From positions 1 to 37,674 of IMG/VR virus record IMGVR_UViG_3300046323_000486: DNA of 37,674 nucleotides. One strand, written 5' to 3'. The stretch is from a virus. Below the pieces are notes generated by a model. It was not told the origin of the DNA, did not search any database, and was given only the letters and a program-made list of their open reading frames with translations. The position numbers were made by a program, and so were the translations under genes. This document shows positions 1-37,674 of this stretch, in pieces. Each line of letters starts with the position of its first letter. The first letter of the stretch is position 1.

Positions 1-364
1 CCTCTGTACCCGACCGCTCTTCCCTTTGTTTGATACTGTCGTGACAGGTCTTGCACAGGCACTGCAGGTTTGTGTCATCCCAGAATAGCGCCGCGTCACC
101 ACGATGCGCCGTGATGTGATCGCCAACCAGCTGCGATGTGTCGACTTCGATTTGACTGCACAGACGACAGGTGAACTGATCGCGTTCCAACACCTGCCAC
201 CGCAGACGCTGCCAGCGCGCCGTCTTATACCACTTGCGCCAATGCTGATCGCGGTCGCGGGCGGCGTCCCTATCCAGCGGGGCCACCTTGACCAGATCAG
301 AGACGCGACCCAGCTTTGGACGCAGCGTGGTCAGCGATGGTGCCAGCAGCTTTAACCTGCCCAT
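1..364 (-). CDS. HNH endonuclease, 3' end missing at window edge
   Basis: Translation of the minus strand gives an HNH nuclease of the phage type that sits beside terminase and helps DNA cleavage during packaging. The zinc and active-site pattern is visible: CRLC, then GDHITAHRGD, then CLCKTCHDS (CxxC...DH...N...CxxCH). The reading frame is still open at base 1, so the C-terminus is missing. I chose the ATG at 364, which begins MGRLKLLAPSL, as is usual for the family. An in-frame ATG at 448 would add a hydrophobic N-terminus and cannot be excluded, because neither start has a clear Shine-Dalgarno sequence. The gene lies downstream of the replication genes. Through the circle it directly precedes the small terminase at the other window end, the normal HNH-TerS-TerL order. 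Confidence 0.85.
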   Translation of the reverse strand, partial: MGRLKLLAPSLTTLRPKLGRVSDLVKVAPLDRDAARDRDQHWRKWYKTARWQRLRWQVLERDQFTCRLCSQIEVDTSQLVGDHITAHRGDAALFWDDTNLQCLCKTCHDSIKQREERSGTE

Positions 365-497
365 TGCAACCCCGCCAAGCCAAACGCCAAAGACCAACCC
401 GGAAACGCAAAACGCCCACAACACTGGGCTGCGGGCGTGGGTAGTCATGTTACAAAGATTTATGCGCGCGACGGACCTAAAGCGCAACCATCTATTT

Positions 498-1196
498 TCA
501 ACAAAATGCAGCAGAACACGCGAACATGCGGTCCAGCGCCCCACACAGCGCCCCACGCAGGGCAGTGCGGTGCGCGCCCTTGGCTGACCAACCGTGCCGC
601 GACAGCACATCTGACAGGGTTAGACCATGCAGACAGACGCAATCGACCACAGTCCTGTCGCGGATCAATCCTGCTGTCACCCGCCCATCACCGCGCTGCG
701 ATGGCCGCAGCCGCCGCACACTCATCGCAACACCCGCGCCGATGGCAGACCAGAAACTTGCCAACCTGTCACCCTCGGCGATATAGGCATCAATGAAAGA
801 ACCGCCGCCCGATCCACCGCGCCCCGCCTCAAGTGACGCGCACCGCACCCCACCCGCTGAATGGCTTTCAAACAGTGCGGCATACCTGCGCGCGACATCG
901 ACCTGTTGCCAGCTGAACGGGGGAACAAAGGGTGCCGCTACCTCTTGCCCCGCAACTGCGCGGGCATGGGCGCGACGGGCGGATTGATCCATCACATCGA
1001 ACACATCAGAGCGCACCCAATGCGACCCGCTTTGCGTGCGCGTGCCGCCGCGCTGCACGGTCCAATCGGTTTCAAGACGCAAGGCCCCGCGCGCCGGGGC
1101 AAACGCCACAGCGCCGTGTGCAGCGGGCAATTCATGCGCGCGCCGCAGCACCGCGACAGCCTCGTCATCCATTGACTGACCTGTGACTGCATTCAT
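498..1196 (-). CDS. Hypothetical phage protein with C-terminal HTH-like region
   Basis: A 232-residue protein I do not recognise as a named family. The start is the ATG at 1196 because AAGGGG lies 6 bases upstream, while the open frame further upstream is arginine-rich non-coding sequence. The middle is glycine-rich. The C-terminal 50 residues (DVLSRHGWSAKGAHRTALRGAL) look like a helix-turn-helix, so DNA binding is possible but is only inference. It lies between the replication genes and the HNH/terminase module, where lambdoid phages often keep an antiterminator or late regulator. No direct evidence shows that role here. Confidence 0.7.
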   Translation of the reverse strand: MNAVTGQSMDDEAVAVLRRAHELPAAHGAVAFAPARGALRLETDWTVQRGGTRTQSGSHWVRSDVFDVMDQSARRAHARAVAGQEVAAPFVPPFSWQQVDVARRYAALFESHSAGGVRCASLEAGRGGSGGGSFIDAYIAEGDRLASFWSAIGAGVAMSVRRLRPSQRGDGRVTAGLIRDRTVVDCVCLHGLTLSDVLSRHGWSAKGAHRTALRGALCGALDRMFACSAAFC

Positions 1197-1263
1197 GGTT
1201 TTGCCCCTTATGAAGTTTGATATGTCAGATGCACAGATGACCCATGCCGATGGTGCCGCGCGT

Positions 1264-1932
1264 CTATGCCGCCTGATCGCCCACACCCCGATCAGCAGCG
1301 CCAGCCGCCACTTGATCAGCGCGGGCACGTTCCCCGCCTGCGACCAGCTGCTGACAATAGAGCGACTGGCGGGTGTATCTTTCCAACCAATTCAATTCAT
1401 CTGGGCTGGCGGTGCCCTCAGCAGCCTTTTGCGACCAGCGCGCCAATTGGCGGGCGTTGTCGGCGGCGCGCTCTTTGATCTTGGTCAATTCATAGTCATT
1501 CGGCGGCGCACCCCGGCGCTGCAAATGACCATGCAATTCCACCAGATAACCGCCCTGCAGCGCAACCGGACCACCACGCGACCGCAACCATGTGGTCATG
1601 ATGTGGCGTTCCTCATCCGGGGGCGGCATGCGCTGCACCCGCTGACAGGTGTTCCAGATCGTGGCAAAGCTGGGCCATTGGTTGTGCAACTTGCCCTCGG
1701 CGATATCCAAGACCAATTCGGCCAGCACCAACAAGGCAGGCGCGTCAAGATAGGCAAGGCGTTCGGAAAGGCGCTGCAAAAAGGCATCATGGTCGCCAAG
1801 ACTGACACCCGGCGCGCGGCGCAATCCAGCATCAACCAAGGGCGCAATCAGCATGGCCCGCACCAGCGCACGGCCTGACAGATTTTGTGCATCTTCATGT
1901 GCGGTTACATCTGTCATGGTTGCATCGGTCAC
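1264..1932 (-). CDS. Hypothetical replication-region protein next to the putative origin
   Basis: A protein of about 222 residues, largely helical and rich in Leu, Ala and Arg, with no recognised catalytic motif. GTG at 1932 is the preferred start because GAGGTG lies 7 bases upstream; an in-frame ATG at 1917 (MTDVTAHEDAQ) is the alternative. It begins right after the iteron/DnaA-box region and follows the DUF1376-like replication protein. The position resembles that of a helicase loader or replication accessory protein, but no Walker A motif is visible, so an AAA+ loader is unlikely. Function is unassigned. Confidence 0.7.
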   Translation of the reverse strand: MTDATMTDVTAHEDAQNLSGRALVRAMLIAPLVDAGLRRAPGVSLGDHDAFLQRLSERLAYLDAPALLVLAELVLDIAEGKLHNQWPSFATIWNTCQRVQRMPPPDEERHIMTTWLRSRGGPVALQGGYLVELHGHLQRRGAPPNDYELTKIKERAADNARQLARWSQKAAEGTASPDELNWLERYTRQSLYCQQLVAGGERARADQVAAGAADRGVGDQAA

Positions 1933-1964
1933 AGCAGGGCACCTCTTGTTTCTCAGCCAGCAAC

Positions 1965-2120
1965 TTATCCACAAGCACTCTGTCGCCCGTGATCAGTCTT
2001 TTCTTATCTCTTCTTTTCTCTTCTTCTCTCTGCAGGACTGTCCAGTTTTGGACAACTCTGTCCAACTCTGTCCAACTCTGTCCAACTCTGTCTTTTGGAC
2101 AGTCTTGGACAAACTGGACA
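1965..2120. other. Putative phage replication origin
   Basis: This non-coding gap between two replication-region genes holds three origin-like elements in order. A perfect consensus DnaA box (TTATCCACA) lies at 1965-1973. An almost pure pyrimidine tract runs over about 1996-2032, a candidate unwinding element. An iteron cluster with flanking inverted repeat lies at 2039-2120. Origins inside or beside the initiator gene are common in temperate phages and iteron plasmids. The assignment is inference from sequence layout; no activity can be seen directly. Confidence 0.65.
2039..2120. repeat. Iteron-like direct repeats inside an inverted repeat
   Basis: Four head-to-tail copies of the 10-mer AACTCTGTCC begin at 2054, 2064, 2074 and 2084; the last ends in T instead of C. 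They are enclosed by an exact 10-bp inverted repeat, TGTCCAGTTT at 2039-2048 and AAACTGGACA at 2111-2120. More GGACA half-sites lie between 2097 and 2120. The shared word GTCC/GGAC in both orientations suggests a single protein reads the whole array. The upstream-encoded replication protein is the obvious candidate. Confidence 0.8.
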
Positions 2121-2128
2121 AAGTTAGG

Positions 2129-2764
2129 TCACCGCGTCACCCAGCGTTCGCGCACCGCGTTTTCAAAGGCGGCATCGTAATTGTGCGCCATGCGGTTTCC
2201 GGTGACACGTTTTGCCAGCCAGTCATCAATCCGGCGCATCAAGACATCATCGCCGCATTCATCCGCACTTAGCCCCGCACGCTTCATCGCGTCTGACAAG
2301 CGTTGAAATCGCTTCACGTCTGCCTGTTGACCGCGTGATCGTTCCCGCACCTCACGGCGCGACAGAACATCTTGCAGCGATGTCAGAACCACATGGTGCA
2401 TCAGGCGGATTTCGCCGTTGCCACGCCCCGCGCATAGGCAGGGTTCCCAATTGCGCAATGGGCCCCGGTCACGCAGATTTCGCAGGGCGATCCACTGCGC
2501 CAATGGCAGACGCAGCAACGCGGCCAATTCCTCATCATCGGACGGCAAGGTGCCAATCGGGCTTTGCGCCGTGGCCAGATCGAACAGGGCGCGGGCCACG
2601 CCCTGCACCTCATAGCTGCATTTCAGGTGGCCCGAAGAGTTTAGCCACCGCGACGGCACCCATTTGACAAAGGCCAGTTCCGGCAATCGCTCTTCGCGGT
2701 CAATCGGGTAATCTGGCAGGGTGACATCTTCAACCAGGCGGGGCACTTTGCGGTCTGACATCAT
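2129..2764 (-). CDS. DUF1376-like replication initiator candidate
   Basis: A 211-residue protein. Residues from about 30 to 130 follow the pattern of the DUF1376/phage replication O-type N-terminal domain: KWVPSRWLNSSGHL, then YEVQGVARALFDL, then GTLPSDDEELAALLRLPLAQW. The C-terminal part is charged and could carry the DNA or helicase contact. It starts with tandem ATG codons at 2764, overlapping the upstream stop, and ends only 9 bases before the iteron array. I infer that it binds that array and recruits host replication proteins. DUF1376 similarity is recognised by eye, and the initiator role is inference. Confidence 0.65.
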   Translation of the reverse strand: MMSDRKVPRLVEDVTLPDYPIDREERLPELAFVKWVPSRWLNSSGHLKCSYEVQGVARALFDLATAQSPIGTLPSDDEELAALLRLPLAQWIALRNLRDRGPLRNWEPCLCAGRGNGEIRLMHHVVLTSLQDVLSRREVRERSRGQQADVKRFQRLSDAMKRAGLSADECGDDVLMRRIDDWLAKRVTGNRMAHNYDAAFENAVRERWVTR

Positions 2765-3324
2765 GACACCACCGCGCGGTGGTTTTGCACCTGAATTTGA
2801 ACACGCCGGCGTATTTTTTGGGCCCGCTGATCGTGCGCATCGCCCTCACCACTGACAGGCAGCGCCAATTCGTGCCGAAATCGCTTGGTGACATAGGCCG
2901 GATCTACCCCCGCCAACGTGCACACACAGGCGAAATCGCGCGATGCGAACCACGACATGGCCTCACGCCGCCGTTGATCAGCACCGTCGCCGATATGGCC
3001 GCCAAAAATGGCGTTCCACTGATCGGTCAGAACGCTGACCCATAACTGGCGACAGGCAGACGGGCACAGATCAGACGCCACAAGGGGCGGCATCGGCGGC
3101 AGGTCTTGCACATCAACGCCGCGCAAAGGTCTGATATAGGTGGGCCAGAACACATCATTGCGCGCCGCCCATGCAGCGATGTTGTCGCGCGAAATGCCTG
3201 TGGCCCGCGATGCTTCGACCAGCAACATGCCCGCGTCAAAACAGCCGCGAATCTTGGCATCACGCTCGGCACGCCATTCGGCCATGGATGGTGATGCAGT
3301 TTGTGGTTCAGTCACGGCCCCCAT
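2761..3324 (-). CDS. Hypothetical HTH protein of early operon
   Basis: A 187-residue protein. The ATG at 3324 overlaps the upstream stop (TGATG) and marks the true start; the frame upstream is only the shadow of the neighbour. Residues about 35-60 (GMLLVEASRATGISRDNIAAW) form a plausible helix-turn-helix. A second helical block contains CRQLWVSVLTDQW and SWFASRDFACVCTLAGVD, a pattern I associate with small conserved alphaproteobacterial phage proteins of unknown role. It is translationally coupled to the replication protein downstream. DNA binding is likely; the target is unknown. Confidence 0.75.
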   Translation of the reverse strand: MGAVTEPQTASPSMAEWRAERDAKIRGCFDAGMLLVEASRATGISRDNIAAWAARNDVFWPTYIRPLRGVDVQDLPPMPPLVASDLCPSACRQLWVSVLTDQWNAIFGGHIGDGADQRRREAMSWFASRDFACVCTLAGVDPAYVTKRFRHELALPVSGEGDAHDQRAQKIRRRVQIQVQNHRAVVS

Positions 3325-4106
3325 CAGCCAACCCTCCGTTGCAATGCCTGCTGGCGCACCGCATAGGCCGCAGCCGAGGCACGGTTGGTTTGGTCGACAA
3401 AGGCAATACCCAACAGGTTGAAATCGGCGCGCACGGTTGCAGGCTTGGCACCTATGATCAATGGCACGGCATGTGGATTTACGCCTGCGCGCACCAGCCG
3501 CAGAATTTCGGCCAACCGCGCCTCGCGCACTTTGGTGCGAGCAATGTTGCCCTTGACGCGCCATGTGTCATCACGCCGAATTGTCAGTTTGAAATCGCGG
3601 CAGATGTTGCGCACTGTTGCGGGCGAAATGCCCGTCAACTGGGCGATGTCCAGCGCCGTCATGGCCGCATGATCCAACGCTGCAATCTGCGCCATTTTCG
3701 CGCGCCGAATGGCCACCAACCCGTGATTGGCCAGCAACCCCAACCGCCCGCGATCATAGACGATCACCGATACCGGCACGGCCAACTGATTGGCGATTTG
3801 AATATCGGTCAAACCCGCCCCAACCAGATCGGGCAATTGCGCGCGGCGTATTTCGGCCAATGGCCCATTGCGCCAGCGTGACCAGGCACTTGCCGTGTCG
3901 CGCTTGCACTGCGCGATGTAATCCGGCTGCACCAGCTTGCGACCATTCCACACGGGCAAGGTGCGTCCACTCGCACCAACAGGCACAATCTGCACCGCGC
4001 GCGGATCAACACCGCAACCATACCGGGCGCTGACATCAGCTGCGATGGCCACCGCGTTTGGAACGGTGTTGATCACAGCGGGATCTATCATCTGTGCCCC
4101 GATCAT
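3324..4106 (-). CDS. Hypothetical protein with three helix-turn-helix motifs
   Basis: A 260-residue protein with at least three separate HTH-like segments: AGLTDIQIANQLAVPVSVI near residue 98, ALDIAQLTGISPATVRNI near 150, and AGVNPHAVPLIIGAKPATV near 208. Each has the small-residue turn and the second helix expected of simple homeodomain-like folds. No catalytic residues are visible, so it is not an obvious transposase or recombinase. The start at 4106 overlaps the stop of the HD-domain gene (ATGA). It may be an early regulator or a multi-site DNA-binding protein; this is inference. Confidence 0.75.
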   Translation of the reverse strand: MIGAQMIDPAVINTVPNAVAIAADVSARYGCGVDPRAVQIVPVGASGRTLPVWNGRKLVQPDYIAQCKRDTASAWSRWRNGPLAEIRRAQLPDLVGAGLTDIQIANQLAVPVSVIVYDRGRLGLLANHGLVAIRRAKMAQIAALDHAAMTALDIAQLTGISPATVRNICRDFKLTIRRDDTWRVKGNIARTKVREARLAEILRLVRAGVNPHAVPLIIGAKPATVRADFNLLGIAFVDQTNRASAAAYAVRQQALQRRVG

Positions 4107-4582
4107 ATCGCCACCCAGCCAATCAGCGGATGAACAAATAGCAGAATGTCCAATTCAGATGCGCGCTTTAGCAACCAGTCGCGGCATTGCGACCAATCGC
4201 GATTGCGCGCCTGTTCTGGCGCGATGCGCAGCATCCACATATAAGCGTCAAAACAGTCCAGAAACGACAGGCGCGGCATGTCGGCAAACTGCCAACCGAA
4301 TTTCTCGGCAATCCGCCCCTCGGCTGCAGTCAACGCCGCATATAGGTCAGGGTTGTCGCGCTTGACCGGGCCGGGCACATCGCCCACATACGCCTCTGGC
4401 AAATCGTGCACCAAACAACCCGCAATCAACGCCGCATCCGCTGGCCACAACTGAACGGCCAGCACGGCCATGCGCCCCGAATGGGCGGAAACCGTCTCGC
4501 CAGACCGCTGCAAAGCATGGCACGAATTGGCATGCCAGCGCAGGGTATGGCCCGCATTCCACGTGTCGAACAGCGCGCTCAT
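4103..4582 (-). CDS. HD-domain phosphohydrolase, YfbR-like nucleotidase
   Basis: A 159-residue protein with the HD-superfamily metal-binding set: His34 (AHSGRMAV), His59-Asp60 (CLVHDLPEAYVGD) and Asp112 (LDCFDAYMW). Spacing and length match the YfbR/YGK1-like 5'-deoxynucleotidases, which dephosphorylate deoxynucleoside monophosphates in the cytoplasm. Phages use such enzymes to adjust dNTP pools during replication, which fits the early leftward operon. ATG at 4582 is chosen because it overlaps the upstream stop. The HD fold is clear; the exact substrate is inferred. Confidence 0.85.
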   Translation of the reverse strand: MSALFDTWNAGHTLRWHANSCHALQRSGETVSAHSGRMAVLAVQLWPADAALIAGCLVHDLPEAYVGDVPGPVKRDNPDLYAALTAAEGRIAEKFGWQFADMPRLSFLDCFDAYMWMLRIAPEQARNRDWSQCRDWLLKRASELDILLFVHPLIGWVAI

Positions 4583-4947
4583 AGTTTCCACCACAGAAAC
4601 GCACTGAATAGCAACGCCAAGCCCAGCACCGGGATCAGGCCCAACACCGGGGCCACGTAATCGTCAATTTCAAACCGCGCCGCACCGTGATCGTTCACTG
4701 TGCCGCCGCGCGTGTATCCTGCTGCATCCGCCACAAACGGTGCACTTGGGTCGACAATCGCCCCCGGTTGCGCCGCCTCAAAAGCGCGGGCGACGGGCAA
4801 CACCATCGACGGATGTAAGGTCAAGGTGACTGGATCAACCGATCCACAGGCCGCAACCATCCGCAGCTTATTCGCCAGCATATCCAGCGGCGCATCTTCG
4901 CCCACGATCACCGACCACGCCAACCTGTCTTGTGAAATATCGCTCAT
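4579..4947 (-). CDS. Hypothetical protein with C-terminal membrane segment
   Basis: A 122-residue protein of unknown family. The soluble N-terminal part is followed by a single hydrophobic helix at the very C-terminus (PVLGLIPVLGLALLFSAFLW) ending in WKL, so it may be a tail-anchored inner-membrane protein. Both ends overlap neighbours by ATGA, which supports it as a true operon member. No function can be assigned. Confidence 0.7.
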   Translation of the reverse strand: MSDISQDRLAWSVIVGEDAPLDMLANKLRMVAACGSVDPVTLTLHPSMVLPVARAFEAAQPGAIVDPSAPFVADAAGYTRGGTVNDHGAARFEIDDYVAPVLGLIPVLGLALLFSAFLWWKL

Positions 4948-5195
4948 ACCCGGCCCCCAAAAAAATCAGGGCGCGGCGCAATCGAGTAAACCCGCGCACC
5001 AGCGCCCTGTAGGTGAGGGAGGTCATCCAAGTCGTCCGTCGTGTGGGGGGCACGCAGCCGGGCACATATGGCCCCCCCGGTCATATGGTCATCTGGGGAA
5101 GGAGGGGCCCCTATGCCCTGCGTTTGAAATTCAACCGAAACCGTTGTGCGAACTTTCGTTCCGAATGCCGCCGCTGCGCTGACCCCCTGCCCCAT
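4944..5195 (-). CDS. Hypothetical small early protein
   Basis: An 83-residue protein starting at the ATG at 5195, two bases after the upstream stop. The longer open frame upstream overlaps the neighbouring coding region and is rejected. The centre is acidic (DDLDDLPHL) and the C-terminus is basic. No domain is recognised. Close packing with both neighbours is the main support for its reality. Confidence 0.6.
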   Translation of the reverse strand: MGQGVSAAAAFGTKVRTTVSVEFQTQGIGAPPSPDDHMTGGAICARLRAPHTTDDLDDLPHLQGAGARVYSIAPRPDFFGGRV

Positions 5196-5197
5196 GA

Positions 5198-5596
5198 TCA
5201 GGCCACCCGACGCAATGGGGTCTTGTGCCGGGGCAGCGCGCCCACCGGCTGGGGCAACAAATGCTTTGCCGCTGCATCCGGCCGCATCGCAAAGGCCAGC
5301 GCCACTTTGGATCCATTCGGACCACCAAGGCCGCGCAACCACTTTTCCGCACCTTTTTCACTGACGCCAAAGAAATATCCGACCTCTACCGCGCCCTGAA
5401 ACTCGGCCCGCAGGAAATCCCGCCACCGATCGGCAAAGCTGACCTGAAACGCACGCGGATCAATCGCCCAGCCCCGTTCTGGGGCCAAATACACTGACCC
5501 ACCCTTTTGTTCGCGCAAAGGTTCCAACGACAGATCAGGCTTGCCCGCGCTATTGGGGACATTCGGAACAAGCGAAAGGCGGGGTCCAGATGACAT
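5198..5596 (-). CDS. Hypothetical early protein, possibly DNA binding
   Basis: A 132-residue protein beginning at the ATG at 5596 (TGATG overlap with an upstream stop; AGGAT about 8 bases away). The region FADRWRDFLRAEFQGAVEVGYFFGVSEKGAEKWLRG reads like a degenerate helix-turn-helix with a recognition helix at EKGAEKWLRG. The same style (a short HTH followed by a variable tail) is seen in the first gene of the leftward operon. A regulatory role is plausible but not shown. Confidence 0.7.
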   Translation of the reverse strand: MSSGPRLSLVPNVPNSAGKPDLSLEPLREQKGGSVYLAPERGWAIDPRAFQVSFADRWRDFLRAEFQGAVEVGYFFGVSEKGAEKWLRGLGGPNGSKVALAFAMRPDAAAKHLLPQPVGALPRHKTPLRRVA

Positions 5597-5678
5597 CACG
5601 CTGCATCCTGATTTTGGGGGTTTGTGGACGCAACCGCCAGCTGTCGCTTAGGTTGCTCCATGTTGCATTTGGCATAGG
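5596..5678 (-). pseudogene. Remnant of a second copy of the first early gene's 3' end
   Basis: On the minus strand this stretch ends in codons for NQDAA-stop, exactly as the gene at 6039-6293 does. The DNA TCACGCTGCATCCTGATTT at 5596-5614 matches 6039-6057 with one mismatch, and TTGGCATAGG recurs at 5669 and 6070. No ribosome site or full-length frame supports an intact gene here. I read it as the leftover 3' end of a duplicated or displaced early gene, interrupted by the oppositely oriented gene at 5686-5943. Confidence 0.5.
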
Positions 5679-5685
5679 AAGAATC

Positions 5686-5943
5686 ATGACTGACAAAGAC
5701 ATCAAGACCGCCCCGGTTGTCGGCTGGGACACCCTGAACGTCGCGCAAACGACCGTTATGCTGCGCCTGCACCACGTCACGACCGAGGAACAGCTGCGCG
5801 GGTTTTACGCGGGCACAGCCGAGGCCAGCCACATCAACGCGATGCTTACGCCAAAACAGGCGATGGACTTGGCCACAGACCTGCAAAACGCTGCAAAGAT
5901 GATTCTGGCACAGCAAACACCACCGCGATCTCATCAATCGTGA
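5686..5943 (+). CDS. Hypothetical protein, inverted within the leftward operon
   Basis: An 85-residue protein with a good ribosome site (AGGAAGA, 3 bases before the ATG at 5686). It is transcribed rightward although genes on both sides run leftward. The order of features, VAQTTVMLRLHHVTTEEQL followed by LTPKQAMDLATDLQNAAKMI, matches short alphaproteobacterial proteins of unknown function that end in a helix. It converges on and overlaps the small leftward frame 5846-6013 by 98 bases. It could be a separately expressed moron, or an antisense brake on the leftward transcript. Confidence 0.65.
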   Translation: MTDKDIKTAPVVGWDTLNVAQTTVMLRLHHVTTEEQLRGFYAGTAEASHINAMLTPKQAMDLATDLQNAAKMILAQQTPPRSHQS

Positions 5944-6013
5944 AATTCCGGGCAACCAAGAGGGCCGCATCGTCAGGGCTGACCCACAGGGTCGAAACAG
6001 GTGGGTGCTGCAT
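5846..6013 (-). CDS. Small hypothetical protein with HTH-like helix
   Basis: A 55-residue frame with GGAG placed 5 bases before the ATG at 6013, directly after the first leftward gene. The segment DDAALLVARNFTIDEIAVVF followed by AVPESSLQRFAGL resembles a helix-turn-helix. Its 3' third is antisense to the rightward gene 5686-5943. Only one of the two may be a real protein, so confidence is moderate. Length and operon position suit a small early regulator. Confidence 0.45.
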   Translation of the reverse strand: MQHPPVSTLWVSPDDAALLVARNFTIDEIAVVFAVPESSLQRFAGLWPSPSPVLA

Positions 6014-6038
6014 GGCAACTCCGAGGAAAGGACACCCA

Positions 6039-6293
6039 TCACGCGGCATCCTGATTTGTGGGGGCAGCCTTGGCATAGGCCTGCAAATGTGGCGGCAACG
6101 CCGTGCCAGCGGGCCAGTTATCGGCCATGTACCGGCGAATGCGGTCTGCCATGGGCAAGGTGCAGCTGGCGGTCTTGCCAACCCAGCTAGCCCAAACCCG
6201 CCCACCAAGGCCCCCAGCGTTTTGCAAAACCGTGCCGGGCTTTTTGCCCAGCAGTCCCGAAAACTCTTCGATTTCTTTGATCAGTTGTTCCAT
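6039..6293 (-). CDS. First gene of leftward operon, Cro-like regulator candidate
   Basis: An 84-residue protein (88 if the ATG at 6305 is used) divergent from the repressor gene, the position of Cro in lambdoid phages. N-terminal MEQLIKEIEEFSGLLGKKPG, then GGRVWASWVGKTASCTLP, suggests a short HTH-type fold of the kind seen in small phage regulators. The ATG at 6305 lies inside the predicted -10 box, so I prefer 6293. The predicted transcription start falls almost on that codon, so the message could be leaderless. No Shine-Dalgarno is visible at either start. Confidence 0.65.
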   Translation of the reverse strand: MEQLIKEIEEFSGLLGKKPGTVLQNAGGLGGRVWASWVGKTASCTLPMADRIRRYMADNWPAGTALPPHLQAYAKAAPTNQDAA

Positions 6294-6300
6294 GACATCT

Positions 6301-6330
6301 GTCATAGGTTTTTAAACCGATGTCTGTCAA
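6301..6330 (-). promoter_or_regulatory. Leftward early promoter with repressor operator
   Basis: On the minus strand a perfect -35 box TTGACA occupies 6330-6325. An 18-base spacer and a -10-like TATGAC (6306-6301) follow. The spacer contains the operator at 6306-6319, two inverted AGGTTT half-sites around TT with one terminal mismatch (AGGTTTTTAAACCG on the plus strand). A protein bound there would block RNA polymerase. The same operator recurs at 8835-8876. The promoter is inferred; the operator repeat is directly visible. Confidence 0.75.
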
Positions 6331-6379
6331 TGTTTTTTTATCCTATTGCCGCGAAGTTTTGCGCAAGGGACAATTGACC

Positions 6380-6703
6380 ATGCCCAGCTTTATCGAACTT
6401 CTCGAAATATATCTTGAAAATCACCCCGAGTGGACCGAGGCGGGCCTCGCCCGCGCGGCTGGGATGCACAACAGCAGCATTCGCCAAATGCTTAAGTACC
6501 GCAGGAACCCTCGCTTTGACACGATGGAAAAGATTTGCGCTGTGCTTGGCTTTAGCCTTGAGAACTTTATGACGCAGGGTCGCGGCCAAGAACTTGCGGA
6601 AATTCATCATCTGATTGCTCTACTAACACCAGAAGAGCAGGCGATGATAAAAACCGCCGTAGCCGCCCTTGTCGCGCAACGCCGTGATCCATCGCCGAAA
6701 TGA
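6380..6703 (+). CDS. CI-like prophage repressor, short form
   Basis: A 107-residue protein. The ATG at 6380 is chosen because AAGGGA lies 9 bases upstream; the frame upstream of it has no ribosome site. Residues 16-66 form a Cro/C1-type helix-turn-helix (EAGLARAAGMHNSSIRQML followed by a basic turn and DTMEKICAVLGFSLENFM). The remaining 40 residues are helical and charged and probably dimerise. There is no S24/LexA-type Ala-Gly cleavage site or serine-lysine protease domain, so RecA-driven self-cleavage is unlikely. It is divergent from the leftward early operon and most likely binds the operators at 6306, 8835 and 8863. Confidence 0.8.
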   Translation: MPSFIELLEIYLENHPEWTEAGLARAAGMHNSSIRQMLKYRRNPRFDTMEKICAVLGFSLENFMTQGRGQELAEIHHLIALLTPEEQAMIKTAVAALVAQRRDPSPK

Positions 6704-6902
6704 TCCGCAATTCACGCACAACCTCTGCCACTATGTCATCCATTCAGCACCCCCATAGGGTGAACAATTACAGAACATTTTACTAAAATCCACCCCACAC
6801 CAGTTAGGCGAAAACCGATGGAAAGGAGGATTTTCGCACTACATATTGTAACTAGGTGATTCGAAATCAACAGATAGATAAATTTCAGCACAGGATATCC
6901 AC
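6704..6902. other. Intergenic region with imperfect hairpin
   Basis: About 200 bases without a gene. GCGAAAA at 6808-6814 and TTTTCGC at 6831-6837 can pair to form a 7-bp stem, but no U-tract follows, so it is not a clear terminator. The region is AT-richer than its surroundings. It probably holds the promoter for the small membrane protein downstream, but no convincing -35/-10 pair was found. Confidence 0.35.
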
Positions 6903-7058
6903 ATGTTTATTTTTATTTGGCTTGCTTTTGGTGTTGTGACGGCCCTCGCCGCAGGCGCGCGCGGCCACAACCCGTGGCTTTGGCTTGGCATCGGCTGCTT
7001 GACCGGCATCTTTGGTCTGGTTGCCGTGCTGGTGATCAAACCGGGACCAGGCGCATAG
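6903..7058 (+). CDS. Small two-helix membrane protein
   Basis: A 51-residue protein. AGGA sits 7 bases before the ATG at 6903. Two hydrophobic helices (FIFIWLAFGVVTALAAGA and LWLGIGCLTGIFGLVAVLV) are separated by a short polar turn with an NPW motif. Small inner-membrane proteins encoded next to a prophage repressor often alter the envelope or exclude other phages. That role is inference, and no family name is certain. Confidence 0.7.
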   Translation: MFIFIWLAFGVVTALAAGARGHNPWLWLGIGCLTGIFGLVAVLVIKPGPGA

Positions 7059-7138
7059 GCGAACCAGACACAGTTTGTTGAAAAAAGTGATCGCAAAACG
7101 ATGATTTAAGGGATTGGAAATCTTAATGGTTGCATTAT

Positions 7139-7627
7139 ATGTCAACTCTTGACGAATGTCGCGAACAGAGGTTGCTGTCTACCATGAGCGGCAACTTGCG
7201 CCGCCGTCAACAGCCAGAACGGGTTTTGATGGCGACGGCGGATGCAATGGCGGTGTTGGTGCAGGATTTGAAAACAATGACATCCGATAATTTCTATCCC
7301 GGATCGCAGTCGCCATTGGAACAGACGGCAGACATCTTTAACCGGTTCATTTCGGGTGATGCGATGGCCCATCCACTGCCCCCGCATGAAATGTCCCCCC
7401 GGGGCGCAGGCGTGTTTCGCCTGCGCACCCAAGACCTGCGCTTTGACGGCTGGTTTCCAATTAAGAATTTCTTTGTCATCGCGGCGATCCATACCAAACA
7501 GCAGTGCAAAGCCAACGGTTTTGATGATGCAATCTACGCCCAGGTTCTGGCCACGCGGCTGGCGATCAATCTGAACGGCGGCACCTATGTGACAGCAGGA
7601 GATTACCGTGACCTCATTCAGCTTTGA
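7139..7627 (+). CDS. Possible RelE/HigB-like toxin
   Basis: A 162-residue protein. The C-terminal half, GVFRLRTQDLRFDGWF, then FFVIAAIHTKQQCKA, then a helix and a final strand, follows the core pattern of RelE/HigB-type mRNA interferases: a beta-strand with LRT/DLR, a second strand, and a conserved Lys. The N-terminal 80 residues are not typical of that family. It overlaps the start of a downstream HTH gene, the toxin-first order of HigBA modules. The start is uncertain: ATG 7139 lies in a promoter-like TATATG, and ATG 7184 is possible. A toxin role is a hypothesis. Confidence 0.6.
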   Translation: MSTLDECREQRLLSTMSGNLRRRQQPERVLMATADAMAVLVQDLKTMTSDNFYPGSQSPLEQTADIFNRFISGDAMAHPLPPHEMSPRGAGVFRLRTQDLRFDGWFPIKNFFVIAAIHTKQQCKANGFDDAIYAQVLATRLAINLNGGTYVTAGDYRDLIQL

Positions 7628-7994
7628 CATCTCGGAAAAAGACCTGGCCGGCGCTCAGTTCATCTCAAAGGCCAGCCGCAGGTTGATTGCTGCATTTGTC
7701 CAGAAAATGCGTACCGAAAAACTTACAAAGCAGCAGATTGCCGATTTGCTGGAGGTGGATAAATCCACTGTTTCCCGTATGTTGCGTGGAAATTCCAATC
7801 TGACATTGCGCACCATTGGCGAACTGGCTTGGGCGATGGATGTTGACCCTGATCTTGCTTTGAAACCCTTTGACGAAAGAATGGTCAACCAACCCATGTC
7901 CGTGGCGATCAGCGTGGTCCACAGTGGCACCGTCCGCCCAACCAACCGCAACGCAGGCACCGTCATCCTATCCAACGCCGGAATCCACCCATGA
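7608..7994 (+). CDS. XRE-family HTH regulator, antitoxin candidate
   Basis: A 128-residue protein with a canonical XRE helix-turn-helix at residues 38-80: LTKQQIADLLEVDKSTVSRM, then a Leu-rich helix and WAMDVDPDLAL. The GTG at 7608 is the start, with GGAGA a few bases upstream, and it overlaps the preceding gene by 20 bases. A tail of about 40 residues follows the HTH, as in antitoxins that wrap their partner. The pair with 7139-7627 resembles HigBA. It could equally be a second phage regulator. Confidence 0.8.
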   Translation: MTSFSFDISEKDLAGAQFISKASRRLIAAFVQKMRTEKLTKQQIADLLEVDKSTVSRMLRGNSNLTLRTIGELAWAMDVDPDLALKPFDERMVNQPMSVAISVVHSGTVRPTNRNAGTVILSNAGIHP

Positions 7995-8431
7995 CCATGA
8001 TCCACCTGAACGGCCAAAACTATGACATCACCGCGTTTATCTGCGACAGCGTCCGAACCGAAAGTGATGGCAGAAACTCAATCATCGGCATATCGCCAGG
8101 GCCAGTTCAGGCAGTTGTCTTTCCAATGACGGTACAGGTGGGCATCTTTGCAAAGATGAAACCCAATCCCCCCACAGGCACCTCGCTGAAACTGGAAATC
8201 CGGCTGGATGACACGGTGCTGTTTGCGCCAGAAAGCTTCCCTATCCCGGTAGAGCCTGCAGAAGATACAGAAGATCGCGCTATCCAGATCGTCGTTGACC
8301 GCTTGATGTTGAACGTCGCCGCACCGGGCCGCCTTGGTCTGTACCTTGGCTTTGATGATGCGCCCCCGGAACAGGTCACCTCTGTCAGGTATATCATCGC
8401 GCCCGGCAACCCTGACCTGCCACAGGATTGA
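7991..8431 (+). CDS. DUF6941-like protein
   Basis: A 146-residue protein starting at the ATG at 7991, overlapping the XRE stop (ATGA). The opening DITAFICDSVRTESDGRNSI, then IGISPGP, resembles the FILCD...GK..LIG start of DUF6941 family proteins. The rest is predicted beta-rich with an acidic stretch (VEPAEDTEDRA). Tight coupling to the XRE gene makes it the third member of one cassette. The family's function is unknown to me, and the match is by eye. Confidence 0.65.
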   Translation: MTMIHLNGQNYDITAFICDSVRTESDGRNSIIGISPGPVQAVVFPMTVQVGIFAKMKPNPPTGTSLKLEIRLDDTVLFAPESFPIPVEPAEDTEDRAIQIVVDRLMLNVAAPGRLGLYLGFDDAPPEQVTSVRYIIAPGNPDLPQD

Positions 8432-8522
8432 ATGTGCGCCACACCCTTGTCACCCCTACCGGCCTGCCCCAGTGCGTGCCGTTTGAACATTTTCCATCAA
8501 CCCTATTGCACAAAGGTGCCCT

Positions 8523-8813
8523 ATGAATTTTCACGCCGCCGATGCCTTCTTTTTGATCTTTCGCGCCATTGGCTGGATTGCCGCCGCCCTATGTTTGATT
8601 TCCGCATTTTCCGCTATGGGGTCGCGTCAACCCGATGCCAACGCAACCTATTGGATCGCCGCGACCCTTAGCAGCCTGTGTTTGGTGGCCTTTGGCACCA
8701 TCGGCGCAGCCGTGGTCAGAACGGCACAAGCGACCGAAGAAATGCAAAAGATGATGTGGACCGAAATCAACGATCTGCGCAGCAGCCGACGCGCCGCAGC
8801 CAAACAGCCTTGA
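8523..8813 (+). CDS. Small membrane protein with two helices
   Basis: A 96-residue protein with two membrane helices (IFRAIGWIAAALCLISAFSA and ATLSSLCLVAFGTIGAAVV). A cytoplasmic-looking charged tail follows (EEMQKMMWTEINDLRSSRRA). AAAGGTG precedes the ATG at 8523. It lies just upstream of the second operator cluster, so it may be the last gene expressed with the repressor during lysogeny. No family is recognised. Confidence 0.65.
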   Translation: MNFHAADAFFLIFRAIGWIAAALCLISAFSAMGSRQPDANATYWIAATLSSLCLVAFGTIGAAVVRTAQATEEMQKMMWTEINDLRSSRRAAAKQP

Positions 8814-8834
8814 TCCAGCGCGCCAGATCATCCT

Positions 8835-8885
8835 AGGTTTTTAAACCGATAGGTGTTGACATAGGTTTTTAAACCTGTATTGAAT
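8835..8885 (+). promoter_or_regulatory. Second repressor-controlled promoter with two operators
   Basis: Two copies of the immunity operator: 8835-8848 (AGGTTTTTAAACCG, one terminal mismatch) and 8863-8876 (AGGTTTTTAAACCT, perfect half-sites), 28 bp centre to centre. A consensus -35 box TTGACA lies between them at 8856-8861. A -10-like TTGAAT lies at 8880-8885 with an 18-base spacer, so the second operator fills the spacer. It faces rightward toward the gene at 8915. Repression by the protein encoded at 6380-6703 is inferred from the shared operator. Confidence 0.75.
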
Positions 8886-8914
8886 GCCCCCATCGAAACC
8901 CGATGGAGGCATCA

Positions 8915-9193
8915 ATGACCAACGAACCCACCCTGCAAATCGCCGTTCTGGATCGCGGATTTGTCTATGTCGGCCTGTGCCGCATCGACGGCGCGATGCT
9001 GACGATCACCAACGCCTATAACGTGCGCCGCTGGGGGTCTGACAAGGGCCTTGGGCTGATCGCGCAATCCGGCCCAACGTCTAAAACGGCACTCGATCCC
9101 GCTGGCACCGTCCACGCCCCAATCACCGCATTGATCCACTTGATTGACTGCGATTCCGCAGCGTGGGCCGCGACCATGGCGCAGGCGGCGTGA
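8915..9193 (+). CDS. Conserved phage protein with RRWG...LDPAG motif
   Basis: A 92-residue protein with a strong GGAGG 5 bases before the ATG at 8915. The pattern RRWGSDKGLGLIAQSGP followed by LDPAGTVHAPI is one I recognise from small conserved phage and prophage proteins (WGT.GLG...GP...LDP; possibly DUF6948). Their function is unknown. It is the first gene behind the operator-controlled promoter at 8.86 kb, so it probably belongs to the induced rather than the lysogenic set. Confidence 0.75.
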   Translation: MTNEPTLQIAVLDRGFVYVGLCRIDGAMLTITNAYNVRRWGSDKGLGLIAQSGPTSKTALDPAGTVHAPITALIHLIDCDSAAWAATMAQAA

Positions 9194-9194
9194 A

Positions 9195-9356
9195 ATGGAT
9201 CACCCCCATGCCCACACCACCGCCGCGCATCTGCGCGCAGATATAGCGCTGGCACCGGCAGACAAAGCCGGACCCCTGAACAAACCCCGCATCCACACGA
9301 GCTACGTCTACGGCGACGGCGACGGCTACGGCGACGGCTACGGCGACGGCTGGTGA
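9195..9356 (+). CDS. Short protein with GDGY repeat tail
   Basis: A 53-residue protein starting at the ATG at 9195, one base after the upstream stop. The N-terminus is His- and Ala-rich. The C-terminal end is a low-complexity run YGDGDGYGDGYGDGW encoded by direct repeats of GGCTACGGCGAC. Similar Gly/Asp/Tyr tails occur in small phage proteins of unknown role. The acidic repeats could bind metal, but nothing else supports that. Confidence 0.55.
   Translation: MDHPHAHTTAAHLRADIALAPADKAGPLNKPRIHTSYVYGDGDGYGDGYGDGW
9306..9354 (+). repeat. Short GGCGACGGCTAC coding repeats
   Basis: A 12-base unit GGCTACGGCGAC is repeated in tandem at the 3' end of the gene 9195-9356, with shorter GGCGAC copies before it. 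It encodes the GDGY tail. Such arrays change length easily by slippage, so the tail length may vary between related phages. Confidence 0.75.
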
Positions 9357-9412
9357 TCACGCACGTCTATTTTCCAAACCTTCACATCAATCATCAACAA
9401 ACAGAGGCATCA

Positions 9413-9748
9413 ATGAACACCCCTTTTCCACAGCTCGCCCTTGCGACGGTCACCAACCCGCAGATGGTGGATTGCCATCCTGCGCTGTTGCAATCCGCAT
9501 GGTGCACGCTGAAACATGCACGCGGCCAGACCGTCCATCTTGACCGCCTGTCAATGGCCATGCACCTGATCACCCGGCCCAGCTTGCCCCCCCCAACCCA
9601 CGGCATTGGCCCCGCCAGCCGCCGCGCGGCTTTGGTCGAACGCCTTGATCAGGCGCGCACCCGCTGCGTGCCCCGCATTCAGGCCCGCATCGCAGAATTG
9701 CGCCGCGCGGCAGATGCAGAACCAACCAGCGGGGGAACAGCAGCATGA
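9413..9748 (+). CDS. Hypothetical protein
   Basis: A 111-residue protein. It has the same start cassette GAGGCATCAATGA as the gene at 8915, which fixes the start at 9413. The C-terminal half is helical and arginine-rich (RRAALVERLDQARTRCVPRI). No domain is recognised. Its stop overlaps the start of the membrane protein downstream, so the two are translationally coupled. Confidence 0.65.
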   Translation: MNTPFPQLALATVTNPQMVDCHPALLQSAWCTLKHARGQTVHLDRLSMAMHLITRPSLPPPTHGIGPASRRAALVERLDQARTRCVPRIQARIAELRRAADAEPTSGGTAA

Positions 9749-9960
9749 ACGCGATTTTCAACTACATCGCATCCATGCAACCGGAATGGGCAATGCTTTG
9801 GCTGTTCACCGCGTCGTGGTTCAATTCGGCCCTGCTTGGCAAAGTGTTTTTGGCGACGATCGCCAGAAAGAACGGCAAGGCAGCTGCCCTTGGCCTGACC
9901 CACATAGCGATCAACGCCCTGATCCTTTGGGCCGCTTTCAGCGTGGGCTTTCTGGCCTGA
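9745..9960 (+). CDS. Small two-helix membrane protein
   Basis: A 71-residue protein with two hydrophobic segments (WAMLWLFTASWFNSALLG and LGLTHIAINALILWAAFSVGFL) joined by a basic loop ARKNGKA. The ATG overlaps the previous stop (ATGA). It could be a holin-like or superinfection-related inner-membrane protein, but the lysis cassette is elsewhere (17.0-18.5 kb), so a lysis role is unlikely. Confidence 0.65.
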   Translation: MNAIFNYIASMQPEWAMLWLFTASWFNSALLGKVFLATIARKNGKAAALGLTHIAINALILWAAFSVGFLA

Positions 9961-10007
9961 CCCATCCGCGCCCGGGCGCGCCCCCCCTTTATCCGCATAG
10001 GCACATC

Positions 10008-10289
10008 ATGGAACATCACCAGCACTTTGTCTTTCGCGACCCCAGCCAGACCCGCGCCGACACTCATACCAGGGCGCGCACCAAAGCGGCGCGCATCAGC
10101 CGCGCGTTCGTCGCCCTGAACGCCCCCACCTTGCGCCGCGACAGGCGCCAGTCAGGCGCGCGCGCGGCAACCTTTGCGGGCGTCATGGTCTTGGCGTTGA
10201 TATTGGGGGCCTTGGCCGCAATGGCGCAGCTGACCTATACCGCCATGCCCGACATCATCGCTGCCAGCGCCGCGCGCAGTGCTTGGTGA
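10008..10289 (+). CDS. Single-pass membrane protein
   Basis: A 93-residue protein. The basic soluble N-terminus (TRARTKAARISRAF and RRDRRQSGARA) is followed by one membrane helix near the C-terminus (ATFAGVMVLALILGALAAMA). The start at 10008 follows a weak AGG. No family is recognised. Confidence 0.55.
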   Translation: MEHHQHFVFRDPSQTRADTHTRARTKAARISRAFVALNAPTLRRDRRQSGARAATFAGVMVLALILGALAAMAQLTYTAMPDIIAASAARSAW

Positions 10290-10300
10290 TTGCCTCGATC

Positions 10301-10618
10301 ATGGACCGCCACACACCCGTCCCAAGCTTTGCAGACGCCCTGCAGATAGAGGCGATGATCGCCTTGATCGACAGCCGTCTTACCCATTCGAGTCACACCG
10401 CCCAAGGGTCTGCGATTGATCTGATCAGCCAGTTGACAGATGCCAGATTGGCACAGGTGCATTGCGGTGCCGATCAATCGGGCAGCATCACCTTGTATCA
10501 CATCAGCAGCACCAGCGTTTACGGTGGCGTGATCGGCCTTTTGCGCAACTGGCAAGACGACGCCACCCTGTTCATCCGCCGCCGTGCCATTGCCAAGAAA
10601 CTGGCGGTGCAGCGATGA
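10301..10618 (+). CDS. Hypothetical protein
   Basis: A 105-residue protein. An in-frame GTG at 10286 or TTG at 10283 could extend it and would overlap the upstream gene; none of the starts has a clear ribosome site. The composition is that of a soluble alpha/beta protein (ALQIEAMIALIDSRL, then LYHISSTSVYGGVIGLL). It ends in a basic helix and overlaps the next gene by ATGA. Confidence 0.6.
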   Translation: MDRHTPVPSFADALQIEAMIALIDSRLTHSSHTAQGSAIDLISQLTDARLAQVHCGADQSGSITLYHISSTSVYGGVIGLLRNWQDDATLFIRRRAIAKKLAVQR

Positions 10619-10821
10619 GACACAGCACCCAATTTTACATGGTGGCCCGCCAACCCACCCACGCGGGCAGCAAAACCGAACCCCGCGCGCGCTATGACAC
10701 CCTTGATGCCGCAACCGTTGCAGCCACCAAACTCGCCGCAGAAAACGCCTGCGCCTTTGTGGTCCTTGGTGTGGTGCACATCGCCCACCCGCGCGACCTG
10801 ACCCAATCAACCCTGTTTTGA
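10615..10821 (+). CDS. Hypothetical small protein
   Basis: A 68-residue protein starting at the ATG at 10615, overlapping the preceding stop. It has a beta-alpha-beta-like layout: FYMVARQP, a helix AATVAATKLAAENA, and a strand AFVVLGVVHIA. No catalytic motif is seen and no family is recognised. Confidence 0.6.
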   Translation: MRHSTQFYMVARQPTHAGSKTEPRARYDTLDAATVAATKLAAENACAFVVLGVVHIAHPRDLTQSTLF

Positions 10822-10842
10822 AATCATAAGGACGGACCAAAC

Positions 10843-11208
10843 ATGACCGAACAACCGTTTGAATTGCGCACCGCAGATCAAATCCTTGCCCAACCGGATT
10901 CGGGTGATTTTCTAGCGCAATTCATGGCCGATCACCAGGCGCTGATCCTTGAAATGCACCAGGCGCAGATGGATCAGGGCGGCAAAATCAAGGGTGGTTT
11001 CACCATCACCGTGGATTACCTGCTTGACCGCCAACTGTCGCTGACCGTGACCGCCGAGGCAAAGATCAAACTACCCAAAAAGCCAAAGGCAAGCGCCAAC
11101 CTATGGACCACCGCCGAGGGCATGTTGACCCCGCAAAACCCGCGTCAACCCAGCCTTCCGGGCATTCGCGACGTGACACCCGCAACCCAAGCGATGCGCA
11201 ATCTTTAA
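10843..11208 (+). CDS. Conserved phage protein upstream of DUF2303
   Basis: A 121-residue protein with AAGGA upstream of the ATG at 10843. The central part GGFTITVDYLLDRQLSLTVTAEAKIKLPKKP looks like a pair of beta-strands followed by a basic stretch. Genes of this type often precede a YfdQ/DUF2303 gene in alphaproteobacterial prophages, so the two are probably one functional unit. Function unknown. Confidence 0.7.
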   Translation: MTEQPFELRTADQILAQPDSGDFLAQFMADHQALILEMHQAQMDQGGKIKGGFTITVDYLLDRQLSLTVTAEAKIKLPKKPKASANLWTTAEGMLTPQNPRQPSLPGIRDVTPATQAMRNL

Positions 11209-11232
11209 TCCCACCCACACAGGACACCAGAC

Positions 11233-12216
11233 ATGCCCAACGATACCCCCGAAAACATCGCTCAAACCGTTGCCAAAATTCTGGAAACACAGCCCGATGT
11301 GGTGATCATTTCCAACACCGACACGGAACGCAGTTTGGCGCAACCCTTGCTGGCCTCCGTTCCGACAGGGCGCGTGATCGTCGATCTGACCCAACAGCTG
11401 CGCGCCGCACAAGGTTTCGCAAAACCATTGCAGCGCAAAGGCCGCGCAACGATGAACAATCTGACCAGCCTGATTGACTGGGCCCTGCGTTTCAAGGGTG
11501 AAAATTCGGTACTGTTTGCCGACAACAATCTGCAAAAACCCAAACTGACCTGCATTTCCGACTATCATTTGGCTGGCCCCGCTACAGCACTTTTCGACGG
11601 TGATCCGACCGCACGCCACTGCCACCACACAGCGACCTATTGCTTCCCTCTGTCCAAGCCATGGCAGGAATGGATGAAACAATCGGGGGCCGCGATCAGT
11701 GGCCTTGAAATGGGGGCATTCTTGGAAAACAACATCCTTGACGTGATCGACCCGCCCCTTTCCCTGACATCCCCCGGCATTGCGGGATCCGAGGCGACCG
11801 AGGCAGATCACCGCCTGATAGATATCGCCCGCAAACTGGACGGAAGTTATGGCACAGGCGCGCAACTTCTTGGTATGGCAAAATCCTTTACCGTCCATGA
11901 ATCATCCGAATTTTTAGAGGCGCGCAACACCACCACGGGTGAGGCAACGCTGATCCACAAATCAGAACACATCGACGGAACGGGCCAGCCAATTCGCATT
12001 CCCAAGCTGTTTCTGATCGCAATTCCGGTGTTTGAAGATGGCCCCGCCTACCGCCTGCCCGTGCGGTTTCAATACCGCAAGAACGGCGCGCAGGTGAAAT
12101 TCTTCCTCACCCTGCACGATCCGCGCCACGCGCAAGACCACGCGTTCAATGAGGCAGTCAGTCAAGCCGCCGCTGAAACTGGCATGCCCCTCTTTACGGG
12201 CACACCAGAGGCATAA
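11233..12216 (+). CDS. DUF2303 (YfdQ-like) family protein
   Basis: A 327-residue protein. The DUF2303 signature is clear: SLIDWALRFKGENSVLFAD, then LTCISDYH, then CHHTATYCFPLSKPWQEWM, and further on GAFLENNILDV. YfdQ of Escherichia coli prophage CPS-53 belongs to this family. Its biochemical function is not established; it is usually found among recombination or DNA-metabolism genes of phages. AGGA precedes the ATG at 11233. Length is close to that of other members. Confidence 0.85.
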   Translation: MPNDTPENIAQTVAKILETQPDVVIISNTDTERSLAQPLLASVPTGRVIVDLTQQLRAAQGFAKPLQRKGRATMNNLTSLIDWALRFKGENSVLFADNNLQKPKLTCISDYHLAGPATALFDGDPTARHCHHTATYCFPLSKPWQEWMKQSGAAISGLEMGAFLENNILDVIDPPLSLTSPGIAGSEATEADHRLIDIARKLDGSYGTGAQLLGMAKSFTVHESSEFLEARNTTTGEATLIHKSEHIDGTGQPIRIPKLFLIAIPVFEDGPAYRLPVRFQYRKNGAQVKFFLTLHDPRHAQDHAFNEAVSQAAAETGMPLFTGTPEA

Positions 12217-12248
12217 TTCGCCAAAGAAGACGCCTGACCCTTCGGTGT

Positions 12249-12267
12249 CCAGCCCCGCGCGGGCTGG
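12249..12267 (+). promoter_or_regulatory. Perfect 7-bp hairpin ahead of the methyltransferase-like gene
   Basis: CCAGCCC at 12249-12255 pairs with GGGCTGG at 12261-12267 around a 5-base loop. No T-tract follows, so it is not a standard intrinsic terminator. It lies 27 bases before the ATG at 12295 and might protect or attenuate the message. This is inference from a short palindrome only. Confidence 0.35.
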
Positions 12268-12294
12268 CATCCCAAGCGCCACGAAAGGTAACGA

Positions 12295-12975
12295 ATGAAT
12301 CCCACCCTTGCCCCTATGCGCGTCTTGATCGGCTGCGAATTATCCGGCGTTGTCAGACGCGCGTTTGCGGCTCTTGGTCATGACGCATGGTCTTGCGACC
12401 TGGCACCAGCAGAGGATAGAGCGAACCAACACCTGATTGGCGACGTGCGCGATTTTCTGCACCTTGACTGGGATTTGCTTGCGGTCTTTCACCCACCATG
12501 CACCCGCCTGTGCAACAGCGGTGTCAGGTGGCTGCACACCCCGCCACCCGGAAAATCGGCCGCACAAATGCAGGCCGATCTTGTTGACGCCGCCGCGCTG
12601 TTTTCGGCGCTGTGGAATGCCCCGATCAAGCGCATCGCTGTGGAAAACCCAGTGATGCACAAACACGCCAAAGCGCTGATTGAGAACTTTGAACCCGCCG
12701 CACAGACGGTGCAGCCATGGTGGTTTGGTGATCCGGCGTTCAAGGCAACGGGCCTCTATCTGCGCGGCCTTGCCCCCTTGCGGGCCACCAACCGCCTAAC
12801 CCCGCCCACCAAGACAACCGACCCCGCCACCCACGCCCAATGGTCCGCAATCCACCGCGCCAGCCCCGGCAAAGACCGCGCCCGCCTGCGCAGCCGCACC
12901 TTTCAGGGCATTGCCAACGCGATGGCCATGCAATGGGGCGGCGATACGCGCATCAACAAAGGATCAGCAGCATGA
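12295..12975 (+). CDS. DNA cytosine methyltransferase-like protein
   Basis: A 226-residue protein resembling the compact cytosine-C5 methyltransferase-like proteins of phages. An AdoMet-binding start (MRVLIGCELSGVVRRAF), an acidic strand end (DAWSCDL), the catalytic Pro-Pro-Cys at 67-69 (FHPPCTRL) and the motif VENPVMH are all present in order. It is shorter than restriction-type enzymes and has no clear target-recognition domain. It may modify phage DNA against host restriction, or be a degenerate form. AAAGGT precedes the ATG. Confidence 0.75.
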   Translation: MNPTLAPMRVLIGCELSGVVRRAFAALGHDAWSCDLAPAEDRANQHLIGDVRDFLHLDWDLLAVFHPPCTRLCNSGVRWLHTPPPGKSAAQMQADLVDAAALFSALWNAPIKRIAVENPVMHKHAKALIENFEPAAQTVQPWWFGDPAFKATGLYLRGLAPLRATNRLTPPTKTTDPATHAQWSAIHRASPGKDRARLRSRTFQGIANAMAMQWGGDTRINKGSAA

Positions 12976-13214
12976 CACCCGAACCAATCCGGCAGGCGGT
13001 TATTCCGTGGGAGATTTTCACGGATGAGGTCGTTGCGGTGGCGATGGATGGTGACGGTGATTGGGCTGCCTACACTCTGCGACCCGAATGTGGGTCTCAG
13101 TATTGGCAGAGCGGGGGCGAGGGCATCCTAATCAACCACATCAAATTCGACAGAGGGAGTGAGCCGGATTGGCGCAACACGCTGCAAATGCGGCCCGGAT
13201 ATGAGGTGAAGTGA
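12972..13214 (+). CDS. Hypothetical small protein
   Basis: An 80-residue protein coupled to the methyltransferase-like gene by ATGA overlap. Acidic, with a central strand-rich part (VVAVAMDGDGDWAAYTL). No domain is recognised. It is followed immediately by three more overlapping small genes, a typical early accessory run. Confidence 0.65.
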   Translation: MTPEPIRQAVIPWEIFTDEVVAVAMDGDGDWAAYTLRPECGSQYWQSGGEGILINHIKFDRGSEPDWRNTLQMRPGYEVK

Positions 13215-13408
13215 TGAAAAGTGACGTGATTGATATTGACGGTGCGATTGAAGCCAAAACTGAAAAAGCTGTCCTGTTCCATGACGGCGATAAATCAAAG
13301 GCGGTTTGGCTGGCTCGAAGTCAGATCGAAATTGAGGAAACGGGCGTGTCTGGAATTGTCACAGTTACGCTGACTGAATGGTTGGCTTTGGAAAAGGGGC
13401 TAATTTGA
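13214..13408 (+). CDS. Small conserved phage protein
   Basis: A 64-residue protein with GAGG 6 bases before the ATG at 13214. The pattern KAVWLARSQIEIEETG, then VTVTLTEWLALEKGLI, is one seen in many short phage proteins of unknown role that end in EWLA.EKGLI. It sits in the run of small genes between the methyltransferase-like gene and the integrase. Confidence 0.75.
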   Translation: MKSDVIDIDGAIEAKTEKAVLFHDGDKSKAVWLARSQIEIEETGVSGIVTVTLTEWLALEKGLI

Positions 13409-13584
13409 TGGACGACAAATCGCAAGAGATGATGATCCAGCGCGCGAAAGCTATCGCAGAAATGAAGATGCGAGGTCACGAACGCGAACGCGAGGAACTG
13501 GACGCGGCGGCCTATCAGCTTTCCGCGCACAGCAACCGCAAGGAACGCCGCGCTTTTGAGGCGAGACAAAGGAAACGCAAATGA
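13408..13584 (+). CDS. Very basic and acidic small helical protein
   Basis: A 58-residue protein, almost entirely charged helix (AKAIAEMKMRGHEREREELD and SNRKERRAFEARQRKRK). The start at 13408 overlaps the previous stop, with AAGGGG upstream. The basic C-terminus may bind nucleic acid. No family is recognised. Confidence 0.6.
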   Translation: MDDKSQEMMIQRAKAIAEMKMRGHEREREELDAAAYQLSAHSNRKERRAFEARQRKRK

Positions 13585-14132
13585 CCCCCGAACAACTCGC
13601 CGCACTGGTGGCAGACCGTGAAGCCGGAACGCCGGGGCCGTGGACAGATGATGCTGCAAAAATTGAAGATGCGGAGGATTATTCTGTTGACCGGGAGGAC
13701 GACAACGGAAGTGGTCTATGCTGGTCGGCTGTCGGTCATTATGGAATGACTATCGCTCTCGTAGTTGTTCCGTCATCTTTTGGGATGGATGCCGATCAGG
13801 CAGCCAACGCCCGCCGCATCGCCCGCGTCCCTGAGATGGAAACGGCGATCATCGAACAAGCCGCAGAGATTGCGCGGCTGACAGCGGAACGTGATGACGC
13901 ATTGGCGCGCACCGAAAAGGGCTGGGCGCGGGTGAAATTGCTGGATGATGCACTATACGTAGTCATGGGCTACGCCACGCCAATATTCTGCATTGACGCC
14001 ATAACGTGCGCCGATTGGTTTGTTGCCTGCGCGGATGTTGCGTGTGGGCTTGATGATCCACACGGGAAAATTGAGAAATGCCTAGCAGAGGCCCGCACCA
14101 CACACTGGGGGAAGCACAATGACCGCGCCTGA
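13581..14132 (+). CDS. Ea22-like protein
   Basis: A 183-residue protein. The order is LAALVADREAGTPGPW, then DADQAANARRIARVPEMETA, then a coiled coil (IEQAAEIARLTAERDDAL). This matches Ea22-like (Ead) proteins carried in the early or accessory regions of lambdoid and alphaproteobacterial phages. Their function is unknown. The start overlaps the upstream stop by ATGA, and its own end overlaps the Lar-like gene by 14 bases. Confidence 0.7.
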   Translation: MTPEQLAALVADREAGTPGPWTDDAAKIEDAEDYSVDREDDNGSGLCWSAVGHYGMTIALVVVPSSFGMDADQAANARRIARVPEMETAIIEQAAEIARLTAERDDALARTEKGWARVKLLDDALYVVMGYATPIFCIDAITCADWFVACADVACGLDDPHGKIEKCLAEARTTHWGKHNDRA

Positions 14133-14433
14133 ACTCAAGCCATGCCCGTTTTGTGGGGGCAAACCATATCTCGCAAATGTCGAAATGGTGGGATGTTCCT
14201 ATGTTGTTTGTACGGATTGCCGTGCGCAGGGTGATGACGCAACTAAAGAGATGGCCGTAGCCGTATGGAACACCCGCCCCAACTCTCCAGAGGTGTTGGC
14301 GCTGTTGGAGGCGTGTCGCCCGTTTGCACACGCAACAATCAGAAACGGCGTTCCTGTCGCGGGGGCAATCGGTCGCACCGATATCATAACCCTGCGCGCC
14401 GCCCTAGCCATGTTCACGAAAGGCGGTGAATGA
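14119..14433 (+). CDS. Lar-like restriction alleviation protein
   Basis: A 104-residue protein. Residues 1-50 hold the Lar zinc ribbon: Cys9 and Cys12 (KPCPFCGGKPYL), Cys31 and Cys34 (CTDCRAQG), and the terminal AVAVWNTRP motif. Lar of the Rac prophage alters host type I restriction-modification to protect unmodified DNA. A further 50-residue C-terminal module (EVLALLEACRPFAHA, ending LAMFTKGGE) follows. That module recurs in the small protein at 14633-14836. Anti-restriction function is inferred from family. Confidence 0.8.
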   Translation: MTAPELKPCPFCGGKPYLANVEMVGCSYVVCTDCRAQGDDATKEMAVAVWNTRPNSPEVLALLEACRPFAHATIRNGVPVAGAIGRTDIITLRAALAMFTKGGE

Positions 14434-14636
14434 TGGGGTCTTTTGTTTGGACCGAGTTGGTTTGCCGTTCTTGCTCTAGCACGATTGCAGGGCGCTTCCT
14501 TCTTTCCGACCGAGTTCCAAGATCAGAAATGGCGACTTACGCAAAAAAGAACGGTTGGACCAAAATCCGCGATGAAGAGCATCATGACTGGCTTTGCGGT
14601 TACTGCACATCGAAGCACGGGAAGACGACGCTATGA
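14430..14636 (+). CDS. Small protein with two CxxC pairs
   Basis: A 68-residue protein with CRSC near the N-terminus and CGYC near the C-terminus, a probable zinc-binding knuckle. Tandem ATG codons at 14430 and 14433 follow the Lar-like stop region. Between the knuckles lies a basic helix (SEMATYAKKNGWTKI). It may bind DNA or protein; no family is named. Confidence 0.65.
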   Translation: MMGSFVWTELVCRSCSSTIAGRFLLSDRVPRSEMATYAKKNGWTKIRDEEHHDWLCGYCTSKHGKTTL

Positions 14637-14836
14637 CCAACAAAGAAGACCTCACTATGTCCGCCCTCGATACCCCCGCCGAACTGCTTGCCGCAGCGAT
14701 GCAACTGCCAGAGGTGCTGGCGCTGGTGGAGGCGGCTAAAGCACAGTTGCAATACATGGACCTGTGCAATGACAAAGGCGATCTTGAACGCAACCTTCGC
14801 GCCACCCTCGCCCCATTCACGAAAGGCGGTGAATGA
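14633..14836 (+). CDS. Paralogue of the Lar-like C-terminal module
   Basis: A 67-residue protein starting at the ATG at 14633 (ATGA overlap). The segment PEVLALVEAAKAQLQ and the ending LAPFTKGGE repeat the C-terminal half of the Lar-like protein. At DNA level TTCACGAAAGGCGGTGAATG is shared at both 3' ends. It appears to be a stand-alone copy of that module without the zinc ribbon. Function unknown. Confidence 0.65.
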   Translation: MTNKEDLTMSALDTPAELLAAAMQLPEVLALVEAAKAQLQYMDLCNDKGDLERNLRATLAPFTKGGE

Positions 14837-14961
14837 TGACTGCCCGTCAGATAATCGAAGCACGTCTTGGTCGTCGGCTTGGGACGCTGGCAACGATGCC
14901 GCGCGACCTGCGCCGGGCGCTGTACTTGCCCGCATTGCAGTTGGTGAAAGGCGCAACATGA
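14833..14961 (+). CDS. Tiny basic protein coupled to xis candidate
   Basis: A 42-residue frame whose start overlaps the previous stop and whose stop overlaps the next start (ATGA at both ends). It contains RQIIEARLGRRLGTLATMP and a basic helix DLRRALYLPALQL. Two adjacent ATG codons (14833 and 14836) could start it. Exact coupling on both sides is the reason to accept it despite its size. Confidence 0.5.
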   Translation: MMTARQIIEARLGRRLGTLATMPRDLRRALYLPALQLVKGAT

Positions 14962-15164
14962 CCCGCGCTGCATTCCGCCAATCCGACCTAACCCGCGCCG
15001 TCAAAGGTGCAATCGCCGGGGGGCTTCCCGTTGTCAGATCAGAAATCACCAGCGACGGGAGCATCAGGCTATGGCATACAGTCCAAGAATCCGAACCCGC
15101 AAACGCCCGTGAGGCGTGGAAGGCCAGCCGTGCAAGTCGATCTCAAGGGAATCCACAAGGTTAA
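14958..15164 (+). CDS. Small protein before integrase, excisionase candidate
   Basis: A 68-residue protein starting at the ATG at 14958 and overlapping the integrase start by 35 bases. The sequence AAFRQSDLTRAVKGAIAGG, then PVVRSEITSDGSIRLW, is a pattern common directly upstream of alphaproteobacterial phage integrases. A classic MerR/AlpA-type winged helix is not obvious. Position and size fit a recombination directionality factor, but that is inference. Confidence 0.65.
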   Translation: MTRAAFRQSDLTRAVKGAIAGGLPVVRSEITSDGSIRLWHTVQESEPANAREAWKASRASRSQGNPQG

Positions 15165-16176
15165 ACGCCGCCTCTCCGGGGGCGGTCACTCCCTGCACTT
15201 CTACGCATGGCGGGGCGGGCCAAAGATTGAAGCTGAACCCGGAACCCCGCAATTCATCGCAGAGTTTCACGCGCTCACAGCCACCCGCGATAAGCCGATC
15301 AAGGGCAAGGCCACGCTGCAAGGGCTGATTGACAGTTACCGATCGACAACGGATTTCACCGCACTGGCCGAAACCACACGCAAGGAATACGCCCGATACA
15401 TTCGCAAGATTGAGGCCGAGTTTGGCGACTTGCCAATTGCCGCAATCAACGACCCGCTTATTCGTGGCGATTTTCTGGAATGGCGGGACGGGCTGGCCGT
15501 CACAGGGACGCGGGCCGCTGATTACGCGTTTTCGGTCCTGTCGAAGGTCATGGCATGGGCCTATGACCGCCGCAAGATCGTGGCCAACCCGTGCGAACGA
15601 CCCGGCAGGCTGCACAGCGCAGGCAGGGCCGCGAATGTCTGGCGTGACGACACGTTGGGCGCGCTATTCGCCAAGGCGTCCACAGCCGTCGCGTTGCCGT
15701 GTCAGATCGCATTATGGACCGGGCAACGACAGGGCGATATCTTGCGCCTGACATGGGCGGCATACGATGGGGAGTTCATCCGCTTGCGGCAATCGAAAAC
15801 AGGGCGTCACCTGACCATCAAGATTGCAGCCGAATTGCGGGGGGTATTGGACGCGGCCAAGCTAACGCGCAAGACGGTCACGATTTGCGCAACACAGCGC
15901 GCAACACCGTGGACCAGCGACGGTTTTAAAACCAGCTTTGGCAAGACATGCGCCGCAGCCGGGGTTACGGGCCTGACGTTTCACGACTTTCGCGGCACAG
16001 CAGTTTCGCGCCTTGCCGCAGCCGGTTGCTCAGTTCCTGAGATTGCGACCATCACCGGCCATAATCTGAAAGACGTGGAAAGCATCCTCGACAAGCACTA
16101 TTTCAGCCGCGATTTGGCGCTCGGGGAATCGGCCATTGCAAAGCTGGAAAAGCACAGAATGGCAACGGACCTGTAA
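15130..16176 (+). CDS. int: Tyrosine recombinase integrase
   Basis: A 348-residue integrase that catalyses site-specific recombination between attP and a host tRNA-Thr gene. The GTG at 15130 is the start, with GGAAGG 7 bases upstream. The N-terminal arm-binding region is followed by a SAM-like core-binding domain (about 65-150) and the catalytic domain. All active-site residues are visible: Arg200 (TGQRQGD), Lys223 (QSKTGR), His285 and Arg288 (HDFRGT), His311 (TGHN) and the nucleophile Tyr324 (KHYFSR). It lies directly beside attP, as expected, in the same orientation as the repressor gene. Confidence 0.95.
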   Translation: MQVDLKGIHKVKRRLSGGGHSLHFYAWRGGPKIEAEPGTPQFIAEFHALTATRDKPIKGKATLQGLIDSYRSTTDFTALAETTRKEYARYIRKIEAEFGDLPIAAINDPLIRGDFLEWRDGLAVTGTRAADYAFSVLSKVMAWAYDRRKIVANPCERPGRLHSAGRAANVWRDDTLGALFAKASTAVALPCQIALWTGQRQGDILRLTWAAYDGEFIRLRQSKTGRHLTIKIAAELRGVLDAAKLTRKTVTICATQRATPWTSDGFKTSFGKTCAAAGVTGLTFHDFRGTAVSRLAAAGCSVPEIATITGHNLKDVESILDKHYFSRDLALGESAIAKLEKHRMATDL

Positions 16177-16375
16177 ACGGTTTACCGAAAGCCTGTAAAC
16201 GGTTAAACCGCCAACCTGCTAAGCCATTGATTTAAATGGTGCCCCCATCAGGATTTGAACCCGAGACCCCCTGATTACAAATCAGAACCTTTGCGCTGAA
16301 ATCATTGGCAAATATGTGTAAACTAGCCTCATTTGGTGGTGTTTGGAATCAATGGGTTACGTGGCGACTGTAAAC
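16172..16375. other. attP: attP with tRNA-derived core and arm-type sites
   Basis: Four direct copies of TGTAAAC lie at 16172-16178, 16194-16200, 16317-16323 and 16369-16375, two on each side of a core at 16237-16285. The first two sit in a longer repeat, CCTGTAAACGGTT, 22 bases apart. This layout (arm sites around a tRNA-derived core next to int) is that of a phage attachment site. The first arm site overlaps the integrase stop codon. CGGTTAAACCG at 16200-16210 is a further palindrome. Confidence 0.8.
16237..16285 (-). other. att core: 3' half of tRNA-Thr(TGT)
   Basis: On the minus strand these 49 bases read as the anticodon loop TTTGTAA (anticodon TGT), the 3' anticodon stem, a GGGTC variable loop, the T arm with GGTTCAAAT, the acceptor strand TGGGGGC and ACCA. 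The 5' half (expected to begin GCCCCCA) is absent on the upstream side, so this is not a complete tRNA. Integration here would rebuild the host gene's 3' end. The core therefore names the target, a host tRNA-Thr(TGT). Confidence 0.8.
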
Positions 16376-16396
16376 CGAATCCGCGCGGGTTGTGGA

Positions 16397-17074
16397 CTAG
16401 TAATATCTGGCATTTCCGGCGCGCTGCGCAGATGACGCGGGCACACCTGTCGCCAGATTTTCCCAATAATAGCCAAAACCATAGCTGGTCTTAATTGGGT
16501 CAACACCAAGATCGCGTTCCATCTTCCTTCGTGTCCGCTGGACGAAACTGTCAATTACAGTGTCTTTTGCCGGATTCCACCCACGATAGAACTCGTTAAT
16601 GAAGAAGGCGCGCGATTTCACCACACCCGGTCGGGCTGACAAGATAGCACATATATCAAATTCCCTTGCCGTAAGGCGGCATTGCTTCGAACCCCGCATC
16701 ACCAAACGCAGTTCGTGATCACACCAAACCTCTGTATCTGGTCGGGATGTCACCGCTACTTGTGAGCCCCCAGCATCCCAATAATATCCAACGCGATAGT
16801 CCGTCTTGATTGGGTCAAATCCGAAGGCAGGTATGATCTGCATACGTGCGCGTTTAACATAACTATCAACAGTTCTGTCGAAAATATCGAACCCTTCGCC
16901 GTGCATCACGTCAAGAATTTGCTCTCTTGTTCTTATGACACCAGGTGTTTGCATCAGATAGACGCAAAGCCGTAATGGTCCACGCTTCAATCGGCACTCT
17001 TTGTCACCGTGGACAAGAACCCGCTTTTCCGCATCGAACAAAACGCCCTGGCGCTGCACTTCGTCAGAGCGCAT
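16397..17074 (-). CDS. Tandem OmpR/PhoB-type winged-helix regulator
   Basis: A 225-residue protein made of two Trans_reg_C-like winged-helix domains with no receiver domain. Domain 1 (about 10-99) has CRLKRGPLRLCVYLMQTPG, the recognition helix DRTVDSYVKRAR, and a wing ending DPIKTDYRVGYYW. Domain 2 (about 120-204) repeats this as CRLTAREFDICAILSARPG, DTVIDSFVQRTRRKM and DPIKTSYGFGYYW. The start at 17074 overlaps the spanin gene by 11 bases with AGGG upstream. It is the last gene of the leftward late block, beside attP. It may regulate late genes or integration, or act on the host. Confidence 0.85.
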   Translation of the reverse strand: MRSDEVQRQGVLFDAEKRVLVHGDKECRLKRGPLRLCVYLMQTPGVIRTREQILDVMHGEGFDIFDRTVDSYVKRARMQIIPAFGFDPIKTDYRVGYYWDAGGSQVAVTSRPDTEVWCDHELRLVMRGSKQCRLTAREFDICAILSARPGVVKSRAFFINEFYRGWNPAKDTVIDSFVQRTRRKMERDLGVDPIKTSYGFGYYWENLATGVPASSAQRAGNARYY

Positions 17075-17321
17075 CCGCCACACCCTGATACGCCCCCACC
17101 GCAGCCGCGCGGCTGGCCTCGCATTCAATCAGCGCCGTGCCGAGGGTGCCAGCCACCACCAACCAGTCACCAGACCCTAGCGCCGCCTCTGGGGCCAAAC
17201 ATGGCGCTGTGATGGCGCTATCAAGGGGCGGCACGGTTACCCGCGAAAAGGGCTTGAAGTCGCCGCAAGCTGTCAGGGTCAACCCGGCGATTGCCAGCAT
17301 TGCTGTCATTGATTGCCGCAT
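17064..17321 (-). CDS. Rz1-like outer-membrane spanin lipoprotein
   Basis: An 85-residue protein with a lipoprotein signal peptide: MRQSMTAMLAIAGLTLTACG, with the lipobox LTAC putting the lipidated Cys at residue 19. It overlaps the 3' end of the gene 17221-17541 in another frame, the typical nested Rz/Rz1 arrangement. The mature part is short and contains prolines near the start, as in o-spanins. It would act with its partner to fuse inner and outer membranes at the end of lysis. Family assignment rests on architecture. Confidence 0.75.
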   Translation of the reverse strand: MRQSMTAMLAIAGLTLTACGDFKPFSRVTVPPLDSAITAPCLAPEAALGSGDWLVVAGTLGTALIECEASRAAAVGAYQGVADAL

Positions 17322-17541
17322 TTTCGAAATCCTCTAGGGCTGTGGCATTGGCCGCGCGCATGGCTTGCAGCGCAGCCCCGGCGCGCGCAGCACGGGCGCT
17401 GGCCTCTATGATGTCTTGTTGCATCTGTGCGGTTTGCACTGCCAATTCGGCGCGCACAGACGCGGCCCCCTTGGTGTAACCGTGCAGCCATAGCCCACCG
17501 ATAAAGGCCGCTATGGCAAGGGCGCGGTAGAGCAAGATCAT
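17221..17541 (-). CDS. Rz-like inner-membrane spanin
   Basis: A 106-residue protein with one N-terminal membrane anchor (LLYRALAIAAFIGGLWLHGY) followed by a periplasmic coiled coil rich in Ala, Gln and Glu (VQTAQMQQDIIEASARAA). This is the i-spanin layout. It follows the endolysin gene by 10 bases and overlaps the lipoprotein gene by 101 bases. Together they complete a holin-endolysin-Rz-Rz1 cassette. Confidence 0.8.
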   Translation of the reverse strand: MILLYRALAIAAFIGGLWLHGYTKGAASVRAELAVQTAQMQQDIIEASARAARAGAALQAMRAANATALEDFENAAINDSNAGNRRVDPDSLRRLQALFAGNRAAP

Positions 17542-17551
17542 TGCATCACTC

Positions 17552-18163
17552 TCACGGCCAATTTTCTACGCGGGCCCGGTGTTGCGCATCGGTCAGCCGC
17601 AAATCCGGCCGCATGAAATCCTCTGCCCGGATGATCCAACCACCCTTGCCACCGTCTTTGCGGCGCGCGTATTTGCGGCTGGCGGGGCGCGAATCCGCCA
17701 AAGAATAGTAATAGTTGCGCCGCGCGATGGCATATAGATCAGCCATATCCGCGCCTTTCTCCTTGTAGGCCAGTTCGGCGGCATAGATGGTTTGGCGCCC
17801 GATCTGGCCATCAACCCCGCACGGAAACCCCAGCCCGATCAAGAACCGCTGTAACAGCTTGATCGCATTGGCCCCGGCGTTCACGTGCATATCGAACACC
17901 ACGCCTTGCAGCGGCACCGGCAACTTGTCGATGCCAGGTTTATAGAAATAGTGCTGCATGTAGATTTCTGCCGCCCGCGCCACAGGCAGGATTTTTACAT
18001 CGGTCACATCAATGCGGCCATCGCCGTTGATATCCACCCCAAGCGCGCGCATCGTGCCGATGGTGACGCCGTGGTTTGTGGCCCCGCCCGGATCATCTGG
18101 ATCGTTCACAAAACCACCCTCACGGGCCAGAATTTCCGCTGTCAGTTGTGCGACAGTTTTCAT
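17552..18163 (-). CDS. GH108 endolysin (N-acetylmuramidase)
   Basis: A 203-residue endolysin that cleaves peptidoglycan glycan strands. The GH108 signature is at the N-terminus: REGGFVNDPDDPGGATNHGVT with catalytic Glu15. The C-terminal peptidoglycan-binding half includes CGVDGQIGRQTI. Residues 44-55 (DINGDGRIDVTD) match a calcium-binding EF-hand/dockerin-like loop inserted in the catalytic part. No signal peptide is seen, so export depends on the holin upstream. The start overlaps the holin stop. Confidence 0.9.
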   Translation of the reverse strand: MKTVAQLTAEILAREGGFVNDPDDPGGATNHGVTIGTMRALGVDINGDGRIDVTDVKILPVARAAEIYMQHYFYKPGIDKLPVPLQGVVFDMHVNAGANAIKLLQRFLIGLGFPCGVDGQIGRQTIYAAELAYKEKGADMADLYAIARRNYYYSLADSRPASRKYARRKDGGKGGWIIRAEDFMRPDLRLTDAQHRARVENWP

Positions 18164-18549
18164 TCTTCGGGATCCTTTCCCAAAACCTTGTCAATCGCGC
18201 CGTCAACAATTCGCTCTGTCTTTTTTTCAACCAGCCCCATCACCCGCAGGGCTGTGCCAACCGCATAGCGACTGCAAAACCCGCCCACGAACATCACCAG
18301 CTGGGGTGGATAGGCGGGCATGTAAATCTGGGCAAACTCGGCGCTGATCACCGCCACGATCAGCGCGCTCAAAAGGACGCTGATCAATTCACGTTCATCA
18401 CGCTCTGGCGAAAATGACCGGGCCAGCGATGCCCCGGCCAAGGCCAGAATGACCCCGCCAAAAAACAGGTGCGGGGCGAATGAAATGCCAAGACCAGACA
18501 GAACAAGGGTTAACCAGTCTTTTGCGGTCAGCAAAGCTGCGTCTTTCAT
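18160..18549 (-). CDS. Holin
   Basis: A 129-residue membrane protein with about three hydrophobic segments (near 12-40, 54-76 and 83-105) and a charged C-terminal tail (EKKTERIVDGAIDKVLGKDP). It directly precedes the endolysin with an ATGA overlap, the usual holin position. It would form the inner-membrane lesion that lets the endolysin out. Assignment rests on context and topology, because holin sequences are poorly conserved. Confidence 0.75.
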   Translation of the reverse strand: MKDAALLTAKDWLTLVLSGLGISFAPHLFFGGVILALAGASLARSFSPERDERELISVLLSALIVAVISAEFAQIYMPAYPPQLVMFVGGFCSRYAVGTALRVMGLVEKKTERIVDGAIDKVLGKDPEE

Positions 18550-18578
18550 GGCAACATTATCCCCAATCTATTCATCAT

Positions 18579-20702
18579 TTATCGCACGATCTCCCAAAAC
18601 ACCGTCGACGTGTCGGCGCCGGATGATGAACGCAACTGAAAGCTGGTCGCGTTCACGATTGTATGCACGTCAAGGTGGCCCAATGTGCCGCCCGAAATGG
18701 TTCTTGTGATCATGATTTTACCCGCATCATCGGTGCGCACTTCGGTGTTGCCGATCCCTGCCCCGCCAGCCACAAGCGTTGCTGTTCCAAAGAGCCTGCC
18801 CGCCTTGCCGCTGTTGCCACGCCGCTGTTCCACAACGTTTGTTGCATCCGACGAATATGGTGCGGTTATGCCGTTCCCGTCATTGTTAAGAACCCTGACA
18901 GTGGCGCATTCGCGGGGGTAGATATCAACGTCAAAACCGCGCGTATAGTTTCCGCGAATGGAAATCTCTGCCAGCTTTGGTGTGCCTCTTGGGTTTGCAA
19001 CAATGGCTTGCGCGCCAGTTGCGGCAAGGTTAACAACACGGTTTCCCTCGATAACCCCGTCAATCATCGCGCCAGTAAAGATCGGGGTCTTGTCGGTTGA
19101 AACAGTAATCCCCGCCCCGGTCCCCGTGCATTCAAGGTCGTTTCCGGCAATCCGAAGCCCGCGCATTCGTGCGTTTATTTGCGTCCCCTGCACCGCCGTC
19201 AGTGTAATGCCCCCGCTCTCACTGTTTAGGTTGATCCGTCCCGGCCCGCCGCGCGCCACGTTGTTTTCAATCCTCATGCCGTTGTACGGGCCAACCACCA
19301 GAATGGCGACATCACTCCCGCTAAACGTATTGTTTGAGATGGTGATATCTCTCGATGTCGCGCCCCAATCATACGCGACAAGCTGAACATGGACCGCAGA
19401 CCGCAAAGAAGGGTCGTTGATGATGTTGCCGCTCACTTTTGCGTTTCGGATAGCAACGCCGGTTCCGGTAAACGTGCCGCCCTCAAGGCTGATCAGGCTG
19501 TAGCCAGTTTCAGCCGCCGCCGCGACGTGAACAATGTTGTCGATGATTTCCAGATTTTCAATTGCTGATGCGCGCACGAACTGCGCCAAACAGTTGCGCG
19601 ATAGGTTCCCCGAAATCCGCACATTCTTGGCGTCAAAATATCCATCGAACACACCAAGGCGGTGCGTTCCGGTGTTGTCGCGCCCGCACCAATTTGTTTC
19701 ATTGTCCGCGATCAAGACTGCCTCGGTGATGCCAGAATAGACCACCGCGCACGTGCCAAAATCCTTTGTTGTGGCCGCGCTTAGGAACGTGTTGCCAACC
19801 ACCTCCAGTGCGCGCGATGTCAAAATGGCAATATAATCCAAGATTTGGGTCTGGTTCTGCACAGGTGATGTAAATGCACACCCGCGAACGGTCAGTTTGC
19901 CAGCCCCCGTCAGATTGATTGACCGCGTGTAAAGCCTGTCAAATCGACTGTTTATCACCGTCACATCACCGCAAGTTGTACCGTAGACCCCAACGTTAAA
20001 ACTGCCAGAGGCATAATGCGCTGGCAAGAATTGGGTCACGACGCCAAACATGTGATCGAACGTCACGTTGTCGAATATAACCCCGTCACTGCCTGATACG
20101 TTGAAATAGCCCGCAAACCGCGTGGCGTTTCCAAGCACTTTGCAATTGGAAATCCGCAGATCAACCTTGCCCGACATGGTGATCGGTGCAGCAAGGCGGA
20201 AACTCGCATTGCCGCCATGCACTGACCCCAAGATGGTCGGTGTCGCGTTGACCGCCGCCTGAAAAGATGGCGAGTCATCTGTCGTACCGTCACCAACGGC
20301 CCCAAATGCGCGGACATCAAGGCCGTCCTCTGTCGGGAATACGGTCCATGAAAGTGTTGACGCAGTATGCGTTAAGTTTCCGCCCGAAGCCAAACGCTGA
20401 TAAATTGCGTCAATGGATGCGACACGTACGATGTCGCCCACCGACACCGTCCCAGATGTCAGGGCCACCAGCTGGGCAAATGTGACCACCTCTACCCCAC
20501 CGTAGGCCGCTGCCTGTGCCGCAGACATCGCCGCCTGATCGGCAACCCCGCCGATTGCATTGCGCAACTCTGCCTTGCTGGGATTGTGCACCCCAGACGA
20601 TGGATCACCGATTGGCAAGGGTGCCCCTACCGGGGCGTTTGGAAGGCCATCGCCTGTGTAGCGGACAAAATCGCGCAATGCGGTGTCTACAGCAACGCTC
20701 AT
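18579..20702 (-). CDS. Beta-helix tail spike, receptor-binding protein
   Basis: A 707-residue protein. After an N-terminal virion-attachment part, DGLDVRAFGAVGDGTTDDSP (about 130-150) marks the start of a pectate-lyase-like right-handed beta-helix. Many repeated turns such as NTFSGSDVAILV and NNVARGGPGRINL follow. Such spikes bind and often hydrolyse surface polysaccharide. GGAG precedes the ATG at 20702. It lies between the tail-tip protein and the holin and probably determines host range; the substrate cannot be told. Confidence 0.85.
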   Translation of the reverse strand: MSVAVDTALRDFVRYTGDGLPNAPVGAPLPIGDPSSGVHNPSKAELRNAIGGVADQAAMSAAQAAAYGGVEVVTFAQLVALTSGTVSVGDIVRVASIDAIYQRLASGGNLTHTASTLSWTVFPTEDGLDVRAFGAVGDGTTDDSPSFQAAVNATPTILGSVHGGNASFRLAAPITMSGKVDLRISNCKVLGNATRFAGYFNVSGSDGVIFDNVTFDHMFGVVTQFLPAHYASGSFNVGVYGTTCGDVTVINSRFDRLYTRSINLTGAGKLTVRGCAFTSPVQNQTQILDYIAILTSRALEVVGNTFLSAATTKDFGTCAVVYSGITEAVLIADNETNWCGRDNTGTHRLGVFDGYFDAKNVRISGNLSRNCLAQFVRASAIENLEIIDNIVHVAAAAETGYSLISLEGGTFTGTGVAIRNAKVSGNIINDPSLRSAVHVQLVAYDWGATSRDITISNNTFSGSDVAILVVGPYNGMRIENNVARGGPGRINLNSESGGITLTAVQGTQINARMRGLRIAGNDLECTGTGAGITVSTDKTPIFTGAMIDGVIEGNRVVNLAATGAQAIVANPRGTPKLAEISIRGNYTRGFDVDIYPRECATVRVLNNDGNGITAPYSSDATNVVEQRRGNSGKAGRLFGTATLVAGGAGIGNTEVRTDDAGKIMITRTISGGTLGHLDVHTIVNATSFQLRSSSGADTSTVFWEIVR

Positions 20703-20723
20703 ATCAGTCTCCAAGAATATTGA

Positions 20724-22751
20724 TTAAACGGTCTGGGTCTGCGGTCCAACAGGGGCGGATTCCACGCTTGATGGGTTGATGGTCACAACCCAGTATCGCC
20801 ACGTGCCCGCACCCGGCGAATTGGAAAGGCTGGATGATTGCAGCGCTACCCCGGTCACTGTGGCAATCAGGGACGCATCGTTGAAATCAACCGTCGCCGA
20901 CCTATAAACGCGGGTGCGGAAATAGCCCGCATCGCCGTTTATCCATGTCAGGGTGACGATGCCGGCTGAAAGACTGCTTGCGAATGACGTGGGCACCGCA
21001 GGTGCAACAGGGTTGGAAACCGCCGTGATCGAAACAGTTGACCCAAACACATCATATCCCAGCCATGCCGCGCGGACCTGATATGACACGCCGTCTGCAA
21101 CAAACGCCGAATAGGCGCGCAAATCGCCGACGCCCGCTATCATCGGCTGCCAAACCGAATCGGCGGTTTTTTTGTATTCCGCGCGCAACTGCAGATCGGC
21201 CCGGCCCGGATTGCTGACCAGCGCGACCAGCCTTGCGGCGTTTTGGCTGGCACTCAGCGTCCCCACGTCTTGTGATAGGGTCAGACCGGATGGCACTGGC
21301 GTACTCGCTGGGGCGGCAACCAACCCGGCCAACGGTGGGGGCGCGTTGCCCTCTTCAGTTGCGGCGTTCCAACCGTAGGGGTTGGTGAAACTTTCGATGC
21401 CAATCACGCAGGTTTTTTCACCGACAGAGTATTGATGCGACACAACTTCAAACTCGCCATTTATCCCCATGTCCGGGTAAACCACATTGATGGTGTGGCG
21501 TGTGACGCCGCGCGGAAAGCGTGCTTTCATCCCCACCAGATTGGTCTTGATCGTGCCCCGCCAAACCCGGCCATTGCGTTCGGCAAATGACTTCATCAGC
21601 CTGCGCATCTGCGCAGCCGATGGACACATATCGACCTCCATCGTTTCAACCCGTTCGGCTTGGGTCAACAGGGCCACGCTGTCCACCATCTCATCGCATT
21701 CGGTTTCTTGAAACCTATGCGCGGGCGATGTGAACTTGCCTTTCAGCACGTTGAACGTCTTGAACTCATCGAACCCATCAGACAGGCTGATGGCCAGAAT
21801 GTCAGCCGCGCCTATGGTCACATCAGGGGCCAACCAACTGCCCCCAAGCACGCCTGCTTTGCCGTCTGCGGTCATATAGCATTGCGCATCAGCCGTGGCC
21901 AAAATCCGGGTCAACGTGTCTTTGGGCGCATCTTCCAGTGAATAGTACCCACCCACCCGATACCGCTTTTCTGTGCCACCAGCCTTGAGTGCCAGGTCTT
22001 GATCGCAAACATTGGTAAACGCAGAGAAACTTGGCAGATCAATCTGCGCCAATGGGATGCGGTAGCCATCGGGATGCGTCAGAAAATCCAAGGCGCATGG
22101 CCCGGTCAGTTCAGAAAATGCAGTGATGCTGGTGCGCGGGTCCAGCACCTTGGAAAGGTTTGCCACCGCCGAAATTGTCGTTTGCGCTTGGCGCGGATAG
22201 ACCTTGGACATTTGCGACAAAGGCGGTGCCGTCATCCGAATGTAATAGGTCGCAAGCCCGGTCAGTTTGTGCGCAGCCGTCCACAGTACCGGAAATGCCG
22301 CCAGCGCCGGGGCATGGTTGCCACCGTCGCCGGTGATGATGGCATTGATTTGCAGATACCCAACAGCCGGGCCAGATGTCGCGGCACCGGCTCCGTCCAA
22401 GGTAATCGTCTCACCGTCGACATCATAGCTGACGATGGACGACACCTCGCCGTGATGGAAAATCACGACCTGATGCAACACGCCGCCCGTAGCTTCCCAC
22501 AGCGCGCGCGTGCCCCCCAACAAATATTTGCCATAACCGCGAATGCGCGGACCAGCTGCTTGCGAAATCATCGCCTGCACTTGCTCACGCGGCGCACTTG
22601 GCTGCAACGCCTTGGCCACAGCATTCCACAAAACCGATTTGCCAACAGCAATGATGCCCGCTGACAACAGCGGCGAAAGACCAAAGATTGTCACCGCCCC
22701 AGTAAACCCAGCAGCACCCAAACTGGCGATGATAAACGAAAAGACTGCCAT
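20724..22751 (-). CDS. Tail tip/central fibre protein, gpJ-like
   Basis: A 675-residue protein in the place of the lambda J protein. It has a glycine-rich hydrophobic N-terminus (FIIASLGAAGFTGAVTIFG), a hub-like middle part, and two C-terminal fibronectin III-like segments (TFASSLSAGIVTLTWINGD, then VTGVALQSSSLS). It would form the tip of the tail and contact the receptor or adaptor. The start at 22751 overlaps the upstream stop (TAATG). Confidence 0.8.
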   Translation of the reverse strand: MAVFSFIIASLGAAGFTGAVTIFGLSPLLSAGIIAVGKSVLWNAVAKALQPSAPREQVQAMISQAAGPRIRGYGKYLLGGTRALWEATGGVLHQVVIFHHGEVSSIVSYDVDGETITLDGAGAATSGPAVGYLQINAIITGDGGNHAPALAAFPVLWTAAHKLTGLATYYIRMTAPPLSQMSKVYPRQAQTTISAVANLSKVLDPRTSITAFSELTGPCALDFLTHPDGYRIPLAQIDLPSFSAFTNVCDQDLALKAGGTEKRYRVGGYYSLEDAPKDTLTRILATADAQCYMTADGKAGVLGGSWLAPDVTIGAADILAISLSDGFDEFKTFNVLKGKFTSPAHRFQETECDEMVDSVALLTQAERVETMEVDMCPSAAQMRRLMKSFAERNGRVWRGTIKTNLVGMKARFPRGVTRHTINVVYPDMGINGEFEVVSHQYSVGEKTCVIGIESFTNPYGWNAATEEGNAPPPLAGLVAAPASTPVPSGLTLSQDVGTLSASQNAARLVALVSNPGRADLQLRAEYKKTADSVWQPMIAGVGDLRAYSAFVADGVSYQVRAAWLGYDVFGSTVSITAVSNPVAPAVPTSFASSLSAGIVTLTWINGDAGYFRTRVYRSATVDFNDASLIATVTGVALQSSSLSNSPGAGTWRYWVVTINPSSVESAPVGPQTQTV

Positions 22752-23137
22752 TACTTCACCCACGCCACTTCAACAGGCCGATATCCCAGCCGCGCCAGGT
22801 CAGGCCCGACAGCCACGCCAGTGGACAGTCGCACACGGGCACCCCGCGCCGCCGCCCACGCCTCAAAGGCGCGCAACAGGCGCAGGCCGCTGCGGTCATC
22901 CGCAAACCAGCCGTGTTCAACTGCAATCGGCTCCGGGCTGATCACCGTGTATTCAATCGACCCCGCGATAAACCCGGCGTCTGTGACCAGGACAATCGCA
23001 TCGTCGCGCAAGATCAGCCGCGCAAGGCTGGCTTGGGTATGGGCGCGGTCAGGGACTTGCGGGATCTGCGCAGCCGCTTGCAGTCGCTCAACCATATCGG
23101 TGATGCGGGGAATATCGTCACAAGTAGCAGGCCTCAT
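22751..23137 (-). CDS. GNAT-like acetyltransferase in the tail module
   Basis: A 128-residue protein with a GNAT-type layout: MRPATCDDIPRITDMVERL, strands AIVLVTDAGFIAGSIEYTVI, a helix DRSGLRLLRAFEAWAAARGA, and a C-terminal LARLGYRPVEVAWV. The usual Q/RxxGxG/A acetyl-CoA loop is weak, here reduced to ADDRSGL. Such genes occur in tail-tip modules of several alphaproteobacterial phages and may modify a virion protein or be a structural relic. Overlaps neighbours on both sides. Confidence 0.7.
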   Translation of the reverse strand: MRPATCDDIPRITDMVERLQAAAQIPQVPDRAHTQASLARLILRDDAIVLVTDAGFIAGSIEYTVISPEPIAVEHGWFADDRSGLRLLRAFEAWAAARGARVRLSTGVAVGPDLARLGYRPVEVAWVK

Positions 23138-23721
23138 ACCCAACGCGGCTCATAATTGGTGTAAATCGCCATGCGCTCACAACCCTTGTCGCCAGCAAAT
23201 CGCGCCTGTTGGTCGCGGTCGGTCAACAATCCGCGTGGCGGGGCGTTTCTGCGCACCCACAGCCCCTCGCATTGCAACCTGATCCTGCTGTTTGCAGGCC
23301 CTTCGGCCGAATAGTTCATTTGACCCATTGTGCCCGAAAACAATGAAAACGGCGATCCTATGGGTTGCCATGGACCCACGCTTTGACTGCCCGTTGCCGA
23401 AAACAACTGTGAATAGACAATGACTGCACGCCCGCGCACCGCCGATGTGCTGGTCTGCGCCAGCGTGATCATTTCTGGTGTTGCGGCCAAATCAAAGGTG
23501 ACCGGATCGGCACTCATTTGATAGTCGGTGTTCAAATCGCTGATACCGATGGTGTCGCCTGTGCCCTGCCAGACAAACCCCGCATGATCCAGATCGCCAA
23601 ACCCCGCCCACCAGCGCTTGGCCCCGGTGGCAAAATCCATCCAGCACAACACGGCCTCGGCGATGCTGCCGTTGCGGAGCATTTCGTCTGGAATGGCCAA
23701 CAGATCATCACGTGCGGTCAT
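23134..23721 (-). CDS. Tail tip/baseplate assembly protein
   Basis: A 195-residue protein in the hub region, beta-rich, starting at the ATG at 23721 (TGATG overlap). It contains EAVLCWMDFATGAKRWWAGF and GTGDTIGISDLN, a pattern seen in DUF2163-like and related tail hub proteins of GTA-like tails. The position between a tape-measure-side tail protein and the gpJ-like protein supports a tail-tip role. Family match is by eye. Confidence 0.7.
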   Translation of the reverse strand: MTARDDLLAIPDEMLRNGSIAEAVLCWMDFATGAKRWWAGFGDLDHAGFVWQGTGDTIGISDLNTDYQMSADPVTFDLAATPEMITLAQTSTSAVRGRAVIVYSQLFSATGSQSVGPWQPIGSPFSLFSGTMGQMNYSAEGPANSRIRLQCEGLWVRRNAPPRGLLTDRDQQARFAGDKGCERMAIYTNYEPRWV

Positions 23722-24392
23722 CAAACAGCCTCGACAAAACTATGGGTCACGCTTTGCATGCGGTCCAAGGATTGATCATACGTCCCGTCATCTTCGGATG
23801 ATCGGCGCATCACGCAAACGGGCGCATTCAACACCAGCTGCGCACCAGCCAATGCGGCCACCCGCAAGGGGGGCTGAATTTGCAGCACTGTCGCCCCAAG
23901 ACCATCCACCCACATCAACTGCACCTCGTGCAAGCGTTCACCGATGGAAAACCGCTGACCCGGGCGCAGCCCTGTTGTATTGTCAACAGCCACTTTGATT
24001 TGTGTGGCGCGCAGGGCGGCATCCGCAACCAAGGTCATGGTCAAAGACGGCGCATTGGTCAGACCAAAGTGTTGCCAGGTCTGCGCATTTGCGATGCCGC
24101 CCACCGTGTTGCGATTGACGAAATGGCCGTCGCGGTCAACAGGGCGATACCGCGCAAGACAGGGCAACAGGGTTGTGCCCAACTGCCCCTCCAATCCCGC
24201 CAGAAAGGCCATATACGCCAGATGCGCGGCCTCGCCCTTGATCAGGAATGTGGCCTGCGCTGTCCAGCGCGCGCCCATGGCCGCGATCACGGTCATCGCG
24301 CCGCCCACACTTTGCTGCGGCGTCTTTGACTGGCCCGTCACCGTGAACGTGGCCCCTTGCTGGATCAACTGGTGGGGAAACAAAACCCGCAT
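23721..24392 (-). CDS. Distal tail protein
   Basis: A 223-residue protein directly downstream of the tape measure gene, where distal tail or lambda M/L-type proteins are found. Recognisable segments are FPHQLIQQGATFTVTGQSKT and TQATFLIKGEAAHLAYMAFL-like beta-alpha elements. The ATG at 24392 overlaps the tape-measure stop; the GTG just before it is less likely. Exact role in the tail tip is inferred from position. Confidence 0.7.
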   Translation of the reverse strand: MRVLFPHQLIQQGATFTVTGQSKTPQQSVGGAMTVIAAMGARWTAQATFLIKGEAAHLAYMAFLAGLEGQLGTTLLPCLARYRPVDRDGHFVNRNTVGGIANAQTWQHFGLTNAPSLTMTLVADAALRATQIKVAVDNTTGLRPGQRFSIGERLHEVQLMWVDGLGATVLQIQPPLRVAALAGAQLVLNAPVCVMRRSSEDDGTYDQSLDRMQSVTHSFVEAV

Positions 24393-26503
24393 CACCCGCG
24401 CCTCTTTTGATGATTGTCCATGATTGACGGGATTTCATTGCGCACCGCGTTGGCAGCCATTTGCCCGCCGCGCATGCCAGCCTCTCGGGCGATGGCGCCG
24501 ATTTCATTGTTGCGCACAAACACCTCAACCTCAACGCGCTGCGCACCGCCGCCGGTGCCCGCAAATCCGCTCTTGGTTCTGTCCCAAACATCTTCGCCCG
24601 GATGAAGGATCGCCGGAAAACCGCCCTTGCCATCAACGCCGCCCGACCGCGCCCCTGTGCCAGTGCTGCCACCACCATCAAAGGATGGCAGGCCACCCAG
24701 CAAACCGCTTAACAGGCCACCCAAACCGCCACCGCGCTTTGCCCCGCCGCCCAAACCGCCGCCACTGCCAAGACCACCCACCAACCCCATCAAGCCTTGG
24801 CGAATGCCGGACTTCATCAAATCCATCGCAATCCCTTTGAACACCTCGGCCAATCCGGCCCGCAGGCTTTCACCGTTCAACAACGCTTGCGACATCGCAC
24901 TGGCCACGCCGTCAATGCCCTTTTCAAACGCATCGCGGTTGATCTTTTGCGCCGCCATTTCTGCGGTCAGCCGACCAACAGCCTCTGACTGTAAATCAAT
25001 TTCGGCGCGCAAGGTCCGCCCTGTGCCAGCTTGCACAGCGTCCAGATCAGCACCGTCCTTTTTGGCACGGTCCAGCAATTCCCACTTCGCCTGCAACGAC
25101 GCAACAACTTGCGCTGACTGCCCCAACATGGCGATTTCTCGCTGAATTTGCTGAATTTTCTTGTCGTTGGCGGAAAACAGCGACTCCTTTGTCGCACCAC
25201 CGCCACCGCCAGTACCGCTGTTGGCAATAGTCGTGCGCGCACCAGCTGCCCCAGATGCCAACGTGCCAGTTACATTTGGCATCGCGTCGACGGCTGCACG
25301 TTGCGCACCATCCGGCCCGCTTTCGCCACGGTTCTGAATTTTGCCATAGTTGAGCGATGCCGCGCGCAAGTTTGTTGCAAGGCGCGCTGCCTCGCCCGCC
25401 GCAAAGCTAATTGGTCCTGCGATATTCATAGCTGACAAATCCAACCCGGCTTTTACCGCGTCCAACAGCTGATCATACAGGGTGCGCGTCTCAGTTGATG
25501 CTTCTTTCAAACCATCTGTCGCTTGATAAATGTATTCCGCCAGCGCCCGCGTGGCCGCGCTGCGCTCTTCTGTGGTGTCCGCATCGCGCACTTCTGCGGC
25601 AGCGACAGCAAGACCCATTGCCGCCTCTTCGGTCAGGCCATAGGCCGTGGTGATTTCTGCGATTGCCACCCTGTATTCGTTAAGTTGCCAAATCGCATTT
25701 TCATTTGCGATGCCGCGCTCACGCAATCTGTTGAGGGCATCTTCATCAGCCTGTGATGTGATAGTGCCGAAATTTTCGTTTGCCACTACTAGCGCTTGTT
25801 GCTCAATAAGTGCCGCAGAAACTGCCGCATGGTATTCTTTTAGCTTTTCAACGGAAAAGCCTTTCAGTTCCTTTGCGGCACCGAACGCTGCCGCAGATGC
25901 GCCTTGCGCTTTGCCAAGCGCGCTTCCTGCTTCCAAAACAGCAATCTCGCGTTTGATATCCAAAACCCGTTTGGCTTGTTCCGCCTGCGCACCGTACTGC
26001 GCAACCAAATCCTCTGTCGGGGCATTCGCCTCCGTGTCCGCGCTGCGCAGCGCGCTCATCGCTTCATTCAATTCAGTGATGGCTGTTCTCAACGCCTGCG
26101 CCGGTTCTACCGCATCGAACAGATTCGCCGCCAGCGGCAAAAGAATTGCTGCCGCCGCACCCGCAACCGCACCAAACACCCCGAACCCACCCAGCAATTG
26201 GGGCAACTGCTGTGCCATGGCGCGGGATGCAGACGTGCCGCCCGCGACCTGCACGGCAAAGTCACCAATCTGATATGACGTGTTTTGCACCGACCGGCCA
26301 AAGGTGCTCATACTGCGCGCGCCTTCGGAATAGCTGCGCGCAGACCGCACCAGTCCGTCCGAAACCTTGCGGTTTGACTTGACCAGCTGGTCGTCAATTT
26401 CGCGCATCCGTTGCTTGACCGTCGCAGACGCCCCGGCCATGGCCTTGGTCAGTTGCGCCGTCTGCGCCTCAAGCCTGACGATGAGTTTGCTTTCGTCACT
26501 CAT
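24392..26503 (-). CDS. Tail tape measure protein
   Basis: A 703-residue protein that sets tail length and forms the tail-lumen core. Helical N-terminal part (VRLEAQTAQLTKAMAGASA), a hydrophobic segment near 120 (GVFGAVAGAAAAILLPLAA), long Ala-rich coiled coil, and a lambda-gpH-like C-terminal region with glycine-rich linkers and GGFPAILHPGEDVWDR. It is followed by tail-tip genes and preceded by the two tail chaperones, the standard order. It is short for the family, so the tail should be fairly short. Confidence 0.9.
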   Translation of the reverse strand: MSDESKLIVRLEAQTAQLTKAMAGASATVKQRMREIDDQLVKSNRKVSDGLVRSARSYSEGARSMSTFGRSVQNTSYQIGDFAVQVAGGTSASRAMAQQLPQLLGGFGVFGAVAGAAAAILLPLAANLFDAVEPAQALRTAITELNEAMSALRSADTEANAPTEDLVAQYGAQAEQAKRVLDIKREIAVLEAGSALGKAQGASAAAFGAAKELKGFSVEKLKEYHAAVSAALIEQQALVVANENFGTITSQADEDALNRLRERGIANENAIWQLNEYRVAIAEITTAYGLTEEAAMGLAVAAAEVRDADTTEERSAATRALAEYIYQATDGLKEASTETRTLYDQLLDAVKAGLDLSAMNIAGPISFAAGEAARLATNLRAASLNYGKIQNRGESGPDGAQRAAVDAMPNVTGTLASGAAGARTTIANSGTGGGGGATKESLFSANDKKIQQIQREIAMLGQSAQVVASLQAKWELLDRAKKDGADLDAVQAGTGRTLRAEIDLQSEAVGRLTAEMAAQKINRDAFEKGIDGVASAMSQALLNGESLRAGLAEVFKGIAMDLMKSGIRQGLMGLVGGLGSGGGLGGGAKRGGGLGGLLSGLLGGLPSFDGGGSTGTGARSGGVDGKGGFPAILHPGEDVWDRTKSGFAGTGGGAQRVEVEVFVRNNEIGAIAREAGMRGGQMAANAVRNEIPSIMDNHQKRRG

Positions 26504-26649
26504 GCGTCAAACCCTTCTATGCCTAGTGATGCTGCCCAGTCATGAGCATTTTTTTCGGTAACGTGGGATTCCGACGCAGGCTTTGCAGGCTGGACACCGT
26601 TGAATTTACGGAACCCCTCCATCACTGCGGCAAATTCCCACACAGTCAT
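26500..26649 (-). CDS. Second tail assembly chaperone
   Basis: A 49-residue protein starting at an ATG overlapping the stop of the upstream chaperone and ending inside the tape-measure start. The beginning MTVWEFAAVMEGFRKFNG resembles the short GTA-type second chaperone found between gp10-like and tape measure genes. In many siphoviruses this part is made by ribosomal frameshift; here it has its own start. It would bind the tape measure during tail assembly. Confidence 0.75.
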   Translation of the reverse strand: MTVWEFAAVMEGFRKFNGVQPAKPASESHVTEKNAHDWAASLGIEGFDA

Positions 26650-27065
26650 TCGGTCAATGTCGCGGGGAGTGAATCCGGCTGCGGCCCCGGATCCGTAGAT
26701 GGCGCTGAATTTCCATTTACCGGGGGCACCGCCACCCCCGCTTGCTCCCCCACCGGATCATCAGCCTCTCCGACCAAAGCCGATGTAAGAACAAACGTGG
26801 CGACAGACACCAGTTTCAGCAGGCCATGCAAATCAATCATCCGCAGAACATGGGCCATTGCATCGCTGCGCCCCATGCCGCCGCCGATCAGACCTTGGCT
26901 GACGACCTCAACCAGATCGTCAACGCGCCAGGTCTGATTGATCAGACGCATCAACACCTCTTGCGGGCCCGCGTTGCAGGCATCCTGCAGCGCGCGCAAT
27001 CCACCCAGATCAAGGGCAAATTGATGCGCGCCGCCAACCCAATCAAGTTTGACCTTGCCAGCCAT
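26646..27065 (-). CDS. GTA gp10-like tail assembly chaperone
   Basis: A 139-residue protein matching the gene transfer agent gp10/Phage_TAC_11 pattern: FALDLGGLRALQDACNAGP, then RVDDLVEVVSQGLIGGGM. It has a long proline-rich acidic tail not needed for the fold. It lies between the tail tube and tape measure genes. The ATG at 27065 is preferred to an upstream TTG. Confidence 0.85.
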   Translation of the reverse strand: MAGKVKLDWVGGAHQFALDLGGLRALQDACNAGPQEVLMRLINQTWRVDDLVEVVSQGLIGGGMGRSDAMAHVLRMIDLHGLLKLVSVATFVLTSALVGEADDPVGEQAGVAVPPVNGNSAPSTDPGPQPDSLPATLTE

Positions 27066-27067
27066 GA

Positions 27068-27511
27068 TCAAACCTTGTTCGACCGCAACGGCACACCATC
27101 AAATTCGATGGCAATTTCGCGCCCAACCTTGGACCCTTTTTTGCGATCATCCTTCAACATGGTCAGCAGTGCCGGGCCATATTCGGTTTCAGGGTCGCCC
27201 ACCGATGCCTTGGTGTTGCGCACCCGAACGTTTTTCGCGGCACTGGAATAGAACCAATCCGACATGATCTTGTTGGACGATTGCGCCCAAACCCCCGACG
27301 CCGAAAGCGTGACCTCAACGCTGCGCACTTCACGCGCGATGGCCAAAGGCAAGGTTTCATCGGCGCAATCGGGCACCTCACTGGTGTCGACGCTGGCCTT
27401 GCGCGATACCTCGACATCAATCATGCCGCACAATTTGGTGTAAACACCGGGCGTGGTGGTTTCCACCTCCAACACCATTTCTGCAAAGCTTTCGGTGATC
27501 GCTACAGCCAT
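27068..27511 (-). CDS. Major tail tube protein
   Basis: A 147-residue protein with GGAG ahead of the ATG at 27511. Beta-rich, with VYTKLCGMIDVEVSRKASVD and SVEVTLSASGVWAQ, the pattern of GTA-like and lambda-V-like tail tube proteins. Position directly upstream of the chaperones is diagnostic. It would polymerise around the tape measure. Confidence 0.8.
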   Translation of the reverse strand: MAVAITESFAEMVLEVETTTPGVYTKLCGMIDVEVSRKASVDTSEVPDCADETLPLAIAREVRSVEVTLSASGVWAQSSNKIMSDWFYSSAAKNVRVRNTKASVGDPETEYGPALLTMLKDDRKKGSKVGREIAIEFDGVPLRSNKV

Positions 27512-27582
27512 CTTGGTTTCTCCATGTCAAAAGGACCGCAAGCGCGGTCATGTCATCCGGCCAAGTGGCCGATGTTCAGGGG

Positions 27583-27765
27583 TTAGGCTTTGTCATCTTT
27601 CGCAACTGCTTTGCGATCTGGCGCGGCAACCGCAGCACCCGCCGCAATTGCCGCCTCAATAAAATCATGCGGAAAGGTCTGTACCGCGGGCGATGGAAAT
27701 GCGGCAAATCCGACCGGGCTTTGGGGGCGCGACCAGTGAAACACTTGGGAAAAGATCGCCTTCAT
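27583..27765 (-). CDS. Small head-tail module protein
   Basis: A 60-residue protein whose ATG overlaps the stop of the HK97-gp10-like gene. The segment PHDFIEAAIAAGAAVAAP resembles short phage proteins with the ending 'P..FI..A..AGAA', found between completion proteins and the tail tube. The role is unknown but the location is conserved. Confidence 0.65.
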   Translation of the reverse strand: MKAIFSQVFHWSRPQSPVGFAAFPSPAVQTFPHDFIEAAIAAGAAVAAPDRKAVAKDDKA

Positions 27766-28199
27766 GATGCCTTCATGCCCTTTTTGACGGCGCGCGTAAT
27801 CCCGCCTTTGGCTTTGCTGCGCAGCGCGCGGTAGCTGGGGAAAAAGAACGGGTTTGCCGCCATGTTCACTGTGCCCACCTCTTGCCACCAAGCGTAATAG
27901 GCATCTGTGCCCCGGCCGCTCTTGCCCCCGGCATAAATGGTGATGGTCATCCGCCCCACCGCATCGCCCTTGTTTTTGCCGCTTTTGACCTGCCCGATCA
28001 CCATCGAACCCTTGGGCGCATCGCCCCAGGTCCACCCAATGGAATCGCGCAGAACTCCGTGTTCAACCGGCACCAGACGCCGCATCATATCGGTCATTTC
28101 CGTTGCCGATCGCTCCATTGAATAGCGCACTTCTTGCAGCACTTTACTGGGGATCAGCGCCATTTTGCGCATCAACTTGTCCAAACCCTGCACAGCCAT
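27762..28199 (-). CDS. HK97 gp10-like tail completion protein
   Basis: A 145-residue protein with the HK97-gp10 pattern: VPVEHGVLRDSIGWTWG, then YYAWWQEVGTVNMAANPFFF, then PSYRALRSKAKGGI. These proteins complete the tail top so that it joins the head connector. The start follows the upstream stop by two bases. Confidence 0.85.
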   Translation of the reverse strand: MAVQGLDKLMRKMALIPSKVLQEVRYSMERSATEMTDMMRRLVPVEHGVLRDSIGWTWGDAPKGSMVIGQVKSGKNKGDAVGRMTITIYAGGKSGRGTDAYYAWWQEVGTVNMAANPFFFPSYRALRSKAKGGITRAVKKGMKAS

Positions 28200-28201
28200 G
28201 G

Positions 28202-28603
28202 CTATTCCTCGACCAGCATTTCCAATTGAATGACACCGTGGCTGGTGATGCCGTCAGGATCATCCATCACCCGCACCATGGTCACCCGCATATCGACCAA
28301 AGCGCCCTCGACCGGGTTTGCCGCATAGCCGTGCAGCGCAGCTTTAACCGCATCGACGATGGTCTTGCATTCGCGCTTGCCATCCTGCTTGCGCGACCAG
28401 ATGTCGATTTGCTGGGTTTCAGTGCGCGCCGCGATGCAATCATAATCCTCGGGTTGATAGTCAGACGCCCCGAAACTGATATAGGGGTAAACCACATCTT
28501 TTGACGGATGGTCATAAACCCGCGCACCCACCAATGCGGTGACACCCGCAAACCCGGTCAACCGTTGAAAAATCAAGGTTTGCAACGCCGTCGAAATACT
28601 CAC
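28202..28603 (-). CDS. Tail terminator, DUF3168 family
   Basis: A 133-residue protein starting with GTG at 28603 (GTGA overlap). It shows TALVGARVYDHPSKDVVYPYI, then QQIDIWSRKQDG, then ALVDMRVTMVRVMDDPDG, the DUF3168/gpU-like pattern. It would cap the tail tube. The extra N-terminal frame upstream is rejected because it lies in the neighbour's coding sequence. Confidence 0.85.
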   Translation of the reverse strand: MSISTALQTLIFQRLTGFAGVTALVGARVYDHPSKDVVYPYISFGASDYQPEDYDCIAARTETQQIDIWSRKQDGKRECKTIVDAVKAALHGYAANPVEGALVDMRVTMVRVMDDPDGITSHGVIQLEMLVEE

Positions 28604-28932
28604 AGCGCTACCCCGCTTTCGCATGTCAGCTGCCATGTGGCGCGGTCATCACTGGCGATGATCGTGCGGATGTTATAGGCCACGCCGCTGCGCAAATCGC
28701 GCATGCGCCAATCAGTTTCAATCAGCCGCGCGGGCGCACAATCGCGCAAGGTCACCACCACGGGTTGCCTGCCCGCAAGGCGCGCACCCATCACAACCTC
28801 ACCGCCGCGCAAAAACGTCAACGCCCCCCAACAGACATGGCGTTCAATCCAGCCGTCTGTCACCCCGCCCATGCCGTTTGACACAGGAAAGGGCGCATCA
28901 AACGCCAGCTTGAAATTCATTGGCCCCGCCAT
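28600..28932 (-). CDS. Head closure/head-tail adaptor protein
   Basis: A 110-residue protein of the SPP1 gp16-like adaptor type, beta-barrel in character: FKLAFDAPFPVSNGMGGVTDGW, a loop region, and RLIETDWRMRDLRSGVAYNI. Several ATG codons (28947, 28932, 28920) could start it; 28932 gives the usual short leader. It fills the gap between the gp6-like connector and the tail terminator. Confidence 0.75.
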   Translation of the reverse strand: MAGPMNFKLAFDAPFPVSNGMGGVTDGWIERHVCWGALTFLRGGEVVMGARLAGRQPVVVTLRDCAPARLIETDWRMRDLRSGVAYNIRTIIASDDRATWQLTCESGVAL

Positions 28933-28961
28933 GGCTGTTGAATGCATCACCCGACCCGCGA

Positions 28962-29483
28962 TTAGACGCTGCGGGCCAGAATGGCGATGCGGTAGGTGGC
29001 CGATGCGCCCGCACTGTTGGCGATGCGCAAAATGTCACCCGTGGCCGCGACAACCGGGCACAGACCCGCCACATCGGTTTCCAGCAACATGCGCATGCCA
29101 TTCGGGCGGATAGGCCCGATGGTGGGTGCGGTGCCTCCCAGATAGCCCACGACAGGGTTGGTGCCGGCACCCATGGTCAGGTTGGTGGTGTTGGCCACAC
29201 CGCCATAAGACGGGGCGTTGATGATGAAAATTCCAACGATTTCGACGGCGGTCAGCGTACCACCCAACGGGCGCACCAAGACACCAGACAAGTCAATGTC
29301 ATCATTCGCGCCCGACAAAACAGTGCGTTCTTTGACATAGATCAGATCGGCCTGAAACGCCGCCGTGCCGGTGGTAAATTCAAGGATATGCTCCAGAACC
29401 CCGGAAAACTGCGCAGCACCAGGATCAGGCGTGCCCGTTTCCAAAAACGTCCAGGCTGCATTCGTGCGAACATTCAATGCCAT
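28962..29483 (-). CDS. Putative minor structural protein
   Basis: A 173-residue protein, beta-rich, with ADLIYVKERTVLSGANDDID, SGVLVRPLGGTLTAVEIVGI and ending TGDILRIANSAGASATYRIA. I know this pattern from structural proteins of many alphaproteobacterial phages, where it may be a decoration or tail-proximal protein. It sits between the gp6-like connector and the head-closure gene. Confidence 0.65.
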   Translation of the reverse strand: MALNVRTNAAWTFLETGTPDPGAAQFSGVLEHILEFTTGTAAFQADLIYVKERTVLSGANDDIDLSGVLVRPLGGTLTAVEIVGIFIINAPSYGGVANTTNLTMGAGTNPVVGYLGGTAPTIGPIRPNGMRMLLETDVAGLCPVVAATGDILRIANSAGASATYRIAILARSV

Positions 29484-29521
29484 GGTTTGGCCTCCAAGTT
29501 GTGTTAAAAAACGGGACTAGA

Positions 29522-30073
29522 CTATGCCATCCACAGCTTGCGGAATGGCTGGATCAGCGCATCGACAGCGGGCGGAAATACCCCCTGCCCTTCGCGGTTG
29601 GCGTACCAATGCGCGGCCAACATGCGCACCGCGACCTTTAAGGCGGGCGGCACGACCGCGTGACCTGCGATATATCGAATGCGCGCGGCGTTCACAAAAC
29701 TGCCCGTGGCGGGCCAATCGGCAACTGGAACAACCCATCCTTCGCCGTCAGTGGTGTCGACCTGATATTCAATAGGATTCATCACCTGCAACACACCAGC
29801 GGCGTCCAGATAAGACACCGAAACGATGGACATCACCGGGCCAAGCGGCAACTTTAACGCGCCACAGGGGAAAACATCATAGGTCAATTCCCACGTTTGC
29901 GCCGCCAGACACAGACCCAGAACCCCGTTATACCCGTCCAAATGTGACACCGCTGCCGCAACCAATTGCGTCAGCAAAACATCTTCGTCCGCATGCAGCA
30001 CGCGGGCAGTTGCTTTGATTTCGTCCACGCTGACCACAGGGTCAATGGGCGGCGTGATCAATGTTAGGCTCAT
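29522..30073 (-). CDS. Head-tail connector, gp6-like
   Basis: A 183-residue protein of the Phage_connect_1/gp6-like family: VVSVDEIKATARVLHADEDV, helix LLTQLVAAAVSHLDGYNG, then PLGPVMSIVSVSYLD and the helix KVAVRMLAAHWYANREG. It would form the ring beneath the portal. The ATG overlaps the stop of the repeat-protein gene. Confidence 0.85.
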   Translation of the reverse strand: MSLTLITPPIDPVVSVDEIKATARVLHADEDVLLTQLVAAAVSHLDGYNGVLGLCLAAQTWELTYDVFPCGALKLPLGPVMSIVSVSYLDAAGVLQVMNPIEYQVDTTDGEGWVVPVADWPATGSFVNAARIRYIAGHAVVPPALKVAVRMLAAHWYANREGQGVFPPAVDALIQPFRKLWMA

Positions 30074-31065
30074 CTGTGCGCCCCCCCGGCCATTCTATTT
30101 CGTCCCACACCAGCTGCTTGCACGGCACGGCGCTGATCGCCAACTGGCAAAACCCGCTGCGATACCAACGGGCTCATGCGGTCCATACCGTGTGGTGTCT
30201 CACGTTCATTTTCTGCTGCACTGCCAAGATATTCGGCGCGCACGGCACTCGGGCCAATCAGCTGCCCATTGACGGTGACCAAAGTCAGAATGGGCGCACC
30301 CGTAACCAGATTGGCGGCAATCACCGCATGAACCTGACCAACCGTCACAGCGCCTACAACAGGCGCACCAGCGGCCAGTCCAACCGGAAGCACACCGACA
30401 GCACCACCCAGCGCAGTTTGACCCACAACAGGCGCACCAGCGGCCATATTGGCCACACTCACCGCATGGACCTGACCAACCGTCGCAGCACCAACAACAG
30501 GCGCAGCTGCCAGCAATCCGACAGGAACAACACCAACAGCGCCACCCAGCGTGGTTTGACCCACAACAGGTGCCGCCGCCGCCAGATTGGCAGGGGCCAG
30601 CGCGTGAACCTGACCGAAGGTTGCAGCACCAACAACAGGCGCAGCTGCCAGCAATCCGACAGGAACAACACCGACCGCGCCACCCAGCGCGGGTTGACCC
30701 ACAACAGGTGCCGCCGCCGCCAGATTGGCATGGGCCAGCGCATGAACCTGACCAACCGTCGCAGCACCAACAACAGGCGCACCTGCCAGCAATCCGACAG
30801 GAACAACACCGACCGCGCCACCCAGCGTTGTTTGACCCACAACAGGTGCCGCCGCCGCCAGACTGGCAGGGGCCAGCGCGTGAACCTGACCAACCGTTGC
30901 ACCACCCACAACAGGCGCACCAGCGATTAATCCGACAGGGATTGCCGGGCCTGCCACCGCAGCGTCAAACGAGGTATCTTCCAAAACCGCAACTGCGGCT
31001 GTCGTTCCTAAACCAAACCCCTCAAACGGCGAACGATTGAAGGGATCGAACGACAGGTTAGCCAT
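30070..31065 (-). CDS. Repeat-rich structural protein (46-residue repeats)
   Basis: A 331-residue protein. After a 44-residue leader, residues 45-264 consist of nearly five tandem copies of a 46-residue unit, each with two half-repeats of the kind GAPVVGxATVGQVHALAxAN and AAAAPVVGQTTLGGAVGVVPV. The last 65 residues are charged and unrelated. The regular Ala/Gly/Val/Pro spacing suggests a beta-solenoid or fibrous stalk. It lies between structural genes and the gp6-like connector, so a capsid- or neck-attached fibre is plausible. No family name is certain. Confidence 0.75.
   Translation of the reverse strand: MANLSFDPFNRSPFEGFGLGTTAAVAVLEDTSFDAAVAGPAIPVGLIAGAPVVGGATVGQVHALAPASLAAAAPVVGQTTLGGAVGVVPVGLLAGAPVVGAATVGQVHALAHANLAAAAPVVGQPALGGAVGVVPVGLLAAAPVVGAATFGQVHALAPANLAAAAPVVGQTTLGGAVGVVPVGLLAAAPVVGAATVGQVHAVSVANMAAGAPVVGQTALGGAVGVLPVGLAAGAPVVGAVTVGQVHAVIAANLVTGAPILTLVTVNGQLIGPSAVRAEYLGSAAENERETPHGMDRMSPLVSQRVLPVGDQRRAVQAAGVGRNRMAGGAHR
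30274..30933 (-). repeat. Tandem 138-bp coding repeats
   Basis: Four complete units and one partial unit of 138 bp encode the 46-residue repeats of the protein at 30070-31065. Copies differ mainly at third positions and a few residues (GLLAGAPVVG versus GLLAAAPVVG). The identity is high enough for recombination between units, so the copy number could vary. The opposite strand shows a false open frame here because of the regular composition. Confidence 0.85.
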
Positions 31066-31843
31066 CGCTGACCGTCAGCCTCAACTCAGGGTTACCGCTC
31101 GATGTCGCGTCAGCCGCCACGGCCAAATATAGGGCTGTGGTACTGAACATTGGCGGCAATCCAGTCGCCACCATGTTGTCATTTCCGCCGTCATTCGCGG
31201 CGCGAACACGACCTGACCACAACGCGCGCATCACCAGGACATTAAAGGTTCCAACTGTCGCGACGGTGCAAGTCACGTTTGTGATCAGCTGAACACCAGT
31301 GTCGCCAGATTGCAGCGGAATTTGCAGCATTCGACCAAGTGTTAGGGCGCTCGCAGCGGCAATCGTTGCCGTGCGGCCCGCAACCCCGCTCTGATTGGTA
31401 TAGGTGATGGTAAAGGTTGGAATGCCCGTAAAGGCAGTCACAGCCTCAATCCAGATGGAAGTGACGGCGTAGTTTGCCCCCGGAACACGCGCTGCAAACG
31501 ATGGCTGACCCGTCAGCGCTTGTGCGGCATTGAACGGATAGGCCCCGGCTTTCCACAAAAGATCAAATAGGGACAACCTGCATGCCACACTTGACCCGAA
31601 TTGAACCCCAGAAAGATATCCAGAATCCGCGATTGAGACGATATTCGGGAAACCAGCGCCACCCGCGACCGGGACCACACCAGCCGCGACCGATGTTCCC
31701 GCCAAAACACCCGCACCAGGCTGACCTGCCAGATCAAACAGCGTGAACCAGTTTCCGGCGATAACCGTCCGCGTGGCGGTTTTGACATAGGCTGGATACT
31801 GACGCGCAGCCCCGGTGAATCCGTCAACCGTTGTGATTGCCAT
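31058..31843 (-). CDS. Putative phage structural protein
   Basis: A 261-residue protein rich in Ala, Thr, Val and Gly with many predicted strands, for example NWFTLFDLAGQPGAGVLAGT and VTSIWIEAVTAFTGIPTFTI. I have seen this kind of protein after capsid genes in alphaproteobacterial phages, but know no family name. Between capsid and connector genes it is likely a virion surface or decoration protein. Overlaps the repeat-protein start by 8 bases. Confidence 0.65.
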   Translation of the reverse strand: MAITTVDGFTGAARQYPAYVKTATRTVIAGNWFTLFDLAGQPGAGVLAGTSVAAGVVPVAGGAGFPNIVSIADSGYLSGVQFGSSVACRLSLFDLLWKAGAYPFNAAQALTGQPSFAARVPGANYAVTSIWIEAVTAFTGIPTFTITYTNQSGVAGRTATIAAASALTLGRMLQIPLQSGDTGVQLITNVTCTVATVGTFNVLVMRALWSGRVRAANDGGNDNMVATGLPPMFSTTALYLAVAADATSSGNPELRLTVSDG

Positions 31844-31844
31844 G

Positions 31845-32219
31845 TTAAACCGCCGCTGGAATGCGGATGGTGAATGCGGTGGTGGTGAATGTGTTGCCGC
31901 TGGTCACCGCCTGCGATGCACTCAGCGCCGCCGTTGCCAGCAGGCGCGAGTTGGTGAAATCCACAATCGCATAATGCGTGGCGGTGCCCGTGGCCGAAAC
32001 GGCCCCAGCGGTCAACGCCAGAACGCCCGCCTGCCGACCATTGGGCGCGCCCGCAGCCAGCGTCACATCACCAGCCGCCAGCGACTTGCTGCCCAAAGCG
32101 TTGGTGACCGTCGCTTGCGTGAATGTGGTTGGCTCAAGCGAACACAGATAAAGATGCGTGGCCTCGGTGTCCAACACGGTCAATCCGTTGTCGTATACCC
32201 GATCAGCAATGAACGGCAT
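31845..32219 (-). CDS. Putative head decoration protein
   Basis: A 124-residue beta-rich protein: GLTVLDTEATHLYLCSLEPT, then SLAAGDVTLAAGAPNGRQAG, then TATHYAIVDFTNSRLLATAA. It is the first gene after the capsid terminator hairpin. A decoration or minor head role is inferred from position. Lambda gpD-like motifs are not clear. Confidence 0.65.
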   Translation of the reverse strand: MPFIADRVYDNGLTVLDTEATHLYLCSLEPTTFTQATVTNALGSKSLAAGDVTLAAGAPNGRQAGVLALTAGAVSATGTATHYAIVDFTNSRLLATAALSASQAVTSGNTFTTTAFTIRIPAAV

Positions 32220-32255
32220 TGGCTACCTCAATTATTTTGGGAAGGTCAGCGAGAA

Positions 32256-32274
32256 GGGGGCGACTTTCGCCCCC
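32256..32274 (-). terminator. Strong hairpin after the capsid gene
   Basis: GGGGGCGA at 32256-32263 pairs perfectly with TCGCCCCC at 32267-32274 around a 3-base loop, 27 bases after the capsid stop on the minus strand. The following minus-strand sequence TTCTCGCTG is only modestly T-rich, so it is probably a partial terminator or mRNA-stabilising hairpin. This would give more capsid than downstream protein. Confidence 0.6.
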
Positions 32275-32300
32275 CCCATTGGTTTACGTTTCGCGCGAAA

Positions 32301-33563
32301 TCAGGACGCAGCGATCTTCAACAGCTTGATCGCGTTGGTGTCTTTGACCTTGCCGCCAAGGCGACGGCGCATGATGTAGCGCACATAACCCGGCTTGGTC
32401 ACTTCATCGCGAATGATCGACATTCCAACGCGGTCTGCGATAAGATAGCCCCGCGCGAAGTCGCCAAAGGCCACTGGGAAGGCGTTTGCCGCAATGATCG
32501 GCATGTCTTCCGCAATGGTGATGCCGTAACCTTCAAGGGTGTATGGCGTGCCTTCTGCCACAGACCGCTGCAAAAGGTAAACGCCCTGCGTGTCTTTTAC
32601 CTTGGACAGCGCAGCCAAGGTCAGCGAGTTCATAACCCAACGACCATTCTTGCGATAATCGCCTTTCAGGGTAAAGCTGATATCCTTGAAGGTATCAAAC
32701 GCATTGGTTGCAAGCGCCGCCGCCTGACCAGTTGGGACATATTGCAGTGTACCAAACGCGCGCACTGCGTCAGCCGTAGCAAGCGGGGCAGGACCAGCCA
32801 AAAACCCTGTAGGTTTGTTGGTGCCATCGCCAGAAACAAAGGCCAACCCTTCGCCTTGGGCGAAGTGGTCGACGGCCGAACTTGAAAGCCACGATTCAAC
32901 ATTGAAAAACAGGTCTTCAAGCGATTCAATCGTTGCTTCTGGCTTTGCCACAAGGCTACCAAATGTCGGCGCGACTTCACCGATATTCGGGGTGTTTGTG
33001 ACAGCCCGCACTCCGGTTTCGCCGACCCATTCCGTACCAAACCCGTTCAGATCAACCAGTTCCTTATAGTCCGGTGTCCCGACTTGGACGACGCGGGCAA
33101 TTGAACGAATGGCGCTGATATCCATAACTTGGCGCGCGATGTCGGCTGAAATCTCTTCTGGCAAAGCAAAACCACCGGACGCGCCGGTGGAGGTGCGCAC
33201 ATCTGCGGCTTTGCGCGAAAGATCATACATCTTTTGCTGAACCTGCGGATCCATCGGATTACGCAGGTAGTTCGTGAACGCGCCCTTGTATTCGTCCGCG
33301 TCCTTATTGGCGGGCTTGCCACCAGGACGCGCAGCTTTGGTTTCCGCCTCGGTCAGGCGGTCATCCATAGCCTTCATCTGCAGGGCAATGTCCTGGGAAA
33401 CCTTCAACGATGCGGCCAGATCGACTTCGATCTTGCCCATTTTGGTTTCGTGCAAAACGTCTTTCGACTTGGCACCTTCGACCTCGCCGCGCAACGCCGT
33501 CAGGGTCATTTCAATCTTGTCGTTCGATACGTCAAGAGACTTCTTAAGTTCCAAAAGGTCCAT
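32301..33563 (-). CDS. HK97-fold major capsid protein
   Basis: A 420-residue protein. Residues 1-100 form a coiled-coil delta (scaffold-like) domain (KKSLDVSNDKIEMTLTALRG) that the prohead protease should remove. The mature part begins around 100-130 (TSTGASGGFALPEEISADIA) and shows the HK97 pattern GFGTEWVGETGVRAVTNTP, then ATIESLEDLFFNVESWL, then LKGDYRKNGRWVMNSLTLAA. Capsids of this type build an icosahedral head. Protease and portal genes lie just upstream. Confidence 0.95.
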   Translation of the reverse strand: MDLLELKKSLDVSNDKIEMTLTALRGEVEGAKSKDVLHETKMGKIEVDLAASLKVSQDIALQMKAMDDRLTEAETKAARPGGKPANKDADEYKGAFTNYLRNPMDPQVQQKMYDLSRKAADVRTSTGASGGFALPEEISADIARQVMDISAIRSIARVVQVGTPDYKELVDLNGFGTEWVGETGVRAVTNTPNIGEVAPTFGSLVAKPEATIESLEDLFFNVESWLSSSAVDHFAQGEGLAFVSGDGTNKPTGFLAGPAPLATADAVRAFGTLQYVPTGQAAALATNAFDTFKDISFTLKGDYRKNGRWVMNSLTLAALSKVKDTQGVYLLQRSVAEGTPYTLEGYGITIAEDMPIIAANAFPVAFGDFARGYLIADRVGMSIIRDEVTKPGYVRYIMRRRLGGKVKDTNAIKLLKIAAS

Positions 33564-33585
33564 GCTGGACTCCTATGTCATGGGT

Positions 33586-34251
33586 TCAAAGATTGCCGCG
33601 TGCCATCAGGGACGCAATAAGTTCGTCAACGCCCGTGCCAGCCTCACGCATGGCCCCGATCTTCGCAGCCAAAGCGGACGCGCCGCCTTTGGCCTCTGTG
33701 ATGGAAAAGCCTGCCTCACGCAGGTAGTCTTCCAGTTCTCGTTTCATCGCGGCCACATTACCGGATGAAAATTCCTCTGCGGCCTTAGCTGCCACACGGG
33801 CGCTGCGCAGCATCGGGAACGTCACCAACGACACTTCCCAAATCTCCACTTCAAGCAGCTTGCGTTCACCCTTGCTGCCACGCGCCGAATTGATCGTGCG
33901 ATAGCCAATGGACAGCCCGTCAATAGCGCCCGCGTCCAAAAGCGCAGTCGCCTCACGCCCCTTTTCGACATCAGGCAAGATGCGACCTTTCACCCAAAGG
34001 CCCTTGTCGTCTTCACGGACCTCATCCCAAACCCCAATGGGCTGCGACGGATCGTGCTGCCAAAGCATTTTCACACTGCGACCATCAGACTTCATTTTTT
34101 TTAAGGATGCGGTGTAAGCCCCCGGCATGACGCAATCACCGCCGTCATCAACGACGCCAAACAACGACGCATACCCCTCGATAACGCCGCTGTCCGTCTT
34201 GCTGGCCAAGCCAACGGCTTTACCTTCGATAACAAGGCTATTCGGTTTCAT
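33586..34251 (-). CDS. HK97-family prohead protease
   Basis: A 221-residue protein with the U35-type assemblin-like fold. It has SGVIEGYASLFGVVDDGGDC at 21-40, catalytic His66 (LWQHDPSQPIG), Ser114 (AIDGLSIGYRT) and a third acidic site near WEVSLVTFP. It cleaves the capsid delta domain during maturation. The start overlaps the end of portal by 14 bases. A helical tail follows residue 150. Confidence 0.9.
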   Translation of the reverse strand: MKPNSLVIEGKAVGLASKTDSGVIEGYASLFGVVDDGGDCVMPGAYTASLKKMKSDGRSVKMLWQHDPSQPIGVWDEVREDDKGLWVKGRILPDVEKGREATALLDAGAIDGLSIGYRTINSARGSKGERKLLEVEIWEVSLVTFPMLRSARVAAKAAEEFSSGNVAAMKRELEDYLREAGFSITEAKGGASALAAKIGAMREAGTGVDELIASLMARGNL

Positions 34252-35461
34252 TTGTGGGGCCCTTTTCCTTCGGTAAAGCCGCAGAGTTCATTGATCCGGC
34301 AGACAACTCGGCCGCAGCACCGCCCATTGGATTAAGCCCAATTTCTGCGCGCACCTCGTCTTGCGTCATCCATGCCGGCGTTCCGCCCGCGCCAAGTGCC
34401 TTGGCGTAGTATTCCGCTTGGTCCTTGAAATCACCGCGCAGCAAATTGCGTTCGTCAAGATCAACGCGAAGCCCCTCTGCATGGCCCAGAATGTCGCGCG
34501 CCGCCGCCTCTTCAAATCGCGCAATCCATGGCCCCAAGGTGTGGATCACATGATTGCGAAACATCTGTTCAGCACTGGCAAACGTCGCGGCCTTATCCGC
34601 CTGCATCAACATGATAGGCTGAACCCGGAACGCGCGCGCAACCTCTTCGATCTGCATGCGCCGGGTTTCGATGTACTGCGCATCGACGCTCGTCATAGTC
34701 ATGGATTGGAACTTGGCATCACCGTCCAAAATGGCGATACCACCCTCACCCCCAAAACCAAATTTCGATTGCCATGTCTCCTTAAGTTTTTCTTTTGTCT
34801 CAGTCCGCAATGGCTGAACAAATGATAGCACCCCGGATGGTTTTCCCCCGTTGCCTGCCAACTGTGCTTGCTGCGCTTCCAGCGCCCGCGACAGGCCAAT
34901 TGCTTGCCGCGCCTGCTTGACTGCGGGAAGCGCGGAAAAACCGTCAAGTGATGGCCCGCGCAAATAGAAAACCTCGTTTAGCCCAAAATATCCGTGCGTT
35001 TTGTCGCTGTAATCAATGCGAATACGCAGCGACCAGTCGGCCAGTTGTTCAATTCCCCATGCCCCCGGCGGTACGGGTAGCAACTCGCGCACTTCACCGC
35101 GAACTGTGCTTTTGATCGCGACAGCGCCCGCGCCCAAAGCCGCTGAGAAAATCATCCCCTCGCGGAATTCATAGCTTGTCTGCCAATGATTTGGCTTGAT
35201 GGCCAAAAGTTTGTGCGCCCAGTGGTCACGCCGAATGCGCAAGGTTTGCAGATCACTTCCATCTGCAAACTGATCTTCAACGACACGCACAGGCATTTGC
35301 GCAATACCTTCGGCAATCACCCGCGCCGCACAAAAAACCGCCGTCACGTCGACCGAATTTTGCACGGTGACCGAACTGCCCGCCGCAGAAGTCCAACCAA
35401 CCCAAGCCGCCGCCAGCTGGTTAATCGTCTGCGTTTGCGACTTGCGCAAAAATCCAAACAT
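34238..35461 (-). CDS. HK97-family portal protein
   Basis: A 407-residue protein. It shows DVTAVFCAARVIAEGIAQMP, WQTSYEFREGMIFSAALGAG, LNEVFYLRGPSLDGFSALPA, RRMQIEEVARAFRVQPIML and TLGPWIARFEEAAARDIL, which is the HK97-type portal signature. Twelve copies would form the DNA entry ring. The ATG at 35461 overlaps the terminase stop. Length is typical. Confidence 0.95.
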   Translation of the reverse strand: MFGFLRKSQTQTINQLAAAWVGWTSAAGSSVTVQNSVDVTAVFCAARVIAEGIAQMPVRVVEDQFADGSDLQTLRIRRDHWAHKLLAIKPNHWQTSYEFREGMIFSAALGAGAVAIKSTVRGEVRELLPVPPGAWGIEQLADWSLRIRIDYSDKTHGYFGLNEVFYLRGPSLDGFSALPAVKQARQAIGLSRALEAQQAQLAGNGGKPSGVLSFVQPLRTETKEKLKETWQSKFGFGGEGGIAILDGDAKFQSMTMTSVDAQYIETRRMQIEEVARAFRVQPIMLMQADKAATFASAEQMFRNHVIHTLGPWIARFEEAAARDILGHAEGLRVDLDERNLLRGDFKDQAEYYAKALGAGGTPAWMTQDEVRAEIGLNPMGGAAAELSAGSMNSAALPKEKGPTNETE

Positions 35462-37206
35462 CAGAGCACCAGCAATTCGTTATCGTCCAAATAGGAACCC
35501 GTTATCGCAGCCTCTGGATCGCGCAGCATCAGCATCGCGGCGTTCAGCATGGCAATCACCGGATCAATCTTCGTCACGCCAGCCTCCTTTTTTTCAATCA
35601 ATGTGTTGCTGCCCCGGATGACCGTTTTCACGTTGCCCACGGCCCACGCGACAAGCGGTTGATCGCAGTGGATCAGTTTGCGGTCTTTCAACATGCGTGG
35701 CAGCGTTTGAATGGCGGGGCCCAGCTTGTATCCTTGCCCGATGCCGGTGATCGTCTCACCCAATCCAGCCAGTCCAAGATGATCCAGCAGGCTGGCGATG
35801 CCAAAGGGGTCAAGGCCGATGCCGTCTTTTTCTGGCAACAGCCCTGCCTCTGACAACCGCTTGCAGATTGCGGTGATTTCCACCTCGGCCGCATTCAAAT
35901 CGCCGATCACCAGATCGCCGTCTTTGACAAATCCACGCAAGGTTTCCGAAAGCTGCTTGCGCCGATCAAACACAATCGGGTCAGCCCAGGCGCGCGCCCA
36001 AAACCGCCAAACCCGTGTTTCACGGTGACGCCCAATAACACCCATCGACATCAAGTCATCCAGACCGCCACCATCACCGCCGAATGTGCAAACATCCGAT
36101 GTGGCAATGATTTCATCCAAGGTCAAACCGGGCTGTGCGGCCCCTTTCCAGAAATCCGCACCCGACCAACGGTCATCATGCATGCCCATGCCCACCTGAA
36201 TGTTCAGATGCTGGCTGGCCCATTCGATGACATTGCTTTGGCCTTTGTCGCGGGCCTGCTGAAATTCATCAATCATCCGCCGCAAATCCAGCGACAGACC
36301 CAGATTTGGCATCACCTGATACCAGATACTTGGGTCTTTCCACTTCTGGTCTGGCGATGCCTGAACCGCCTCCGAAAACTCATACAAAACTGGCAACATC
36401 CGCACCGATTGCGTCACCCGTCCATCACGCACCGCGCGGGCATAGTCCAATTCGGTCTTGAACACGCCGCTGGGGCGGTTTTCCGATTGGGTGGTGATGA
36501 TGATCAACAGGCTTTCGCTGTTGGTCACCATGCCGCCCCGAATTTGGCCGATCACCCGGCTGGCATAATGCGATTCCGCCATGACGTGCAGTTCGTCCAG
36601 AATGGCAAAGGCAGGAATGCCGCCCGTGACCACTTTGGGGTCAAAGGACTTGACCCGCAGTTTGGCATTGCGCGGCCTGCCGGTGGCCTCATCAATCGCC
36701 ATGTCAATGATCGTCTTACGGTGTTCAATCACCCGAAACCGCTTGCGCAGATAGTCATCCAGTTCAATCATTTGCGCCATTTGCGCAAAACAGGTGTCCG
36801 CAACCTCTTGGGTTGGACCGATCACCACCCCATTCGCATTGGGTGTGCGGTTCAGCTGCAACCAGACAAGGCCGATGGCGCCTGCGTTTGTGGTCTTGGC
36901 GTTCTTTTTTGGCACCAGGTTGAACAACTCACCCACGTGCCGGATCAGTTTCTTGCCGCCCACCCGCTTTGGATCATCGACCAGCGACACACAGCCAAAG
37001 GCCGCGCGCACAATATCGCGCACCCAGTCGCCCGCAGCCTCACCCATCGTGGGCTGGCCCGGCACATCCGGGATCCGCAACTTGTTGAACAGCGCCACCG
37101 CGACATCGGCATAGACATCATTGACGGGAATGTCAGGAATGGGCGTTTGCCCGGCCGCAAGTTTCGCCTCCCAATCAGGACAAGCGAACGACAGACCATC
37201 CAGCAT
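35461..37206 (-). CDS. terL: Terminase large subunit
   Basis: A 581-residue packaging motor and nuclease. The ATPase domain has a Walker A-like LVPKKNAKTT (97-106), Walker B FAILDEL (200-206) with its catalytic Glu, and the coupling motif IITTQSE (237-242). The nuclease domain has GGDGGGLDD (376-384), GDLNAAEVE and GLDPFG, supplying acidic metal ligands. It belongs to the HK97-like Terminase_1 group. The start overlaps the small subunit stop (TGATG). Confidence 0.95.
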   Translation of the reverse strand: MLDGLSFACPDWEAKLAAGQTPIPDIPVNDVYADVAVALFNKLRIPDVPGQPTMGEAAGDWVRDIVRAAFGCVSLVDDPKRVGGKKLIRHVGELFNLVPKKNAKTTNAGAIGLVWLQLNRTPNANGVVIGPTQEVADTCFAQMAQMIELDDYLRKRFRVIEHRKTIIDMAIDEATGRPRNAKLRVKSFDPKVVTGGIPAFAILDELHVMAESHYASRVIGQIRGGMVTNSESLLIIITTQSENRPSGVFKTELDYARAVRDGRVTQSVRMLPVLYEFSEAVQASPDQKWKDPSIWYQVMPNLGLSLDLRRMIDEFQQARDKGQSNVIEWASQHLNIQVGMGMHDDRWSGADFWKGAAQPGLTLDEIIATSDVCTFGGDGGGLDDLMSMGVIGRHRETRVWRFWARAWADPIVFDRRKQLSETLRGFVKDGDLVIGDLNAAEVEITAICKRLSEAGLLPEKDGIGLDPFGIASLLDHLGLAGLGETITGIGQGYKLGPAIQTLPRMLKDRKLIHCDQPLVAWAVGNVKTVIRGSNTLIEKKEAGVTKIDPVIAMLNAAMLMLRDPEAAITGSYLDDNELLVL

Positions 37207-37674
37207 CAGTGCGCGGTGTTCAGTTTATCGTAAAGATTGCCGTATTCATCCGGCTTTTGGTTTGCCTCACGCAACCGCGCGGCCTTTTTACCCTCTACAA
37301 GGTCTTTGCTGGCATCCGGTTTCGCAACGCGGCCCCTTGGTGTGGGGGTTGAATTGGCATCAATCATGTCAACCAAGGCCCGCACAGACGGCACGTGACC
37401 ATCGCGGGCGCGCTGGCGCAAAATATCCAACATCTCACCGCGCACTTTGTAAGCCCCAGATTGCAGTTCCACCGAAAAATGTTTCCGCAAAGTGTCCGCA
37501 TCAATGCCCATATCAGCCGCGATCACCTCTTGTGACCAACCAGCAGCGGCCCGAACCTCTACAAACCGTTGATTTTCATAGGTTTTTGCATATGAAGGCC
37601 GCCCACGCCGTTCCCGCAACGGCAAAACAGGTTGACCAAACAGATCAACCCTAGGCCCAGCCTCAGAATCCGCC
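37206..37674 (-). CDS. terS: Terminase small subunit, 5' end at window edge
   Basis: An open frame runs from the right edge to 37206, starting with codons for VDLFGQPVLPLRERRGRPSY, the conserved beginning of P27-type small terminases. A helix-turn-helix follows (AAAGWSQEVIAADMGIDADT), then an oligomerisation helix (GEMLDILRQRARDGHVPSVR). No ATG occurs in the frame inside the window; a TTG at 37625 would cut the conserved start, so the true start probably lies beyond the edge. The protein recognises the packaging site and hands DNA to the large subunit. Confidence 0.85.
   Translation of the reverse strand, partial: ADSEAGPRVDLFGQPVLPLRERRGRPSYAKTYENQRFVEVRAAAGWSQEVIAADMGIDADTLRKHFSVELQSGAYKVRGEMLDILRQRARDGHVPSVRALVDMIDANSTPTPRGRVAKPDASKDLVEGKKAARLREANQKPDEYGNLYDKLNTAH

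Follow-up and report, generated by a model that had tools for sequence, protein, structure and literature searches.

What does an OmpR/PhoB-type DNA-binding module do when a virus encodes it twice in one chain and without a receiver? This question is raised by a gene in the viral record IMGVR_UViG_3300046323_000486, all 37,674 nt of which were analyzed (the window). Response regulators of the OmpR/PhoB class normally depend on phosphorylation for favored DNA pairing. A natural protein that carries two effector domains in series is a ready test of whether pairing alone suffices for binding and activation, and it also tests how phages adopt host-type regulators minus their signals. The gene and its domains are:

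16397..17074, (-) strand: coding sequence for a receiver-less protein of 225 aa with tandem winged helices (start codon ATG at 17074, stop codon at 16397)
16775..17044, (-) strand: N-terminal OmpR/PhoB-type winged helix, residues about 11-100 (Pfam, AF2, Foldseek)
16457..16735, (-) strand: C-terminal OmpR/PhoB-type winged helix, residues about 114-206 (Pfam, phmmer)

The first-pass annotation described two OmpR-type winged helices in one chain and no receiver, and both points hold. Cut out alone, each half separately passes the curated Pfam cut-off for Trans_reg_C (PF00486; 26.2 bits), with 46.0 bits for the N half (E 5.6e-12) and 47.4 bits for the C half (E 2e-12). When the whole 225-aa protein is scanned, Trans_reg_C is the sole Pfam family, matched in two stretches, and neither a receiver nor any further Pfam family is found. 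The phospho-acceptor Asp receiver of OmpR/PhoB response regulators is not what the N half encodes; it is a winged helix. Each half carries a related signature, DPIKTDYRVGYYW at residues 87-99 of the N half (16778-16816) and DPIKTSYGFGYYW at residues 192-204 of the C half (16463-16501), with DPIKTxYxxGYYW as the consensus common to both.

It had been considered that only one half might fold as a winged helix, and this did not prove to be the case. The AF2 model of the N half, built on a 66-row alignment in which its own C half and 64 domains of viral contigs made up the 65 relatives, has a pLDDT of 83, with a core above 90, and its strands and helices follow the order of the OmpR class. In Foldseek this model is matched to the PhoB effector domain, free and DNA-bound (1gxq/1gxp; E 2e-7), with other effector domains ranking after. 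The C half resembles solved BaeR and PhoB-type domains at the level of sequence (BaeR 4b09, E 3e-8, 79 residues aligned; phmmer). For the full-length protein, the single-sequence AlphaFold model has a pLDDT of just 36, and all relatives aligned to it with MAFFT fell on the C half. In PhoB numbering, D196, R201, R203, and T217 are kept in both halves, and the main positions facing DNA are retained in both recognition helices. The recognition helices read DTVIDSFVQR and DRTVDSYVKR, and because they differ at positions 193, 194, 198, and 200, the two half-sites are probably non-identical. The wing residue R219 of PhoB is Y in both halves, so the DNA contacts may differ as well.

The two halves align over 87 residues without gaps, at 39% identity and a score of 162. 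Shuffled controls (n = 500) score 24.8 ± 4.0 with a maximum of 48, so the likeness is not due to chance. The half-to-half score also exceeds the best score against any other tested domain (115 for the C half, 96 for the N half), and in a tree of ~95 OmpR-type domains the halves are sisters (support 0.946). They stay sisters when a single-domain phage protein described below (L223) is added to the tree (0.863). As each other's closest relatives among the ~95 domains, the halves point to internal duplication of one winged helix, not fusion of two different regulators, and the duplication origin proposed earlier is supported by this comparison of sequences.

Free-standing double Trans_reg_C proteins had been called unusual, and the searches bear this out. 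With tblastn, no second receiver-less double was found in 50,697 phage records or, among the best 60 of 680 matching records, in 72,556 plasmid records, and the signature and motif patterns applied to viral contigs yield no second distinct one. The same gene is present in one further viral contig only, identical to the window across all compared DNA; one distinct sequence of the double is known. The other OmpR-type domains gathered from viral contigs are all single, in a set picked mainly by the receiver motif and biased towards receivers. When 84,980 genomes of bacteria and archaea were scanned by motif, an approach that needs short near-exact peptides and that distant doubles could escape, neither the protein nor the alignment of its halves returned a relative, and literature searches turned up no receiver-less protein with two Trans_reg_C domains. 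The hit H128 and two weak phage hits, H120 and H129, were rejected as relatives, being ordinary response regulators with receivers.

Two phage proteins answer the concern that every homolog might carry a receiver, as both are without one. The first, found with a relaxed signature pattern in another phage (L223, 5190-5507), is a 105-aa free-standing single winged helix with the GYYW signature, and it adjoins a head-protein (virion structural) gene, downstream of the portal gene, in the head operon of that phage. It groups with both halves in the tree (support 0.946), although its likeness is partly due to selection through the signature pattern. The second, gp60 of the Rhodobacter phage RcMcLean (L219, 2168-2770), has 200 aa; its DUF6456 domain comes first, and behind it lies a CtrA-like winged helix that lacks a receiver and has the recognition helix ELKIVDVFICKMRKKL.

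How might a tandem protein of this kind act? OmpR/PhoB response regulators recognize direct repeats spaced by ~11 bp, and they dimerize on this DNA more readily once the receiver is phosphorylated. When PhoB is bound to DNA, successive effector domains pack end to start, and PhoB stripped of its receiver is constitutively active. On direct repeats, members of the family are arranged head to tail as tandem dimers, and PhoP of M. tuberculosis uses a 7-bp motif with a strict 4-bp spacer (PMC4832192). We propose that a receiver-less OmpR/PhoB-type winged helix was duplicated in tandem to give a stand-alone DNA-binding protein, whose two effector domains, joined in the same N-to-C order as a head-to-tail dimer, would amount to a pre-formed tandem dimer. 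Effector domains in series, joined by a linker of ~13-15 residues, fit such a dimer given the PhoB-DNA geometry, and the protein likely engages DNA in tandem. The single chain would then occupy a complete direct repeat of ~22 bp with no signal needed, the missing receiver implying action independent of phosphorylation. Expression would occur late in infection and possibly also from the prophage end. In the most speculative step, the protein would be a cargo (moron-like) regulator that acts mainly on host promoters and not on the phage lysogeny switch. Constitutive binding, 22-bp sites, and late expression are all properties that we infer. On balance, we favor this combined reading of a phosphorylation-independent, single-chain tandem dimer on a ~22-bp direct repeat, acquired as a cargo regulator. 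Speaking against it, the main non-coding gaps offer no candidate binding site for the protein, and the one strong repeat close to the gene is that of the integrase.

The phage is temperate and siphophage-like, and its host is probably an alphaproteobacterium; the terminase resembles, at 40-45%, those of phages of Paracoccus, Rhodobacter, and other alphaproteobacteria. The best matches of the terminase (35461-37206), at 49%, are to phages described from the cyanobacteria Microcystis and Pseudanabaena, whose true hosts may need checking. Elsewhere in the window, a Lar-like restriction-alleviation protein (14119-14433; phrog_599, E 2e-14) is encoded near a DNA methyltransferase (12295-12975). A 138-bp tandem repeat of 4.5 copies with 87% matches (30325-30939) overlaps a (-) strand ORF (30070-31065) that has no PHROG match, and a short array of CAACTCTGTC (2038-2092; 10 bp, four perfect copies) lies immediately to the left of ORFs at 2129-3564. 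Upstream of the tandem gene on its strand are the lysis genes:

17552..18163, (-) strand: endolysin (phrog_315, E 1e-30)
17221..17541, (-) strand: i-spanin-like ORF, overlapping the o-spanin, with an N-terminal hydrophobic segment and no Pfam match
17064..17321, (-) strand: o-spanin (Rz1-like lipoprotein) ORF, from its sequence; weak Rz1-like Pfam match LysC (E 0.05, below cut-off)

The tandem gene is the final one on the late strand, at its lysis end behind the endolysin and spanins, and lies ~90-110 bp from the attP core. Its earlier placement at the end of the late operon and beside attP is thus borne out in position, whereas the "operon" is deduced from gene order. In an integrated prophage, the gene would be last, opposite the integrase end and reading outwards. 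Several features speak for cargo: the gene is atypical in composition (G+C 50.4%, GC3 0.50) relative to the phage (G+C 57.8%; GC3 0.61-0.69 in nine other phage genes), it is adjacent to attP, and no OmpR-type winged helix is found in endolysin-syntenic lysis loci, many of them on partial contigs with few recognized spanin neighbors. A consensus scan detects neither a promoter-like site ahead of the gene nor a terminator-like site in the region, so that a typical autonomous moron unit remains putative. The presence of two other, separate repressor-type HTH genes (6320-6703 and 7608-7994) makes it unlikely that the tandem protein is the lysogeny repressor, and for an anti-defense role there is no PADLOC match. 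The regulator would most likely act late or in lysogeny, and effects on late, integration, or envelope genes are plausible. Should it indeed target host genes from the prophage, it would count as a regulator of lysogenic conversion.

Among the alternatives, the one that survives best is a regulator of the phage proper, co-expressed with the lysis genes and controlling its own late promoter or the timing of lysis. The ATG of the tandem gene sits within the o-spanin-like ORF, with an 11-base overlap with its stop, which would suit this reading, as would the single-domain protein in the head-gene operon of L223, which hints at a lineage adapted to phages. CtrA-like proteins without a receiver are also present in Rhodobacter and Roseobacter phages, and by analogy those of roseophages may exert a similar late or lysis control. 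However, the last position on the late strand is odd for a late activator, the G+C of the gene differs from that of the rest of the phage, and the main non-coding gaps of the phage hold no candidate direct-repeat site (7-bp direct repeats spaced by 10-12 bp are absent). Moreover, the tandem gene is missing from the compared stretches of related phages whose endolysins are similar. We regard this alternative as rather unlikely and place the host-directed cargo regulator ahead of a phage-internal late regulator.

A decaying, functionless remnant of a host response-regulator gene could also have a low G+C, no close homolog in phage, plasmid, or genome searches, and a position at the prophage end, all of which are seen here. 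Yet the 225-codon frame is intact, hallmark residues are kept and scores are equal in both halves, the gene is identical in the only other contig, and a receiver-less single relative is present in another phage (L223), which together make decay improbable.

The closeness of attP had suggested a link to integration. The features on this side of the gene are:

15007..16176, (+) strand: tyrosine integrase (phrog_1, E 2.5e-34)
16170-16182 and 16192-16204, (+) strand: two exact copies of CCTGTAAACGGTT, 22 bp apart, between the integrase and the core
16240..16285 (borders approximate), (-) strand: attP core, corresponding to the 3' part of a tRNA (cmscan, sequence)
16317 and 16369 (within 16317..16377), (+) strand: two more TGTAAAC copies, on the other side of the core

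The attP core has the anticodon loop TGT (Thr) and ends in CCA, and its tRNA match of 22 bits is under the gathering score and good in the 3' part only (cmscan). Four TGTAAAC-type repeats thus surround a tRNA-Thr-type core, and two 11-bp modules in one protein might in principle match the copies spaced 22 bp apart. Behind related integrases (about 60% identical) beside tRNA-Met in two other loci (L085/L086), a CCTGTAAACGGT repeat recurs at 12 bp, and a third locus (L087) has a diverged version of the attP-type repeat. No OmpR-type winged helix is found in the compared DNA of L085/L086. Because the repeats recur with related integrases that lack the tandem gene nearby, they are best read as integrase arm-type sites, which the TGTAAAC-type repeats on both sides of the core probably are. 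The attP repeats were dropped as binding sites of the tandem protein on the same grounds, and the proposed link to integration is weakened. A recombination directionality or accessory factor, with tandem helices bound to the direct repeats flanking the tRNA core, therefore seems most improbable: attP is close and winged-helix excisionases exist in other elements (e.g., RdfS), but the CCTGTAAACGGT repeats track the integrase, also at another tRNA, and no OmpR-type domain is known to be an excisionase.

The favored reading, a pre-formed tandem dimer acquired as cargo, can be set beside several known systems. With the OmpR/PhoB regulators (PhoB, BaeR, PhoP, and KdpE), the tandem protein shares the PF00486 effector domain, the fold, and the recognition-helix pattern; those regulators combine a single receiver with a single effector under the control of phosphorylation, whereas the tandem protein has two effectors and no receiver. 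Each half has PHROG 731 as its best PHROG, but the halves match no more than positions 130-226, at the C-terminal end of its 227. This group is probably a full response regulator family, and it was rejected as a family of doubles given that the match is confined to its C-terminal part.

A plasmid ORF of Streptomyces coeruleorubidus (L095, 3380-4567) likewise has two tandem Trans_reg_C domains that are sisters (0.93), but it keeps an N-terminal receiver and represents a separate, independent duplication. In the distributed gene table of this plasmid (NZ_CP137525.1), just the second winged helix is given as a CDS.

The roseophage CtrA proteins and RcMcLean gp60 are also phage-encoded, receiver-less OmpR-type winged helices, although they are single and have a CtrA-like recognition helix. 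In roseophage RDJL-Phi-1, the receiver-less CtrA is a neighbor of GafA (PMC6363796). The tandem protein reaches only 34 of 350 bits against the CtrA model and is without the CtrA-like helix ELKIVDVFICK; there is no case for CtrA mimicry, as the window contains no CtrA boxes (TTAA-N7-TTAA). The L223 protein is likewise receiver-less, with the signature VDSYIKR...VDAIRTRYGFGYYWD, and differs in having one domain, in the type of phage, and in gene position. It is quite possible, if somewhat short of probable, that this phage lineage holds an OmpR-type dimer hard-wired in the DNA-bound state, which in bacteria is attained through phosphorylation alone, and that a small receiver-less GYYW family exists, single in L223 and double here. 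Receiver-less OmpR-type domains are already known from phages; the new element is their doubled form.
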